64,000 nt of DNA, from assembly GCA_919902665.1 (NCBI GenBank), contig CAKKRK010000154.1, positions 1 through 64,000 on the forward strand, written 5' to 3'. The notes beneath the pieces were generated by a model that worked only from the letters and a program-made list of their open reading frames with translations, had not been told where the DNA came from and made no database searches. This document shows, in pieces, positions 1-64,000 of this stretch. The first letter of the stretch is position 1, and every line of letters starts with the position of its first letter. The stretch is from Nitrospiraceae bacterium (GTDB lineage Bacteria > Nitrospirota > Nitrospiria > Nitrospirales > Nitrospiraceae). A program made the translations under genes and the position numbers.

Positions 1-156
1 CAACGTCGCGCGCGCTTCGGCATATTGTTTGTGCTTTAAAAGACTCTCTCCTTTGACGAAGTCCTGCTCGCCAGCGTCGGCTGCCGGAGCTGCCATGGAG
101 TTGGCGGTCATGTTCAGACATATGACAAAACCCAGCACCCCTAGCGTCTGTCTCAT
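1..156 (-). CDS. secreted TPR-like protein, N-terminal part only
   Basis: The gene is cut by the window edge and is not in the ORF track. It reads on the minus strand from an ATG at 156, with an AGGAGGG ribosome site about 8 bases upstream. The first 23 or so residues form a signal peptide with a hydrophobic core and an Ala-containing cleavage region (NSMAAPAADA). What follows, KGESLLKHKQYAEARATL, has the spacing of a tetratricopeptide helix pair. A periplasmic TPR scaffold is therefore likely, but only 52 residues are visible and the function cannot be assigned. Confidence 0.6.
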   Translation of the reverse strand, partial: MRQTLGVLGFVICLNMTANSMAAPAADAGEQDFVKGESLLKHKQYAEARATL

Positions 157-719
157 CAAGGCGTCCCTCCTACTTGTGACTGCCTTATGGCAGTGGGTCT
201 TGTTTCCTGGTACAGAGCACCGACCGCCGTCGTGAACACAGCCTTCATGGTCGGAAAGATACCATAACGTGACCTAAGCATAAAGAAGACTGAGCGAGCG
301 ACCACATTTTGGCGGTTGATGAATGTGGGTTCGCTATAGGGCTTCGGCGAGTATAGGAGTCTCTCCCGGTTGGTCTGCAGCATGAAGGGGACCAATCACC
401 CTGAGACGGAACACCATGCCGGCTATGAGAGCCTTATCTCTGTTCTTCATATCTGGCCTTCCCCCTCCAAACTCAGACTGTCGCCTTCTGGGACAAAGGT
501 TCGGTGGCTCCTGTCGCAAAGGGCGACTCTTGTCGATCATTGCTGGTATCGTTCTGCGGAACTGGTCAATTTCAAAGGCTGAATGTCAGGTGCTCTTGAC
601 CCACCCCACGGTTCCCTCCTTGCAATCTACACGGACTGACTGGTCGAAGAGCTGGCTTAATTGTGTAGAGAGATGACGGGTATTGCTCCGACAATGAGCA
701 GAAAGGCAAAGCAACAGAC
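157..719. other. intergenic, no supportable gene
   Basis: This 563-base gap lies between the divergent secreted TPR-like gene and the cytochrome gene. The short ORFs listed here overlap each other on both strands and lack ribosome sites and recognisable sequence. The only structure seen is an imperfect inverted repeat near 511-527 (TGTCGC, then GGCGAC). It resembles the half-sites of the stronger palindrome at 42155. Confidence 0.5.
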
Positions 720-1187
720 ATGAAATCGCGCTGGTGCATGGTGGCCGTTGTTCTCTGGATCATGACCATCGCTGTTCTGGGATGGTTCTTTGTTAAGGGT
801 TTGACGGCGAAGGGAAGCGACGGCCGAACGGAAATACTGCTGGCAGCCGCTGAACGCGATCACATCCTTGCGGAAATGCGGCAGCTCTTGAAAGCGGTGG
901 ACGGCGTCGTCAGGGAACTGGGAGAGCCGAAGCCTGATCTGAAGCAGATGGAAGCAGCGGCTAGAGAGGTCGGGATGCACATGGCCGCGGATGTAGAGCC
1001 GGCCATCATGGCCAAGCTGCCGCTGCCGTTTAAGCAGATGGGCATGTCGATCCACAAGGACATGGATGCTCTGGCCGATGCGATTGTACAGAACGAGACA
1101 CCTCAACAGATCTTACGACGGCTGTCGAGCATGACGGCCCGCTGCACGGCCTGTCATGATATGTACAGATTCAAAGCGAGCGAGTAG
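720..1187 (+). CDS. membrane-anchored class II-like cytochrome c
   Basis: A 155-residue protein with an N-terminal hydrophobic segment (about residues 6-26) that anchors or exports it. A mostly helical charged domain follows. The single haem motif CTACH sits at residues 142-146, close to the C-terminus. That placement, together with the helical content, is typical of cytochrome c' (class II) proteins rather than class I. The likely role is periplasmic electron transfer or small-ligand binding. A protein with the same design is encoded at 44839. The ATG start gives a good export signal, although no strong ribosome site is visible. Confidence 0.7.
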   Translation: MKSRWCMVAVVLWIMTIAVLGWFFVKGLTAKGSDGRTEILLAAAERDHILAEMRQLLKAVDGVVRELGEPKPDLKQMEAAAREVGMHMAADVEPAIMAKLPLPFKQMGMSIHKDMDALADAIVQNETPQQILRRLSSMTARCTACHDMYRFKASE

Positions 1188-1356
1188 CTATCAACGATGG
1201 ACAACCAGGAAGAGAGGAGAAGAGCCAAAATTTTGAGAAGACGACTCTCGATGCAATCGGTATGGAGAAGTGAGAAATCATCGGGTTAAGGCCCCTCCCA
1301 GCCTGAATCCTTTCCTCAACCGGTGCCTCACATAGGCGAGAGGAAAGGAGGGCGCT

Positions 1357-1545
1357 ATGAAACTCAATGAACGTTTACGATTGATTGCTGGTATCTTTGT
1401 GCTGGCCGCGGTGATCCTAGGCGCAACGATCCATCCGTACTGGAACTACTTCGCCGCCTTTGTGGCGGTGAATCTTGTGCAGTCGGCCTTTACCGGCTGG
1501 TGTCCGATGATGGCGCTCTTACGCCGCCTTGGGGTACAAGAATAA
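1357..1545 (+). CDS. DUF2892 inner-membrane protein
   Basis: A 62-residue protein with two hydrophobic helices (about residues 8-24 and 28-45) separated by a short turn, then the pattern TGWCPMMALLRRLG. This is the DUF2892 (YgaP transmembrane-like) arrangement, which is often found beside rhodanese, DsrE or cytochrome genes. The ribosome site GGAAAGGAGG lies just ahead of the ATG. No enzymatic function is known for the stand-alone domain. A second member is at 36063 in this window. Confidence 0.75.
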   Translation: MKLNERLRLIAGIFVLAAVILGATIHPYWNYFAAFVAVNLVQSAFTGWCPMMALLRRLGVQE

Positions 1546-1611
1546 TCGTGACTTTCTAACGAGTTGCCTTATCCTGAGGGGGCTGGGTTCCTCCACGGGT
1601 GATGAGACAAG

Positions 1612-2151
1612 ATGGCAATACTGCTGAATCTGACGGATGCATTCGCAAATGAGCGGGATCTACGCGACATGATTGCCACGCGGAAGGTGTGCTTCGACCA
1701 CGATCCGTTCTACGTGAAGGACGGATCAAATCAGATCGTGCAGATTGGGTTTCAGCTCAACCTCTACGCCGCTTTTCAGGACCCTAAGCATCTGCCGTCT
1801 GGTGAGGACACCGAATTGCGTGACCTTATCGGTGACCTTCGACGGCTTTGCCGTGTGTTCTTTCAGTCTCTGGATCTTCTGAAGCCCTGCGAATATCCTG
1901 AATCTCCGATGCATCGCATTATGTACGCTCCAGAACGACAGTATCGAGCGGAAGTCTGTCTTCAAGTTCCCATCTTCGACCGGGGACACTATGGGGCGAA
2001 ACCAGATCGTCGCTTAGAAGAGCTGCTCAAGACAGCCGAATGTCTCCTTCGACAGCTAGGGGCCAAGCGCGGGACATGGGATGATCAGAAGAGTGCTCAC
2101 GCTCAGGATCAATGTGAAGACCATGCTCGAGCTGCTGTGGGCGAAGACTGA
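1612..2151 (+). CDS. conserved hypothetical protein
   Basis: A 179-residue soluble protein that I do not recognise. It has no signal peptide, no membrane segment and no clear cofactor motif. The composition is that of a folded cytosolic protein: charged, with a few aromatics and scattered cysteines, including one near C-terminal QDQCEDH. The start ATG at 1612 has no strong ribosome site. It lies 24 bases before the RND adaptor gene on the same strand and may be co-transcribed with it, but nothing in its sequence ties it to efflux. Confidence 0.55.
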   Translation: MAILLNLTDAFANERDLRDMIATRKVCFDHDPFYVKDGSNQIVQIGFQLNLYAAFQDPKHLPSGEDTELRDLIGDLRRLCRVFFQSLDLLKPCEYPESPMHRIMYAPERQYRAEVCLQVPIFDRGHYGAKPDRRLEELLKTAECLLRQLGAKRGTWDDQKSAHAQDQCEDHARAAVGED

Positions 2152-2174
2152 GTCCTGAGAAACACATCACACAC

Positions 2175-3242
2175 ATGAGGGTCAAGCCAACGAAATACAT
2201 CGTCCTTGCGGTCCTGCTCCTAACCGGCTGCGGATCCAATGAAGAGCCCGCCACCACGGTGTTTTCAGCTGCTCCACAGAAGACCATTCAGGTTGCAGTT
2301 GTCGAGGCCCAATCTACCTCGGTGCCGATTCGCGTTGAAGTGACCGGCCAAGTCGCTCCGATCTTCCAAGCCACTCTCTCTAGTCGCATCCAAGGCACGA
2401 TCGACAAGCTGTTAGTCCGCGAAGGTACGAAGGTCTCCAAGGGGCAACTGTTGATCCAGCTGGACAGCAGAGACCTCCAGGCAGATTTGGCCCGTGCCAA
2501 TGCGGAGGTCGACAATGCGAAGGCACACCTCGACCGTATGAACCAGCTGTATGCCCAAGATGCGGTCTCGAAGCAGGAAATGGAAAATGCGACCAGAGGG
2601 AATCGCGTGGCGGACGCAAATCGCAGGGCGGTGGAAGCTCAGCTCAGCTATACGATGGTAAGAGCTCCCTTTGAAGGGGTGATCACCGAGAAGAAAGTTG
2701 AAGCGGGGGAGTTGGCTTCGCCGGGTCAGCCACTGCTTAAAATGGAAGATCCTCAGCGCCTTCGGCTGGACGCCACGGTAGCGGAAGGAGATCTGAAGTC
2801 GGTTTCTCGCGGGGACAAGATTCCGGTCGTCATTGATGCCTTGGGAGGCCAAGCGTTGACCGGCCTCGTCAGCCAAATTCTCCCTGCCGGCAACCCGCAA
2901 ACGCATACCTTTATGGTCAAGGTGGATTTGCCGAAAACACCCGGACTCAAGACCGGCATGTTCGGCCGGTTCCAGCTCGACAAGGGCTTGACTCAAACCA
3001 TTCTTGTCCCTTCGGCAGCCGTTGTCGAGCGGGGTGAACTCAGCAGCCTCTATGTTGTTGGATCGGATCAGACCGCCCGCCTCCGTTGGGTCAAACTCGG
3101 GCGGCGTTTCGAGCAACAGGTGGAAATCCTTTCAGGGCTCAATATAGGCGAACGAGTCTTGGTCGACGGAAGCAGAGGAGTTGATGGGGCCGCCGTGCAG
3201 ATCGTCGAGATGGTGGCCTCGCCGGCTGGAAAAACTCCGTGA
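2175..3242 (+). CDS. RND efflux periplasmic adaptor (membrane fusion protein)
   Basis: A 355-residue lipoprotein. The signal ends in LLTGC, so Cys19 is the predicted lipidated residue. The body shows the HlyD/AcrA order: a beta-barrel start, the biotinyl-lipoyl half motif (GTIDKLLVREGTKVSKGQLL), a coiled-coil hairpin near residues 95-140, the second lipoyl half (VRAPFEGVITEKKVEAGE) and the C-terminal barrel and membrane-proximal domains. It bridges the inner-membrane pump encoded immediately downstream to an outer-membrane channel, and no such channel gene lies next to the pair. The substrate is unknown. Confidence 0.9.
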   Translation: MRVKPTKYIVLAVLLLTGCGSNEEPATTVFSAAPQKTIQVAVVEAQSTSVPIRVEVTGQVAPIFQATLSSRIQGTIDKLLVREGTKVSKGQLLIQLDSRDLQADLARANAEVDNAKAHLDRMNQLYAQDAVSKQEMENATRGNRVADANRRAVEAQLSYTMVRAPFEGVITEKKVEAGELASPGQPLLKMEDPQRLRLDATVAEGDLKSVSRGDKIPVVIDALGGQALTGLVSQILPAGNPQTHTFMVKVDLPKTPGLKTGMFGRFQLDKGLTQTILVPSAAVVERGELSSLYVVGSDQTARLRWVKLGRRFEQQVEILSGLNIGERVLVDGSRGVDGAAVQIVEMVASPAGKTP

Positions 3243-3249
3243 AGTGTCC

Positions 3250-3302
3250 CTCGTGAAACGTGAAGCGCAGGATGGATTGCGAGACACGCTTCACGAGATA
3301 CG
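3250..3302. repeat. palindromic repeat between the RND adaptor and pump genes
   Basis: The left arm reads CTCGTGAAACGTGAAGCG and the right arm CGCTTCACGAGATACG, so the two arms can pair as a hairpin. A diverged copy of the same arms lies inside the following gene at about 4183-4240. The pair suggests a short interspersed repeat family of this genome. Confidence 0.6.
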
Positions 3303-3317
3303 AATGACGGTTGACCA

Positions 3318-6300
3318 ATGACAGACTACCGACCAGGCCTTTCAGGCCGCATCGCGGCCCTCTTTATCCATAGCAAGCTCACGCCGCTCATCATCCTTGG
3401 CGTGTTGTTGCTGGGCGCATTTGCCGTGGTTGTCACGCCTCGTGAGGAGGAACCGCAGATCGTGGTTCCGATGGCCGATGTCTGGCTGCCGTTTCCCGGC
3501 GCGTCCGCCAAGGTTGTCGAAGAACAACTCACTAAACCATTCGAGCGTAAACTCTCCGAGATCAAAGGCGTCGAGTATGTCTACTCGATCTCGCGTCCCG
3601 GCGGCGCGCTGATTATCGTCCGGTTCTACGTCGGTCAGCCGATGGAACAGAGCCTGGTCGATCTCTACGACAAGTTGATGTCGAATCAGGACCTGCTGCC
3701 GCCCGGCGCCGAACCTTTTCTTGTTAAGCCGAAGGACGTCAACGACGTTCCGATCGTCACCCTCACGATCTCCAGCGAGCGATACGGAGAATTCGAGCTC
3801 CATCGCCTGGCCGAACAGGTATTGGAGGAGACCAAGAAGGTGCCTGGTACGTCGGCCGGGTTCATCGTCGGCGGACGGCCGCGCGAGCTGCGCATCCAGA
3901 TCGATCCGGCCAGATTGAAAGCCTATGGACTGACGCCGTTGCAGGTTGCGACCGTCGTGCGAGGAGAGAATCGGGCCTTGTCGACCGGCCGCTTCGAGAG
4001 CCGCAATCAAAGTTTGCTCGTGGAGACTGGCCGATTCATCCGGTCACGCGAAGATCTGGAAAGCTTGGTGGTCGGTGTCAGTGAGCAGCGCCCGGTATAC
4101 CTACGCCAAGTGGCGGATGTGACAGACGGTCCGGCGGAAGCGACGAGCTATGTCTGGTTCGGCTTGGGCGCCGGAGGTGCCGGTGAAACGTCACACGTCA
4201 AACGTGAGGCGGAGCTGACAGACGATGCTTCACGAGATTCGCTCGCCTCGCTGAGCGCGCGAAGCGGGCTTCGCGAATTTCCCGCAGTCACCGTGGCTAT
4301 CGCCAAGCAGGTCGGCATCAATGCCGTCACGGTTGCCGCCGAGGTGATCCGTAAGGTCGAGGGGATGAAGGGAGTGACGATTCCCTCTGATGTGCGCGTC
4401 ACGGTCACCCGAGACTACGGAGAAACGGCACAAGAGAAGGCGAATGAACTCTTGTGGCATTTGCTCTTCGCTATCGTCGCGGTGGTCGGCTTCCTTGGAG
4501 TTGCCTTGGGACCGCGACCGGCCCTTGTCGTGTCCATTGCGATCCCTCTCACGCTCGCCTTGACGTTGTTCACCTCAATGATCATCGGCTACACAATCAA
4601 CCGCGTGACGCTCTTTGCCCTCATCTTTTCAATCGGCATCCTCGTGGATGATGCGATCGTGGTGGTCGAGAATACCTACCGGCATCTGAAGATGCGTCTC
4701 AGGCCCCATGACGAAGCCTCGATCCATGCCGTCGACGAAGTTGGGAATCCCACGATCCTGGCGACATTTACCGTCATCGCCGCCCTCCTGCCCATGGCGT
4801 TCGTGTCCGGGTTGATGGGACCATATATGAGACCGATTCCCGTCAACGCCTCTATCGCCATGTTTTTTTCGTTGTTGGTCGCCTTTGTCGTGATCCCCTG
4901 GTTTTGCCGGACTTGTTATCGTCCCGGAGTCGCGTTATCAGGGATTGACCATGAAGGTGACGAGAGCGGGCTCACAGCTCGGATCTATCGACGAGTCCTT
5001 TCTCCGTTACTGGCCCATCCGATGCTTGCGTATGCCTTTCTAGGGATTGTTGGACTGTTGCTCGTGGCGTCGACCCTGTTGTTCTACACCCGTCATGTCG
5101 TGGTGAAAATGCTCCCCTTCGACAACAAGAGTGAACTCCAACTGGTGATCGACATGCCGGAAGGGACGACACTTGAAGAGACCGCACGGGTCACGCAGGC
5201 GCTGGGACGATACGTGAAGACTATACCGGAAGTGCGGGATTATCAGGCCTATGTCGGCACAGCGTCGCCTTTTAACTTCAGCGGACTGGTCCGTCACTAT
5301 TATCTACGGGAGCAACCTCATGAGGCCGACATTCAGCTCAATCTGGTCGCGAAGCATGAGCGAGCCGCCCAAAGTCATGAGATCGCTCAACGGATTCGCC
5401 CACCGGTGCAACAGATCGCTCGTGAATACGGAGCGAACGTGAAGATTGTCGAAGTGCCGCCGGGGCCGCCTGTGCAATCAGTTCTGGTCGCGGAAGTTTA
5501 CGGTCCCGATTACGGCAGACAACTCGCTGTCGCTGGCGAGATTCGAACGCTGTTCGAATCCACGCCAGGAGTGGTCGATGTGGATGATTATATTGAGGCG
5601 GATCAAGTGAAATACGTCTTCGCGGTCGATCGAGCGAAAGCGGCCCTCGCCGGTATTCCATCAGAGGAAATTGTGAACACACTGCGTATGGCGCTCCAGG
5701 GGGCGAAGGTCGGGCTGGTCCATATTCCTCAAGAAAAGAGTCCGGTTCACATCGTGCTCCGCCTGCCGCTTGCCGAGCGAACCGGCCTAGAGCATCTGGG
5801 CGAGATTGGGCTGCGGACGAGCACCGGCGGTATCGTTCAGTTGTCGGAACTGCTGAGGATGGAGCAAACCGTCCAAGACAAGGCGATTTATCATAAGAAT
5901 CAAAAGCCCGTTGTCTATGTGGTCGCGGATGTCGGCGGCCCAGGAGCAGAGCAAGCGGAAAGTCCCGTGTACGGTGTTCTCGGAGTAGGAAAAAAACTGG
6001 AAGAGTTTCGACCGGTAGAAGGGTATCAGATCGAGCAGTCCTATACCTCACAGCCGTGGTCGGAAGAGAAGATCGCCATGAAGTGGGATGGCGAATGGCA
6101 CATCACGTATGAAACATTCCGTGACATGGGGATCGCGTTTGCCGTGGCTATGTTGCTGATCTATCTCCTGATCGTCGGGCAGTTCCAATCGTTCATGACT
6201 CCGTTGATCATCATGGCTCCTATCCCGCTCACGCTGATCGGCATCCTGCCTGGGCATTGGCTGACCGGATCGTACTTCACTGCTACGTCCATGATCGGCT

Positions 6301-6671
6301 TCATCGCGCTGGCCGGCATCATTGTGAGGAACTCCATCCTCCTGGTCGATTTCATTCAGCTGCAAGAACGGGCGGGGGTTGCGTTGTCAGAAGCCGTCAT
6401 TAAGGCGGGCGCGATTCGAACGCGTCCTATCGTGCTGACTGCGGCGGCATTGATGGTAGGGGCCTTCGTCATCATTCTCGATCCCATCTTTCAGGGGTTG
6501 GCCGTCTCGTTGCTCTTCGGTGTTGGCGCGTCCACATTGTTGACCCTCGTCATGATTCCAGTCCTGTACTACCATGTGATGGGGAGGCCACGAGGATCAA
6601 GTTCCGAGGGTAATCGCGCGACGCTAGGAAACGGAGAGATGCCGTCCCTCGCCGCGAACGGTCACGGGTAG
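3318..6671 (+). CDS. RND efflux pump, inner-membrane permease
   Basis: A 1117-residue proton-driven pump of the AcrB/HAE1-type superfamily. It has the first transmembrane helix after residue 15, a large periplasmic loop, a helix bundle around residues 370-540 with the conserved DDAIVVVEN motif, a second periplasmic loop, and a final bundle with GIIVRNSILLVDF. It pairs with the adaptor 76 bases upstream. The protein is longer than most relatives. Residues of about 282-318 (SHVKREAELTDDASRD and neighbours) are low-complexity and are encoded by a copy of the palindromic repeat at 3250, so the extra length looks repeat-derived. Substrate unknown. Confidence 0.92.
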   Translation: MTDYRPGLSGRIAALFIHSKLTPLIILGVLLLGAFAVVVTPREEEPQIVVPMADVWLPFPGASAKVVEEQLTKPFERKLSEIKGVEYVYSISRPGGALIIVRFYVGQPMEQSLVDLYDKLMSNQDLLPPGAEPFLVKPKDVNDVPIVTLTISSERYGEFELHRLAEQVLEETKKVPGTSAGFIVGGRPRELRIQIDPARLKAYGLTPLQVATVVRGENRALSTGRFESRNQSLLVETGRFIRSREDLESLVVGVSEQRPVYLRQVADVTDGPAEATSYVWFGLGAGGAGETSHVKREAELTDDASRDSLASLSARSGLREFPAVTVAIAKQVGINAVTVAAEVIRKVEGMKGVTIPSDVRVTVTRDYGETAQEKANELLWHLLFAIVAVVGFLGVALGPRPALVVSIAIPLTLALTLFTSMIIGYTINRVTLFALIFSIGILVDDAIVVVENTYRHLKMRLRPHDEASIHAVDEVGNPTILATFTVIAALLPMAFVSGLMGPYMRPIPVNASIAMFFSLLVAFVVIPWFCRTCYRPGVALSGIDHEGDESGLTARIYRRVLSPLLAHPMLAYAFLGIVGLLLVASTLLFYTRHVVVKMLPFDNKSELQLVIDMPEGTTLEETARVTQALGRYVKTIPEVRDYQAYVGTASPFNFSGLVRHYYLREQPHEADIQLNLVAKHERAAQSHEIAQRIRPPVQQIAREYGANVKIVEVPPGPPVQSVLVAEVYGPDYGRQLAVAGEIRTLFESTPGVVDVDDYIEADQVKYVFAVDRAKAALAGIPSEEIVNTLRMALQGAKVGLVHIPQEKSPVHIVLRLPLAERTGLEHLGEIGLRTSTGGIVQLSELLRMEQTVQDKAIYHKNQKPVVYVVADVGGPGAEQAESPVYGVLGVGKKLEEFRPVEGYQIEQSYTSQPWSEEKIAMKWDGEWHITYETFRDMGIAFAVAMLLIYLLIVGQFQSFMTPLIIMAPIPLTLIGILPGHWLTGSYFTATSMIGFIALAGIIVRNSILLVDFIQLQERAGVALSEAVIKAGAIRTRPIVLTAAALMVGAFVIILDPIFQGLAVSLLFGVGASTLLTLVMIPVLYYHVMGRPRGSSSEGNRATLGNGEMPSLAANGHG
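4183..4240. repeat. repeat copy inserted in frame inside the RND pump gene
   Basis: The stretch carries GTGAAACGT, AAACGTGAGGCG and GCTTCACGAGAT, in the same order as the intergenic repeat at 3250-3302. It keeps the reading frame open and adds a hydrophilic peptide to the first periplasmic loop of the pump. Confidence 0.55.
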
Positions 6672-6855
6672 TTCCAGCCTCGTATAGCCATTAGAATTGG
6701 AAAGAGGCAGCTGCGATCGGGACGCGACTGTGGAGAAGCTAGGGATTGGCCTTGGTTTGGTCGATTACCTTACTAGGAACGAGAGTTGTTTTTCATGATG
6801 AGCCTCCACGCTCTTGTTCAGCCGTGACTCCAGGCCTAGAATTGGAGGCTGGCCT

Positions 6856-8433
6856 ATGCCCTCCAAATCCACAAAGAACAGTCCGAGCCGACGAGCTGTG
6901 CGTGGGCGAACCAGCACGCGCCCGCACTCCGGCAAAATCGAGCCGAAGGAAGACCTCTTCGACAAGGCCTTTCGTTTAAGTCCCCACCCGATCGGCATCA
7001 CGGAACTGGACACCGGGCGCTGTCTCGAGATCAACGACGCCTGCCTCCAGATCTATGGATTTCAGCGACACGAGGTGATTGGGAAGACGACGCTGATGTT
7101 GGGGATCTGGCCCGATCCTCAAGAACGAGCCAGGTTGATCGATCGACTTCGATCGAAAGGTTCGATCAGGAATGCTGAAGTGTCGATGCGGATGAAGAAT
7201 AAAGACCTTCGTCACTTCCTTATCTCCACCGACTTGATCACCCTCAACGGAAAACGATGTCTGCTGACGATCGGCAGCGACATCACCGAACGCAAACAAG
7301 CGGAGGGAGCACTGCGCGAGCTCAACGAGCTGCTCGAACAGCGAGTCGCTGAACGCACGGCGGCCCTGTGCACCGTGCAAGCGAGACAGCAGCTACTATT
7401 ACAATCCACCCCGATGGTACTCTATGCACGTCGAACCACCGGTGACTTCAGCACGACGTTCATCAGCGAGAATGTCGTCGAGCAACTCGGCTACAGCCCA
7501 CATGATTTTGTGGAACATTCGGACTTTTGGGTCACCCGTCTTCATCCTGACGATCGTTCTCAGGTGCTTGCCAATTTATCAACCGTTCTTGAACAGGAGC
7601 GGCATGTCTATGAATACCGATTCCGCCATCGGGACGGGAGGTATCGCTGGTTGCACGATGAGGTGCGCATCCTTCACGATCAGGCCGGCGCACCGGTTGA
7701 GCTCATCGGTTTCCAGATCGACATCAGTAGGCGCAAGCGAGCCGAAGAGGAATTGCGCCGGCATCAGACGAAACTGGAGGAGCTCACCAAGAAACTGCTC
7801 ATGGCGCAAGAGCTCGAACGACAACGCATTGCGCGCGACCTGCACGACGATGTGACGCAACGGCTTGCGAGTCTGGCGGTCGATGCCGGCTCGCTCGAAC
7901 GATTGTGTCAGTCTAAGCCGGACCTGCTGCCGCACTGTCGGAGTGTTCGAGAGGCTGCCGAACGGCTTGCGGATGACGTCCACGGCTTCTCCTACCGGCT
8001 CCACCCTTCCAGTCTGGAACATCTAGGCCTGGAAGCGGCGATTCAGGATCATAGCCACGAGTTCGCACAACGCACGGCGCTTGCCGTTCGGTATGTCGCG
8101 CGAAACGTGCCGAAAGCGATGCCCATCGATATAGCCACCTGCCTCTATCGCGTGACGCAAGAATCCCTCCAGAATGTGCTGAAGCATGCCGAGGCCTCGA
8201 CAGTCGTGGTGCGACTGCTTGGGACTTCCCATGGAGTCGGGGTCTGCATCTATGACGATGGGAAAGGGTTTGAGGAGAAGGAAGCCCGCAGTCGGGGGCT
8301 CGGACTCCTCAGCATGGAAGAGCGGATTCGTTTGGCGGAGGGCACGTTCCACATCCGGACGCGCCCAGGCGACGGGACAGAAGTGCACGCATGGGTGCCG
8401 CTTCCCGATGTCCGGCAGGAGGTGGCACCATGA
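6856..8433 (+). CDS. cytoplasmic PAS-domain sensor histidine kinase (NarL-type)
   Basis: I start the gene at the ATG at 6856, which has GGAGG seven bases upstream, rather than at the TTG at 6814 of the ORF track. The 525-residue protein has no membrane segment. It shows a PAS domain (about residues 33-150), a second PAS/PAC domain (about 190-310), a HisKA_3 dimerisation region with the phospho-acceptor His in RIARDLHDDVTQRL, and an HATPase domain with DDGKGF and GLGLLSMEERI. It should autophosphorylate in response to an internal redox or ligand signal and pass phosphate to the regulator 52 bases downstream. Confidence 0.88.
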   Translation: MPSKSTKNSPSRRAVRGRTSTRPHSGKIEPKEDLFDKAFRLSPHPIGITELDTGRCLEINDACLQIYGFQRHEVIGKTTLMLGIWPDPQERARLIDRLRSKGSIRNAEVSMRMKNKDLRHFLISTDLITLNGKRCLLTIGSDITERKQAEGALRELNELLEQRVAERTAALCTVQARQQLLLQSTPMVLYARRTTGDFSTTFISENVVEQLGYSPHDFVEHSDFWVTRLHPDDRSQVLANLSTVLEQERHVYEYRFRHRDGRYRWLHDEVRILHDQAGAPVELIGFQIDISRRKRAEEELRRHQTKLEELTKKLLMAQELERQRIARDLHDDVTQRLASLAVDAGSLERLCQSKPDLLPHCRSVREAAERLADDVHGFSYRLHPSSLEHLGLEAAIQDHSHEFAQRTALAVRYVARNVPKAMPIDIATCLYRVTQESLQNVLKHAEASTVVVRLLGTSHGVGVCIYDDGKGFEEKEARSRGLGLLSMEERIRLAEGTFHIRTRPGDGTEVHAWVPLPDVRQEVAP

Positions 8434-8485
8434 CGCGAGGACCTCGAGCGAGCAACGTGTGCCAATCCAGGTGTGAGCCACGACC

Positions 8486-9151
8486 ATGGATGAGGTGACG
8501 CGGAGGCCGCGGGTGCTCTTAGCCGACGACCACAGCTTGATGCTTGCTGGTCTGCGCCGACTGGTTGAAGAGACCTGTGATGTCGTCGGCGCGGTAGAAG
8601 ACGGCCGGGCACTGGTAGAGGCGGTTCAGCACTTGGAGCCCGACCTAATCCTTCTGGATATCAGCATGCCGCTGCTCAACGGTATCGACGCCGCGCGTCA
8701 GATCCGGAAGCTCCATCACCCGGCCAAGCTTATTTTCCTGACCATGCACACGAGCCCAAGCTATGTGACGGAAGCGTTCCATGTCGGCGCGAGCGGCTAT
8801 CTCCTGAAGCGGTCGGCGCCCATGGAGCTGCCGCTGGCGATTGAGGCCGTGCTGAAGGGGCAGCAATATTTGACGCCCTCGATCACCAAGCCGGTGCTTG
8901 CGCAGACGATGGAGCGAGAAGAGGCACCGGTGCTCAAAGGTTCCGCAGTAGCACTCACTCCGAGGCAGCGTGAAGTCTTACAGTTAATCGGCGAAGGCAA
9001 GGGGACTAAAGCGATCGCCTCACTGCTCCATGTGTCCGTGAAAACGGTAGAATTTCACAAGACCTGCCTCATGAAACAACTGGATCTTCACACGACGGCG
9101 GAATTGATGCGCTACGCCATCACGCAGGGCCTCGCGAGTGATCAACTCTAA
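8486..9151 (+). CDS. NarL/FixJ-family response regulator
   Basis: A 221-residue regulator. The N-terminal receiver has the acidic pair (ADDH), the phospho-acceptor Asp in LILLDISMP, a conserved Thr (FLTMH) and Lys (YLLKRS). The C-terminal LuxR helix-turn-helix reads LTPRQREVLQLI, followed by IASLLHVSVKTVEFH. It is the obvious partner of the kinase encoded upstream. Its stop codon falls inside the left terminal inverted repeat of the MITE-like element at 9149, so the element abuts or created the gene's 3' end. Confidence 0.9.
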   Translation: MDEVTRRPRVLLADDHSLMLAGLRRLVEETCDVVGAVEDGRALVEAVQHLEPDLILLDISMPLLNGIDAARQIRKLHHPAKLIFLTMHTSPSYVTEAFHVGASGYLLKRSAPMELPLAIEAVLKGQQYLTPSITKPVLAQTMEREEAPVLKGSAVALTPRQREVLQLIGEGKGTKAIASLLHVSVKTVEFHKTCLMKQLDLHTTAELMRYAITQGLASDQL

Positions 9152-9363
9152 CCCGCATTATTCATGAATGCTTCTACTGCAACCGTCGAGACGCGGCTAT
9201 GACAAGTGTGGCCGCGAGCTTCGCACGGCCAGCGGACAGACTCGCCCTTCTCGGCCTCGACATACTGTTTCAAGTATGCCTCAGCCTCTCAGGGCTCCGC
9301 GTACCCGTCTCGCATGGCGTCTCGGCGGTTTCGTCACGAACCATCATGAACAATGCGGGTTAA
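9149..9363. mobile_element. MITE-like element with long terminal inverted repeats
   Basis: The left end reads TAACCCGCATTATTCATGA (9149-9167) and the right end TCATGAACAATGCGGGTTAA (9344-9363). These are near-perfect inverted copies. The similarity continues inward for about 48 bases (AACCGTCGAGACGC against the complement of GCGTCTCGGCGGTTT). The interior holds no convincing coding region, so it looks like a non-autonomous element of about 215 bp. No second copy of the ends was found in this window. Confidence 0.7.
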
Positions 9364-9546
9364 CCTCTCCCATAGTCCTATAGACTTCACGATAGAAGAT
9401 CGTCGACATGGGTGCGTCCAGTAGCAGATAGGTTTTCTCCGACTACGCCCCTGGCAAGAATCCCATCGTAAACTAGGTCCTTTACCAGTTCATAAGGAGT
9501 CCTATTTGTTCTAGAGTGTTAAGTCGAAACACAAGGAGGAGACTCC
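9364..9546. other. intergenic remainder after the MITE-like element
   Basis: This stretch links the element to the next small gene. It ends in an AAGGAGG ribosome site. I see no gene, hairpin terminator or strong promoter in it. Confidence 0.4.
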
Positions 9547-9762
9547 ATGGACACGACAACACTCATTGATCGAGTCAAGATCACCTTGGAGCAAGTGGGT
9601 ACGGACTGTCCGCTGGAAGAAATGATGGACCTCTGTCCTGATTTGACTTGGAATCAGATGTTTCTCGCCATCGATGACTTGAGTAGAAGGGGAGAAGTGC
9701 AGGTGACGATAGAAGCCGACAGGACTTACAGGGTACAGGTCCGTCGTTCTGAGGCGAGCTAG
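9547..9762 (+). CDS. small conserved protein, possible winged-helix fold
   Basis: A 71-residue protein with a textbook ribosome site (AAGGAGG, 7 bases before the ATG). The sequence alternates helices with a C-terminal beta pair (GEVQVTIEADRTYRVQV). With PDLTWNQMFLAIDDLSRRGEV this resembles a small winged-helix module, where helix 3 is followed by a two-stranded wing. DNA binding is therefore possible but unproven. It sits near another small protein and a stand-alone receiver, all on the plus strand. Function unknown. Confidence 0.65.
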   Translation: MDTTTLIDRVKITLEQVGTDCPLEEMMDLCPDLTWNQMFLAIDDLSRRGEVQVTIEADRTYRVQVRRSEAS

Positions 9763-9839
9763 GGCCTGAGTTACGAGTACAGGAGGAGTCCGCTCATCTA
9801 CAGGAGTTGAGATAGTTCCCGGAGGGAACGGAGGTGTGT

Positions 9840-10019
9840 ATGTACATCCAGGTGCTTCAGAACACGGAGGAAGAAAGCGGCACAACCACCCTCAACAGTG
9901 CATGCGCTCATCAGCGTCTTATTGATGATATTTTGACCAGAGGTGGCAAACGCACAGGCAAGGTTCGTTGTCTTGAATGTGGCGCTGAGATCGACGACCC
10001 ATATCGCGGTCAGAGATAA
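9840..10019 (+). CDS. small protein with a zinc-ribbon-like Cys pair
   Basis: The start is taken at ATG 9840, with CGGAGG six bases upstream, instead of the GTG at 9834. The 59-residue protein ends in RCLECGAEIDDPYRGQR, a single CxxC knuckle, with one more Cys-His pair (CAHQR) upstream that could complete a metal site. It may bind zinc. There is no membrane segment and no known family that I can name. Confidence 0.5.
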   Translation: MYIQVLQNTEEESGTTTLNSACAHQRLIDDILTRGGKRTGKVRCLECGAEIDDPYRGQR

Positions 10020-10130
10020 CTAACTTGTTCGAAGGAAGCGTTCTTATTCCAATGTCTTAATCTCCTTCTTCAAGAATTAGGTTGACGATTCTTCTGAGGA
10101 AAGCACCAGATGAACCAATAGGAGTGCCGT

Positions 10131-10595
10131 ATGTCGATAGGTTCAGTCTCTTATACGCAGAGTTCCGTCGCTGACCGGACGAAGATGAAATCTATTCGCG
10201 TGCTTCTGGTGGACGACCACTTCCTCGTCCGTCAAGGATTACGGAAGTATTTGAGCCATCACCTCGACATTGAATTGGTGGGTGAGGCCAGGGATGGGGA
10301 AGAGGCGGTGAAGCTGACAGACCTGCTCAAGCCCGATGTCGTGGTGATGGACATTCACATGCCGAGAATGAACGGTATTGAAGCGACAGAATCCATCATG
10401 CAAAAGCATCCACACCTACAGGTCATTGGCCTCTCATTTTACGTCGGAAGTGGAAATCGAGAAGCATTCTTGGATGCCGGTGCCTGCCTGTTGCTCGACA
10501 AGGGAACGGCGCATACACATCTGCCCCATGCGATTTATCAGGCGGTCGACAAGAGTCTCGATGCTGGCTTGCTCGGTCACCGATCCCTCGCATAG
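10131..10595 (+). CDS. stand-alone receiver-domain response regulator
   Basis: The 154-residue protein is a receiver only. It has LLVDDH, the phospho-acceptor Asp in VVVMDIHMP, Ser in the switch position (GLSFY) and the conserved Lys in LLLDKG. It ends about 25 residues later without a helix-turn-helix. The sequence is closest in style to NarL-type receivers, so it may be a truncated regulator or a genuine phosphate sink or protein-interaction switch. An internal ATG at 10185 (MKSIRVLL) is an alternative start. No partner kinase is adjacent. Confidence 0.75.
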   Translation: MSIGSVSYTQSSVADRTKMKSIRVLLVDDHFLVRQGLRKYLSHHLDIELVGEARDGEEAVKLTDLLKPDVVVMDIHMPRMNGIEATESIMQKHPHLQVIGLSFYVGSGNREAFLDAGACLLLDKGTAHTHLPHAIYQAVDKSLDAGLLGHRSLA

Positions 10596-11091
10596 CGGAA
10601 GAGCCGCCAAAAGGGCGCGCACAATTCTCCTCCAACTCCACACATCTATCCCTTGACCTGTTGTCTTCTGCGACAGTGGTGGGTTTCTCTCTGTCGCACA
10701 TTTCCCCTTGCGCTCAGGCCTACCGCGCTCTGTTGTTGCTCAACTCATGAACGTTCAGCTCCAAAGTCACTCTATCGACCCAACTCTCTGACCGCTCTTC
10801 TCTCTGCACCAACTAGATCTCCGGGTAATCCTCGGAAGCATGGAATGTAACCATGATATCGTTCATGGGAATAGGACGGCTCCACCTAGTCACAGGATGC
10901 ATCCCTTTTCTCGCCCCAGCGCACTCATTTGTGCAATCTTCACAGAGGTTGCTGCTGGGGAGGAGCGTGGGGCCAATCCACCTGCACGGAAGCTCAGTCT
11001 ACGTGATGCCATCAATGTTACCTGCGGGTGTTGGGAGTATCGATATCGCAGTTGAAGCAGGTACTGTATAGACTAGGCATCGAGGATAACC
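10596..11091. other. intergenic, no supportable gene
   Basis: This 496-base gap precedes ackA. The listed short ORFs overlap in several frames and lack ribosome sites. Near 10657-10679 there is a decayed copy (CCTGTTGTCTTCTGCGACAG) of the palindrome at 42155, and a further half-site TGTCGCA at 10692. These may be regulatory, but no convincing promoter follows. Confidence 0.4.
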
Positions 11092-12294
11092 ATGCCACAG
11101 CTTGATCCTATCGGCTCGATTTTGGTGATCAATGGAGGATCATCGACGCTCAAGTTTGCGCTCTTTCGCATCGGGACGGCTCCAGTTCGTGAGCTGACGG
11201 GTTCGATCGATCGCATCGGATCACCGGAAGCAACACTGAGATGGGCGCCTGAGGGAGCCGACACCATTGGGCCTCAGTCGGTAGACGCTCCGAACCATGC
11301 TGCCTGCATTGAGCTCCTGCTAACCTGTATCGCCGACCGGGTGAGACACTGTCCAGTGGTCGCGATCGGACATCGGGTCGTGCATGGTGGCCAGCACTAT
11401 CGTGCTCCACAACCACTGACGCCGGCTGTGATGGACGAGCTGCAGCGATTGAGTTCCAACGATCCAGAACATCTCCCGGGTGAGATCGAATTAATCCGGT
11501 GGTTTGCGCAACGGTACCCTCATCTCCCGCAAGTCGCCTGCTTTGACACGGCATTTCACCGCGACATGCCACGTGTGGCTCGTCTCTTCTCGATTCCCCG
11601 GCGGTATGAAAAGTTGGGTCTTCAACGATACGGATTTCATGGCCTGTCCTATGCCTTTCTCATGAGAGAACTAGAGCGGGTCGGTGCGCCACACGAAGTC
11701 AGCGGTCGCGTCATCATGGCCCATCTTGGCAATGGCGCGAGCATGGCGGCGGTCAAAAATGGACGAGCGATCGACACGACCATGGGTTTTACGCCGACCT
11801 CCGGCCTGCCGATGAGCCGCCGATCGGGGGATCTCGACCCTGGCCTTGTGTCCTATCTGGCTCGGACGGAAGGCATGACCGTAAATCGGTTCCATCGGAT
11901 GGTCAACGCCGAGTCTGGCTTGCTCGGGGTCTCGGAGACCAGTTCCGATATGCGCGATCTCCTTAAGGAGGAACAGAACGATGCGAGAGCAGCCGAGGCG
12001 GTCGCGCTGTTTTGTTATCACGCGAAAAAAGCCATCGGTTCATTGGCTGCGGCCTTGGGCGGCTTGGATACACTGGTATTCAGTGCGGGTATTGGAGAAC
12101 ACTCGCCGACCGTACGAGTGAGGATCTGTGAAGGATTGGAATTTCTCGGTATCGTCATCGATTCTGCGCGCAACGAGGCTGGCGGGGCCGTGATTTCTAG
12201 CGAAGGCAGTAGGGTGACTGTGCGAGTCATTCATACGGATGAAGAAAGTGAGATTGCCCGGTCCGTGCTGGAGATGATCGGAGCCGAGTCGTGA
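11092..12294 (+). CDS. ackA: acetate kinase
   Basis: A 400-residue ASKHA-fold kinase of typical acetate kinase length. Signature stretches are LVINGGSSTLKFALF at the N-terminus, GHRVVHGG, RYGFHGLSY, AHLGNGASMAAV, DTTMGFTPTSGLPM and the late FSAGIGEHS. It interconverts acetyl phosphate + ADP and acetate + ATP in the cytoplasm. The phosphoketolase gene starts 20 bases downstream, so the pair forms a unit that turns xylulose 5-phosphate or fructose 6-phosphate into acetate with one ATP. A fermentative or overflow role is inferred. Confidence 0.95.
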   Translation: MPQLDPIGSILVINGGSSTLKFALFRIGTAPVRELTGSIDRIGSPEATLRWAPEGADTIGPQSVDAPNHAACIELLLTCIADRVRHCPVVAIGHRVVHGGQHYRAPQPLTPAVMDELQRLSSNDPEHLPGEIELIRWFAQRYPHLPQVACFDTAFHRDMPRVARLFSIPRRYEKLGLQRYGFHGLSYAFLMRELERVGAPHEVSGRVIMAHLGNGASMAAVKNGRAIDTTMGFTPTSGLPMSRRSGDLDPGLVSYLARTEGMTVNRFHRMVNAESGLLGVSETSSDMRDLLKEEQNDARAAEAVALFCYHAKKAIGSLAAALGGLDTLVFSAGIGEHSPTVRVRICEGLEFLGIVIDSARNEAGGAVISSEGSRVTVRVIHTDEESEIARSVLEMIGAES

Positions 12295-12314
12295 CGAAGC
12301 AGTAGGAGGGGACG

Positions 12315-14714
12315 ATGCAACGAACAGAGCCGAAGATGTTGAATCAGGACCAACTAAAGAAATTGGACGCTTATTGGCGAGCGGCCAATTATCTGTCGGT
12401 CGGACAGATCTATCTCTACGACAACCCGTTACTAAAGAAACCGCTCGCGCGGACTCATATCAAGCCACGCCTGCTCGGCCATTGGGGCACGACACCGGGC
12501 TTGAATTTTATCTATGCGCACCTCAACCGCATCATCACGCAACACGATCTGAACATGATCTATATCGCCGGGCCTGGCCACGGAGGGCCGGGGCTGGTTG
12601 CCAATGCCTACCTCGAAGGGACCTACAGCGAAGTCTATCCGGATGTGTCGCAAGACGAACAGGGCCTGAAACGGTTGTTCAAACAGTTTTCGTTTCCCGG
12701 TGGTATTCCCAGCCATGTGGCGCCGGAGACGCCTGGTTCCATTCACGAGGGTGGTGAATTGGGCTACTCCCTCTCGCATGCCTATGGGGCAGTGTTCGAT
12801 AATCCTGATCTGATCGCGGCCTGCGTAGTGGGAGATGGCGAAGCGGAAACCGGCCCGCTCGCCACCAGCTGGCATTCCAACAAATTCCTCAACCCCGTCA
12901 CTGACGGTGTGGTCCTGCCCATTCTCCATTTGAACGGCTACAAGATTGCCAATCCTACAGTCCTGGCCCGGATTAGCCACGGCGAGCTGGAGCAACTGTT
13001 CCGAGGCTATGGGTATATCCCCTATTTCGTCGAAGGCCACGATCCGCGGACGATGCATCGGCTCATGGCAACCACACTCGATACGGTTGTGAAGGACATT
13101 CAACGGATCAAGGCGGATGCGTGCAGACAAGGTATTACACGAAGGCCGCTCTGGCCCATGATTGTGCTCCGAACACCCAAAGGCTGGACCTGTCCTCCAC
13201 AGATCGACGGGAAGCGGACTGAGGGTTACTGGCGTTCGCATCAGGTTCCCATGAGCGACATGGACAAGCCGGCACATGTGAAGATTCTTGAACAGTGGAT
13301 GAAGAGCTACAAGCCTCAGGAACTGTTTGACAAGTCCGGGCGATTCAAGCCCGAACTCGCCGAACTGGCGCCCAAGGGGGATCGGCGCATGAGTGCCAAT
13401 CCTCACGCAAACGGTGGGCTGCTGTTGAAAGATTTGCGGCTGCCGGATTTTCGTCGGTACGCTGTCGCGGTGAAAAGGCCTGGTGCCGTTGAAGCCGAGG
13501 CGACCCGCATCATGGGAGCGTTTCTACGGGACACGATGAAGATCAATATGGAGCACCGGAACTTCCGTCTCTTCAGTCCAGATGAGAACAATTCCAACCG
13601 TTGGCAAGACGTCTTGGATATCACCAACCGTGCCTGGATGGCAGAACGCCAGCCCTACGACGACCACCTGGCACCGGACGGTCGGGTGATGGAGATGCTC
13701 AGTGAGCACCAGTGTCAGGGGTGGCTGGAAGGCTATCTGTTGACGGGCCGGCACGGATTCTTTTCCTGCTATGAGGCCTTCATCCACATCATCGACTCGA
13801 TGTTCAATCAACATGCCAAATGGCTCAAGGTCTGCAACCACATCCCGTGGCGACGACCGATTGCCTCGCTGAATTATTTGTTGTCCTCCCATGTCTGGCG
13901 GCAGGATCACAATGGCTTCAGCCATCAAGATCCTGGGTTTATCGATCACGTGGTCAACAAGAAAGCCGAGGTGATCCGGGTCTATTTGCCACCCGATGCC
14001 AATACGTTGCTGTCTGTCACCGACCACTGCCTACGCAGTCGCAACCATGTGAACGTCATCGTGGCCGGCAAGCAGTCGGCGCCGCAATGGCTCGACATGG
14101 ATGCTGCAGTGAAGCATTGCACAGCCGGCATCGGCATTTGGGAATGGGCGAGTAACGATCGGAATAGTGAACCGGACGTGGTCATGGCCTGTTGCGGCGA
14201 TGTGCCCACGCTGGAAACGCTGGCGGCCGTCTCCTTACTGCGGACGTATCTGCCGAACGTGAGGGTAAGGGTGGTCAACGTGGTGGATCTGATGAAACTA
14301 CAACCATCCGCTGAACATCCGAACGGATTGTCCGACAAGGACTTCGATGCCTTGTTCACGACGGACAAGCCGGTCATCTTCGCGTTCCACGGCTACCCGT
14401 GGCTGATCCACCGGCTCACCTACCGACGGACGAATCACAAGAACCTGCATGTGCGCGGGTACAAAGAAGAAGGGACTACGTCAACCCCGTTCGATATGGT
14501 GGTGATGAATGATCTCGACCGGTTTCATCTGGTCGCCGATGTCATCGACCGGATCCCACTACGCGGCTCGCGGGCCGACTATGCCAAGCAGGCCCTCCGC
14601 GACAAGCGCATCGAACATAAACAGTACATTGCCGAACATGGAGAGGACATGCCGGAGATCCGTGAATGGAAGTGGAACTGGAGCCAGAAACCTGTGCGAG
14701 GGACGCGCGGATAA
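12315..14714 (+). CDS. xfp: xylulose-5-phosphate/fructose-6-phosphate phosphoketolase
   Basis: A 799-residue thiamine-diphosphate enzyme of normal length for the family. Recognisable blocks are [37 protein letters not shown], the ThDP/Mg region [20 protein letters not shown], and [15 protein letters not shown]-like text in the middle domain. It cleaves xylulose 5-phosphate (and usually fructose 6-phosphate) with phosphate to acetyl phosphate plus a sugar phosphate. The ribosome site GGAGGGGA precedes the ATG. It directly follows ackA, which uses its product. Confidence 0.95.
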
Positions 14715-14882
14715 ACAGTGAACGGCTCCCGGACGGACACAACTTGCCGTGCATAGGAGCGTGACTCCGGCCGATGATGCTTCTCGATCTCTATGAATTT
14801 CCTCCCACAATATGATATCGAAGGGACCCTATGAAGGGTGTCCAGCTCGCTTCATACAAACATGCCAAAGGAGAGGAAAGGT

Positions 14883-15854
14883 ATGGGCCGGAGGGTGTTG
14901 TTTTGCGTTCGTTGGATTATCGGAGCATTTTCTCTTATGGTTCTGCTGGTAGGACCAGCCTATGCGGATGATTCAGATAACAAGAAGCCGGATGATCTGA
15001 AGCCGAAGGAGCTGCTCGATTGTCGGTATGGGCAAGCCTATGAGAAAACCGATGGTGAAACCATTGGAGAGGCCTTTCCTTCCGACGACGTCTTCCGTCC
15101 CCTGCTGGCGGATCCCAAGCAGCCGCAGTTCTTTGCGACCTGGCGAGCGACGCGATCGCGTACTGACCGCACCTCCTCCAACATTGGGTCCGTGGCGATC
15201 GGAGAAAACTTCGGCTTTTATACGAGGCGGGAAGGATGCAATGGGTGGCAGATCAGCCTGCTCACCGGCATTTTTGCTCAATTCGACTTAGATGAAAAGA
15301 ACGCCCAATTGATCAACACGGACTTTAATGTCGGGATCCCGATTACATGGCGCTCTGGAAATTGGTCCGCACGATTGCGCTATTATCACCAAAGCAGCCA
15401 CATCGGCGACGAATTCTTGGCGGCCAATCCAGGGTTCAAATCGATTACCTTTATTCTTGAGGAAGTGGACGCGATTCTTTCCTATGAATACCGATGGCTA
15501 CGTCTCTATGGAGGAGGCGGGTATCTCGTGCACCGCGAACCAGCAACGTTCGACCGAGGGAAGATCCAGTGGGGATTTGAAGCGAGGGCGCCGTCGATTC
15601 GGACACGGATCTTGGGATCGTTCCTCGACCGGTTGGTCGTCACGCCCGTGCTGTCTGCAGATTTCAAGTCGACCCAGGCACATGAGTGGATCATCGATAC
15701 CAATGTGCTCGGCGGATTCGAATGGTCCCGGACGGGCTCCTTTCGTCGTTTTCGGATCATGGCAACGTATTTCCACGGTTATAATCCCTATGGGCTGTTT
15801 GCGATCAACCAGAAGATCGAATCGATAGGGCTTGGGGCCTACTTCATGTTTTAG
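14883..15854 (+). CDS. DUF1207 outer-membrane beta-barrel protein
   Basis: I choose ATG 14883 because GGAGAGGAAAG sits directly upstream and the translation then begins with a clean signal peptide ending AYA/DD. The 323-residue product alternates short amphipathic strands and ends in Phe (GLGAYFMF), as outer-membrane barrels do. Sequence style (DDVFRPLLADPKQPQFFATW near the N-terminus) matches DUF1207 proteins, whose function is unknown. It lies between xfp and ftsH on the same strand without obvious functional linkage. Confidence 0.75.
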   Translation: MGRRVLFCVRWIIGAFSLMVLLVGPAYADDSDNKKPDDLKPKELLDCRYGQAYEKTDGETIGEAFPSDDVFRPLLADPKQPQFFATWRATRSRTDRTSSNIGSVAIGENFGFYTRREGCNGWQISLLTGIFAQFDLDEKNAQLINTDFNVGIPITWRSGNWSARLRYYHQSSHIGDEFLAANPGFKSITFILEEVDAILSYEYRWLRLYGGGGYLVHREPATFDRGKIQWGFEARAPSIRTRILGSFLDRLVVTPVLSADFKSTQAHEWIIDTNVLGGFEWSRTGSFRRFRIMATYFHGYNPYGLFAINQKIESIGLGAYFMF

Positions 15855-15898
15855 CGGCTCTCAGGTCGCGACCCCCATATTCTTGAAAAGGAGCGAGA

Positions 15899-17704
15899 AT
15901 GATGAATAAAACAACCTCCTTTTCCATTTGGTACGTGCTCCTCGCCATCATGGCCGTGGTGCTCGTACATGATTTCATTCTAGCCCTGAATAAGGTCGAA
16001 GAGCTCCCCTACAGTCAGTTTAAGAGTTTGGTGGTGACCGGGAAAGTGGCGGAAGTCTCCGTAACCAGCCACATCCTGACCGGCAAGTTGAAGGCCGAAG
16101 GCGAATCCAAGGAGCAGAAAGCCTTTACGACCGTGCGCGTCGACGATCCGGACCTGGTCCGCGAACTCAACCAACATGGGGTTACGTTCACCGGTGTCAT
16201 TGAATCCACGTTTTGGCGCGACCTTCTATCCTGGGTGATCCCGGTCGCCCTGTTCGGGGGCATCTGGTTCTTCATCTTTCGCCGGTTTGGCCAGGCCCAA
16301 GGCGGCTTCATGCAGGTGGGGCAATCCAAAGCGAAGATCTACGTGGAGAAGGACATTAAGGTCACGTTCGCGGATGTCGCCGGGGTGGACGAAGCCAAAG
16401 AAGAACTGGGTGAGGTGATCGAGTTCCTGAAGACGCCGGAGAAGTTCACCAAACTTGGCGGCAAGATTCCCAAGGGCATACTCCTGGTCGGTCCACCCGG
16501 GACCGGCAAGACGTTGCTGGCTCGTGCGGTGGCCGGTGAGGCCGGGGTGACGTTCTTCAGCATCAGCGGCTCGGAGTTCGTCGAAATGTTCGTCGGGGTC
16601 GGGGCGGCCCGGGTCCGTGATCTCTTCGATCAGGCCAAACTGAAAGCCCCCTGCATTATTTTCATCGATGAGTTGGATGCGCTCGGAAAAGCCCGTGGCG
16701 CGGGGCCCATGGGGCATGAGGAGCGGGAGCAAACGCTCAATCAGCTGCTGGTCGAGATGGACGGCTTTGATCCTCGCATCGGCGTCATTCTCATGGCTGC
16801 GACCAATCGCCCCGAGATTCTTGATCCCGCGTTGCTGCGTGCCGGCCGATTCGATCGTCATGTGGTGGTGGACCGTCCGGACAAGATCGGTCGCCTTGCC
16901 ATTCTTCGTGTGCATGCCAAACAGGTGACACTGGGCCCCGACGCGGATCTGGAAAACATCGCTGCGATGACGCCCGGGTTCTCCGGAGCAGATTTGGCCA
17001 ACATCATCAATGAGGCGGCGTTGCTGGCGGTGCGGCGCGGCAAGGATCAGGTCGGTTTTTCTGAATTGCAGGAGGCGGTCGAGCGAGTCATTGCCGGTTT
17101 GGAGAAGAAGAACCGCGTCTTGAATAAGATGGAGAAGGAGCGGGTGGCCTACCATGAGACGGGCCATGCCCTCGTCGCCATGTCTTTGCCGGGGATGGAT
17201 CAGGTACAGAAGATCTCGATCATTCCGCGCGGTGTGGCGGCTCTCGGCTATACCTTACAGCTTCCGACAGAAGACCGGTTTCTGATGACGAAATCGGAAT
17301 TGGAGAATAAGGTCGCTGTGTTGCTCGGTGGGCGGATTGCTGAAGAAACAATTTTTGGGGAAGCCTCCACGGGGGCGCAGAATGATCTACTCAAGGCTAC
17401 CGACATTGCGAAAAGTATGGTGAAGGCTTATGGAATGAGCGAGAAGCTCGGTACTATCAGCTTGGAGCGAGAACGACAGTCTCAATTCCTCCAACTTCCG
17501 GTTGCGTCGGAACGAGGGGACTACTCCGAAGAGACTGCGCGTGAAATCGATTGTGAAGTGAGGCGGATCATTGACGAGCAGTACGGACGGGTGAAGTCCT
17601 TGCTGGAGGAGAACAAAGCCGCTCTGCAACAGGGGGCCACACTGTTGTTGGAACGCGAGGTGATTACAGGGGCTGAGCTGAAAGCTATTATGGGGAAGCT
17701 GTGA
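15899..17704 (+). CDS. ftsH: ATP-dependent zinc metalloprotease FtsH
   Basis: A 601-residue membrane AAA protease. The first transmembrane helix is at about residues 9-28, a periplasmic segment follows, and the second helix is near 105-125. The AAA domain has [19 protein letters not shown] and a second region of homology with [19 protein letters not shown]. The protease domain has the zinc site HETGH (the usual form is HEAGH). It degrades misfolded membrane and regulatory proteins. It is somewhat shorter than the typical 610-650 residues because of a short C-terminal tail. Confidence 0.95.
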
Positions 17705-17799
17705 GCGGACGTGATGGCCTTCTTGTGGTTTTCAGGCAATGGTCATCATGAGGCATGGCATTATGTGTGACGGCGTGACGAGTCGAAGCGACTGACGGA

Positions 17800-18921
17800 G
17801 TGAAGCCGGTGGAACAACAGGCAACGATCTCTGTCGAGGACAATGTGATTCACTGCCGGGGGTCTTGGACTCTTCCAAATTTGTCCCATCTGGAGCGGAA
17901 AGGCCGAGCACTTCGATGGCCTGATACCCCTACCGTCCTCTACGACGCCGGCGAAGTGACGGCCATGGATACGGGCGGCGCGCTCATACTGCAGCGCTGC
18001 ATCGACGGCGTGCGGCACAAGGGGCAGCAGACTGCACTCCAAGGGCTGAAACCTGAATTCGACGAGTTGCTCAGGAAAGTAGAAGTCGAGTGGTCTCGAC
18101 CCGAGGGAAGCGGTGCGGGTCGCGGGATGAGCTGGGTGGAACGTCTCACGCGTGCTGTGCAGTCCCGGCAGGTGTCCACGATTCGTGCGCTCGCATTCGT
18201 CGGAGAAAGCACCATCGCATTCGGTCGAGCACTGATACGGCCACGCTCCATTCGGTGGCGGGCGCTCTTGCGGATCGTGGAAGTGGATGGTGTGCGGGCC
18301 TTGCCGATCACCGGCCTCCTGACGTTTCTGGTCGGTGTCGTGATTGCCTATCAGGGCGCAGAACAACTCCGTAAGTTCGGTACGAACATTTTCATCGTGG
18401 ATCTGGTGGGTATATCCCTGTTGCGAGAAATCGCGCCGTTGATTGTGGCGATCCTCATTGCCGGGCGGTCGGGATCGGCCTATGCTGCCGAGATCGGCAC
18501 GATGAAGGTCACGGAAGAATTGGACGCGGTGCGGACACTGGGTATTTCGCCCATGAACTTGCTCGTGCTGCCGCGAGCGTTTGGCCTGGTCATCGCTCTC
18601 CCTCTGTTGACGGTGTATGCGGATGTCGTGGGCGTATTCGGTGGCATGTTGATCGCGTTGGGGGAACTCAATGTGAGTTTCGTCGAGTTTGTCGCTCGAT
18701 TCGAGGAAGCGGTTCCTGTGCGACACTTGCTGATCGGATTAGGGAAGGCGCCATTCTTTGCGGCGATCATCGCCTTGGTGGGCTGTTATCAAGGATTTCA
18801 GATCAGAGGTGGTGTCGACGACGTTGGCCGACACACCACCATCAGTGTCGTGCAGGGGATTTTTCTCGTAATCGTCTTCGACGCACTCTGCAGTATCTTG
18901 CTCAATTGGTGGGACCTGTAG
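17800..18921 (+). CDS. mlaE: MlaE-type lipid ABC transporter permease with STAS domain
   Basis: A 373-residue protein. Residues 1-100 form a STAS-like domain (LYDAGEVTAMDTGGALILQRC), and the rest is the MlaE/PqiA-type permease with several membrane helices and the conserved cytoplasmic loop EIGTMKVTEELDAVRTLGI. It should translocate phospholipid across the inner membrane as part of the Mla/MCE system with the ATPase and MCE protein encoded next. The GTG at 17800 overlaps the only ribosome-like GGAG, so the GTG at 17809 (VEQQATIS) is an equally good start. Confidence 0.9.
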   Translation: MKPVEQQATISVEDNVIHCRGSWTLPNLSHLERKGRALRWPDTPTVLYDAGEVTAMDTGGALILQRCIDGVRHKGQQTALQGLKPEFDELLRKVEVEWSRPEGSGAGRGMSWVERLTRAVQSRQVSTIRALAFVGESTIAFGRALIRPRSIRWRALLRIVEVDGVRALPITGLLTFLVGVVIAYQGAEQLRKFGTNIFIVDLVGISLLREIAPLIVAILIAGRSGSAYAAEIGTMKVTEELDAVRTLGISPMNLLVLPRAFGLVIALPLLTVYADVVGVFGGMLIALGELNVSFVEFVARFEEAVPVRHLLIGLGKAPFFAAIIALVGCYQGFQIRGGVDDVGRHTTISVVQGIFLVIVFDALCSILLNWWDL

Positions 18922-18955
18922 CGGCTATACAGACAGATGTGAAGGGTAGTTTCTG

Positions 18956-19765
18956 ATGCCGTCGGCTACGAACATTGAGATACCGGTGATCGACGTGAGC
19001 CACGTGGCGACGAAGTTCGGACAGGCCGTGGTGCATGAAGACGTCACTCTTTCTATTCACCGGGGAGAAATTTTCGCAATTGCTGGTGGCAATGGGTGCG
19101 GCAAGACCACGTTATTACGAGAGATCATCGGTCTGATCACGCCCTCGGCCGGAACGATTAGAATTCTTGGGGTAGACAGTCGGCAGCTCGAAGAGGGCAA
19201 CGGCCGACCGATTCACCGGCGGTTCGGTGTGATGTTCCAGCATGGCGCGTTGTTCAGCTCGTTCACGCTGGCGGAAAATGTTGCCGTGCCGCTGCGCGAG
19301 CATACGACGCTGAGTGAGGCACTAATCCGTGATATTGTCGCTGCCAAGATTGCCATGGTGGGATTACCGTCGGAGAGTGCCGTGAAGTATCCCAACGAAC
19401 TCAGCGGAGGGATGCGAAGAAGAGCTGCGCTGGCCCGAGCGATTGTGATGGATCCGGAATTGTTGTTTCTCGACGAGCCGACCGCTGGGCTCGATCCGAT
19501 CATCGCTGCAGGATTTGATGACCTCGTACTCTCATTGAAAAGTCTCTTGGGGCTGACGGTGGTGATGGTGACACATGATCTGGATTCACTGTGGCGGATC
19601 GCCAATCGTGTGGCAGTGCTCGGTCGCGGAACGGTCCTGGGTATCGGAACCATGCAGGAGTTGTCCCGATCAGACGATCCCATTATCCGTGAATACTTCC
19701 GTGGCCCACGTGGAAGGGCGGCAAGCGAACAGGCGGCGTGGAACCACAATGGGCCGCACACGTGA
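18956..19765 (+). CDS. mlaF: MlaF-type lipid ABC transporter ATPase
   Basis: A 269-residue ABC ATPase. Walker A is GGNGCGKTTL, the signature is LSGGMRRRAALARA, Walker B is LLFLDEPTAGLDP, and the H-loop is MVTHDLDS. The QPVVL-like region and the GGMRRR form of the signature are characteristic of the Mkl/MlaF group. It powers the permease encoded 34 bases upstream. The MCE-domain gene starts 75 bases downstream, completing the standard order permease, ATPase, MlaD. Confidence 0.92.
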   Translation: MPSATNIEIPVIDVSHVATKFGQAVVHEDVTLSIHRGEIFAIAGGNGCGKTTLLREIIGLITPSAGTIRILGVDSRQLEEGNGRPIHRRFGVMFQHGALFSSFTLAENVAVPLREHTTLSEALIRDIVAAKIAMVGLPSESAVKYPNELSGGMRRRAALARAIVMDPELLFLDEPTAGLDPIIAAGFDDLVLSLKSLLGLTVVMVTHDLDSLWRIANRVAVLGRGTVLGIGTMQELSRSDDPIIREYFRGPRGRAASEQAAWNHNGPHT

Positions 19766-19840
19766 GGCCCATTGTCAGAGGAACACGGTTCGTCTCTGAA
19801 ATTCGAGCGGCGAGATAGAGACGAATAAAGGCACAAAGAG

Positions 19841-20803
19841 ATGGAACCAAAAGTCAACTATATCTTGGTCGGGTCGTTTGTCGCGTTTCTGGGAGCGGCT
19901 GTCCTAGTCGGCATTTTATGGCTAGGGAAGACCGACTACCGTGGTACATACGACCGATACGAGGCCCATATGAAGGAGTCGGTCGCAGGATTGAGCGTCG
20001 ATTCGACCGTCAAATATCGTGGCGTCGATGTGGGCCGGGTCAAGGCTATTGCCTTGAATCCTAATAATCCGGAGGAAGTTCTGCTGACGATGGACATTGT
20101 GCGCGGAACGCCGATCAAGAACGACACAATCGCCGTACTGGAAACCCAGGGGCTGACCGGGCTAGCCACCATCAATTTGACCGGAGGGAGTCGGGATGCG
20201 CCTTCGTTGCAGGCCCAGGAGGGACAAGCCTATCCGGTCATCAAGACCGGTCCCTCACTCTTTTTCCGCTTGGATGAAGCAGTGTCCCGCTTACTCTCGG
20301 AGGAAGGTCTGGCTCAACTGTTGGTTGATCTTGATTCCGCGGCGAAAGGAGCAGCAAAGGTTCTCGATGAAGACAATCGCATACTGCTGAAGCGGACGAT
20401 CAAGGATGTCTCGGATGTAGCCCAGACCATTGCCACTCACAAGGCTCAGATTGAGCAAAGCTTGAACGGTGCGGCCAGAAGTGCCGACAACCTAGTCAAA
20501 CTCACGACATCACTGAACGAGCAAGTTCCAACTCTGCTCGCCGGTCTCAACAAGAGCGTCGCTGCGTTGGGTACAGCGACAGATGAACTGGCTCAGACCA
20601 GCAAGACCATTGGAACCGTTGTCAATGAAGCCAGACCAGAGCTGCAGCAGTTCACGCGGCGGACTTTGCCTGAAGCCGGGCAGTTGGTCACGGAACTTAG
20701 ACAGCTCACTGGTACACTAAATCGGGTGGCCAGAGAATTGGAACGAGAGCCGAGTTCGCTCGTGTTTGGACGAAAAGCGCCATCTCGCGGACCAGGGGAA
20801 TAA
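19841..20803 (+). CDS. mlaD: MCE-domain protein MlaD
   Basis: A 320-residue protein anchored by one helix (residues 6-27), followed by the MCE domain (about 37-115, containing GLSVDSTVKYRGVDVGRVKAI and TQGLTGLATINLTGG). A long C-terminal region rich in helical Ala, Thr and Leu forms a coiled-coil-like stalk. MCE proteins oligomerise in the periplasm to form a lipid channel for the MlaEF complex. At 320 residues it is longer than E. coli MlaD, as is common in other phyla. Confidence 0.92.
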   Translation: MEPKVNYILVGSFVAFLGAAVLVGILWLGKTDYRGTYDRYEAHMKESVAGLSVDSTVKYRGVDVGRVKAIALNPNNPEEVLLTMDIVRGTPIKNDTIAVLETQGLTGLATINLTGGSRDAPSLQAQEGQAYPVIKTGPSLFFRLDEAVSRLLSEEGLAQLLVDLDSAAKGAAKVLDEDNRILLKRTIKDVSDVAQTIATHKAQIEQSLNGAARSADNLVKLTTSLNEQVPTLLAGLNKSVAALGTATDELAQTSKTIGTVVNEARPELQQFTRRTLPEAGQLVTELRQLTGTLNRVARELEREPSSLVFGRKAPSRGPGE

Positions 20804-20874
20804 TCTCAAGAGATGTGACGAAGCGTTTCGGCTGTTTTATTTCTGATAAGGCTTACGGCCGTGAGAGATTACAG

Positions 20875-21507
20875 ATGAGATATTGGTTGGTCCATGCAGC
20901 CTGCGCGCTGCTGATGATGACGGGGACCGGCTGCCCGTCGCTCCGCAGTGGCTCTGAAGCGGTCCACACCTATCAGCTGAGTCTCGATGGGTCGCACAAC
21001 GAGGCTCGTCCTGCCGGCGGGAACGGTCCGGTTTTTCTGGTCAGCACTCCGCAAGCCGAGCCCGGATTTGAGACGCCTCGGATGGTGTATGTCAAGCGAC
21101 CCTATGAGTTGGAATATTTTGCAGCGAATCAATGGGCCGACACACCGGCACGAATGTTCACACCGCTGCTGGTCCAGGCGCTCAATCAAGATGATGCATG
21201 GCGCGCTGTGCTTCCACTGCCGAGCTCGCTCCGCGGAGACTATCGTCTTGATACGCACGGATTTCTGTTACAGCAGGAGTTTCTCCAACAACCTAGTCGC
21301 ATGAGGGTGATGGTTCGGGCGCAGCTGGTCGACCTGAAAGAGTCGACGATCCTGAGCACGCGGGTTTTTGAGATCATAGAGAACGCCACAAGCGAGAATC
21401 CTTATGGGGGTGTCCAAGCCGCCAATCGAGCGGTCGCGGCGCTGCTCGATCAGATGGCCTCGTGGCTTCGGGAATGTGTTCGGCACTCGCCGGAATGCGG
21501 TCGTTAA
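20875..21507 (+). CDS. ABC-type transport auxiliary lipoprotein
   Basis: The start is set to ATG 20875, which gives a lipoprotein signal (MRYWLVHAACALLMMTGTGC) with a predicted lipidated Cys20. The 210-residue product has the PqiC/LPTM-like body (VYVKRPYELEYFAANQWADTPARM, LLVQAL, DYRLDTHGFLLQQEF), which is usual for the fourth component of MCE transporters. It should sit in the outer or inner membrane leaflet facing the periplasm and link the MCE channel to the outer membrane. It follows mlaD by 71 bases. Confidence 0.82.
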   Translation: MRYWLVHAACALLMMTGTGCPSLRSGSEAVHTYQLSLDGSHNEARPAGGNGPVFLVSTPQAEPGFETPRMVYVKRPYELEYFAANQWADTPARMFTPLLVQALNQDDAWRAVLPLPSSLRGDYRLDTHGFLLQQEFLQQPSRMRVMVRAQLVDLKESTILSTRVFEIIENATSENPYGGVQAANRAVAALLDQMASWLRECVRHSPECGR

Positions 21508-21543
21508 CGGGGTGCTTGCAAGACCAAAGAGAAAGGGGATGTC

Positions 21544-21894
21544 GTGAAAGGCCCTGGCCTCTCTGTCCTTTGCGTGTTGACGACGGCCTGTTGGCTTGTG
21601 GCTTCGACATCCGACCCCGCCGCGGGTGAGCGCAATCTCGCGAGAGGCAAAAAGCTCTATGAGAACTATTGCTTCGCCTGTCACGGTTCGCAGGGAAAAG
21701 GGGATGGGGTTGTCCAGTTTGATCCCCCGGTGGCGGATTTGACATCGAGCGACGTGCTCGTGAAGCCGGATTCCCGCCTCTTGAAGAGCATCCATGAGGG
21801 ACGACCGAATACAGCCATGGATGCCTGGAAATCTAAATTATCAGACGAGGCCATCCGCGATGTTCTGGCCTATGTTCTGACCTTCCCTCGCTGA
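21544..21894 (+). CDS. small class I cytochrome c
   Basis: A 116-residue secreted protein. The signal peptide runs to about residue 30, the haem motif is CFACHG, and the distal part has PNTAMDAWKSKLSDEAIRDVLAYV, where the Met is the likely sixth ligand. The GTG start follows a GGGGA-type ribosome site. It closely parallels the cytochrome at 35588: the distal motif (PNTAMxAWKxxLSDExIxDVLAYV) is shared. The two paralogues lie on either side of the NRPS operon. Role: periplasmic electron carrier. Confidence 0.88.
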   Translation: MKGPGLSVLCVLTTACWLVASTSDPAAGERNLARGKKLYENYCFACHGSQGKGDGVVQFDPPVADLTSSDVLVKPDSRLLKSIHEGRPNTAMDAWKSKLSDEAIRDVLAYVLTFPR

Positions 21895-21912
21895 TTGAGC
21901 CGATGAACCAAC

Positions 21913-22395
21913 ATGAAAACCTCCTGGAAAACCGGGATCAGTTTCGGATTGACGTCGGGGGTCATTACCACGCTCGGGCTGATGGTAGGACTCCATTCCG
22001 GAACGCATTCGCGCGCTATCGTGATCGGTGGAATCCTGACGATAGCCATCGCCGATGCCATGTCAGATGCACTCGGTATCCATGTGTCCGAAGAGTCGAA
22101 GAACAGCGCCCCAGTGAGCCAGGTCTGGGAAGCCACGCTCGCCACATTCGCTGCGAAATTTGTGGTCTCGGCCACCTTCGTCGTCCCGGTCCTAATCAGT
22201 CCGCTCGATCAGGCGATTGTCATCAGCATAGTCTGGGGACTATTCTTACTCACAGTTCTGAGTTTCTTCATCGCACGGGCGCAGACCATTGCGCCCTGGA
22301 AGGTGATTGGTGAACATCTCCTCATCGCCCTGTGTGTCGTAGCGATGACGCATGCGGTCGGCGATTGGGTGAACGGCTTTGTGGAAACGGAGTGA
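21913..22395 (+). CDS. VIT/CCC1-like membrane protein
   Basis: A 160-residue integral membrane protein with about four or five helices. The N-terminal helix GISFGLTSGVITTLGLMVGL, followed by IADAMSDALGIHVSEES, matches the pattern of VIT1/CCC1 iron and manganese transporters, where Gly- and Ser-rich first helices and an acidic helix 2 form the metal site. It is shorter than full VIT proteins (around 230) because it lacks the metal-binding cytoplasmic domain. Metal or inorganic-ion transport is plausible but not proven. Confidence 0.65.
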   Translation: MKTSWKTGISFGLTSGVITTLGLMVGLHSGTHSRAIVIGGILTIAIADAMSDALGIHVSEESKNSAPVSQVWEATLATFAAKFVVSATFVVPVLISPLDQAIVISIVWGLFLLTVLSFFIARAQTIAPWKVIGEHLLIALCVVAMTHAVGDWVNGFVETE

Positions 22396-22422
22396 TGGGA
22401 TAAAGCGGTCGGGGACGAAACG

Positions 22423-22890
22423 ATGAGAAGACGACACGTAGGGTGGACACGGAGCCTACTCTGGATCACAGTCGGTGCATTGCTCATGTGTCAGCCACCG
22501 ACTTGGGGAGCGGACCTTGGCGAGGTTGTTCCGATAAATCGGCCGCACCGTGTCGTCATGCATCTCAACTCCGGTGACGAGAAAGTCCAACGTGGTGCGC
22601 TCAACAACATCACGCATCTCTATCAGGAACTTGGGCCGCAGAACCTCACGGTTGAACTGGTCGTGCATGGGGCCGGACTCCCACTTTTGACGAAGAGAGG
22701 TACGACATTCGCTGACGAGCTGACTCACTTGAAACGCACCTACGGTGTGAACTACACGGCCTGTTCCAACACCATGAAGACTATGCAGGTGACGAGGGAG
22801 GATTTGATCAGTGAAGTAGGTGATACGGTACCGGCGATGGTCCGGCTCATGGAGCGACAGGAACAAGGTTGGGTGTACATAAAGCCGTAA
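22423..22890 (+). CDS. secreted DsrE/DsrF-like protein
   Basis: A 155-residue protein with an N-terminal signal (cleavage near WGA/DL). Its body follows the DsrE-like sulfur-relay fold: RVVMHLNSGDEKVQRGALNNI, then VELVVHGAGLPLL, and a single Cys in NYTACSNTM at the usual active-site position. Periplasmic DsrE-like proteins of this kind often accompany cytochrome and sulfur-oxidation genes. A role in thiol or sulfur handling is inferred. Confidence 0.7.
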   Translation: MRRRHVGWTRSLLWITVGALLMCQPPTWGADLGEVVPINRPHRVVMHLNSGDEKVQRGALNNITHLYQELGPQNLTVELVVHGAGLPLLTKRGTTFADELTHLKRTYGVNYTACSNTMKTMQVTREDLISEVGDTVPAMVRLMERQEQGWVYIKP

Positions 22891-22930
22891 CCGATGGTTA
22901 TTGATTCAAAACTAGAGCCGTGGAGGAAGA

Positions 22931-23365
22931 ATGGAACAAAAGAGTAAAGTGTATCTGTATCAGACCGCAGTGAAGTGGACGGAACAGCGCAAGGGCGTGA
23001 TCGCTTGTACGGGGAAGCCTGATGTGCAGGTGGCAACACCGCCGGAGTTCAAGGGACATGACGGCATCTGGTCTCCCGAGGATCTCTTCGTGGCCTCCGC
23101 CAATGTCTGTTTGATGACGACGTTTCTCGCAGTGGCGGAACGAGCCGGACTCGCCTTCTCTGCCTATGAGAGCACGGCGGAAGGTCGATTGGAGTTGGTG
23201 GAGGGAAAATTTCAATTCACTGCCATCACGATCAGGCCTTCCATCACCTTGAAGTCTGGAGAGGATGCGGGCAAAGCCAAGGAGCTGATTGAAAAAGCCG
23301 AGGGGAATTGTCTGATTTCCAACTCGATGAAAGCCGCAGTAACCTTGGAGCCGGTCATTCGCTAG
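22931..23365 (+). CDS. OsmC-family protein
   Basis: A 144-residue OsmC/Ohr-like protein. The two redox cysteines expected for the family appear as ASANVCLMTTFL and EGNCLISNSMKA. These proteins reduce organic hydroperoxides or persulfides. The GGAGG ribosome site lies before the ATG. It is the last plus-strand gene before the convergent NRPS operon. A second OsmC protein is encoded on the far side of that operon at 37165, again next to cytochromes. Confidence 0.85.
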   Translation: MEQKSKVYLYQTAVKWTEQRKGVIACTGKPDVQVATPPEFKGHDGIWSPEDLFVASANVCLMTTFLAVAERAGLAFSAYESTAEGRLELVEGKFQFTAITIRPSITLKSGEDAGKAKELIEKAEGNCLISNSMKAAVTLEPVIR

Positions 23366-23446
23366 CACTGCAGAACTCCTTGCCACTGAGGCTTGTGTTG
23401 GTGAGCACGAAGGTGGAGTTGTGAGGTCACAGTCGACGGAGAGAGA

Positions 23447-24232
23447 TTACTGCTGCCCGAGATCAAACTGTATAACCGAGTCTACGCTCTGGGCAGCCAC
23501 CGCTGCTTCCCATCCATTTTCGCAAGGGAGAAAGCGAACCTGCAACGTATCCGTGAACTGCGCACCCAATCGGGCCCGAACTTCCATATCGACTCCGTCC
23601 CCCTCAATGCAGACCTCGCAGTCGGACAGTCCCCGGAGACCGATACCTTGCGCCTTAAGCAGCGCCTCTTTCGCAACCCAGTAGCGGAAGAATCTCATGG
23701 CTCGTTGTTCCTCAGGAGCCTGCATGATCGCTGTGTGTTCGGAACGAGTAAAATAGCGCTTGGATAATTTCGCAACCTCGATTTCCGAACGAACGCATTC
23801 AAGATCCACTCCAACCTCCTGCGTTTGTGCGACCGCGATGAGCGCACGGCCATAGGCATGAGACAAATTGAACGTGATCGCTGACCGATCTCGTAGTTCC
23901 CTTGTCAGGAAGGGCTTGCCTGTTGCACTGCGCTCCAGCGCGACCACATCCGGAGTAACTCCAAGGTACCTACTCAGCACTGCTCTCAAGCCTCCGTGAG
24001 CCAGCACGTAACGCTGCCGGATATCGTCCCGAACAAGGCGCGCCGCTCGGTGCCGCTCGATTTCATCCAACCAGCTGGTGCATTGCTCCAGGCAGCGTTT
24101 CGATCCGTCGAGCTCGATTCCCCACAGGTGAACGGTGTTCGATGGAAGGCAGATATGATTCTGCCGACCTATATCGGCTAGGCGCTCAAGTGATTGGAAC
24201 GAAATCAGCATCTTGCAGTTCCAAATGCACAC
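23447..24232 (-). CDS. 4'-phosphopantetheinyl transferase, Sfp type
   Basis: A 261-residue Sfp-type enzyme. Family motifs are VGVDLECVRSEIE (magnesium site) and FRYWVAKEALLKAQGIGL. It transfers the phosphopantetheine arm of CoA onto the conserved serine of carrier proteins and so activates the three PCP domains of the NRPS. It is the third gene of the operon, starting 9 bases after the exporter's stop. The start is a GTG with a weak ribosome site; ATG 24211 is an alternative. Confidence 0.9.
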   Translation of the reverse strand: MCIWNCKMLISFQSLERLADIGRQNHICLPSNTVHLWGIELDGSKRCLEQCTSWLDEIERHRAARLVRDDIRQRYVLAHGGLRAVLSRYLGVTPDVVALERSATGKPFLTRELRDRSAITFNLSHAYGRALIAVAQTQEVGVDLECVRSEIEVAKLSKRYFTRSEHTAIMQAPEEQRAMRFFRYWVAKEALLKAQGIGLRGLSDCEVCIEGDGVDMEVRARLGAQFTDTLQVRFLPCENGWEAAVAAQSVDSVIQFDLGQQ

Positions 24233-24241
24233 GTCCCGACT

Positions 24242-25903
24242 TCATGTCGTCATCCTTGCGCCGCTGTCCTTCACATGCTCCACAACCTTCCCGTCATCCA
24301 ATTTAATGACCTGGTTGCCGAGATGGAAATACCGATCATCGTGAGTAATCACGATAACCGTTTTCCCTCGCGAGCGTAGGTCTGGAAGCAATGTCTTGTA
24401 AAACACCTCCTTGTACTGCGGATCTTGATCCGCCGCCCATTCATCAAACACGTAGATCGAGCGATCCTCCAGGTAGGCCGTAATAAGCGCCAACCGCTTG
24501 CGTTGCCCTTGAGAGAGATCAAGGGTTGAGAAGGTGCGATCGCGTACAGTGACTTTGTGATCCAAATGCAGCAATCGCAAGTATTGAGGCGCGAGGCTAT
24601 GGACTTGAGAATCCGAGTGACCAAGGAGTTTCTTGAAGAGGTAAAAGTCTGAAAATATGACTGAGAAGTGTTCGCGATACCACTCTCGATTGGCATCAGT
24701 GATCATCGTACCAGCCAGTCTCACGTCTCCTCGTAGCGGCTGATACAACCCCGAAAGAACTTTTACGAGTGTGGATTTCCCGCTTCCATTCCCTCCGATG
24801 ATGAACACCAATTCGCCCGGACATAACTCTAGGCTGATGGGACCCAGCGTGAAGGGCGTTTCGGCATCATTATCTTGCCCGTAAGAAAACACGACATCGG
24901 TCCATTGCACGATGGGAGAGATCTCAGGCTCGAGACCTACCAGTTCTCTCGTCTGGACGTCCTCCGGACAGACATCCAGCGATATGCCCAATCGTTCAAT
25001 ATTATCCAATGCCACTTGACCTCGTTCGAGAGTTGGTGCCGTGCTGATAATACTTGAAATGGGGCCCATCATATAGATCATGGCGACAATGTATCCAGTC
25101 AGTGCCTCTGAAGAGATAAGCCCAAAAGATGGAAATAGGAAAATGATGAAACCGATGAGGGAGTAGAGGGATACGGCGTTCCAGGCTCCAAGCAGCGCTT
25201 GTATCCGCGTTGCTTCCAGATTCGTCTTTCTATAGAGTTCCGCCGCTCCTCGCACTTCCTCATCTACAAACTCCTGTCGCCGCGCCCGATGCATCAATAG
25301 CTCCTTTAGCCCATCGGTGAGCGAGCGAAATCGTTGAAACAACTCAGCTCTGGCATCCCGGGATGCGGCAATGATGTCGCGGACACTGGTGTGTAACCAC
25401 TGATGTACTACGACACTCACGACAGCAACTCCGAGCACTGCTAGAAATACGCTCCACGACAACCAAGCAAGGAAGATTCCGCAGCCCAACACAAGTGCGC
25501 CATTCATGAGAAAACTAGGGAAACATTGGATCGCCCAGGTCACCCAACTGACGTCATCCGTTAAGGTGATCAGAATATGGTTGGCCCCTCGTTGCTCGGA
25601 GCGAAGTAACGGAGCCCGTAGGATTTTTGCGCAGAGAGACAACGAGAGGTCCAGGATTGTGTCTTGTGAAAAGCGGACGAGCAGAACCTGGGATCCAAGG
25701 CTTGCCAGAATCTTGCCGGCGACGAGGCCGACAAATCCTAGCAGTACAAGAGGGGAATGGTCAGAGGGATGATGAACCACATAATTGATGAGCGCTAAGA
25801 CTCCGGCGCTCAACAGCCCAGACAGGATGCCGACACAGAGCATGAGCCAGGCCATGGAGCTCGACCGTTGCACGATAAAGCGGAAAAATCGTCCAAAGGG
25901 CAT
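24242..25903 (-). CDS. cyclic-peptide-type ABC exporter (membrane + ATPase)
   Basis: A 553-residue half-transporter. Six membrane helices occupy about residues 12-320 and an ATPase domain about 335-545. Walker A is GGNGSGKS, the signature is LSQGQRKRLAL, Walker B is IYVFDEWAADQDP, and the H-loop is VITHDDRY. The short size and the DEWAADQDP form are those of the SyrD/PvdE peptide-exporter group, which moves NRPS products to the periplasm. It lies 48 bases after the NRPS gene and is the probable exporter of its product. Confidence 0.9.
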   Translation of the reverse strand: MPFGRFFRFIVQRSSSMAWLMLCVGILSGLLSAGVLALINYVVHHPSDHSPLVLLGFVGLVAGKILASLGSQVLLVRFSQDTILDLSLSLCAKILRAPLLRSEQRGANHILITLTDDVSWVTWAIQCFPSFLMNGALVLGCGIFLAWLSWSVFLAVLGVAVVSVVVHQWLHTSVRDIIAASRDARAELFQRFRSLTDGLKELLMHRARRQEFVDEEVRGAAELYRKTNLEATRIQALLGAWNAVSLYSLIGFIIFLFPSFGLISSEALTGYIVAMIYMMGPISSIISTAPTLERGQVALDNIERLGISLDVCPEDVQTRELVGLEPEISPIVQWTDVVFSYGQDNDAETPFTLGPISLELCPGELVFIIGGNGSGKSTLVKVLSGLYQPLRGDVRLAGTMITDANREWYREHFSVIFSDFYLFKKLLGHSDSQVHSLAPQYLRLLHLDHKVTVRDRTFSTLDLSQGQRKRLALITAYLEDRSIYVFDEWAADQDPQYKEVFYKTLLPDLRSRGKTVIVITHDDRYFHLGNQVIKLDDGKVVEHVKDSGARMTT

Positions 25904-25951
25904 CGTCGACTAGCCTCACTGTCACCAGGAAAGGAGAATGGATGTGCACAC

Positions 25952-28900
25952 CTAAATTACGTTGGCCAAAGGGGCTGGCTTGTTTTGAGTATCCTCGCCA
26001 AGGAAAGCCTGGAGATGCTTTGTTACTTCTTCCACATGTGGCGCGACAAGGAGCTGTCCTGAATTGATGGCTGCAACCTGCACGGTCTTGCTCCCTTCGC
26101 CCCCAAAGTCTGGCCAGACATGTCTGGTATCTGTTACTGACTGAGCGACATATCGCTTTGATGCCATGATATTGAGAATATGCCCAGGGTATTTGCGAAC
26201 GTCGTAGCGAGCCACAGCCTGGAGCGTGGCTCGAGTCACTTGTTCGACTTGGAATTCAAAAAATAGCTGATCGTTAGCGGCATTGGTTTGCGATAACGAC
26301 ATGAGTCTTTTGTATCTATGCTGGAGAACTGAAGCCCAGTCTTTGACTGGCAAACGAGCGAGCTTGGGAATTGTACGTAGTATCCTCCATAGCAGAAACA
26401 GAGGCAACCCAAACCTCATCGGCAACTTATAGCGATGTGGGCGATATGTGGATGGATACCATGTATCCATTACCACAAGTGTGACGGCCTGTCCCTGCTC
26501 GACCAGTTGCTGAGCCATTTCATACGCGATCAGTCCACCGGTGCAGGCTCCAAGGACAGTATACGGCCCATTCGGGCGAAAGCGACGGATCTGTGCAACA
26601 TAGTGACTTGCCATCTCCGGCACCGATGTAAATGGCGCCTCTTTTCCGTCTAGTCCTCGTGCTTGTAACCCGTAGGAGGGTTGATTCGGACCTAGCAATT
26701 TTGCCAGCTGAGCAAAGACTAAGACATTACCCCCTACTCCGGGTACCATGAAGATCGGTACTGCAGACCCATTCGGCTGAATGGCAACAAACGATTGCCA
26801 TGGCGGGGTCCAGTTCTCCTGCGAAAGCACCGACGCAAGTTCCGCAATAGTCGGTGCTTGAAACAGCGTTGCGAGCGGAAGACGTCTTCCATACACCTGT
26901 TCAAGGAGAAAAAAGAGGTGGGCGGCTTTGAGTGAGTGGCCGCCGAGATCAAAGAAGTTATCGTGGATCCCAATTTTTGGGACTTCCAGTACTTGCCGCC
27001 ACAAGGCCGTGAGTTGAACTTCTGCCTGATTACGGGGGCCACTGTGAACCAATTCATCTGAGATCGAGGAGACGGCCGATGGTAATGCTTTCCGGTCGAC
27101 CTTGTTATTGGCCGTCAAGGGCATGGTCTTCAGAAAGACAAAGACGGAGGGGACCATATAATCCGCGATCTCGGACCGAAGAAATAAGCGAAGTTCCTGC
27201 TGGCTTGGAGCAGGGCCCTCTTGGCAGACCAGATACGCCACTAACTGCTTTGCACCTTGCTGGTCCTCCCGCGCGATGACTGCTGCCTGACGGACAGCTT
27301 GATGACGGCTCAGTGCGGTCTCGATCTCACCCAATTCGATCCGATACCCTCTGATCTTAACCTGGTGGTCCGACCGACCGAGATGGACGATGCGTCCATC
27401 TCGGCGATACCGTGCCAAGTCTCCCGTTCGATAGAGTCTTGCGAGGGGCTCTGGAGAAAATGGATGAGGGATGAATCGCTCTGCTGTTAAGTCAGGCTGC
27501 CCCCGATAGCCTCGGGCTAACCCATGGCCGCCGATATACAGCTCACCGGAGACTCCGATTGGGGCTGGTTGCAGGAATTGATCCAAGATGTACACGTCTG
27601 TATTGGCGATTGGTCTGCCAATGGTGATCTCCCGATCCGTCCGGTCGATTCGTTCGATCGTCGACCAAATCGTGGTTTCAGTCGGACCATACATGTTCCA
27701 CAAGGCGAGGCAACGTTCCAGCAGTGACGCCGCCAGATCGGGAGGAAGGGCTTCCCCTCCACAGAGTACCGTCAGTCTGCTACTGCCGCGCCATCCCACA
27801 TCAACCAGCATGCGCCATGTGGCAGGGGTCGCTTGCATGATCGTCGGCTGGACGGTTTCACAGAGATCACGCAATTGTCGCCCGTCCATGGCGACTGCTC
27901 GACGGGCGATCTCGACACGGGCTCCGGCCAGCAAGGGCACATATAATTCCAAGCCGAAAATATCAAAGGAGATTGTCGTCACCGAGAGCATGACATCGTG
28001 AGCGGTACATCCCGGCTCTTGCCGTATCGAACTCAAGAAGTTCACAAGGGCGCGGTGCGGAATTTCCACACCCTTGGGCTGTCCTGTGGAACCAGACGTA
28101 TACAGGATATACGCCAGGTCTTGAGGCGTGGCGATCGGGCCTAGATTGTGGTCTGCTTCCTGCACGATGCGTTCCTCCTCGCGGTCCAGACACAGTAAGC
28201 GGCAGACCTTCGCATCAAATCGAGCGGCGAGTGATGCGGAGGTAAGCACGACGGCGAGGGAGGCGTTCTCGGCCATATACCGGAGTCGATTCCGTGGAAA
28301 CTCAGGGTCGAGCGGGACATAGGCCGCACCGGCTTTTAGGACGGCCAGCAACGCAATGACCATATCCAAGGATCGATCGAGACTAATACCCACCGTGACA
28401 CCAGGCTGAGCGCCCAGGGTTCGCAGGTAGCCTGCCAGTTGATTGGCCCTGGCATTAAGCTCACCGTACCGCAGTGCCTTCGATCCCATCGACAACGCAA
28501 CGGCCTCGGGCGTCCGCTTGACCTGAGCTTCAAACAGCTGAGGAAAACATTCAGACTGTGGATACTCTCGTTGCGTGCGGTTCCAATCCTGCAACATCTG
28601 TTGCTGCTCGGGCGCCGTCACGGTTGGGAGTTCGGACAGTTTACGCTGGGGATTTGCCAATGCGCTCTGGAGTAGGAGCTTATACTGTCCGAGCATCCGC
28701 TCAGCAGTCTGAGGCTCGAAGAGATTGGTGTTGAACGTCAAATACGCTCTCCGGGAGAACTCTGTCTCGATCGTCAAGCTTAAGTCGAATTGTGCGGCTT
28801 GCGTCTCCACCTCGAACGGCACCCAACTCAACCCTTGGACGTTGATCTCCCCTATTGGAGCATTCGGGACATTGAAGAGGACCTGCACCAGGGGGGCGGA

Positions 28901-31900
28901 GCTCTGGTCACGAGAGGAGTGCATCATCTCGACTAATTTGTCGAACGGGAAGTCCTGATTGGCATAGGCTTCTAATGCCGTTTCACGCACCCGCGCCATT
29001 AACTCGATGAACGTCGGATCGCCGGAGAGGTCGATACGGAGCACGAGTGTATTGACAAACGAGCCGATGATCGACTCGACCGCGGATTGAGTTCGGTTGG
29101 CGATGGGAGAGCCGACGGCCACATCAGTTTGGCCGGAATAGCGACGCAAGAGAATCTGGAAGCAGGCCAACAGGGTCATGAACACCGTCGCATTGTGTTC
29201 CGCGCTGAATTGTTTCAGTCGTTCGATCAACGAGGTGGGCAATTCCAGCATGCGATGTGAGCCGTTAAACGTTTGTACGACGGGCCGTGGATAATCGGTC
29301 GGCAACGAAAGCTTTGACAGCCCGGCCAATTTTTTCTGCCAATAGTCCGATTGTGTGCTCAGCCAGTCGTCGGTCAGACAACGTCGTTGCCACACAGCGT
29401 AGTCGGCATACTGAAGAGGGATCGGTTTTGCCGACGGAATGTCTCCTCGGCAAAACGCGTTGTAGAAGAAGGCAAACTCCTGGCCGATGACTCCGAATGA
29501 CCACTGGTCTCCGATGATATGGTGCATTGTGAGCACCAATACATGGTCCTCAGGCTCGATTTCGATCAAGAGGAATCGTGCCAGCGGGCCTTGCTCAAGA
29601 TCGAACCGTTGGTTTGCTTCCTGCTCCACAAGCTGGGCCGCTTGCTGTTGTCGCTCCTCGCGAGGCCGCTGGGTAAGGTCGACTTCGACCCAATGGGGAG
29701 GGCGAAAGGGGTGGATCGTTTGGACTGGTCCCTCACCCTTCATCATGAACGTCGTTCGAAATGCCTCATGGCGGTTACAGATGGCATCGACCGTCCTCCG
29801 GAGAGCTGATTTGTTGAGCCGTCCCATTTGCCGTGATGCAAACGGCATGTTATACGCCGTGCTCTCAGGGGCCAGTTGATACATCAGCCACATACGTTGC
29901 TGAGAATAGGACAAGGGGAGTGGCTGATCTCTCGGCACCGGAGTGATCGGTGGCATCACGGAAGCCGGCTGGTCCTTCTGGCGCAACCGCGCCACTTCTT
30001 GGGCCAATGCTGCAATCGTTGGTCGCGCAAACAGTGCCGGGAGTGAGATATCACTCTCAAAGAGTTCACGTATTCGAGAGACGAGTTGGGTCGCTAAGAG
30101 CGAGTGGCCTCCCTGCTCAAAGAAATGGTCGTGGACACCGGCCTCTGGGACTTGAAGCACGGATTTCCACAACTCAGCCAGAGATTCTTCGACCTGATTT
30201 CTGGGAGCCATTCTGGCTGCCGCTTGATCGGCTATGTGTTCTGGGGCGGGAAGCGCATGTCGATTCACTTTTCCGGTGGCACTGAGCGGCATCGTGTCGA
30301 GCGATAGAATGACGGATGGCACCATATAGTGCGGGAGTCGAGAGGCCAGATCACTGCGAATCTGTTCGAGCCTGTCTTTGAGCGACGACTCACCGGCGAC
30401 ATAACCGACCAACCGGTGTTGGTCCGGTTTATCTTCCCGAAGCAGCACCGCCGCGTGATGCACACCCGGAAAGTTACTCAGCACATATTCAATTTCCCCT
30501 AGTTCGATCCGATAGCCACGCAGCTTAACTTGTTGATCCATCCGTCCAAGAAACTCCACATTGCCATCGGCGCGATACCGAGCCAGGTCGCCGGTCCGAT
30601 ACAGTCTGGTGCCGGCCACGTAGGGATTCGCAAGAAACCGCTCTTGTGTCAATTGCGGCTGGTTGACATAGCCGCGGGCCAGACACTCTCCTGCGATATA
30701 CAGTTCTCCAGGCACGCCGATCGGCATCAGTTGCAGACTCGCATCCAGCACATAAAGTTGCATGTGGGCGATGGATTTTCCGATCGGAACGTGGGCTGCA
30801 GCTTCTTCTCGAGTTGTGTGATACACGCTGCACCAGACCGTGGCTTCCGTCGGTCCATATTCGTTGTACAGCGTGGCATGAGGCAGGAGCTGGTAATGTC
30901 GTCGCACGAGTTCAAGGGACAGACTCTCGCCGGCAGTAATGACGACACGAAGCGATTCCAGTTGAGCACTCAACGCCTCACCCAGCACGGCATGGTACAA
31001 CGAAGGGACCCACACGATGTGTGAGATGCGATGGTGCTCGATGAGCGCAGCAAGCTCTGTGGGATCACGGTGGGCGGTCTCCGATGGAATGACCAGTTCC
31101 CCCCCCTGCAGCAACGTCCAAAATATACCTGTCACAGAGCCATCAAAGGCCAGAGAGAAGGTCAGTAGGAATCGGGATACCGGGTCCTGATAGTACTGAA
31201 GTCTGGCTTGCAGAGAGGTCACCAGACTGCGGTGTGTCACGGCCACACCCTTGGGCCTCCCTGTCGAACCCGAGGTATATATGATATAGGCAAGCTGATC
31301 CGGGGAGACCGAAAGAGCGAGGTTCTCCTCCTCCGCTCCGCTTCCTGTGGGTGTAGACAGGGTTTCTACATCACAAATCTGGCCGCCATAGCTCTGTATA
31401 TGGTTACGGAGATGCGCCTGTGTGACGACGATGGAAACGTGCGAGTCCTCCAGCATGAGCTGGAGGCGGTGATCGGGAAAGGACGGATCCAGGGGAACAT
31501 AACCGCCCCCTGCTTTGAGAATACCCAAGAGGCCCACCAGGGCATCTACGGAGCGCTCGACACAGAGCCCAACCGGGAGATCTGCACTGACCCCCAATTT
31601 CTGTAGCGCGCGAGCGACTCGATTCGCTCGTCGGTTTAGCTCTTGGTAGCTGATGGACTGGTCTCCGCACGTGACGGCGAGTGCCAGGGGAGTCCGTTCT
31701 ACCTGTGCCTCGATGAGTGCATGGATACTGGAGGTCTGGGTGGACGGTTCGTCCCACGTCAGCTGAATATTCCGTCGCTCCTCGGCGGTGAGTAATGACA
31801 GTTGATCAAGACGGGCCTCAGGCTTCTTGAGAAATTCCTCAAGCAAGATCTCAAGTTGTCCCAGCATTCGGTCCACCGTCGAATCGTCAAAAATCGTCGA

Positions 31901-34900
31901 GTCATGGAGGAACGCCAGTTCCAGGCCGTGAGCCTTATTCACGACCATCAACACGAGGTCGAACTCCGATGCCGTCGGTTCCCAAGGGAGGTGAGTGACC
32001 TCAAGATCCCTGACGGTGAACGTGGACAAGGGATCGTCTTCATACACCATCATCACGTTGAAGAGTGGAGACAGTGACCGCTCACGCTGTAACGACAGCG
32101 CCTCGATCACCTCTTCAAACGGGAGTTCTTGGTGGTCATAGGCCTGCACCACTACACGGCGTATCTGCTTCAACAACTCCTGTCCTGTGAGTCCATCCGA
32201 TACTTCGGACCGCAATGCTACCGTATTGACGCAATACCCCATTAGGTCTTCGAGCTCTCTCCGACGCCTACCGGCCACGATCGATCCAATGACGATATCT
32301 GTCTCGTGTGTGTAACGATGGAGCCACGTCGCAAAGACGGCGTACAGCACCATGAACATCGTGAGGTTCTGACGCTGGCAGAAATGATCGAGACTGGCTG
32401 AAAGTCTTGGAGAAAGCGATCGTGACCGCACGCCTCCCTCGAACGTGCGCACCCGCGGCCGCTGACGATCGACCGGTAGTTCAGCAGGCGGCCGGCCGCC
32501 GCTCAACTGCTGGATCCAGTAGGCTCGATGGACTTCACGAAGGCCTTGATCCAGCCTGGATCTCTGCCAATCGGCATAGTCCGCATACTGAACGGTCAAT
32601 GTGGGCAGTAGAGCCTTTTGAACATCACCACCGGCTTCCCATAGAAGGGCCAGCTCCTTCCAGAAGATACGGAGAGACCACCCGTCGGCGACGAGGCGGT
32701 GGAATGTCAGTGCCAGGACATGCACATTGTGCTGAAGCGACAGCAGGGTCACTCTGAATAGTGGTCCTTGGCGCAAGTCGAATGGTTGGCTCCTATCCGC
32801 TCGTAGGAATTGCCGCATCTGAAGTTCTTGTTCCGTAGGGTCGAATACTTGGAAATCTTGCCGTCCTATCGTGATGATCGCCTCACGGGAGACCTCCGCG
32901 AATCCTTCACCTCGCTCCGATCCGAAACGAGTTCGAAGAATTTCGTGACGGCGGACGATTTCCCGCACCGACCGCTCCAATACCTCGGGATTGACCGGTC
33001 CACGGATGCGCACGCTCATGGAAATATGATTGATCGCGCTCCCAGGATGAACTTGCTCCAAGAACCAGAGTCGCTGCTGAGAAGGGCTGAGAGGAATTCT
33101 GCCCTCCCTTGTGGATGTCGAGCGAAGCAGAATGCGCGGAATCCCCGCCCTGTCGCCTTCTGCGTCATCTGGACTCGTGCTTAGTTCATCGATCCGAGTG
33201 GCCAGTGCGGACAAGGTCGGACATTCAAACAGTACACTGAGGGGGAGTTCAACGTGGAAGACGTCGAGGATACGCGCAACAACCTGTGCGGCAAGGAGCG
33301 AATTGCCGCCGAGTGAGAAGAAGTTCGCGTGACGGTGCGGAAGGTGTCCTCCAAGCACCTCTTGCCAGATATCGGCCAGCCTTGTTTCGATGCTGGTTTG
33401 TGGGCTCTCGCTCGATACCCCATCGGTCTCAGCGCTCCGATCAGACTCCAGCGTACTCGATCCGACGACAGCGAGCTGGCCGGCCTCAAAGGCGGCCTTG
33501 CAGGCGCCTCGTTGAATTTTCCCGCTGGAGGTTCGTGGGATTGTGCCGGACTTGATCAGCACCACCGTGTGGATTTCGAGTTCATATTCGTCAGCCAACG
33601 CGCGACGTATGCAGCCCACCACCTCCGCCAGGTCGGATTCAGATACCTGCTTCTCGATCTCATGGACCAGTGCCACACGTTCTCCGGTCTTGTCCTCAAT
33701 CGAGAAGGCCGCTCCATATCCTCGTCGTAAGCCGGGGTGCGCTTGCTGGGCCGACCACTCCAGATCGTGGGGGTAATAGTTCCGTCCACGCACGATGATC
33801 AGATCTTTGAGGCGTCCGGTTAGGAACAGCTCTTTGTTGTGGATAAATCCCAGATCGCCAGTCCGTAAATAGAGACCCTCACCTGACCCAGCAAGAGCGG
33901 CCTTAAATGTGGCATCCGTTTCTTCTGGTTTGCCCCAGTATCCAGCGCCGATCCCGGTTCCGGCCAGCCATACCTCTCCCACCACGCCTGCTGGGCACTC
34001 AGCGTGAGTCACAGGATTCACAATCCGTACATGCGTCTCTTCGAGAGGCTCCCCGCATCCAACCAATGTCCGCGTTCCCTGTTCTGAGGCGGGAGCCTCT
34101 TTGATGATCGAGTTGGCTAATGCGTCGGTCTCAACATGCAAGAAGCTCGGCTCTGCTCCGGCCCGCTTCACCGTCACCAAGAGCGTGGCTTCAGCGAGTC
34201 CATACGCCGGGGCAAACGTCGTTCGCCGGAAGCCATGTGGACCGAAGATATCGATAAACTGCTTCACTGTCTCCGGACGGATGGGTTCGGCGCCGCAACT
34301 GGCGACGAGCCATGTACTCAAGTCAGCTCGCCACTCCTTCTGTTGCCGCACAGCCCTGAGACACGCCTCATAGGAAAAATTCGGTCCCCCGCTGTGGGTA
34401 ATCTCAAATCGAGACACCGCATCGAGCCAACGTAATGGCCGCCGGAGGAACGTGACGGGTGACATCAGATAGGCAGGAATGCCGGCGTAGAACGGGGCGA
34501 TGATTCCGTGCAGTAATCCATAGTCATGGAAATAGGGCAACCAACAGAGCGACCGGCTGCTATCCGATACGTCTCCGGCCAGACTCAAGGCCCTGCAGTG
34601 AGCGAGGACATTTTCCTGGCTGATCATGACACCGCGAGGAGTGGCCGTCGATCCTGACGTATATTGCAGGTAGGCAAGAGGGTTCCTGTGAGGCCGTGGC
34701 CACTCAACCGAATCGACTGACGTGTAGGGTTGATTGGTTGCGACCCATGTGATCGGGCCCGTCTCGTTGGCAATCGCAAGCTCCGAAGACAAAGCCGTGA
34801 TACTTGAAGTCGTGAGGACCAGCGATACCCGGGCATCCTCGATAATGCTGCGCAGTCTGGGCAGAGCATGTTTCCGCCTGATGGGGTCGGGAGCCGGAGC

Positions 34901-35182
34901 AGGAACTGGTACAAGCCCGGCACAGACACATGCCCAAAAGGCGCATGCGGCATCGAGTCCCTGAGGGTAGAGCAGAAGGGCTCTGGTTCCCAGTCGAGCC
35001 ACGTGTGTGAGATGGCGGGCTAGCGAACGTACGGTCCCTTCGAGTTGAGCATAGGTCAGCTGACTCTCAATCTCGAGGTTGTCACGAAGAAGCGCATAGG
35101 CAAGTGCCTCTGGCTGTTGGCGGCATCGATGCTCGAAGAGATCAGGGAGGTTGTGGATCGCCCGAGGTGGAAGTTTAGACAT
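25952..35182 (-). CDS. FAAL-started two-module nonribosomal peptide synthetase with thioesterase
   Basis: 3076 residues. Domains: fatty acyl-AMP ligase (1-575; LQYTSGSTATPRGVMIS, SGGPNFSYEAC), PCP1 (596-665, Ser628 in LGGNSLL), C1 (694-1135), A1 (1152-1645), PCP2 (1660-1730, Ser1694), C2 (1752-2195), A2 (2212-2700), PCP3 (2715-2785, Ser2750) and thioesterase (2808-3060). The plan predicts a fatty acid loaded as an acyl-adenylate, two amino acids added, then release. My reading of the specificity pockets is DGTVIAEVWK for A1 (Tyr-like, weak) and DILQLGMIWK for A2 (Gly, strong). C1 carries HRLVADG instead of HHxxxDG, and C2 has HHIIGDQ. The thioesterase nucleophile motif is GACTGG, with Cys in place of Ser. 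No epimerase or reductase is present. The start ATG lacks a clear ribosome site. Confidence 0.95.
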   Translation of the reverse strand: MSKLPPRAIHNLPDLFEHRCRQQPEALAYALLRDNLEIESQLTYAQLEGTVRSLARHLTHVARLGTRALLLYPQGLDAACAFWACVCAGLVPVPAPAPDPIRRKHALPRLRSIIEDARVSLVLTTSSITALSSELAIANETGPITWVATNQPYTSVDSVEWPRPHRNPLAYLQYTSGSTATPRGVMISQENVLAHCRALSLAGDVSDSSRSLCWLPYFHDYGLLHGIIAPFYAGIPAYLMSPVTFLRRPLRWLDAVSRFEITHSGGPNFSYEACLRAVRQQKEWRADLSTWLVASCGAEPIRPETVKQFIDIFGPHGFRRTTFAPAYGLAEATLLVTVKRAGAEPSFLHVETDALANSIIKEAPASEQGTRTLVGCGEPLEETHVRIVNPVTHAECPAGVVGEVWLAGTGIGAGYWGKPEETDATFKAALAGSGEGLYLRTGDLGFIHNKELFLTGRLKDLIIVRGRNYYPHDLEWSAQQAHPGLRRGYGAAFSIEDKTGERVALVHEIEKQVSESDLAEVVGCIRRALADEYELEIHTVVLIKSGTIPRTSSGKIQRGACKAAFEAGQLAVVGSSTLESDRSAETDGVSSESPQTSIETRLADIWQEVLGGHLPHRHANFFSLGGNSLLAAQVVARILDVFHVELPLSVLFECPTLSALATRIDELSTSPDDAEGDRAGIPRILLRSTSTREGRIPLSPSQQRLWFLEQVHPGSAINHISMSVRIRGPVNPEVLERSVREIVRRHEILRTRFGSERGEGFAEVSREAIITIGRQDFQVFDPTEQELQMRQFLRADRSQPFDLRQGPLFRVTLLSLQHNVHVLALTFHRLVADGWSLRIFWKELALLWEAGGDVQKALLPTLTVQYADYADWQRSRLDQGLREVHRAYWIQQLSGGRPPAELPVDRQRPRVRTFEGGVRSRSLSPRLSASLDHFCQRQNLTMFMVLYAVFATWLHRYTHETDIVIGSIVAGRRRRELEDLMGYCVNTVALRSEVSDGLTGQELLKQIRRVVVQAYDHQELPFEEVIEALSLQRERSLSPLFNVMMVYEDDPLSTFTVRDLEVTHLPWEPTASEFDLVLMVVNKAHGLELAFLHDSTIFDDSTVDRMLGQLEILLEEFLKKPEARLDQLSLLTAEERRNIQLTWDEPSTQTSSIHALIEAQVERTPLALAVTCGDQSISYQELNRRANRVARALQKLGVSADLPVGLCVERSVDALVGLLGILKAGGGYVPLDPSFPDHRLQLMLEDSHVSIVVTQAHLRNHIQSYGGQICDVETLSTPTGSGAEEENLALSVSPDQLAYIIYTSGSTGRPKGVAVTHRSLVTSLQARLQYYQDPVSRFLLTFSLAFDGSVTGIFWTLLQGGELVIPSETAHRDPTELAALIEHHRISHIVWVPSLYHAVLGEALSAQLESLRVVITAGESLSLELVRRHYQLLPHATLYNEYGPTEATVWCSVYHTTREEAAAHVPIGKSIAHMQLYVLDASLQLMPIGVPGELYIAGECLARGYVNQPQLTQERFLANPYVAGTRLYRTGDLARYRADGNVEFLGRMDQQVKLRGYRIELGEIEYVLSNFPGVHHAAVLLREDKPDQHRLVGYVAGESSLKDRLEQIRSDLASRLPHYMVPSVILSLDTMPLSATGKVNRHALPAPEHIADQAAARMAPRNQVEESLAELWKSVLQVPEAGVHDHFFEQGGHSLLATQLVSRIRELFESDISLPALFARPTIAALAQEVARLRQKDQPASVMPPITPVPRDQPLPLSYSQQRMWLMYQLAPESTAYNMPFASRQMGRLNKSALRRTVDAICNRHEAFRTTFMMKGEGPVQTIHPFRPPHWVEVDLTQRPREERQQQAAQLVEQEANQRFDLEQGPLARFLLIEIEPEDHVLVLTMHHIIGDQWSFGVIGQEFAFFYNAFCRGDIPSAKPIPLQYADYAVWQRRCLTDDWLSTQSDYWQKKLAGLSKLSLPTDYPRPVVQTFNGSHRMLELPTSLIERLKQFSAEHNATVFMTLLACFQILLRRYSGQTDVAVGSPIANRTQSAVESIIGSFVNTLVLRIDLSGDPTFIELMARVRETALEAYANQDFPFDKLVEMMHSSRDQSSAPLVQVLFNVPNAPIGEINVQGLSWVPFEVETQAAQFDLSLTIETEFSRRAYLTFNTNLFEPQTAERMLGQYKLLLQSALANPQRKLSELPTVTAPEQQQMLQDWNRTQREYPQSECFPQLFEAQVKRTPEAVALSMGSKALRYGELNARANQLAGYLRTLGAQPGVTVGISLDRSLDMVIALLAVLKAGAAYVPLDPEFPRNRLRYMAENASLAVVLTSASLAARFDAKVCRLLCLDREEERIVQEADHNLGPIATPQDLAYILYTSGSTGQPKGVEIPHRALVNFLSSIRQEPGCTAHDVMLSVTTISFDIFGLELYVPLLAGARVEIARRAVAMDGRQLRDLCETVQPTIMQATPATWRMLVDVGWRGSSRLTVLCGGEALPPDLAASLLERCLALWNMYGPTETTIWSTIERIDRTDREITIGRPIANTDVYILDQFLQPAPIGVSGELYIGGHGLARGYRGQPDLTAERFIPHPFSPEPLARLYRTGDLARYRRDGRIVHLGRSDHQVKIRGYRIELGEIETALSRHQAVRQAAVIAREDQQGAKQLVAYLVCQEGPAPSQQELRLFLRSEIADYMVPSVFVFLKTMPLTANNKVDRKALPSAVSSISDELVHSGPRNQAEVQLTALWRQVLEVPKIGIHDNFFDLGGHSLKAAHLFFLLEQVYGRRLPLATLFQAPTIAELASVLSQENWTPPWQSFVAIQPNGSAVPIFMVPGVGGNVLVFAQLAKLLGPNQPSYGLQARGLDGKEAPFTSVPEMASHYVAQIRRFRPNGPYTVLGACTGGLIAYEMAQQLVEQGQAVTLVVMDTWYPSTYRPHRYKLPMRFGLPLFLLWRILRTIPKLARLPVKDWASVLQHRYKRLMSLSQTNAANDQLFFEFQVEQVTRATLQAVARYDVRKYPGHILNIMASKRYVAQSVTDTRHVWPDFGGEGSKTVQVAAINSGQLLVAPHVEEVTKHLQAFLGEDTQNKPAPLANVI

Positions 35183-35587
35183 GGATGCGAGACACAGGCT
35201 GCCCTTGAATCGCTAAGAATAGCCGCTATCAACTATCTGTCTAGCGACGAGTACAAACGTAGATTGATTGATCATAATTGGGAAGAATTTCTCGTTTTTT
35301 AACCGGTTCAGAAATTGACCACTGTGTATTGTGGCGAGCCCTCATGCCTAGACGAGGAACCCTGTCCGCAAACTGATGCACAGGTCACACTCTGTTGTGA
35401 AGGCTGTAGCATCTTGCGCCAGTTGGTGAGGAGGTCCTGGGGTATTTGTCGTCAGTTCAGGCCCCTATTCCCCGCACCATCCTAGCAAAACCATCTAAAT
35501 AATTGATATATAATGAGAAAACTCTCTAGGCCCGTTGAGAGACAATGGCACATTGATCGCAAGGTTTGGCCCTCGAAGGGAGTGCAA
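35183..35587. other. divergent intergenic region upstream of the NRPS operon
   Basis: This 405-base region separates the minus-strand NRPS operon from the plus-strand cytochrome at 35588. It contains an AT-rich patch near 35270-35300 and a TATAAT-like -10 at 35509-35514 for the cytochrome, with a poor -35. I see no gene, no sigma-54 site and no strong hairpin. Confidence 0.4.
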
Positions 35588-35977
35588 ATGCATATCACAC
35601 GACGACTGGTAGTCTGTTGCGCAATGTTAGCCGGTCTGTTCGGGCTGGGGTTCAGCAATCTTGGAGTGAAAGAGCTTGATGTCACGGCAAAGGGCGGTGA
35701 TCCAGTCAGTGGACGCGAAATCTACGTGAACACATGCATCCGCTGCCACGGAATCGACGGGAAAGGTGCACTCGGAATTAAACTTGTTCCACCTCCGGCG
35801 GATCTGACCTCACTCGCCGTTCAGAGTCGGCTCGACGGGACCTTGTTTCGACGAATTCATGGAGGAAAACCCAATACCGCCATGGGTGCGTGGAAACATG
35901 CGCTCTCCGATGAGGAAATTTGGGATGTTCTGGCCTATGTGCGCACATTCGGGGTCGAGTCCAGTGGGCAACCATAA
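35588..35977 (+). CDS. small class I cytochrome c
   Basis: The start is set to ATG 35588, preceded by GAAGGGAG, rather than 35513. The 129-residue product has a signal peptide, the haem motif CIRCHG and the distal ligand region PNTAMGAWKHALSDEEIWDVLAYV. It is a clear paralogue of the cytochrome at 21544, across the NRPS operon. It probably carries electrons in the periplasm. Confidence 0.88.
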   Translation: MHITRRLVVCCAMLAGLFGLGFSNLGVKELDVTAKGGDPVSGREIYVNTCIRCHGIDGKGALGIKLVPPPADLTSLAVQSRLDGTLFRRIHGGKPNTAMGAWKHALSDEEIWDVLAYVRTFGVESSGQP

Positions 35978-36062
35978 AGTTGAATCCAATGGGTGGGAGT
36001 TGTCTCATACGAGTGTGTCAGGGAAATACGATCAACTCCATTTTCGATGAGGAGGTAATGCC

Positions 36063-36281
36063 ATGACGTGCAATGTTGGAGGGATTGAGAGACCTTTACG
36101 AATTGGAGCAGGGCTACTGGCCATCATGATCGGCATCTTTGCTGGGCTTTCGACTGCAGTAGCGGGAACAGCACTTGCGGTGGGGGCCATACTGCTGCTC
36201 ACGGGAGCGGTGGGATATTGTCCGCTGTTTACGTTGTTCGGAATTAGCACCTGCTCTCGGGCGTCCGGTATCAAGAAATGA
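36063..36281 (+). CDS. DUF2892 inner-membrane protein
   Basis: A 72-residue protein with two hydrophobic helices and the ending GYCPLFTLFGISTC, which is the DUF2892 pattern also seen at 1357. It starts with MTCNVGGIERPLRIGAG, typical of the family. The GAGGAGG ribosome site is well placed. The cytochrome lipoprotein that follows starts 10 bases after its stop, so the two are probably co-transcribed. Confidence 0.82.
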   Translation: MTCNVGGIERPLRIGAGLLAIMIGIFAGLSTAVAGTALAVGAILLLTGAVGYCPLFTLFGISTCSRASGIKK

Positions 36282-36291
36282 GGTGAACGCT

Positions 36292-37146
36292 GTGAGCCGA
36301 CCGGTCATTGCAGGCGTCGTGTTGGTGAGTATGCTGGTGGGGACGATCAGCTGTGTCCCACCTCCACGAGTGACGGAGAGTGAGGAGGGGGCTGTTCGTC
36401 GGATCACGGGGTCGCCAGTCGATGCGCTGTTTGTCCCACCATCGCCTGAAACAATTCCAGGTGATCTGAGGGGCGAGCAGATTCGCCTGGGCTACAAGAT
36501 GATTGTTGACACGCAGGAATATGGGAAACGGTATGTTGGAAACGCGCTCAACTGCACCAATTGTCATTTAGATGCGGGACTCAATCCAAATTCTGCATCC
36601 TTCGTCGGTATCGCCACTCTCTATCCCCAGTATCGTGAACGAGCCGGCCGACAGATGACGCTGGTCGATCGAATCAACGAGTGTTTCGAACGCAGTATGA
36701 ACGGAAAACCTCTGCCGCCCGACAGTGTGAAGCTCACGGCCATTGTCGCGTACATCACATGGTTATCACAGAATATGCCGCCCGGCGTTGAGGTCCCATG
36801 GCGAGGAATCCCACGCCTCATCTCGACCCATCAGCCTGACCCTCTCAACGGCAAAAAGGTCTTTGAGAAAAAGTGTGTCTTCTGCCACGGTTCCGACGGG
36901 CAAGGCACCATGGCGGCACCGCCTGTGTGGGGGCCTCGTTCGTACAACATTGGCGCAGGCATGGCGCGGGTGAGTGTAGCCGCCTCATTTATCAAAGCCA
37001 ACATGCCGCGAGGCTGGGGCTGGACGGTGACGGACGACGAAGCCATCGATGCTGCGGCTTATATCAATACGCAGCCACGACCGGATTTTCCCGACAAGGT
37101 CCACGACTGGCCGAAGGGGGGCAAGCCGGCAGATGTACCCTATTGA
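36292..37146 (+). CDS. dihaem cytochrome c lipoprotein, TsdA-like
   Basis: The GTG at 36292 (ribosome site GAGGTGA) gives a 284-residue lipoprotein with lipobox VGTISC; the ORF-track start would read through the upstream gene. Two haem motifs are present, CTNCH and CVFCH. The text around them (LDAGLNPNSASFVG; GSDGQG, PPVWGPRSYNIGAGM) follows the thiosulfate dehydrogenase (TsdA) family. TsdA oxidises thiosulfate to tetrathionate or the reverse. Whether this protein uses thiosulfate cannot be told, since the special Cys ligand of haem 1 was not identified with certainty. Confidence 0.75.
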   Translation: MSRPVIAGVVLVSMLVGTISCVPPPRVTESEEGAVRRITGSPVDALFVPPSPETIPGDLRGEQIRLGYKMIVDTQEYGKRYVGNALNCTNCHLDAGLNPNSASFVGIATLYPQYRERAGRQMTLVDRINECFERSMNGKPLPPDSVKLTAIVAYITWLSQNMPPGVEVPWRGIPRLISTHQPDPLNGKKVFEKKCVFCHGSDGQGTMAAPPVWGPRSYNIGAGMARVSVAASFIKANMPRGWGWTVTDDEAIDAAAYINTQPRPDFPDKVHDWPKGGKPADVPY

Positions 37147-37164
37147 GTGGTCGACAGGAGCGAG

Positions 37165-37581
37165 ATGAAACTTACGGCTACCTTTCACGGAGGAACACGC
37201 TACGACATTGTGAGCGGCAAACATCGAGTCATCACCGACCAGCCGGCGGAGGATGGAGGGCAGGATGCCGGAATGGGTCCGGTCGAACTCTTTGTCGGGT
37301 CCGTCGCGAGTTGTGTGGCGTACTTCGTCGGGCAATTCTGTGGGCGGCACGGCATTGCTCGAGACGGCTTGACGGTCGATGCGGAATGGACGATGGCCGA
37401 AGTTCCGCACCGTGTCGGTCGTATCGAGATCGGAATCCATCTACCCCATCGCATCAGCGCAGAACAAAAAGAACGCCTGTTGAAGGTCGCGCATGGCTGC
37501 ACCGTGCATCAATCCCTCGCGGTTCCTGCCGGCGTGGCGATCGAACTTAATCCCCATCCTCGTGCGGAGAAACCTTCGTGA
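37165..37581 (+). CDS. OsmC-family protein
   Basis: A 138-residue OsmC/Ohr-like protein when started at ATG 37165 (GGAG a few bases upstream); GTG 37147 is an alternative. The two family cysteines appear in VASCVAYFVGQFCG and VAHGCTVHQSL. It probably reduces peroxides or persulfides. It follows the TsdA-like cytochrome by 18 bases and precedes the tetrahaem cytochrome, consistent with one operon. Confidence 0.85.
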   Translation: MKLTATFHGGTRYDIVSGKHRVITDQPAEDGGQDAGMGPVELFVGSVASCVAYFVGQFCGRHGIARDGLTVDAEWTMAEVPHRVGRIEIGIHLPHRISAEQKERLLKVAHGCTVHQSLAVPAGVAIELNPHPRAEKPS

Positions 37582-37592
37582 AAGGAGCAGCG

Positions 37593-39002
37593 ATGTTGAA
37601 TGTGAGAACCCGGGTGTTCATTGGAAGCGCTGCGCTCGCGTGGTTAGGACTCATGTCGTCCCCGCAATTGTCGTTTGGGAGCGATCACACGCGCGCCAAG
37701 GAGCTGATCCAACAGACCTGTGTGCAATGTCACCGGCTGGAAGGTCAGCCGGATTCGCGCTTCAAGCTTCACGCTCCTGACTTGATGTGGGCCGGCAGCA
37801 AGTACCAACGGTCGTGGCTCATTCGTTGGTTGACGGGTAAGGAAGCTCCGCTCTATGCGAAGGGATATATGTGGGACCTGACCACCGTTCCGTCCAAGCA
37901 CCCGATGGTCACGGAGTCGGAGGCGAACGCACTCGCGGATTACTTTGCCGAACACAACAAAGATCCGCGCGTCACCATCGGCGCGTTCGAACTCTCGAAA
38001 GTCACCAAGTTCGACGTGAAGTTTGGTGCAGCGGCTTTTAAAGCCCATGCTTGTCTTGGCTGTCACGTGATTGAAGAAAACGGCAAGTTCATCGGAGGTC
38101 CGCAGAGCGCATCGCTCGTCACGGCAGGACAGCGGTACAACCAGGACTGGCTCTTCCGATTCGGACAGAATCCGCAAGACTTCACACCGCACAGCGGCGA
38201 GTTCTTGGCCGATGCGACGGAACCACAACTCCGCGCGGTGATCGGGTTCCTGATGGTGCAGGGCGTGAAGGACTTCACGTATTACGAGCCATGGACGAGC
38301 CATGAATTCGAGATGGCGAGCGTGGATCGAGGGAAGGTGGTTTATAAAGAGTATTGTTCGCAGTGTCACGGTGCGATGGGCAAAGGCGACGGACCGGCAG
38401 CTTCCGGCCTGGAACCCAAACCGGCGATACATGCCAACATTCCATTCGAAAAGCTCCCGATCGAATACCTCTACAACGTCATCAATCATGGCGGACCGGC
38501 CGTCGGTAAATCGCCGAACATGCCTTATTGGAATTTGACGATCGGTCAACAGGGCGTGGCGGATGTGATCGCCTATTTGAAAGTGACGTTCAAGGGAGTT
38601 CCGGATATTGCCGCTGCATCTGGCGGTAGTCAGGGCGGTGCTTGCGTGCAGCCCCGCAAGACAGCCAAGGCACCGGAAGACTTCCTGAGCAAAACGAATC
38701 CAGTTCCAGCTTCTGCCGGTTCAATCCAGGCGGGCAAAGAGCTCTTCCTGAGAACGGCGCAGCCAGTCGCCTGCGTGATGTGTCATGGTGAGCAAGGTGA
38801 TGGCAAGGGGTTGATGGGTGCGGCCTTAGTGCCGCCACCACGAAATTTCACCTGTGGCGCAATGATGAAGGATATTTCTGACGGCCAGCTGTTTTGGGTC
38901 ATTAAGAACGGATCACCGGGCACCGGCATGATGTCGTTTGGGGGATTGCCGGATGAGCAGGTGTGGCAGCTGATTCACTATATACGATCGTTACCGCGAT
39001 AG
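37593..39002 (+). CDS. tetrahaem periplasmic cytochrome c
   Basis: The ATG at 37593 has AAAGGAG directly upstream. The 469-residue protein has a signal peptide and four haem motifs: CVQCH, CLGCH, CSQCH and CVMCH. It reads as fused class I cytochrome domains, the last two separated by a Pro- and Lys-rich linker (VQPRKTAKAPEDF). Each of the last two has the distal PPPRNF/GMMSFG-type ligand region. It could be an electron conduit between periplasmic oxidoreductases. I do not recognise an orthologue with a known partner. Confidence 0.88.
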   Translation: MLNVRTRVFIGSAALAWLGLMSSPQLSFGSDHTRAKELIQQTCVQCHRLEGQPDSRFKLHAPDLMWAGSKYQRSWLIRWLTGKEAPLYAKGYMWDLTTVPSKHPMVTESEANALADYFAEHNKDPRVTIGAFELSKVTKFDVKFGAAAFKAHACLGCHVIEENGKFIGGPQSASLVTAGQRYNQDWLFRFGQNPQDFTPHSGEFLADATEPQLRAVIGFLMVQGVKDFTYYEPWTSHEFEMASVDRGKVVYKEYCSQCHGAMGKGDGPAASGLEPKPAIHANIPFEKLPIEYLYNVINHGGPAVGKSPNMPYWNLTIGQQGVADVIAYLKVTFKGVPDIAAASGGSQGGACVQPRKTAKAPEDFLSKTNPVPASAGSIQAGKELFLRTAQPVACVMCHGEQGDGKGLMGAALVPPPRNFTCGAMMKDISDGQLFWVIKNGSPGTGMMSFGGLPDEQVWQLIHYIRSLPR

Positions 39003-39035
39003 CTGACAGCTATCAGCTTGTCTAAGGAGTTAGGT

Positions 39036-39395
39036 ATGGCCACATTTATTATTTCAGGGAGTCGAGGAACTGACGATCCCACCATGGCGACCTTGCCGTT
39101 CATGGCGGCGAAGACGGCGAAAGAGCAGGGGCATGATGTCGTGCTTTGGCTGTGGAATGAAGCCGTCACCTTGGGGCGGAAAGGTGTCGCTGATCATGTG
39201 ACCGGCGTGAACCTGTCACCGCTGAAAGAGTTGCTTGCCGCCATCCAGGCGGCAGGTGTGCCGGTCTGGGTCTGTGGTGCCTGTGCCGTGGCTAGACAGG
39301 TTAGTGCGACCGATCTCGTGGCCGGCGCATTCATCAAGGGGATGCCGGACTATATCAAAGCTGTGGCCGAGCGCGATCGAAACGTGATGTTCTGA
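39036..39395 (+). CDS. cytoplasmic DsrE-family protein
   Basis: ATG 39036 has AAGGAG seven bases upstream. The 119-residue protein has the DsrE fold signature: a first strand FIISGSRGTDDPTMATLPFMAA, then HDVVLWLWNEAV, and the active-site-like Cys pair VWVCGACAVARQV. There is no signal peptide. It probably takes part in sulfur or thiol transfer. Together with the OsmC and TsdA-like neighbours it gives this block a sulfur-redox flavour. Confidence 0.8.
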   Translation: MATFIISGSRGTDDPTMATLPFMAAKTAKEQGHDVVLWLWNEAVTLGRKGVADHVTGVNLSPLKELLAAIQAAGVPVWVCGACAVARQVSATDLVAGAFIKGMPDYIKAVAERDRNVMF

Positions 39396-39422
39396 TCGAA
39401 GACGCAATGAAGGAGGCCTCGC

Positions 39423-40460
39423 ATGGCAGCTGATGGCGAATCGGCCGGGAAGTCTAAGGAACGGAAAGAGCGGAAAGATCCGGCAAATGTCGACGAAGAT
39501 ATGAATGGGCTGGAGGCGATTCCCACGAAGGTGCCGCGGGAGGGGGACGGGTACCAGGTCCCGCGCAGCACCTTGATCGCCCAGGGGCTCGGACGTATTG
39601 GCGAGCCGGGCTACGCCTTGACTGCGGATGATCTCCGAAGGGTCAACACAAGGAAAGGGTTTCTGAAGCTCCTCGCAAACAAAGCCGTCGATGTCGAAGA
39701 AGTGCGCAAGACTCTGTTGTACGAACAAGAGTTGCGGCAACTACAAGTTGAACTGGTCAGGCTGCAACGGTGGGTGCAGAGCAGTGGGGAGCGTATCGCA
39801 ATTTTGGTCGAAGGACGGGATGCGGCTGGGAAGGGCGGCACGATCCGCCGGTTCACCGAGCATCTGAATCCTCGCGCGATGCGCGTCGTGGCGCTGCCGA
39901 AGCCGACCGACGCAGAACGGGGCCAATGGTATTTCCAGCGCTATATTCACCAACTCCCTAACAGGGGTGAAATCGTCTTCTTCGACCGGAGTTGGTACAA
40001 CCGTGCCGTGGTCGAACCGGTGATGGGATTCTGTACAAAAAAGGAACACCAGCGATTTCTGCAACAGGTACCGGAATTCGAGCACATGCTCTATGAAGAC
40101 GGTGTGACCATCATCAAGTTCTGGTTCTCCATCTCCAAGGACGAACAAGCCAAGCGATTCGAAGCGAGGCGGCAGAATCCGCTCAAGCAGTGGAAGCTGA
40201 GTCCGGTCGATGAGAAGGCGCAGGAGCTGTGGGACGCGTATACCCGCTGCAAAGAGGAAATGTTCAGCAAAACGCACTCGACCTTTAGCCCCTGGATCAT
40301 CGTGCAGGCAAACGACAAGCAGGCTGCGCGACTGGAAAGCTTGCGCTATGTCCTGAACCTTCTCCCCTACAAAGGAAAGGACGAAGCGCAGATCAGGCTG
40401 ACGCCCGATCCGAACGTGATCGTTCGATTCCACCGCAAGATGGTGGAACTGGACCTGTAA
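39423..40460 (+). CDS. ppk2: polyphosphate kinase 2
   Basis: A 345-residue PPK2-family enzyme. Walker A is EGRDAAGKGGTIRRF, the second motif is FFDRSWYNRA, and the lid segment includes FWFSISKDEQAKRFEAR. It transfers phosphate between polyphosphate and nucleotides in the cytoplasm. The N-terminal 90 residues are longer than in the minimal catalytic core and highly charged. It sits inside the cytochrome block, with 27 bases to the preceding gene. Confidence 0.92.
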   Translation: MAADGESAGKSKERKERKDPANVDEDMNGLEAIPTKVPREGDGYQVPRSTLIAQGLGRIGEPGYALTADDLRRVNTRKGFLKLLANKAVDVEEVRKTLLYEQELRQLQVELVRLQRWVQSSGERIAILVEGRDAAGKGGTIRRFTEHLNPRAMRVVALPKPTDAERGQWYFQRYIHQLPNRGEIVFFDRSWYNRAVVEPVMGFCTKKEHQRFLQQVPEFEHMLYEDGVTIIKFWFSISKDEQAKRFEARRQNPLKQWKLSPVDEKAQELWDAYTRCKEEMFSKTHSTFSPWIIVQANDKQAARLESLRYVLNLLPYKGKDEAQIRLTPDPNVIVRFHRKMVELDL

Positions 40461-40502
40461 TGTCGGAAGGCAGTTAGCGCCACCGACGAAAGGAACACAA
40501 GA

Positions 40503-41036
40503 ATGAAGACGAGGTTGTTGACGTTACTGGTCGCCGCGATGTGTTGTGCGGTCCCTGCCGGTGCCGCAGAGCGCCACATGATGCAACAAGTCGTGCCTGC
40601 CGATAAGTTGGCTGAAGCGAGGGCGCTCAAGAACCCCTTGTCGAATTCTCCCGAGGTCATTGCGCAGGGCAAGACGGTGTATAACGGCAAAGGCGGCTGC
40701 GTTACCTGTCATGGAATAGATGGCGATGGCAAGGGGCCGGCGGCGGCGAGTATGAATCCCTCGCCTCGCAACTTCCAGCATCACGGTTTCTGGCGACATC
40801 GCACCGAGGGCGAAGTCTTCTGGGCCATCAAGTATGGATCACCCGGGACCGCCATGATCGCATTTGGTTCGGTCTTATCCGACAACGACATTTGGGCCCT
40901 CATACAGTATGAGCGTACATTCGCCGGGAGCCATGGGCCGGGCATGATGGGGCATCGAGAAGGTATGGGACCAGGAAATATGGGTGGAAGAGAAGGAATG
41001 GGGCATCGCGGGCGAATGGGAGGGAAAGATGAGTGA
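40503..41036 (+). CDS. cytochrome c with Gly/Met/His-rich tail
   Basis: A 177-residue secreted protein. It has a signal peptide to about residue 22, one haem motif (CVTCHG) and a distal PGTAMIAFG Met ligand. The C-terminal 35 residues are a low-complexity tail rich in Gly, Met, His and Arg (GMMGHREGMG and similar), which could bind copper or another soft metal. A similar tail is on the next gene's product. Confidence 0.85.
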   Translation: MKTRLLTLLVAAMCCAVPAGAAERHMMQQVVPADKLAEARALKNPLSNSPEVIAQGKTVYNGKGGCVTCHGIDGDGKGPAAASMNPSPRNFQHHGFWRHRTEGEVFWAIKYGSPGTAMIAFGSVLSDNDIWALIQYERTFAGSHGPGMMGHREGMGPGNMGGREGMGHRGRMGGKDE

Positions 41037-41099
41037 GGGTCTTGAGGTTGAGAACCTCTCTATAGGGAAAAACCAACATTTAGCAATGAGGTCTTGATT

Positions 41100-41726
41100 A
41101 TGACGAAGGTGAGGAAACGCTGGATGGATGCAGTTGGAGGAGCCGTGCTGATCACCGCGGTGACAGTGCTCCCTGTCTTTGCCGATGAAGGCCATGGGCA
41201 GATGGGGCATGGTGGCCACGATCAGAATGATCAGGGCGATTATAGTGGGCATTATCTGAAGCATCTGCTGAAACATGCCAAAGAGATCGGGCTGACGCCA
41301 GAACAAATCACCAAGCTTAAATCCATGCAGCTGGACTTCCAACGAACCGAGGCTAGGTTGGAAGCCGACACGAAAGTGGCAGAACTCGAACTGCATGCGC
41401 TGTTGGACGATGAGCAGGCCGACCTCACCGCAATACAGGCGAAAGTCGATCAACTAAAAAAAACGGAAGCGGCCTGTCTGTTCACAGCCATCAACAGTAA
41501 GCGTAACGCCATGGCCCTGTTGACTCCCGACCAACGGGAAAAGGACCGTGCCGTCCATGAACACATGAAGAGTGGGGCACAGCACGGAGGTGAAATGGGA
41601 GGGATGATGGGAAGCAGAGGCGGTATGGGAGGCATGATGGGGGGTATGGGAGGTGGAATGATGGGAGGCAGCGGGCATGGACAGAGCAGTGGCGCTGCCA
41701 GTGGGGGACAGCAACACCAGCATTGA
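41100..41726 (+). CDS. Spy/CpxP-like periplasmic protein with Met/Gly-rich tail
   Basis: The start is ATG 41100, since the TTG at 41094 has no ribosome site of its own. The 208-residue protein has a signal peptide, then a His-rich segment (GQMGHGGHDQN). A helical domain follows with the CpxP/Spy motif (LTPEQITKLKSM and LTPDQREK). A Met- and Gly-rich tail comes last. CpxP/Spy-like proteins act as periplasmic chaperones or metal sensors. The repeated HGxM and MGGMMG runs suggest copper binding; this is inference. Confidence 0.75.
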   Translation: MTKVRKRWMDAVGGAVLITAVTVLPVFADEGHGQMGHGGHDQNDQGDYSGHYLKHLLKHAKEIGLTPEQITKLKSMQLDFQRTEARLEADTKVAELELHALLDDEQADLTAIQAKVDQLKKTEAACLFTAINSKRNAMALLTPDQREKDRAVHEHMKSGAQHGGEMGGMMGSRGGMGGMMGGMGGGMMGGSGHGQSSGAASGGQQHQH

Positions 41727-41769
41727 GCATCGAGAGTCGTCGTCCTTTCTTGAAAGAAGGGGAGCGCGC

Positions 41770-42129
41770 ATGTTCTTACGTATTGTGGTTAGCCTCGTCG
41801 TGGTGGCGTTGACTGCTTCCTGGGCTCTGGCTCAGAGCCATTCTGGCAGTCCAAAGAACGGGGAGAGAATTTTCCAACAATACTGTGTTGGCTGTCACGG
41901 AACGACCGGGGATGGGTTGGGACCTGAGATCAAGGAGTTGATCGTCCCGCCTGCCAATTTTCGCGCGGCGAGGTCGCGCACAAAGACCGACATGGAACTG
42001 TATCTTGCGGTCAAGCAGGGAGTTCTCTTCAGTCCAATGCACGGCTGGGCGGATAGGTTATCAAACCAGGACATGTGGGATGTCTTGAGCTACATCCGTA
42101 CGTTGGCTCCGTTCAACCCACTCGGCTAG
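41770..42129 (+). CDS. small class I cytochrome c
   Basis: The start is ATG 41770 rather than 41677. The 119-residue product has a signal peptide ending ALA/QS, the haem motif CVGCHG and the distal segment SPMHGWADRLSNQDMWDVLSYI. It is a paralogue of the minus-strand cytochrome at 46451, which ends SPMHGFRGKLTNEQMLDVLSYI. It is likely a periplasmic electron carrier. A perfect palindrome lies 26 bases after its stop. Confidence 0.88.
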   Translation: MFLRIVVSLVVVALTASWALAQSHSGSPKNGERIFQQYCVGCHGTTGDGLGPEIKELIVPPANFRAARSRTKTDMELYLAVKQGVLFSPMHGWADRLSNQDMWDVLSYIRTLAPFNPLG

Positions 42130-42154
42130 CTCCGCTTCACTACGACTCATAGAT

Positions 42155-42177
42155 CCCTGTCGCATTCTGCGACAGGG
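42155..42177. promoter_or_regulatory. perfect 10-bp palindrome, terminator or enhancer site
   Basis: CCCTGTCGCA, a TTC spacer and TGCGACAGGG form a perfect inverted repeat. It could be the terminator of the cytochrome just upstream, although the following T-run is weak (GGTATTTC). It could instead be an upstream activator site for the sigma-54-like promoter 109 bases downstream. A decayed copy (CCTGTTGTCTTCTGCGACAG) in another intergenic region at 10657 favours a protein-binding site. Confidence 0.5.
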
Positions 42178-42285
42178 GTATTTCATGGTGAGACCTAGAA
42201 CGCCACAGGCGAGAGGTCTCCCATTCAAATCGTTCAGCAAGCTCCCGTCATATCACAACAATTCTTGCCACACTTGTAACTTCCG

Positions 42286-42301
42286 TGGCACGGACTTGGC
42301 T
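42286..42301 (+). promoter_or_regulatory. sigma-54-like promoter for the YtxH gene
   Basis: TGGCACGGACTTGGCT matches the -24/-12 layout: GG, ten bases, GC, with a perfect TGGCACG -24 element and TGGC instead of TTGC at -12. It gives a 5' leader of roughly 30 bases to the ATG at 42344. Confidence 0.5.
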
Positions 42302-42343
42302 CTCTCAACGAACAGAACGTTCTTAATCTACGGAGGATTTCTC

Positions 42344-42655
42344 ATGCCAAATCCGGACGCCAAGTGTTCACCGGAAACCGTTGTCCTCGCATTTCTCGGC
42401 GGAGCAATCGGAGGGATGATCGCCGGTATCCTCCTCGCTCCGAGGTCGGGCGAGGAAACGCGCCGTGAATTAAAGAGCCAGGCTCGAAGGACGGAAGAAG
42501 AGCTCATCGAGAAAGCCAAGGAGGCGCGAGCCGCTCTTGATGAAATGATTGAGCATGGCAAGCATTTCGTGGCGGAGAAACGCGCGGATGTTGAAGCTGC
42601 GGTCATGGCAGGGAAGGAAGCCATGAAAGAGAAGAGGGATAAATGCTGTAGCTGA
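42344..42655 (+). CDS. YtxH-domain stress-type protein
   Basis: ATG 42344 follows CGGAGG; the 42185 start adds unconserved sequence. The 103-residue protein has one membrane helix (AFLGGAIGGMIAGILLAPRSG), which is the YtxH/GvpP signature, then a charged amphipathic coiled-coil region and a Cys-Cys end. YtxH proteins are general-stress envelope proteins of unknown mechanism. The sigma-54-like promoter upstream suggests regulated expression. Confidence 0.8.
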   Translation: MPNPDAKCSPETVVLAFLGGAIGGMIAGILLAPRSGEETRRELKSQARRTEEELIEKAKEARAALDEMIEHGKHFVAEKRADVEAAVMAGKEAMKEKRDKCCS

Positions 42656-42684
42656 CGCGGTTATCGTCAGGAAGGAGTAGCGGG

Positions 42685-43041
42685 ATGCTACGAGTCGACA
42701 ATATTCGAACGAAGCTGATCACTCAACGGCGTGAGTTGTTTCGGGAAGTGGCCAAGACGGAAGAGGATCTGCGCTGGCTCCAAAGCGATATCGAAAGCGA
42801 AGTGGAGGAGCGGGGGCAGGGGGAGACTATGGTTCGGCTGCTCGATCGTCTGGATGGGCGAGCGAAGACCGAGATCGAGGCGATCGATCGGGCGCTCTTC
42901 AAGCTGGGTTCTGAACACTACGGTCGATGTGAACAATGCGGGAAGGCCATCCCCCAATCCAGGCTAGAGGCGGTTCCCGCGGCCGCCATGTGCATGCCTT
43001 GCGAACAGGCGGAGGAGACCCAGGCGGCGCTGAGGAAATAA
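42685..43041 (+). CDS. DksA/TraR-type zinc-finger protein
   Basis: A 118-residue protein with an N-terminal coiled coil and a C-terminal four-cysteine zinc finger (CEQCGKAIPQSRL...CMPCEQ). This is the TraR/DksA_C2C2 pattern, involved in binding the RNA polymerase secondary channel in known members. The acidic DxxDA tip of true DksA is not obvious, so it may be a DksA-like stress regulator. It lies 29 bases after the YtxH gene. Confidence 0.82.
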   Translation: MLRVDNIRTKLITQRRELFREVAKTEEDLRWLQSDIESEVEERGQGETMVRLLDRLDGRAKTEIEAIDRALFKLGSEHYGRCEQCGKAIPQSRLEAVPAAAMCMPCEQAEETQAALRK

Positions 43042-43295
43042 GCAAGCAAGCTGTTTATGTTTCTGGTTGAGAGTGGAGAGGGCGACGCGTCTTGAAGGCA
43101 ATTAATGAGAAGATGTGTCTGTCCAAGGTGCAGAAAGGCAAGATGCGTCGGTTCCCGTGTGTGTATGTTTAACCAGCTGAGACGACTCATCGTTAAGGAG
43201 GATTACCGTGGGAAGATCCTGCCCTGATCATTCATCAGGAGCGTACAGCCGGGAGTTCCCGATGTGGCCGAGTGAACAGCCGGAGACGACGCGAG

Positions 43296-44228
43296 ATGGA
43301 ATTTAAGGATTACTACAAGCTTCTCGATATTGACCGCACGGCGACCGCCGCCGACATCAAAAGTGCCTACCGCAAGCTGGCGCGAAAATATCATCCAGAC
43401 GTGAGCAAAGAGCCTCAAGCAGAAGCGCGTTTTAAGGAAATCGGCGAAGCCTACGAAGTGCTTCAGGATCCGGAGAAGCGCGCCGCGTACGACCAACTAG
43501 GCAATCGCTGGCGAGAGGGACAGGAATTTACGCCTCCGCCCGAATGGGGAGCGGGCTTCGAGTTCACCTCCGACGGCGCTTCCGAGGCGGCTGCCAAGGA
43601 CTACAGCGACTTCTTCTCCACTCTGTTTGGCAACTTCTCTCATCGCGGCGCATCAACTCGCATTCATGGCGAGGACCATCATGCCAAGATCTTCATTACT
43701 CTCGATGACGCGTTTCACGGCGGCACCCATACGATTACTCTGCGTTCGCCGCAGGTGGATGCGCAAGGTCGAGTGGTGCTGCGGGAGCGGTCGCTGAACG
43801 TACAGATCCCCAAAGGCATCCATGAGAGCCAGCATATCCGACTTGCCGGGCAAGGGGCGCCGGGAATCAAGGGGACTACCCCCGGTGATCTGTATCTCGA
43901 GATCCATTTTCACCCCCACCCTCTCTATCAGGTGCAGGGCCGAGACCTCTCGCTTTCATTGCCGATTGCACCATGGGAAGCGGCTCTCGGAGCGACGGTC
44001 AAAGCGCCGACCCCGACTGGCGTGGTGGAAGTCAAAATCCCTCCGGGCTCACAGAGCGGGCGAAAGCTACGACTCAAGGGGCGCGGTATCCCCGGCGAAC
44101 CGGCGGGTGATCTCTATCTTGCGCTGGAGGTGGTTCTGCCGAAAGCGGACACAGAACAGGCACAACAGATCTATCAGGCCATGGCTCGGGAACTGGCCTT
44201 CAATCCACGCGAAGCACTGGAGGTCTAA
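43296..44228 (+). CDS. cbpA: DnaJ/CbpA-type co-chaperone
   Basis: The start is ATG 43296 (MEFKDYYKLL). The 310-residue protein has an N-terminal J domain with the HPD tripeptide (KYHPDVS) at about residues 33-35. A Gly/Phe-containing linker and two C-terminal substrate-binding domains follow (GQGAPGIKGTTPGDLYLEI and GRGIPGEPAGDLYL). There is no zinc finger, so it is CbpA-like rather than classical DnaJ. It should stimulate DnaK. The modulator gene follows two bases after its stop. Confidence 0.92.
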   Translation: MEFKDYYKLLDIDRTATAADIKSAYRKLARKYHPDVSKEPQAEARFKEIGEAYEVLQDPEKRAAYDQLGNRWREGQEFTPPPEWGAGFEFTSDGASEAAAKDYSDFFSTLFGNFSHRGASTRIHGEDHHAKIFITLDDAFHGGTHTITLRSPQVDAQGRVVLRERSLNVQIPKGIHESQHIRLAGQGAPGIKGTTPGDLYLEIHFHPHPLYQVQGRDLSLSLPIAPWEAALGATVKAPTPTGVVEVKIPPGSQSGRKLRLKGRGIPGEPAGDLYLALEVVLPKADTEQAQQIYQAMARELAFNPREALEV

Positions 44229-44230
44229 GT

Positions 44231-44551
44231 ATGGACAGGGAGCAGGACCTTCTAATAGGCAGCGTGATCGGTGATGAGGGGGTATTGTCGATCGAGGAGT
44301 TGGCGAGAGCGTGCAGTGCGGAGCCTCAATGGATCATCGAATTGGTATCTGTGGGGGTGTTGGAGCCGCAAGGCAGAGAGATCTCGCGCTGGCGATTCCG
44401 CGCAACGGATCTCACCTGTGCCCGCCGAGTGGCGCGCCTGCAACGGGATTTTGATGCCAGCCTCGATGCGGCCGCAGTAATGCTCGATCTGCTCGATCAG
44501 ATCGAGCAATTGCGAGCGCGCCTGAAACTGGCAGGGCTGGATGTGGAGTAG
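44231..44551 (+). CDS. cbpM: CbpM-like chaperone modulator
   Basis: A 106-residue MerR-like small protein (LSIEELARACSAEPQWIIELVSVGVLEP, then FRATDLTCARRVARLQRDFD). CbpM proteins of this length bind the J domain of CbpA and inhibit it. The gene starts two bases after cbpA's stop, which is the classical cbpAM arrangement. Classification rests on this context and on the helix-turn-helix style N-terminus. Confidence 0.85.
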   Translation: MDREQDLLIGSVIGDEGVLSIEELARACSAEPQWIIELVSVGVLEPQGREISRWRFRATDLTCARRVARLQRDFDASLDAAAVMLDLLDQIEQLRARLKLAGLDVE

Positions 44552-44838
44552 GCGTGGCACACCGTGGGGGGCGGAACAAGGCTAATTCGATAAGCCGTCC
44601 CACACGCACTTATACCCCATTCTGTCCGCTTCCTCTTCGGAACCAGCCATGAAATTGTTGTCTATGCGAGACACCCATCGCACTTCTGATATGCCATGCA
44701 GAGGTATGCGTATTGCTTCCGGTATTAAAGAGGAGTCCTGTGACCCTTCATGTGGGAACAAAGGATTGGTATGAGGAGCAAAGCTCCGAGGGAGTCGAGT
44801 GTGTTCAACGGCTTGAGTGATTGGAGAGGTTCCATGTG
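44552..44838. other. intergenic, no supportable gene
   Basis: A 287-base gap. A 42-codon ORF (from the ATG near 44649) lacks a ribosome site and family resemblance. No promoter or hairpin stands out. Confidence 0.4.
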
Positions 44839-45345
44839 ATGTGGACTGTTCCTATTTTTTCCGTGCATTGTAGAGGGAAACTTATCCTTCTTGGAGGTCT
44901 GCTTTGCGCCGCAGTAGCTGCCGGTTGTGGTGACGTCGGGCAGGTACAGAGAGCGACGCGACCGAATCCGTATCTGACCCCGGATACAAGGCACTCCATT
45001 CCCCTGTCATCATCCGCCGGGAAGGAACATCGCGCCGTGATGTTGCAGCACCTGGAAACGATTCAGGTGATCGTGAACGCGTTGGTGGAAGAGGATTATG
45101 AGTTGGCACAGGGTCTGACCGAAATGCATCTGGGCTTCTTTCAACATCGCCAGGCCATGGCCCATCAGGAGCCGGAGAAGTTTCCTGCCGCCTACCATGA
45201 TCTGGCCATGGCCCATCATCAGGCGGCGGAAGAGTTGGCGCGAATTATTCCCACCAAGGACTTGAAGCAGATCCTGCCGTCGTTGAATAATGTCTTGAAG
45301 GCTTGTGTGAGCTGTCATCTGGAGTACAAAGTCAGGGACAATTGA
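44839..45345 (+). CDS. class II-like cytochrome c lipoprotein
   Basis: The start is ATG 44839 (GGAGAGG upstream), since the 44821 TTG lies inside the ribosome site. The 168-residue product has a lipoprotein signal with lipobox VAAGC. A helical, His- and Met-rich body follows, and the haem motif CVSCH is near the C-terminus. The late haem site and helical design resemble cytochrome c' and the protein at 720. It precedes the hemerythrin-like gene by 20 bases. Confidence 0.75.
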   Translation: MWTVPIFSVHCRGKLILLGGLLCAAVAAGCGDVGQVQRATRPNPYLTPDTRHSIPLSSSAGKEHRAVMLQHLETIQVIVNALVEEDYELAQGLTEMHLGFFQHRQAMAHQEPEKFPAAYHDLAMAHHQAAEELARIIPTKDLKQILPSLNNVLKACVSCHLEYKVRDN

Positions 45346-45365
45346 TAAATCATGGGAGGATACAA

Positions 45366-45845
45366 TTGAGTGAGCAGAAGACAATTACGGCGTTTTATGA
45401 GGCGGATCACGATCGGCTGGATGAGTTGTTCAAGACCTTTCAAATGTCGAAACGGTCGGACTTTGCCAAGGCCAAGGAAGCCTTCAAGGAATTCAAAGTC
45501 GGCCTCCAGCGGCATATCGTCTGGGAAGAGGAGTTGCTCTTTCCAATCTGGGAAGAGAAAACTGGGATGGTCGAAGACGGACCGACACCCATGATGCGAC
45601 ACGAGCATAGCCAGATCAAACAGCTGCTTGACGCAATTCACCACAAGGTGGAAGGGCAGAACCTCGAGTCCGACCAGGACGAGCAGGCATTGTTAACTCT
45701 CTTGGGCTCTCATAATCGAAAAGAAGAACGGGCGCTCTATCCCGCAATCGATAACGTGACCAATGCGGAAGAACGCGCAATCGTCTTCAGCAACATGAAT
45801 ACTATTCCGGAAGATCACTACAACGCCTGTTGTAGCGGGCACTGA
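45366..45845 (+). CDS. hemerythrin HHE domain protein
   Basis: The TTG at 45366 has GGGAGGA six bases upstream; the ORF-track start reads through the previous gene. The 159-residue protein has the HHE hemerythrin-like order: HDRLDELF, HIVWEEELLFP, HEHSQIKQLL and HNRKEERALYP. A diiron site binding oxygen or nitric oxide is the usual function. It follows the cytochrome c lipoprotein and precedes another cytochrome by 10 bases. Confidence 0.85.
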   Translation: MSEQKTITAFYEADHDRLDELFKTFQMSKRSDFAKAKEAFKEFKVGLQRHIVWEEELLFPIWEEKTGMVEDGPTPMMRHEHSQIKQLLDAIHHKVEGQNLESDQDEQALLTLLGSHNRKEERALYPAIDNVTNAEERAIVFSNMNTIPEDHYNACCSGH

Positions 45846-45855
45846 GGTAAACCAA

Positions 45856-46374
45856 ATGGAACAGCGCGATGTAGTCATAGAACAGACTGAGGTCAAGGTT
45901 AAGGGAAGACATCTCGCGGTGCCTCCAAAAAATAGCCTCAACCTTGGCCTGATTCTCCTCGTGGGCTGCTTGGGGGTAGTATTTGCACCGGGTTTCGACC
46001 GAAATGTCTGGGCCGAGTCGTCCGTCTCACAACCGGGTGTGAAGCGCAAGGCTAGTGTTGAACGAGGCCGAGACATCTTCCACGGCAACGGGGCCTGCTC
46101 CTACTGCCATGGAATGGACGGCTATCTCGATCGATTGCCACATATGAAAGAGGACATCGCCGCGCGCATTGTGCGGCTGAATCCGCCTCCAACTGACCTG
46201 CGTGATCCCGGCGTGCTTCGCCTGAAGACGAACAAGGAACGAGCCCGAGCCATCCGGGAAGGCCATCCGAGCACCGGCAGGTTTCGAGATTTCACCATGA
46301 CCGATCGGGACATGGCCGATACCTTGTTCTATCTGGCGTTCATCAGAAAAGATCCCAACCCGGAAAAGGACTGA
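45856..46374 (+). CDS. membrane-anchored cytochrome c
   Basis: A 172-residue protein. A short charged N-terminus precedes one hydrophobic helix (about residues 30-50), which probably stays as an anchor. The haem motif is CSYCHG and the distal part reads DFTMTDRDMADTLFYL. It is the last plus-strand gene before the convergent stress operon. It lacks the PPxNF spacing of its neighbours and may be a distinct class I type. Confidence 0.8.
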   Translation: MEQRDVVIEQTEVKVKGRHLAVPPKNSLNLGLILLVGCLGVVFAPGFDRNVWAESSVSQPGVKRKASVERGRDIFHGNGACSYCHGMDGYLDRLPHMKEDIAARIVRLNPPPTDLRDPGVLRLKTNKERARAIREGHPSTGRFRDFTMTDRDMADTLFYLAFIRKDPNPEKD

Positions 46375-46450
46375 ATGTTGCGGAAATCAGGAGATGTGCA
46401 GAAGGACCTTTTCAATCGCCTTGATTTGAGCTGTAAATAGTTGCCCTCCG

Positions 46451-46810
46451 TTAACTGACGACCTCAGGTGGCGAGATGGACCGGATGTACGACAACACAT
46501 CCAACATCTGCTCGTTCGTCAGTTTGCCGCGAAAGCCGTGCATCGGGCTGAACAACACGCCATTCGAGATGGCCACGAGCAGCTCCCAATCCGTCTTCGA
46601 ACGGCTGGTCTGAGATCGAAAATCGGCTGGTCGGACGATTAAATCTCGGCTGTCCGGTCCGTTCCCGTCCAGTTTGGACCCATGACAACGGAGGCACTGT
46701 TGCTCATACACGCCTTGTCCGGCCTTTGGGTTCCCGCGGATCACTTGTGCCGAAACCACGGATGTTGTGACGAAGAGGAAGATGACGGCGACGGTTAGCA
46801 TCGGTTTCAT
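46451..46810 (-). CDS. small class I cytochrome c
   Basis: The ATG at 46810 gives a 119-residue secreted protein with a signal peptide ending VSA/QV, the haem motif CLRCHG and the distal SPMHGFRGKLTNEQMLDVLSYI. It parallels the cytochrome at 41770. It is the last gene of the minus-strand stress operon, 11 bases after the universal stress gene. Having a cytochrome in that operon is unusual. Confidence 0.88.
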   Translation of the reverse strand: MKPMLTVAVIFLFVTTSVVSAQVIRGNPKAGQGVYEQQCLRCHGSKLDGNGPDSRDLIVRPADFRSQTSRSKTDWELLVAISNGVLFSPMHGFRGKLTNEQMLDVLSYIRSISPPEVVS

Positions 46811-46821
46811 GTTCGATCCTT

Positions 46822-47679
46822 TCAGCGCAGGACAAGTATCGGACAGGTCACGTGATGTACGACGGCGTGGGAGACACTCCCCAAGAGGAAGCGGGAAATG
46901 CCCTTGCGCCCATGAGAGGTCACGACCACCAAGTCCATATCCTTGGCCTCCTGTTCGATCACCGCTGCAGGATTGCCTTGAGCGACTTTCGTGCTGACCG
47001 TATAGCGCGGGTTCAAGAGCTTGCCGGCGGTCGATTTGACGAGCTCCTCCGCATAGCGTTCCGCGCCTTCCCACCAGGTATTGGTTCCCAGGGCGTCATA
47101 GGGATCGTTCACTCCGATCGGGATAATGGCGTGGACCACACGGAGTTCTACCGGATCGGCGAGCGGATGCTCCGTCAACCATTTCACGATTCGATCCGCA
47201 TCGTTTCGCTCCTCGATGGCGATGAGGACCCGTTGCACTTTCCGCGCGGCTCCCCTGACGATCAACGTTGGGCGAGAGCCGTGCATGAGAACCCGATGGG
47301 ACACACTCCCGAGGACAGTCTCGGACAGACGGCTTCGTCCGCGCACGCCGACGACGACAAGGTCGGCGGAAAGGTTTTGGGCGCTGTCGAGGATGAGCTG
47401 AGCAGGACTGCCGATTTCATTCACCTTCCTGATCGACGTCACCTCAGCGGGGACCATGGCAGCGGCGCGCTCCAGCAGCTGGTGTCCCGAATCGACCATC
47501 GCCTTGCGGAAATCATCGTACCCTTGCACGTTGCCGGCTTGGGCCACGACCGGATGTTCCAAAATCCCTAAATCGACGCCGTGAACCAGTGTGACATCCG
47601 TTGGATGACAGAGCTGGAACGTTTGGGTGACAGCGGCGAATGCCTGATCTGACCAATCAACACCGATGACGACTCTCAT
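46822..47679 (-). CDS. tandem-domain universal stress protein
   Basis: The start is ATG 47679 (GGGAAAGG upstream). The 285-residue protein contains two UspA domains. Each ends in an ATP-binding-type loop: VVVGVRGRSRLSETVLGSVSHRV and VVVTSHGRKGISRFLLGSVSHAV. Such tandem proteins bind ATP or AMP and act in stress survival. It sits in the seven-gene minus-strand operon. Confidence 0.9.
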   Translation of the reverse strand: MRVVIGVDWSDQAFAAVTQTFQLCHPTDVTLVHGVDLGILEHPVVAQAGNVQGYDDFRKAMVDSGHQLLERAAAMVPAEVTSIRKVNEIGSPAQLILDSAQNLSADLVVVGVRGRSRLSETVLGSVSHRVLMHGSRPTLIVRGAARKVQRVLIAIEERNDADRIVKWLTEHPLADPVELRVVHAIIPIGVNDPYDALGTNTWWEGAERYAEELVKSTAGKLLNPRYTVSTKVAQGNPAAVIEQEAKDMDLVVVTSHGRKGISRFLLGSVSHAVVHHVTCPILVLR

Positions 47680-47703
47680 GTCACAACCTTTCCCACCCAC
47701 ACA

Positions 47704-48255
47704 TCAGAAGAGTGGATGTGGCGCGGTCCCGAACGGAAGCACGCGCGGTGATTCACCCACATTGCCGCGAATACGCCACGCTCCGTCTTCGAGGACGAGA
47801 TAGTGTATTTCTTCATACCAGCTGTCGATGGGGACATACAGACCGCTGGTCTTCGACCTGGCCCAGAGATGGCCCGTACAGGTGACCTCCAGCACCGCAT
47901 CGCGGCCCGATCCGACTTTGGCCATTTTTGTGAAGAGATGGGTGCTCGCAATCTCCTGATACTCATCAAAAAGCTCTTTCCAGATCTTCCGGAGATCGTC
48001 TTTCTTGAGCCCATGGTAGTTGTACTGGGCGGAGTAGATGGCCATGACCTTTTCAAGGTCATGGGATTTAATGGCCTCCTCCGCTTGCTCAAACGTGCCA
48101 ACGACGGCTTTGAGCGTGGCCCCGTCGACTTCGATCACCGAACCGGATGGAGGAACGACGATTTTTGCCTCTGCTCTCCCGATACCGGCAAGAAAGGCGA
48201 TCAGGATAGTGAGATGAACGACTGCTCTCAATAGAGATCTCCCTTGTAAGCTCAC
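47704..48255 (-). CDS. secreted NTF2/SnoaL-like protein
   Basis: A 183-residue protein starting at GTG 48255 (AGGAGGGG upstream) with a signal peptide ending AEA/KI. The mature part reads like an NTF2-like fold: an N-terminal helix pair (EQAEEAIKSHDLEKVMAIYS) and late beta strands (DSWYEEIHYLVLEDGAWRI). Function unknown; stress-related roles are inferred from its neighbours. Confidence 0.65.
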   Translation of the reverse strand: MSLQGRSLLRAVVHLTILIAFLAGIGRAEAKIVVPPSGSVIEVDGATLKAVVGTFEQAEEAIKSHDLEKVMAIYSAQYNYHGLKKDDLRKIWKELFDEYQEIASTHLFTKMAKVGSGRDAVLEVTCTGHLWARSKTSGLYVPIDSWYEEIHYLVLEDGAWRIRGNVGESPRVLPFGTAPHPLF

Positions 48256-48302
48256 TCACCCCTCCTTCTGCTGCCGTCCTCGTGTCAGGACAGAAGCACC
48301 TG

Positions 48303-48803
48303 TCATCTCGTCCATGTGACGCGCACAAAATCTTCGTCTTGGTCGTAGTGCAACTCTAGCTCGCCGTGATAGGCATGCTTCAAACCTTCGCCGATGCGCC
48401 TTGGTAAATGACTGTCGGTCGTGGAAATCACGAGGCCCTCTGGCTTGGTGCCGATCGACATAATTCGAGACAACGGGTGTTCCTTCTTTTCTGCTTCCTC
48501 CGTGTTCTTCACCAGGCCGATGATCTGCTCATGTTGCTCATCCTTAAAAGAACCTTTGAGCGTGACGAATCCCTTAGGGTACTTGTCACGGATCCGCATG
48601 CAGGCGGGGCAGATGATCTCGTCGGCGTCGGCTGGCTTCGTGCCCCAAGTCCACCGCCCCTTGTGAAACGAGGCCCCGCATTCGGTGCAGACGGTCGGCT
48701 CTTTGAGCTTCCCGCGCAGCTTATAGGTGTCGTGCTGATACTCCTGGACGGTCCGATCATGTCGAGCCCACAAGCCTGCCGGTGTCTTCGTTTTCGCGGT
48801 CAT
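48303..48803 (-). CDS. BCAM0308-family zinc-ribbon protein
   Basis: A 166-residue cytoplasmic protein. A zinc ribbon is formed by CTECGASFHKG and CPACMRIRDKYPKGFV. The C-terminal half includes TTDSHLPRRIGEGLKHAYHGELELHYD. This matches the BCAM0308 family, which is often next to stress proteins but has no known function. Translation starts at the ATG of MTAKTKTPAG, after a GGGAG ribosome site. Confidence 0.75.
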   Translation of the reverse strand: MTAKTKTPAGLWARHDRTVQEYQHDTYKLRGKLKEPTVCTECGASFHKGRWTWGTKPADADEIICPACMRIRDKYPKGFVTLKGSFKDEQHEQIIGLVKNTEEAEKKEHPLSRIMSIGTKPEGLVISTTDSHLPRRIGEGLKHAYHGELELHYDQDEDFVRVTWTR

Positions 48804-48813
48804 GCGTGCTCCC

Positions 48814-49506
48814 TTATCGTGGCGGTGAGGCTGTTGAAGAGCGAGATCGCTCCTTCCATTCCAACAGCGACTCTTCCGCCAAGTTCAAATACTCCACCAC
48901 ATTGTGATCGCTGACTTGTGCAAAATCGATATAGTGGTGACCCACAGCCAAGAATGGGTCTGGTGTGGCAAGCACTACTAACTCGTCCACCTGTAGACGG
49001 GCCTCTCGGATGGTCTCCGCCGGGCCAACCGGGACGGCTCCGATCAGGCGGCGCGGTTTGAGGTGTCTGATGGACTGGACGGCTGCGAAGAACGTGGAGC
49101 CGGTGGCGATCCCATCATCCACGAGAATGACAATGCGGTCAGTGAGCGTGGGAAACTGTCGACCTTGGCGGTATAGGTCTTGCCGTCGAGCGATCTCTCG
49201 CCGTTGCACCTGAACCAGTTCTTCAATATCCGTCCGAAAGCGACTGTAGGCTGCCATGGCATCAGGATTCAGATAGATCGTTCCTGTTTCACCCACTGCG
49301 CCTAGTGCATACTCGGGGTTATCCGGTGCTCCCAGCTTACGGGTGATACATACGTCTAGCGGTAGGTGCAGTCCTAGGCTCAGCTGATAGCCGACTGCGA
49401 CCCCACCACGTGGCAGCGCCAAGATCAGAGCTGCCTGATCCTCATGATATCGGATCAGTCGCTCCACAAGTCGGCGGCCAGCCTCTTCGCGATTCTTGAA
49501 CGTCAC
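48814..49506 (-). CDS. phosphoribosyltransferase-fold protein
   Basis: A 230-residue type I phosphoribosyltransferase. The PRPP-binding loop is IVILVDDGIATGST. The N-terminal part has the LALPRGGVAVGY and LDVCITRKLGAPDNPEYALGAVGE blocks of the stress-associated subfamily. The substrate of this subfamily is unknown. The reading frame is clean, and the next gene starts 10 bases after its stop. Confidence 0.85.
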   Translation of the reverse strand: MTFKNREEAGRRLVERLIRYHEDQAALILALPRGGVAVGYQLSLGLHLPLDVCITRKLGAPDNPEYALGAVGETGTIYLNPDAMAAYSRFRTDIEELVQVQRREIARRQDLYRQGRQFPTLTDRIVILVDDGIATGSTFFAAVQSIRHLKPRRLIGAVPVGPAETIREARLQVDELVVLATPDPFLAVGHHYIDFAQVSDHNVVEYLNLAEESLLEWKERSRSSTASPPR

Positions 49507-49538
49507 GCTCTTCCCTTCCGTCCACTGGACTCACGGGT

Positions 49539-49691
49539 CTACATCAGGCCGCTCGTCACACCAACGCCGATCAAGAACATCGCCACTAGAATCAGGATGA
49601 GTGTGAGAAGGAGGTGGTGGTGCGGCTCCTTCTCTTTCTCATCCCAGTGGATCTGCCAGGGCATTTCCAGGTAGCGAGGATGGCGAAACAT
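49539..49691 (-). CDS. 50-residue single-pass membrane protein
   Basis: Too short for the ORF track. ATG 49691 has a near-perfect ribosome site (AAAGGAGG, five bases upstream). The product begins MFRHPRYLEMPWQIHWDEKE, then a His cluster (EPHHH), and ends in one hydrophobic helix of about 20 residues (LLLTLILILVAMFLIGVGV). It lies in the operon gap between hsp20 and the phosphoribosyltransferase gene, with 17 and 32 bases on either side. Function unknown. Confidence 0.75.
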   Translation of the reverse strand: MFRHPRYLEMPWQIHWDEKEKEPHHHLLLTLILILVAMFLIGVGVTSGLM

Positions 49692-49708
49692 GATGTCCTC
49701 CTTTCCCT

Positions 49709-50182
49709 TCAGCCAACCTTCACCTCAATCGCTTTGGGCTTGGCCTTTTCCGACTTCCCGAGATGGACCTTCAGTACGCCGTCTTTGTACTCGGCCGTCA
49801 CCTTGGTTCCATCCGCATCTTCCGGCAACGTAAAGCTTCGCATAAAACTGCCATAGGCTCTCTCGACACGGTGATACTTCTTCCCTTTTTCTTCCTTCTC
49901 GTATTTCCGCTCGCCCGTGATCGTGAGGACATCATCATTCACATTCAGCTTGATGTCCTCTTTCTTCATCTCTGGGATCTCGGCTTTGATGACGTACTCC
50001 TTGTCATCTTCCGAGATATCCACCAACGGCGACCATTCTGCCACGGTGATTGCCTCCTTCTTATCGCCACCGGAAGGAACCGATGTGCGGCCGAAGTAAG
50101 TCGAAAGCCGCTTCTCCATCTCCTCGAGTTCCTTGAACGGATTCCATCGCGTGGTCGGTTCCCATCTGGTTAATGCGCTCAT
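49709..50182 (-). CDS. hsp20: Hsp20 small heat-shock protein
   Basis: The start is ATG 50182 (GGAGG eight bases upstream); the earlier ATG 50188 is too close to the ribosome site. The 157-residue protein has the alpha-crystallin domain with EYVIKAEIPEMKKEDIKL and the closing DGVLKVHLGKSEK motif. It holds unfolding proteins without ATP. It is the first gene of the seven-gene minus-strand stress operon, behind a sigma-54-like promoter. Confidence 0.93.
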   Translation of the reverse strand: MSALTRWEPTTRWNPFKELEEMEKRLSTYFGRTSVPSGGDKKEAITVAEWSPLVDISEDDKEYVIKAEIPEMKKEDIKLNVNDDVLTITGERKYEKEEKGKKYHRVERAYGSFMRSFTLPEDADGTKVTAEYKDGVLKVHLGKSEKAKPKAIEVKVG

Positions 50183-50238
50183 GACCATTGCCTCCTTGTG
50201 TGATTGATGAGGGGCTGGATGCCCCGCCACTGAACCAG

Positions 50239-50254
50239 TGCATTGACGGTGCCA
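50239..50254 (-). promoter_or_regulatory. sigma-54-like promoter for the hsp20 operon
   Basis: On the minus strand the site reads TGGCACCGTCAATGCA, with GG and GC ten bases apart. The -24 element is TGGCACC and the -12 element ATGC. It would place the transcript start about 45 bases before the hsp20 ATG. Confidence 0.5.
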
Positions 50255-50495
50255 GGGGGAAAGAGACGAACGTTGGTGCCTCCCTCTAGGAAATGCGGAG
50301 AGTTAGATCCCTATTGGATTGGAGCCTGGCACGGACAGCAATTTGAACTGTGGCATTACGGGGCAGTCGTGCACGTGAGGCTGTCGCCTCATTCATCATT
50401 GATCGGTGTAGACTAAGGTGCGAAGTGGACGAAGAGATCCTTCCAGTGAATCTTATCGTGTAAGTCTGGCTCATACGAAAAAGGAGGGACCCATC

Positions 50496-50705
50496 ATGAT
50501 TAAAACAGGCACTGGGAAGAGCGATGTATGGAGTGATCATTGCCACCGCTGTGGCGGGCTCATGGTTCCCGAACAGGTATTAGAAATCAGGTCAATGGAC
50601 TTCCGTTGTGTGAGTTGCGGTGAGCGTATCGATCCCGTGATTCTTGCCCATCGTGAAAAATATTCCATACGGAATGAAAGCAAAACGCTCATGATAGGTC
50701 AGTAG
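50496..50705 (+). CDS. small zinc-ribbon protein
   Basis: ATG 50496 has AAAGGAGGG eight bases upstream. The 69-residue protein carries two CxxC knuckles (CHRCGGLM and CVSCGERID), the pattern of a zinc ribbon. It lies 88 bases before the hydrogenase operon on the same strand. It may be regulatory, but no function is known. Confidence 0.7.
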   Translation: MIKTGTGKSDVWSDHCHRCGGLMVPEQVLEIRSMDFRCVSCGERIDPVILAHREKYSIRNESKTLMIGQ

Positions 50706-50793
50706 TCCGATTCCTCGTCTTGCGTGACCGGAGAGGAGCATTTACGATGGCGACAAGAGGGATGCTTTTATAAAGAAAGTGTTGAGTGTGTAA

Positions 50794-51936
50794 ATGACCA
50801 GCGGGATGCGCGGCGCCTTACCAAGAGGCGACCTCCAGCGATTGCTCGATGCCCTCAGTGCAAAGGGATATCGAATTGTCGGACCCACGGTGCGGGATGG
50901 GGCGGTCGTGTGGGAGACCGTCCGGTCTGTGTCTGATCTGCCGGTTGGCTGGCGTGATCACCAAGAACCGGGACGCTATCGGCTCGAACAGACCGGCTCT
51001 CAGGAAGTCTTCGGAGTTGTCCATGGGCCGCAATCACTCAAACAGTTCGTCTTTGCGCCACGCGAGCCGCTCGTACAGATTGAGCGGAGCAAGGACGGAT
51101 TCTCCGCTCGTCCGACGCTTCCCCAACCGGAGAAGGTAGCAGTCATCGGCGCTCGTGCGTGCGATCTGGCCGGGCTTGCTACGCAAGACCAGATTTTTCT
51201 GAACGGCGCTTACCGAGATCCCTATTACGCAGCACGCCGTGAAGGACTGTTCCTAGTCGCTGTGAATTGCACCAGAGCGCTGAACACCTGTTTTTGCGCA
51301 TCCATGGAGACCGGCCCACGTGCCAAGCATGGTTTCGATCTCGCTTTGACGGAGCTAGAGGACCAGCTCTTGATCGAAGCGGGTAGTGAGGCAGGATGCG
51401 ATCTTCTCTCCAATCTCTGCTTGTCTAGGGGTTCAGAACAACTGAGTGCTGAGGTAGCGACGCGGGTTGACGCCTGCGCCCAGAGTCAAGTCAGACGGTT
51501 GGATCACTCACGCTTGCCGCAGGCTCTCTATGATGCTCACGAACATCCTCGATGGGACGAGGTGGCGAGTCGATGCCTTGCCTGCACCAATTGCACGATG
51601 GTGTGCCCGACTTGCTTTTGTCATACGGTCGAGGAGACACCGGACCTCTCGTACCAGCACACTACACATGCCAGATTGTGGGATTCCTGTTTTACTCAGG
51701 AGCACGGGTATATCCACGGCAAGAATATTCGCCCGACGATCAAAGATCGGTACCGCATGTGGCTGACGCATAAGCTGGCATCGTGGATCGATCAATTCGG
51801 CGCGTCCGGTTGCGTCGGCTGTGGCCGATGTATCACTTGGTGCCCGGTCGGGATCGATTTGACCGAAGAGTTGCCCGCTTTGCTGAGTCCGGGCATTCAG
51901 CCGTCAATCGTTCGTCAACGGGTAGATGGTATGTAA
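50794..51936 (+). CDS. hyhB: group 3b [NiFe] hydrogenase, iron-sulfur beta subunit
   Basis: A 380-residue protein. The C-terminal half has two [4Fe-4S] ferredoxin-like clusters (CLACTNCTMVCPTC and CVGCGRCITWCPVG). The N-terminal half has the 4Fe-4S sulfhydrogenase beta-subunit style (AVIGARACDLAGLATQDQIFL). In sulfhydrogenases this subunit passes electrons between the catalytic dimer and the flavin subunit. It is first in the order beta, gamma, delta, alpha. The ATG lacks a strong ribosome site, and a short leader ORF lies just ahead. Confidence 0.88.
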   Translation: MTSGMRGALPRGDLQRLLDALSAKGYRIVGPTVRDGAVVWETVRSVSDLPVGWRDHQEPGRYRLEQTGSQEVFGVVHGPQSLKQFVFAPREPLVQIERSKDGFSARPTLPQPEKVAVIGARACDLAGLATQDQIFLNGAYRDPYYAARREGLFLVAVNCTRALNTCFCASMETGPRAKHGFDLALTELEDQLLIEAGSEAGCDLLSNLCLSRGSEQLSAEVATRVDACAQSQVRRLDHSRLPQALYDAHEHPRWDEVASRCLACTNCTMVCPTCFCHTVEETPDLSYQHTTHARLWDSCFTQEHGYIHGKNIRPTIKDRYRMWLTHKLASWIDQFGASGCVGCGRCITWCPVGIDLTEELPALLSPGIQPSIVRQRVDGM

Positions 51937-51959
51937 CTGGTGCACTGAAGCCTGATCCC

Positions 51960-52793
51960 ATGACCAATCCCTATGTCATCCAGCCGGCGACGATCGTTGA
52001 GAAGATCCGAGAAGCTGAACATATTCATACCTACCGACTGCAGCTGGTTGATGAGGAAGTCAGACGGACATTTCGTTTCAAGGCCGGCCAGTTCAATATG
52101 GTCTATGTGTTTGGCGTCGGCGAAGTGGCGATTTCCATCGTCTCGGACCCGGATGAGCCGGAGTTTCTGAACCATACCATCCGTGCGGTGGGGCGAATCA
52201 CGAAGGCTATCGCCGCTCTCCAATCAGGTGATGTGCTAGGCATTCGTGGCCCCTTCGGACAGGGGTGGCCGCTGGACGAGGCACGTGGGCGTAATGTGGT
52301 GATCGTGACCGGTGGTCTGGGATGTGCCCCAGTGGTAGGAGCCATCGAATACATTTTTAAACGGCGCGAGCAGTATGGCTCTATCAAGATCCTTCACGGC
52401 GTCAAGACTCCACATGACCTGCTCTATCGTGAGCGGTTCGATCAATGGCGGCGCGCTCCCGATACGGAAGTCCTTTTGGCCAGCGGTCAACCGGACAAGA
52501 CCTGGAGTTATCACATCGGTGTGGTGACGGAGTTGTTTGAGGAAGTGGCGATCGATCCCATGAAGAGCATCGTGCTGATGTGCGGACCAGAGATCATGAT
52601 GCGTCTGGGCGTACCCATCTTGATGAGACGGGGCATTCCTGAAACCGCCATCTACCTGTCCCTGGAACGGCACATGGAGTGTGGAATCGGCCTCTGTGGG
52701 CATTGCCAGATGGGTCCGTACTTCTTGTGCAAAGACGGCCCAGTCATGCGGTACGATCGAGTGGCGCAGTGGTTGGGACAGACAGGCGTGTGA
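51960..52793 (+). CDS. hyhG: group 3b hydrogenase, FAD/NAD(P)-binding gamma subunit
   Basis: The ATG at 51960 (MTNPYVIQPA) is chosen; the longer ORF reads inside hyhB. The 277-residue protein has the ferredoxin reductase fold with FKAGQFNMVYVFGVGE (FAD side), GIRGPFGQGWPL and VTGGLGCAPVVGAI (NAD(P) side). The [2Fe-2S] cluster is CGIGLCGHCQMGPYFLCKDGP. It exchanges electrons with NAD(P)H. The gap to hyhB is 23 bases. Confidence 0.9.
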   Translation: MTNPYVIQPATIVEKIREAEHIHTYRLQLVDEEVRRTFRFKAGQFNMVYVFGVGEVAISIVSDPDEPEFLNHTIRAVGRITKAIAALQSGDVLGIRGPFGQGWPLDEARGRNVVIVTGGLGCAPVVGAIEYIFKRREQYGSIKILHGVKTPHDLLYRERFDQWRRAPDTEVLLASGQPDKTWSYHIGVVTELFEEVAIDPMKSIVLMCGPEIMMRLGVPILMRRGIPETAIYLSLERHMECGIGLCGHCQMGPYFLCKDGPVMRYDRVAQWLGQTGV

Positions 52794-52802
52794 GGCGAAG
52801 CC

Positions 52803-53624
52803 ATGTCCAATCCTGAATTGAGGCAGCGGCCAAGACTGGCGGTGATCAAGTTCACCTCCTGCGACGGGTGCCAGCTCAGCATCTTGAATCTTGAGGACGA
52901 CCTGCTGGCATTGGGCCAGGCGTTGGATATCGCCTATTTCCCAGAAGCCTCAAGCGCGATGAATGCGGGCCCATACGACATCGCGCTGGTGGAGGGATCC
53001 ATCACCACGGCAGAGGATGCCCATCGCATTCTGAACGTCCGACAGCAGGCGAAGGTCCTGATCACGATCGGAGCCTGCGCGACAGCCGGCGGCATTCAGG
53101 CGTTGCGCAACTGGGGCGATATCGAGGCGTTTAAACAGGCTGTCTATCCCAGGCCGGACTATATCCAGAGTCTCAGCACCTCCACTCCCATCTCGGAACA
53201 TGTCCACGTGGACTTCGAATTGTGGGGCTGTCCGATCGAGAAGGGCCAACTCCTGCGCGTCATTACAGATCTGGTGGGAGATGTACAGCTTCACCTGCCG
53301 GCTGACAGTGTCTGTCTGGAGTGCAAGCGGCGAGGAAATGTGTGCGTGGTGGTCGCGAAGGGGATGCCTTGTCTTGGGCCGGTGACCAGGACCGGTTGCG
53401 GGGCGATCTGTCCGGCTATGGGGCGGGACTGTTACGGCTGTTTTGGACCAAGCGAAGGCGCACGAAAAGGGCCAGGTCTTCCCCCTAACACGGCCTCCCT
53501 CGCGAGGCACTTCCATGAGGGACTGCACCTGATTCCGGTCGAAGTCCTGCGACGATTTCGTGGTATCAACGGTGCTGTGGACCCCTTTCGGAATGAAAGC
53601 ACGGTTTGGGAGAACAAGGGGTAA
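52803..53624 (+). CDS. hyhS: group 3b hydrogenase, small (delta) subunit
   Basis: A 273-residue protein related to the NADH-quinone 20 kDa subunit. The proximal cluster motif appears as FTSCDGCQLSILNLED. Further cysteines are in GACATAGG, GCPIEKGQLL, CLECKRRGNVCVVV and CLGPVTRTGCGAICP. It carries [4Fe-4S] clusters from the active site toward the beta and gamma subunits. It is cytoplasmic, as there is no twin-arginine signal. Confidence 0.92.
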   Translation: MSNPELRQRPRLAVIKFTSCDGCQLSILNLEDDLLALGQALDIAYFPEASSAMNAGPYDIALVEGSITTAEDAHRILNVRQQAKVLITIGACATAGGIQALRNWGDIEAFKQAVYPRPDYIQSLSTSTPISEHVHVDFELWGCPIEKGQLLRVITDLVGDVQLHLPADSVCLECKRRGNVCVVVAKGMPCLGPVTRTGCGAICPAMGRDCYGCFGPSEGARKGPGLPPNTASLARHFHEGLHLIPVEVLRRFRGINGAVDPFRNESTVWENKG

Positions 53625-53641
53625 TAGGTGAGGAGTAGAGG

Positions 53642-54958
53642 GTGACGGGCAAAGAAGAGGCGAGGAACACGAGAACGATTGCCGTCGACCTGGTGGCACG
53701 CGTGGAGGGTGAAGGCGCGCTCCGTGTCACCGTGAAAGACGGCACTGTCCAGGACGTAGAACTCAGAATCTTCGAGCCACCCAGGTTTTTCGAAGCTTTC
53801 TTGCAGGGACGGCATTACAGCGAAGTGCCAGACATCGTCGCGCGGATCTGCGGGATTTGCCCGGTGGCGTATCAGATGAGCGCAGTCCATGCGATCGAGC
53901 AGATTTTTGGCCTGCGTATCGAAGGGGCGTTGCGAGACCTGCGGCGGCTCATCTATTGCGGCGAGTGGATCGAAAGCCATGCGCTGCATGTGTACATGCT
54001 CCAGGCGCCAGATTTTCTCGGGTATGCCAGCGGCATTGCGATGGCGAAGGATCATCCGGCTGTGGTGACCCGAGGCTTGCGGCTCAAGAAGGCCGGCAAT
54101 GCGATCATGACGTTGTTGGGCGGCCGTTCCGTGCATCCGGTCTCCGTGAAGGTGGGTGGTTTCTCGCGGGTGCCCCGGCGCAGCGAGCTGGAGGGATTGA
54201 AAGATGAACTTCTGTGGGCGCGCGATGCAGCAATCGAGACGGTGCGCTGGGTCGCAGATTTCGACTATCCCGATTTTATGCCCGACTACACATATGTCGC
54301 GCTTCGTCACCCTGATGAGTACCCCTTCAATGAAGGTCAGATCGTCGCCTCCAGCGGGTTGCAGATCTCGGTCAACGAGTTCGAACAACATTTCACCGAG
54401 CATCAAGTAGCCTATTCCACCGCGCTCCACTGTGCCCTACAAGGCTCGCCCTATCAGGTCGGCCCACTGGCTCGTCTGAACCTGAATCAGGAGCATGTGA
54501 CGCCGTTGGCCAAGCAGGTGCTGGCTGACAGGGAACTGTCGCTCCCGTTGCGGAATCCGTTTCACGGGATCATTGCACGCTCGGTCGAAATCCTCTACGC
54601 GCTGGAAGAATCACTGAGCCTTATCGAACGGTACGAACCTCCACCCTTGCCGGCGCTCCCGGTCGTTGTTCGACCAGGCACTGGCATGGCCTGTACGGAA
54701 GCGCCACGGGGAATTCTCTACCATCGATACCAGGTAGACGGCGACGGTGTGATCCGTGAAGCCAAGATCGTTCCACCGACCTCGCAGAACCAATCTCGTA
54801 TCGAACAGGATCTGCGTCTGTTCATGCCACGCCTGTTGCATCTTCCCGATCAGGAGGTAGCGCTTGCCTGTGAACGGGTCATCCGTTGCTACGATCCCTG
54901 CATTTCCTGCGCGACGCATTTTCTGAATCTGGAGATCACACGGGAAGGGGTAGCGTGA
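53642..54958 (+). CDS. hyhL: group 3b [NiFe] hydrogenase large (alpha) subunit
   Basis: A 438-residue catalytic subunit. The N-terminal nickel ligands are Cys70 and Cys73 in [11 protein letters not shown], and the C-terminal pair is Cys420 and Cys423 in [10 protein letters not shown] 12-residue tail ([12 protein letters not shown]) follows His426 and should be cut by the protease encoded next. The GTG start overlaps an AGGAG-type site. It catalyses reversible H2 oxidation linked to NAD(P), and in some relatives sulfur reduction. Confidence 0.94.
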
Positions 54959-55437
54959 AGAAAGACAGTCCTCATTCATCCGCTATTCGGATCATCGGTC
55001 TTGGTAACGGCATGCGAGGCGACGACGCGGTCGGACTCGTGACGGCTCGCCGGATCCGACAAGAATTCGGTGACAGAGTCGAGGTGATCGAAGCGGAGAT
55101 GGCGGGCATTGACCTTATCGACCTGATGAAAGGTGCGTCCGTCGCGATCCTGATCGATGCAGTGCGCAGTGGGAAGGCTCCTGGCAGCGTCCATCGACTC
55201 GATGCTTCGGTGAGCCCGATCGGTGGACAAGTCTTTCCTCGCTCCAGCCATGCCATCGGGGTCTCGGAGGCGATCGAGCTGGCCCGAGCAATGGACGTCC
55301 TTCCAGCTACCGTCATCGTGTACGGAGTTGAGGTAGGGAATACGGAAATCGGCCAACCGTTGTCGCCCCCTATGGGCGAGGCGTTGGATCAAGTCGTGAA
55401 ACAAATCATCCAGGAATATGAAGCCTGTCATGCATGA
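54955..55437 (+). CDS. hydrogenase maturation protease (HyaD/HoxW-like)
   Basis: The GTG at 54955 overlaps the hyhL stop by four bases and has GGAAGGGG upstream. The 160-residue product begins with the family motif [15 protein letters not shown] and has the nickel-sensing Glu in [13 protein letters not shown]. His in [11 protein letters not shown] is also typical. It removes the C-terminal tail of the large subunit once nickel is inserted. It overlaps hypA by eight bases. Confidence 0.9.
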
Positions 55438-55783
55438 GTTTCATCTGATGACACAAGTCGTGAAGGCGGTGGGGGACAAGCTGAACGGAACTGAATCCGC
55501 CAGACTATCCGCAGTGCGGCTCAAAGTCAGCGCACTGTCTCACTTGCTGACTCATGATCATTCCGCATTGCAGATGGCGTTTGAGCTGGCTGCTCGTGGC
55601 ACGAAGGCCGAAGGTGCGGCATTGGAAATCATCCCTGTCCCAGGAGAGGCTTGGTGTCCCCGCTGTACTCGAGACACAATGGTTACGGAATCAGAGCATG
55701 TCTGTCCGGTTTGCGGAGATGCGGTGATCGCGAGACCAACAGAACCGGAAGTCGTGCTCCACGAATTGGTAGTCCAGGAATGA
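55430..55783 (+). CDS. hypA: nickel metallochaperone HypA
   Basis: The ATG at 55430 gives the family's MHE start (His2 is the nickel ligand); the ATG at 55418 would remove it. The 117-residue protein has the zinc site CPRC and CPVC. It delivers nickel to the hydrogenase large subunit. The stop overlaps the hypF start (ATGA). No hypB lies nearby. Confidence 0.92.
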   Translation: MHEFHLMTQVVKAVGDKLNGTESARLSAVRLKVSALSHLLTHDHSALQMAFELAARGTKAEGAALEIIPVPGEAWCPRCTRDTMVTESEHVCPVCGDAVIARPTEPEVVLHELVVQE

Positions 55784-58173
55784 GTGACGCTCTTGCACAG
55801 CGCCTGCGGGTCGAGGTGGAGGGAACGGTGCAAGGTGTGGGTTTCCGCCCGTTCGTCTATCGGCTGGCACGTGAGTTGGGGCTGACCGGGTGGGTTCAGA
55901 ATACAAGAAACGATGTGCTGATCGAAGTAGAAGGGAACTTATCGGTCGTCGAAGAATTTCTCCAGCGGTTGCGCACCGACGCCCCGTCCGCGGCTTCCGT
56001 CGAGACAATGAGCACGACGGTCGTTCCAGTACTCGACGACGCCGGCTTTTCGATTAACCAGAGCGCGGAATCCGGCCAACGAGTCCTTGTCATTCCTCCG
56101 GATCTCGCGACTTGCGCCGACTGTCAGCGTGAGCTCGCCGACCCACACGACCGTCACTTCCGGTATCCATTCCTCACCTGCACACAATGCGGTCCACGCT
56201 ATAGCCTGCTCGCAGCGATTCCGTACGAACGGTCCAATACGACCATGGCTGGGTTCGAACTCTGCTCTGCCTGTTGCACCGAGTTCTCCGCCGAATCAGA
56301 TAGGCGCTTTCATGCGGAACCAATTGCCTGTCCGATCTGCGGGCCAAGCCTATATTTGTGGGATGAGCAGGGCCACGAAACCGCGAAAGATGAAGCAGCC
56401 TTGCAACAGGCAGCGACTTTGCTCGAACAAGGACTTGTCGTCGCGGTGAAAGGGCTGGGTGGATTTCAACTCTGGGTCGATGCGAAATCAGAGGAGGCTG
56501 TCCGGCGCTTACGGGATCGGAAACGAAGGCTGGAGAAGCCCTTCGCCGTGCTGTTCCCGTCCATTGACGCGATCAGAGACTATTGCCTGTTGTCGTCAGA
56601 CGAGGAAGCGCTCCTCTGCTCGCCGCAAGCACCGATCGTCTTAGCCCGCAAGCGGCGAGATGCAGCCCTCACCGATGCCGTGGCGCCGAGCAATCCTTAT
56701 CTGGGTGTGCTGTTGCCAGCAACACCGCTCCATCATCTCTTGATGGCGTCGCTCGGGTGTCCTATGGTTGCCACGAGCGGCAATCGATCCGAAGAACCGA
56801 TTGTGACTGATGAGCGAGAAGCCTTGGTTCGACTGAAAGGGATCGCCGATGCACTGCTCGTGCATGACCGGCCGATCGCGAGGCCGGTCGATGATTCGGT
56901 GGTGCTGGTGGTTCCCGGAAAAGTTCAGTCGGTGGATGGGGAACAAAAGGAAAAACCAAGAGCTGATGTGATGATCCTTCGGCGCGCGCGAGGCTATGTG
57001 CCTCTAGCCATCCGCTGGAATGATGTTCTGGCAAGTGGAGTGCAGGGTCCTATCCTTGCCCTGGGCGGACACCTGAAGAACACCGTCGCTCTTCTGACAG
57101 GCAATCGTGTCGTGCTCAGCCAACATCTCGGAGATCTTTCTACCCTGGAAGCGGACAGGGCTTTCCGACAGGCTGTCGAGGATCTCCGGCAGTTGCTTCA
57201 CGTCACACCACTGGCCATTGCCTGCGATCTGCATCCTGACTATCGCTCGACCAGTTTCGGGCGAGAACTGGCCGCGACCTTGTCCGTCCCGTTAATCCCA
57301 GTACAGCATCACCATGCTCACGTGGCCTCTTGCATGGCGGAACACCAACTTGATGGCGCGGTGCTTGGCATTGCCTGGGATGGGGCCGGCTATGGAGGGG
57401 ACGGCCAGGTGTGGGGAGGAGAATTCTTGATCGCAAGTTACCGGCAGTTCACTCGGTTTGCGTCCCTCAAACCCTTTCGGTTGTTGGGTGGAGAAGCGGC
57501 CATGAAGGAGCCGGGCCGATCCGCCGCCGCTGTCCTGTGGGAACTCATGGGAGAAGAGATGCTGACGCTTTCTCTTTCTTCTTGGAAAGTGACAGCCAAT
57601 CAACGTGCGCAGTTGGCGAGCGTACTCAGATCTGGCGTCGCGTCACCTTGGACGACGAGCATGGGGCGGCTGTTCGACGCCGTGGCATCGCTCACGGGCC
57701 TCTGCCACCAGGCATCCTTTGAAGGGCAGTCGGCCATGGGCGTTCAGTTTGCTGCGGAGCAAGAAGTGGAGGCTGGTGGAGTCACGGTCGAAGGATATCC
57801 AATGGATCTGGTGCCCAGTGATAGTCCAGACACCAAGTGGACGGTCGATTGGCGTCCCATGGTGAGCGCCATGCTGGACGAGCTTCGCCGAGGCTGTCGT
57901 CTTGAGCGCATTGCCGCGCGCTTTCATGTGAGTCTTGCCAACTCGATTGTTCGCGTGGCGCAAGTGGCTGGGTTCCCTCGTGTCGTCCTGACCGGCGGCT
58001 GTTTCCAAAATCGGCTGCTCCTGTCACTCGTGAGACAACAGTTGGAGGCAGCAGGATTTACTGTCTATAGCCATGCGCTGGTTCCACCCAACGACGGTGG
58101 ACTCTCACTTGGGCAGGCCGTGGTTGCTGCTCACCAACTGAAATTGACGGTCGACATGGGAGGGAGAACCTAG
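55780..58173 (+). CDS. hypF: carbamoyltransferase HypF
   Basis: The start is ATG 55780, overlapping the hypA stop. The 797-residue protein has the acylphosphatase domain (VEGTVQGVGFRPFVYRL), two zinc-finger segments (CADCQREL with CTQC; CSACC with CPICGP), a YrdC-like domain and a Kae1-like domain with HHHAH. It makes carbamoyl-AMP and transfers the carbamoyl group toward HypE for CN ligand formation. Confidence 0.95.
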   Translation: MSDALAQRLRVEVEGTVQGVGFRPFVYRLARELGLTGWVQNTRNDVLIEVEGNLSVVEEFLQRLRTDAPSAASVETMSTTVVPVLDDAGFSINQSAESGQRVLVIPPDLATCADCQRELADPHDRHFRYPFLTCTQCGPRYSLLAAIPYERSNTTMAGFELCSACCTEFSAESDRRFHAEPIACPICGPSLYLWDEQGHETAKDEAALQQAATLLEQGLVVAVKGLGGFQLWVDAKSEEAVRRLRDRKRRLEKPFAVLFPSIDAIRDYCLLSSDEEALLCSPQAPIVLARKRRDAALTDAVAPSNPYLGVLLPATPLHHLLMASLGCPMVATSGNRSEEPIVTDEREALVRLKGIADALLVHDRPIARPVDDSVVLVVPGKVQSVDGEQKEKPRADVMILRRARGYVPLAIRWNDVLASGVQGPILALGGHLKNTVALLTGNRVVLSQHLGDLSTLEADRAFRQAVEDLRQLLHVTPLAIACDLHPDYRSTSFGRELAATLSVPLIPVQHHHAHVASCMAEHQLDGAVLGIAWDGAGYGGDGQVWGGEFLIASYRQFTRFASLKPFRLLGGEAAMKEPGRSAAAVLWELMGEEMLTLSLSSWKVTANQRAQLASVLRSGVASPWTTSMGRLFDAVASLTGLCHQASFEGQSAMGVQFAAEQEVEAGGVTVEGYPMDLVPSDSPDTKWTVDWRPMVSAMLDELRRGCRLERIAARFHVSLANSIVRVAQVAGFPRVVLTGGCFQNRLLLSLVRQQLEAAGFTVYSHALVPPNDGGLSLGQAVVAAHQLKLTVDMGGRT

Positions 58174-58174
58174 A

Positions 58175-58420
58175 ATGTGTCTCGCAGTCCCGGGCCGGGT
58201 TCTGAACATCGAAGGTGACCAGCTTCGTATGGCGACGGTATCGTTCGGCGGCGTGACGAAATCCGTTTCATTGGCATTAGTACCGGAAGCAGGGGTGGGT
58301 GACTATGTCATCGTCCATGTCGGGTTTGCGATCAGCAAACTGGATGAGGAAGCCGCACGACGCACGTTGGAGACTTACGCCGACCTGGCTGCCTCGGGAT
58401 CGTCAGATGCGGTGGATTGA
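58175..58420 (+). CDS. hypC: hydrogenase assembly chaperone HypC
   Basis: An 81-residue protein starting MCLAVPGRVLNIEG, the HypC/HybG hallmark with the essential Cys2. It carries the Fe(CN)2CO unit with HypD. It begins one base after the hypF stop. hypD and hypE, normally next, are absent: toxin-antitoxin genes follow instead. Confidence 0.93.
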   Translation: MCLAVPGRVLNIEGDQLRMATVSFGGVTKSVSLALVPEAGVGDYVIVHVGFAISKLDEEAARRTLETYADLAASGSSDAVD

Positions 58421-58521
58421 TATCGCGCTGGAAGTAGATACGACTTAGAGAGCATGAAACGGCTGCCTCATGCCCATACAAACGTATGGCTATCTAGGTT
58501 TCTTCGTGTTAACCTTCACCG

Positions 58522-58842
58522 ATGGCGAAGGCCCAATTCGAGTGGGACTCAAAGAAGGATGAAGAAAACCAAGGCAAACATGGAATCTCCTTCACAAAGG
58601 CCCAGTTTGCCTTTGCTGACCCACGCCGCGTGATCGCGGAAGATCTGTCTCATAGCTCAAACGAGCAGCGGCATTACTGTTTTGGCTGGGTCGATGGCGG
58701 AGTCCTGACCGTTCGATTTACGTTTCGCCATGATGTCATTAGGATTTTTGGAGCCGGCTACTGGCGGAAAGGCAGGCGCATCTATGAGCGAGAAAACCAA
58801 GTACACCGACGAACCTCTCGGAGATCTCAGGGTCGTTCCTGA
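58522..58842 (+). CDS. brnT: BrnT-like toxin (type II TA)
   Basis: A 106-residue protein with the BrnT/DUF497 pattern: FEWDSKKDEENQGKHGISF, then ADPRRV, a late strand LTVRFTFRHDVIRIFGAG and ERE near the end. BrnT is a ribonuclease-type toxin. The last 20 residues overlap the next gene and are unusual. The start is the ATG of MAKAQF. Confidence 0.8.
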   Translation: MAKAQFEWDSKKDEENQGKHGISFTKAQFAFADPRRVIAEDLSHSSNEQRHYCFGWVDGGVLTVRFTFRHDVIRIFGAGYWRKGRRIYERENQVHRRTSRRSQGRS

Positions 58843-59068
58843 CTTCCTTCCTCGGCCAGAAGAACTGGTCTTTCGGGACGAAGGTGTCAAGGTCACCATT
58901 GCGTTGAGCAAGAGAAGCGTCGAGTTCTTCAAGGGTGAGGCGCGGAAACATCACACGCAGTACCAGCGCATGATCCGGCGGCTGCTCGATGCCTATGCGG
59001 AGCATCATTCGCGCTCTCGAACTTCACGCTCGACTCGAACACGCCCAAAACTAGCGCGCGCCGGGTAA
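58784..59068 (+). CDS. brnA: BrnA/CopG-type antitoxin
   Basis: The start is ATG 58784 (MSEKTKYTDE), inside the 3' end of brnT. The 94-residue protein has the antitoxin layout: an N-terminal toxin-binding part (LPRPEELVFRDEGVKVTIALSKRSVEFF) and a ribbon-helix-helix-like segment (HHTQYQRMIRRLLDAYAEHH), then a basic tail. It should neutralise BrnT and repress the operon. Overlapping start and stop regions are usual for this pair. Confidence 0.72.
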   Translation: MSEKTKYTDEPLGDLRVVPDFLPRPEELVFRDEGVKVTIALSKRSVEFFKGEARKHHTQYQRMIRRLLDAYAEHHSRSRTSRSTRTRPKLARAG

Positions 59069-59224
59069 CTCCGCAGTCGCGGAAGCAGGCCATGGATCGT
59101 TAAGTCGTAGCATTGGTTAGCTGCCAGACTTCACATTACGCCACGACTGGAATGTCGAAATCGACCACAACCTACTGGAACCCATTGGCTCCCGATCAAC
59201 GGACCCGCTGGACGTCTGGAAGGG

Positions 59225-59509
59225 ATGGCCGAGGAGATCACACTGAGTATCGATACGGTGACGGGCGAATACACCAGGCTGACTCGCTTCTTGCCTGGCG
59301 CTGATACGTCGTCGTTCGGGGGAAAGACCCATGCCTACCCGGAGGAGGTCTTCATTGTCAGCGGGCGGCTGTACGACCAGGCCTTCGATTGCTGGCTTGA
59401 AGCGGGAGACTACGCCAGTCGCCCTCCCGGGGAACGTCATGGTCCGTTTAAGACCGATGTCGGGTGTGTTGTGCTCGAAGTGTCATTCCCCAACAGGGTG
59501 ATGGGCTGA
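59225..59509 (+). CDS. cupin-like protein, start uncertain
   Basis: 94 residues from ATG 59225. The text VTGEYTRLTRFLPGADTSS, HAYPEEVFIVSGRLYD and YASRPPGERHGPF follows a cupin subfamily with metal-binding His and Glu residues. In the same frame upstream lies WLPINGPAGRLEG, which is also cupin-like, but that region has no ATG, GTG or TTG. The gene may thus have lost its true start or use a rare one. Confidence 0.6.
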   Translation: MAEEITLSIDTVTGEYTRLTRFLPGADTSSFGGKTHAYPEEVFIVSGRLYDQAFDCWLEAGDYASRPPGERHGPFKTDVGCVVLEVSFPNRVMG

Positions 59510-59524
59510 AAGAACGGCTAATGG

Positions 59525-59590
59525 GAAAGAACGCGGGGCGTCCGAAACGAGCTGATCGCTCAGCTGAAATTGCACTCTGACCCCCTATTG
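59525..59590 (+). repeat. RAYT transposase 3'-end remnant, copy 1
   Basis: The stretch begins ATGGGAAAGAACGCG and ends CACTCTGACCCCCTATT. In one frame it spells GKNAGRPKRADRSAEIAL followed by a stop, the kind of GRPxK tail seen at the end of REP-associated tyrosine transposases. Two more copies lie at 61511 and 62675. Confidence 0.6.
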
Positions 59591-59612
59591 GGCTTAAACG
59601 AGGAGGAAAGTT

Positions 59613-59930
59613 ATGGATGATAACGACGGGATGTTGTTTGTAGCTCATTGGACGCACACGCCTGAGAATTGCCCGGGAAGAAGTAAAGAGGGAGCCACGA
59701 TGCTCAATGAGTTCTGGGCCAAGCGGGACCTCGCCGCCAAGAAAGGGGTGAAGATCCTGAGTGCCTATGTGGCGGTTACGGAGCATACGTACTACATCAC
59801 CGTTCAGGCCAAGAATTATCAGTCTCTCTTGGAATTTTTCGAACCGTTGGCCCCGACCCAAATCGGCGCAATTCATCCGGTTACGACGATGGATGAATGG
59901 ACGAAGCATATTGATCCGAAGAGAACGTGA
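59613..59930 (+). CDS. DUF3303-like protein
   Basis: A 105-residue protein, ribosome site GAGGAGGAAAG before the ATG. A ferredoxin-like alpha-beta pattern is visible (GMLFVAHWTHTPE, then VKILSAYVAVTEHTYYITVQAKNYQSLLEFF), as in DUF3303 and stress-responsive dimeric barrel proteins. Function unknown. Confidence 0.6.
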   Translation: MDDNDGMLFVAHWTHTPENCPGRSKEGATMLNEFWAKRDLAAKKGVKILSAYVAVTEHTYYITVQAKNYQSLLEFFEPLAPTQIGAIHPVTTMDEWTKHIDPKRT

Positions 59931-59933
59931 TGA

Positions 59934-60194
59934 GTGGCTCTTCAAGACGGACATAAATCTGGCAGCGCGGCGCTACAAGATCACGCACGAGGCAGCCGTT
60001 ATGTTGCGGAAGCACTGCGCAAGTGGACGACTCGCGAAAGATTGACGCAGGCACAGGCGGCCAAACGTCTTGGTGTGGTTCAACCGCGCATCTCAGAGAT
60101 CGCGTGCAACAAGGTCGACAAGCTATCCCTCGACTACCTGGTTGGTCTCTGTGCTAAGGCCGGCCTGACTGTCGCTGTCAAATTGGCCGCATAG
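59934..60194 (+). CDS. XRE-type helix-turn-helix protein
   Basis: 86 residues from GTG 59934. The C-terminal part is a clear HTH_37-type helix-turn-helix (LTQAQAAKRLGVVQPRISEIACNKVDKLSLDYLV) as in HigA-like antitoxins. The N-terminal 30 residues look unconserved, and there is no ribosome site, so the start is doubtful. No toxin gene is adjacent, so it may be an orphan antitoxin or regulator. Confidence 0.6.
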   Translation: MALQDGHKSGSAALQDHARGSRYVAEALRKWTTRERLTQAQAAKRLGVVQPRISEIACNKVDKLSLDYLVGLCAKAGLTVAVKLAA

Positions 60195-60238
60195 CGATAT
60201 ACTGCATTCAGAGGTCCCGCCCGCCCTCATTATTGAAA

Positions 60239-60336
60239 CGCCAACAATTATGGCGTTATGCTCGGAACGCTCAATGGGGTGTGATGTGGGCGGAACACGG
60301 CATAGTCAGCTCCTATGCGGATCGGCCTATACAGGG
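60239..60336. repeat. degenerate attC-like repeat left of the DUF4160 cassette
   Basis: ATGGCGTTATGCTCGGAAC (60250-60268) is identical to 60907-60925 within the attC-like site on the other side of the cassette. The flanks also align (CGCCAAC with GCCTAAC; CCTATGCGGATCGGCCTA with CTTACGCGGATTGGCCTA). The core boxes are decayed here. Confidence 0.6.
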
Positions 60337-60367
60337 CTCGATGCTATAGATAACAGAGCAAAATAGT

Positions 60368-60640
60368 ATGCCAACGATTTCCATGTTTTACGGCATTCTC
60401 ATTCGGATGTTCTTTCGAGACATCGAGAAACATCACATGCCACACATCCATGCCGATTACCAAGGCCAAGTAGCAGTGTACTCAATTCCCGACGGAACGC
60501 TTTTGGCCGGTGGTCTGCCCCCGAATAAGCACAAATTGGTTATCGCATGGATTGAGATTCATCAAGAAGATTTGCTGGCTGACTGGGACTTGGCTGTCAA
60601 CGGTAAGACACCTTTTCCAATCAAAGGACTTGATCAATGA
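60368..60640 (+). CDS. DUF4160 protein
   Basis: A 90-residue protein with the DUF4160 hallmark: FYGILIRMFFRD, then HHMPHIHADYQGQVAVYSI and LVIAWIEIHQEDLLADW. The His-rich PHIHA motif is conserved in the family. DUF4160 genes pair with DUF2442 genes in what looks like a toxin-antitoxin arrangement. The stop overlaps the next start (ATGA). Confidence 0.8.
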   Translation: MPTISMFYGILIRMFFRDIEKHHMPHIHADYQGQVAVYSIPDGTLLAGGLPPNKHKLVIAWIEIHQEDLLADWDLAVNGKTPFPIKGLDQ

Positions 60641-60894
60641 GAATTGTGGAACTCGAGGCACAACCAAACTGCGTACTCTCCATTGTGGCGGATGATGGCC
60701 GGGTTGGCCGGTTTGATGTCAGCCCTTATCTACAGTATGAGGCGTTCGAGGCGCTTCGAGACGAGACCGAATTTAAGAAGGTCGTCAATGGCGGGTATTT
60801 TGTCGAATGGGATTGTGGGGCCGACTTGTCAGCGGACACGATCGAGGCGCAGTGGCAGGTTGTTGGAAAAGTAACCCGGCAAACAACGGCCTAA
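60637..60894 (+). CDS. DUF2442 protein
   Basis: An 85-residue protein, translationally coupled to the DUF4160 gene. It matches DUF2442: VELEAQPNCVLSIVADDGRVGRFDVSPYL and VVNGGYFVEWDCGADLSADTI. Its TAA stop lies within the first core box of the attC-like site, as in integron gene cassettes. Confidence 0.8.
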   Translation: MRIVELEAQPNCVLSIVADDGRVGRFDVSPYLQYEAFEALRDETEFKKVVNGGYFVEWDCGADLSADTIEAQWQVVGKVTRQTTA

Positions 60895-60944
60895 CAAATC
60901 GTTCCAATGGCGTTATGCTCGGAACATTCGATGGCGTGTTAGAC
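60889..60944 (+). other. integron-like attC recombination site
   Basis: The outer boxes are GCCTAAC (RYYYAAC, 60889-60895) and GTTAGAC (GTTRRRY, 60938-60944). Between them AATCGTTCC and GGAAC...CGAT can pair, with extra unpaired bases on one arm, as attC hairpins do. The 56-bp length is in the range of short attC sites. The left box contains the stop codon of the DUF2442 gene. Confidence 0.65.
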
Positions 60945-61005
60945 GGCAGAAAACGGCACATCCGGCTCTTACGCGGATTGGCCTAAACATTGGTAGATCT
61001 CCCTT

Positions 61006-61485
61006 ATGCCGCAAGTGCATTTCGTACGTTCTCGTGAAGAAGCTGGTTCGACAGCCTTTCGAAAGATTTGGTCTGCAGCAGACGATGCCACATCTATCTT
61101 GGCAGCCCACCTGGTGTCTGAAGCAATGCTTTTCCGATTTATTCAAACTAAAACTGCGAATCCGGAAGCACTCGATTTGGCTCAATGGACTTACTCGGAA
61201 ATACTGGTACTCGTACAAAGTTTGCGCAAGAAATCTTCCAAGGAAGAATGGTTGTGGAAAACCCTGCGATCCTTAAATTCCGTCCGCAATCGTCTTGCGC
61301 ATGATATTGAGACACAACATCTTCCGGAACGAATTGAGAAGATGTATAAGACAGCCGATCGCCACATCGACATTCATGCACCAGGCGCCGATCCCAAAGA
61401 TCGGGAGAATAACAAGCTGAAATATTTTCTGCTAATCCTTTGCGGAGTGGTAAATCAGCTCCAGAATTTAGATGCCGAAATCTAG
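61006..61485 (+). CDS. unknown helical protein with HEPN-like motif
   Basis: A 159-residue, mainly helical protein I cannot place. LNSVRNRLAHDIE carries an Rx4H motif, as in HEPN ribonuclease-like domains and DUF4145-type proteins. No partner nucleotidyltransferase gene is adjacent. It starts about 60 bases after the attC-like site, in the position of a cassette gene. Function unknown. Confidence 0.6.
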   Translation: MPQVHFVRSREEAGSTAFRKIWSAADDATSILAAHLVSEAMLFRFIQTKTANPEALDLAQWTYSEILVLVQSLRKKSSKEEWLWKTLRSLNSVRNRLAHDIETQHLPERIEKMYKTADRHIDIHAPGADPKDRENNKLKYFLLILCGVVNQLQNLDAEI

Positions 61486-61510
61486 ATGAGATCTGACATT
61501 GAATCACAAA

Positions 61511-61772
61511 AATGGGGGTCAGAGAACTATTCATCGTCACTTTGGGGACAGCCCGCAGGTGCGAGCAGCGGTATATGCCAATTGGTTGGAGGCCTCGGTG
61601 TCTGATAATGAATGGGATCGCATCCGGAAAGCGACGCAGCAGGGGCGAGTGGTGGGAAGCGACGCCTTCCAAGAAGAGGTTGGCACTCAAGTCGGAAGGC
61701 GATTGATAGGGGAGACGCGGGGGCGTCCGACACGAGCTGACCGCCTCTCTCAGGTTGCACTCTGAGCCCTAT
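61511..61772 (+). pseudogene. RAYT transposase fragment between inverted repeats, copy 2
   Basis: The region begins AATGGGGGTCAGAG and ends CTCTGAGCCCTAT, imperfect inverted ends. Its plus-strand frame reads WLEASVSDNEWDRIRKATQQ, GRVVGSDAFQEEVG and GRPTRADRLSQVAL, the C-terminal part of a REP-associated tyrosine transposase. The catalytic HUH and Tyr region is missing. Confidence 0.7.
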
Positions 61773-61810
61773 GAGTATTGACTTGCACTATTGGCCGGAG
61801 CCACGAACAG

Positions 61811-62671
61811 ATGGAGTTCCGCGAGAAATTCATTGCCTTCCTTGATGTGCTAGGCTTCAAGGACTATGTAAGTTCGGCGGAGGTTGGCACTGGCAAGTCG
61901 CTGCCTGAGATTCTGGATATACTGAAGAAGTTGGGTTCGGCAGGTGAGCGCGATCACTTCGGGCAATACGGTCCCATCATCTGCCCTGCTGCGTCCTATC
62001 TACAGAAAGATCTCGACTTCCGGTTCACCCAAGTTTCGGACTGTGCTGTACTATCAATTGAAGTTTCTCCCGCCGGAGTGATTAACCTAATCGACCAGTG
62101 CCGCAGGGCTGTCTTTAGATTGCTGCAATCCGGCACAATGTGCCGCGGATACATTACCAGAGGGAAGATCTTTCACACCGACAGTCAGTTTGTTGGGAGC
62201 GGCTACCAAGAAGCGTATCAAAAGGAGTCCCAAGTCGCTGTTTTTAAAAGAGAGGCGGATGAACGTGGCACGCCGTTCGTGGAGGTGGCTAGAAGTGTGC
62301 TCGAGTACGTCGATAACTGCGAAGACACGTGTGTCCAACAGATGTTCAGACGAATGGTTCGCTGGGACGGAGACGCCGCGGCTGTCTTTCCTTTTACGAT
62401 GTTGTCCCATTCGGTCGTCCTCGGTGACTTCCTAGGACACAAGTTTGATGTGAAGAGCGAACGAGAGTCAAACCTCAACATGCGCTTGATAATTGAAAAG
62501 CTCATCGCGGGGGTGCGTGCTTCCGTAGACCAGGCCAACCCCGGTGCTCTGCGAAAGGCAGAGTACTACATCAAGGCTCTTGAGGCACAGATCGAGATCT
62601 GTGATGGAACTGACCGCGTACTTGATGAGATGGACTTTAAGGGGGCAGACCCCCCTAAATTTTATGCATAA
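61811..62671 (+). CDS. unknown protein with class III cyclase-like motif
   Basis: 286 residues from ATG 61811. The N-terminus reads FIAFLDVLGFKDYV, like the metal-binding strand of class III nucleotide cyclases (FxDxxGF). Later, MCRGYITRGKIFHTDSQFVG and YQEAYQ are placed like the second metal Asp and dimer strands. No HAMP or sensor domain is present. A defence cyclase is one option, and a non-catalytic relative is another. Confidence in function is low. Confidence 0.6.
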   Translation: MEFREKFIAFLDVLGFKDYVSSAEVGTGKSLPEILDILKKLGSAGERDHFGQYGPIICPAASYLQKDLDFRFTQVSDCAVLSIEVSPAGVINLIDQCRRAVFRLLQSGTMCRGYITRGKIFHTDSQFVGSGYQEAYQKESQVAVFKREADERGTPFVEVARSVLEYVDNCEDTCVQQMFRRMVRWDGDAAAVFPFTMLSHSVVLGDFLGHKFDVKSERESNLNMRLIIEKLIAGVRASVDQANPGALRKAEYYIKALEAQIEICDGTDRVLDEMDFKGADPPKFYA

Positions 62672-62674
62672 GGA

Positions 62675-62768
62675 AAATAGGGGTCAGAGAAGAATTTGAA
62701 TGGGAAAGAACGCGGGATGTCCCAAACGGGCTGATCGGCCATCTGAAGTAGTGCTCAGCCCCCTATTT
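62675..62768 (+). mobile_element. short RAYT-derived MITE, copy 3
   Basis: About 94 bp. The left end AAATAGGGGTCAGAG and the right end GCTCAGCCCCCTATTT are inverted repeats. The interior is the RAYT 3' tail (GKNAGCPKRADRPSEV in one frame). It looks like a minimal deletion derivative of the element at 61511. Confidence 0.6.
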
Positions 62769-62784
62769 ACTAAGAAGCCGGCGC

Positions 62785-62837
62785 GGTTTGAGCGGGAAAT
62801 GAACGCCGCTCGCGGCTGAGCGGCAGGGTGTTAGGTT
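62785..62837 (+). other. possible attC-like right half before the last gene
   Basis: GCCGCTCGCGGCTGAGCGGC folds on itself and is followed by GTGTTAGGTTC, which contains a GTTRRRY box (GTTAGGT). A clear left box was not found; the short element at 62675 abuts that side. Weaker than the site at 60889. Confidence 0.35.
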
Positions 62838-62844
62838 CACTTTG

Positions 62845-64000
62845 GTGAAGGTCCACGAGAAGCTGATTGCGAGCATCCGCGCTCACAGCCCCTACCTCTC
62901 CTGGGCGGCAGAGGGACGGACTCCGGACGAAGTCAAGGCTGAGACCTTGGCGATCCTACGACCACACTTTCAGAATCCATCGGTGCTAACGGATGTCCCC
63001 ATATCGATTCTCGCCCACGAGGCTGTAAGCATCAGCAACATTCAGGTCGATGCCTGGGCTTCATCAATGCTCGCAGGCGTTCTGGCCGAATACCGTGAAG
63101 CTCTAGCTCAGGACCAGCGCGAATCGGTTGCAGCGCTAGAAGCCTGGGACGAGCCGATTGCGCGAGCGATGTCAGAGTTCATGTCGCTCTATCTCATGGA
63201 GGTTGATAAGACGGGCCTTGAGCTCGATGAACTTCGCCTCGAGGTTCTGCGCAATGTCGGCGGCCTTCTTGAAGCTTGCGTGCAGCCACAGCTGAAGGCC
63301 CTCCTTCATCAGATTCGTATCCGACGGCGTCGGAAGACTGATGTTGAGGACATTCTGGCTCTGAAGTTCGGAGCAGCGGTTGAGGAGCTCCATCAGACGC
63401 TTCGGGCGCCGGGCATCGTTGAGCCTCCGCCGTGGGACATCAAGCTGCATCACTGGCGGAATGTGGCACAGCATCACTCGGCAACCATCCAGAACGGCCG
63501 CATCGTATGTAACTACCGAATCGGTAAGGTTACGCACCAGATCGAGCTCACTCGCGACGAACTCGTAGCTGTTGCGCGCAAGATGCAAGAGGTGCTGGGT
63601 ATCGTGCGCACCGCGAGGTCCATCTTCATCGCTGACAACGTGGTCGCACTCCGAGGTCGCCGTGTGGTTGAACCCAGACCAGAGATCTTGTTCTTCCAAT
63701 TTGCAGTGGGCATCGCGACCCAAGGTTTCAATATCGTTGACGTCGATGTTTCTGGTGATGTTGCGCATCTCCATGTCCAGGACGCGACGGACCAGGATGC
63801 ACGACTCCGCGGCGTGCATGCATCGCAGTTTCTTGTGGGAACCTGGGCGCACTTCCACAGGCCACTTGTTCGCGTCACGTACATTGACAAGAGCGGTCGT
63901 AAGTGTCTTGAGGCAGCCGCATCTGGAGCTGACTGTGAGGACGTGTCTGAAGAGCGAGTTACGTTTGAGACGCTAGCGGATCGAGTAATGTTTCGTGTCG
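62845..64000 (+). CDS. unknown protein, HEPN-like motif, C-terminus beyond window
   Basis: Missing from the ORF track because it has no stop in the window. From GTG 62845 (TTG 62842 is an alternative) the frame stays open for 385 codons. The first 190 residues are helical (LIASIRAHSPYLSWAAEG, VDKTGLELDELRLEVLRNVGG). Then comes HHWRNVAQHHS with an Rx4H motif and a following strand pair (GRIVCNYRIGKVTHQIEL), which is how some HEPN domains look. Function unknown. Confidence 0.65.
   Translation, partial: MKVHEKLIASIRAHSPYLSWAAEGRTPDEVKAETLAILRPHFQNPSVLTDVPISILAHEAVSISNIQVDAWASSMLAGVLAEYREALAQDQRESVAALEAWDEPIARAMSEFMSLYLMEVDKTGLELDELRLEVLRNVGGLLEACVQPQLKALLHQIRIRRRRKTDVEDILALKFGAAVEELHQTLRAPGIVEPPPWDIKLHHWRNVAQHHSATIQNGRIVCNYRIGKVTHQIELTRDELVAVARKMQEVLGIVRTARSIFIADNVVALRGRRVVEPRPEILFFQFAVGIATQGFNIVDVDVSGDVAHLHVQDATDQDARLRGVHASQFLVGTWAHFHRPLVRVTYIDKSGRKCLEAAASGADCEDVSEERVTFETLADRVMFRV

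Follow-up and report, generated by a model that had tools for sequence, protein, structure and literature searches.

A probable cassette-array remnant in a Nitrospira genome with an attC arm joined to a predicted attI module

The DUF4160–DUF2442 gene pair of this Nitrospira genome is followed by 56 bp (60889–60944) that resemble an integron attC site, which raises the question of whether they are one and what kind of array they belong to. Coordinates refer to the window, the whole 64,000-nucleotide stretch of DNA analyzed here. The original prediction described an attC with canonical boxes, internal pairing arms and a stop codon in the left box. The boxes are indeed present, GCCTAAC at 60889–60895 and GTTAGAC at 60938–60944; they follow the R'' and R' consensus and pair at 6 of 7 positions, and the TAA of the DUF2442 gene (60892–60894) lies within R''. 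An intact attC ending the DUF4160–DUF2442 cassette would account for these features, yet the remaining evidence makes it scarcely credible. The boxes alone are no evidence, because the pattern RYYYAAC-N20-50-GTTRRRY is rarer in the 3.56-Mb genome (51 per strand) than its reversed control (91). The supposed internal arms form 5 of 9 pairs in the attC register, a value attained by 68% of shuffles, and lack the in-register L''/L' pairing with extrahelical bases; among 14 collected attC sites, 13 have 6–9 in-register pairs and one has 4. Folding of the bottom strand, one of the checks proposed at the outset, yields unremarkable z values of -1.6 to -0.9, close to those of shuffles, compared with -5.2 to -5.5 for two true attC sites. 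Scored with a covariance model built from 12 canonical attC sites of related arrays, the 56-bp site reaches 10.4 bits (E = 3), against up to 68 bits for sites of related arrays. The best match to this model at the site, 60889–60918, scores 18.1 bits, with E values of 0.03 for the window and 1.7 genome-wide; it draws on a GTTATGC inside the repeat described below as module B and was rejected as a true left arm extended by chance. Rfam has no match within the window. Homologous cassettes do not conserve the 56 bp as a unit: only the left 18 bp, 60889–60906, are common to them, and the right half is B sequence.

Comparison of homologues therefore separates the site into two parts. The DUF4160–DUF2442 pair has homologues in 37 of 197 related genomes, and those in a second collection are Nitrospira by name. 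The closest homologues (93–97% identity) track the window up to 60906 and diverge beyond; GCCTAACAAATCGCTCCAGC... is common to many of them, and in two (L128 and L135) the left arm continues into a complete attC-like end. Because homologues match to 60906 and two run on to an attC-like end, 60889–60906 is a true attC arm, with the stop-codon-bearing left box as its R'' box, and it is joined to B at 60906/60907. The toxin-antitoxin-like pair is likewise present as described. Its nearest NCBIfam models are DhiT and DhiA, and both genes fall below the cut-offs for membership in this type II toxin-antitoxin family (83.3 versus 100 bits and 16.6 versus 200 bits).

The sequence to the right of the joint belongs to module B, a dispersed, ORF-less repeat that spans ~165 bp and has inverted motifs at its ends, CTTAYGCCGATCCGCATAAG / CTTATGCGGATCGGCC. 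Aligned copies end in ...CTTATGCGGATCGGCCTAAACATWGTTAG and differ from one another beyond that point. A 166-base query located B in 103 of 197 related genomes, where a single contig often has several copies spaced 1–3 kb apart, and all copies lie on one strand in 20 of 20 loci with at least two copies. In the genome under study it also occurs beyond the window, on contigs C17, C1 and C38. TTGAA with a 17-nt spacer is the best promoter match in 82 of 108 full copies. Two partial copies lie in the window (Table 1), and the B profile returned nothing below E = 1 on the reversed window. The decayed repeat noticed across the gene pair is thus real (a partial copy at 60250–60333, 78% identity), but it is a piece of an attI-like module and not of an attC. 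Copy 2 has an L-like box, GCCTAAA, at 60981–60987, and its true core is the degenerate GGTAGAT at 60992–60998. Because both cores are degenerate and B's left end is missing from both copies, their history was read by comparison. Both are probably dead. We also considered B as a very long attC and rejected this, as the B copies read have no R'' box at the left end. At two loci, L036 (C17) and L030 (C8), B-type repeats adjoin a sequence ending GAGTTTTCACACAGCC that resembles an insertion-sequence end.

Table 1. Features of the accessory region, in window coordinates.
Feature	Position	Strand	Evidence and remarks
hypC, bordering the accessory region on the left	58175..58420	+	TIGR00074 89.8 bits, cut-off 48
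B copy 1, decayed attI-like module	60213..60342	+	nhmmer 53.6 bits, E 7e-16, 60213-60334; degenerate core GCTCGAT 60336-60342
Promoter-like TTGAAA-18-TATGCT in B copy 1, facing the DUF4160 gene	60233..60262	+	promoter-motif match
DUF4160 gene (DhiT toxin-like), first cassette gene	60368..60640	+	PF13711 E 7e-24; NF048015 83.3 bits, cut-off 100
DUF2442 gene (DhiA antitoxin-like), stop codon in attC R'' box	60637..60894	+	PF10387 E 5e-12; NF048016 E 0.008, below cut-off
True attC left arm (R''-L''), GCCTAACAAATCGTTCCA, without right arm	60889..60906	+	homologue comparison
B copy 2, fused to the attC arm; right part of a decayed attI-like module	60906..60998	+	nhmmer 54.9 bits, E 3e-16, 60906-60995 against model positions 71-161
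GTTAGAC, right box of the original prediction	60938..60944	+	internal to B (consensus GTTATACGGACAG), no attC R' box; alignment to B consensus
159-aa ORF to the right of B copy 2, probable next cassette	61006..61485	+	
Right half of another attC, CCGCTCGCGGCTGAGCGGCAGGGT-GTTAGGT	62806..62836	+	R' box 62830-62836
Cassette with ~400-aa ORF, from R' GTTAGGT	62830..64000	+	runs past the window

To what kind of site does B correspond? By tblastn, ~19 loci match the IntI C-terminus, the majority of them intI remnants, and in most of these loci B follows the intI stop codon at a distance of ~22 bp. A full-length intI stands directly beside B at one locus only (L089), where the order is integrase (TIGR02249, 464 bits, cut-off 265), B, a cassette with a gene named rhodanese-like from its sequence that starts at G|TTATGC, and an attC whose R'' box, GCATAAC, is the complement of that start. 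The intI of the B-carrying integron faces its attI. B ends in the attI1-like arrangement GCCTAAA-CATT-GTTRRRY, and at the core the aligned copies become diverse past GTTAG. Cassettes are joined there at G|TTRRRY, and the bases beyond the joint come from the attC of the cassette itself. In a test on a single set of sites, whose cores were located by regular expression, the four variable bases that follow GTT in B correspond to the complement of the R'' box in the next attC at 118 of 168 positions (98 in shuffles) and match it exactly in 16 of the 42 copies that have an attC downstream (4.6 expected), neither value being reached in any of 20,000 shuffles, although the predominance of GTTAGGC among the core bases after B limits the power of the test. 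As far as sequence can tell, this match is the joint left by integron chemistry when a cassette enters an attI. Because B lies behind intI, carries a promoter-like motif, has an attI1-like L/R end and matches the R'' of the next cassette at the junction, we identify it by these sequence features as an attI; the integrase would cut it, and its predicted promoter may be active. Among the 197 relatives, 20 have a TIGR02249 match over the cut-off, and other Nitrospirales intI genes have attI regions of different sequence.

The inverted terminal motifs and the many dispersed, ORF-less copies first led us to consider B a miniature transposable element of the ordinary kind, flanked by terminal inverted repeats, which would insert near genes and have no part in integrons. 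Its constant position behind intI, the single orientation of all copies in an array, the cassette-junction signature after its GTT and the attI1-like L/R end (attI1 boxes according to PMC12901181) speak against such an element, and we dropped this improbable idea on account of the location behind intI and the cassette junctions.

The reading of B as an attI raises the question of how it came to be so widely dispersed. Because most B copies have no detectable intI, the data suggest that they are attI-plus-promoter modules, the promoter being predicted, which may have spread. Some ~60 copies are preceded not by an intI end but by module A, a second ORF-less block that is B's usual upstream partner. 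In 13 of the 36 A+B copies with a placeable A start, that start is a GTTAATG-type box, in most cases preceded by a recognizable attC. Comparison of the upstream attC with the box downstream of B, as two halves of one attC around A+B, is restricted to 13 clear cases, which are few. We put forward only tentatively that, in Nitrospirales, mobile ORF-less A+B units carry an attI and a predicted promoter into the attC sites of cassette arrays. The copies without intI could instead have stayed in place as platforms from which intI was lost. In favor of such loss, many B copies are preceded by intI remnants that form a graded series, and B remnants lie right behind hypC in two other genomes; the ~60 copies with A where the intI end would be, and the A starts at GTTAATG-type boxes mostly after an attC, as in an inserted cassette, speak against it. 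Within the attI interpretation of B, we give the loss of intI a substantial chance, somewhat short of an even one.

Beyond the chimeric site, the genome retains genuine attC sites: two of them follow a B copy (C1:77060, 44.8 bits; C150:431, 25.9 bits), and one precedes module A (C8:609, 38.8 bits). The right attC half at 62806–62836 has a near-identical counterpart within an attC of L098, and the cassette that starts from its R' box ends at contig position 64027 with the R'' box ACCTAAC, the exact complement of GTTAGGT. Upstream, the variable bases of ATCTAGA at the stop of the 159-aa ORF (61480–61486) agree with those of the core GGTAGAT. In the genome no IntI match exceeds the cut-off (best match 85 bits, cut-off 265), and since the assembly consists of 240 contigs, an intI could be missing from it. 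A search for intI remnants in the same genome likewise found none; the recombinases it returned are Xer-like or unrelated. At a contig end (G000:C110:14818-16271), two tyrosine recombinase genes lie side by side and may belong to a recombinase trio, and another genome of the same family has three tandem IntI C-terminus fragments ~1.83 kb apart (G092:C48:9638-13476). Of the findings on which the original prediction was to stand or fall, support from an attC model and an intI over the cut-off are both absent, but further real attC sites are present in the genome.

Because true attC sites stand beside B or A elsewhere in the genome, yet no intI is found, the window is best read as containing a decayed cassette array without integrase. 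The hyp operon is interrupted by an accessory region between hypC (58420) and hypD, which starts at contig position 64171, past the window end. In 25 Nitrospira loci checked, no hypC was detected within 0.7 kb of hypD, and B remnants occur in the hypC–hypD gap or near hypD in other Nitrospira too, in 2 genomes directly after hypC. Directly 3' of hypC, a BrnT-like toxin gene (PF04365, over cut-off) overlaps a BrnA-like gene (PF14384, below cut-off) at 58522–59068. A 65-bp repeat, AATGGGAAAGAACGCGGGGCGTCC..., occurs in three copies between cassette genes (59520–59584, 61705–61769 and 62699–62763), with GGGGTCAGAG motifs nearby.

Taken together, these observations are very probably explained as follows. 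The interval from hypC to hypD would be a decayed integron cassette array without an integrase, and the feature at 60889–60998 a chimera in which the R''–L'' attC arm of the DUF4160–DUF2442 cassette was joined to the right ~90 bp of B by deletion or unusual recombination. B itself would be the attI of a Nitrospirales integron lineage whose intI is transcribed towards its attI, its ~165 bp comprising inverted motifs at the two ends, a promoter-like motif facing the cassettes and an L/R core at which the integrase would join cassettes (G|TTRRRY). The expectation of a chromosomal integron or an integrase-less cluster was thus right in kind, as the ruin of an integrase-less array, and wrong in the details of the site.

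Comparison with known systems places B close to attI1 of class 1 integrons, which is also a cassette entry site beside intI, with an L box (CCCTAAA in attI1, GCCTAAA in B), an R box GTTRRRY and repeated motifs upstream of L/R (PMC12901181). However, attI1 measures 65 bp and B ~165 bp; B lies downstream of an intI transcribed towards it, has the promoter-like motif inside, and exists in dozens of copies with no intI detected. In the 'reverse' chromosomal integrons of Treponema, intI also points towards attI, in the same direction as the cassettes (PMC3607928); these belong to different bacteria, and that study takes its analysis of attI no further than an R-like segment; the part of it considered here mentions no dispersed copies. 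Clusters of attC sites lacking integrase (CALIN), of which PMC9024848 credits Nitrospira with only two, both in Candidatus Nitrospira inopinata, resemble the window in having attC remnants and cassettes without intI. A CALIN has at least two complete attC sites and no IntI nearby or in the genome; the latter holds for this draft of 240 contigs, whereas the window contains attC halves only (60889–60906 and 62806–62836), and its repeated landmark is attI-like. The fusion of attC arm and B recalls unusual gene cassettes of the Delta-attI type, in which part of an attI stands in place of the cassette attC and which can recombine (PMC12901181). Such cassettes carry resistance genes and attI pieces and belong to mobile integrons, while the window has ~90 bp of what would be a chromosomal attI after an attC stub. 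Finally, the gene-less promoter cassettes of Vibrio superintegrons and an oral metagenome (PMC11014356, PMC6557892) are, like A+B, ORF-less array units with a promoter for downstream cassettes, but A+B ends in an attI-like site instead of an attC, and its promoter is a predicted one.

The attI sites outside class 1 integrons are poorly described (PMC9024848), and we found no description of a B-type attI family in the open-licence literature. B would provide a long attI family with a predicted promoter that can be recognized by sequence in about half of the sampled genomes of Nitrospirales and near relatives, and its clear cassette-junction signature offers a handle for tracing integron activity in nitrifying bacteria. 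If A+B units are mobile, a single integrase could have many sites in a genome, and not just one, at which cassettes are inserted and expressed. B thereby raises the idea that attI sites and promoters may themselves multiply.
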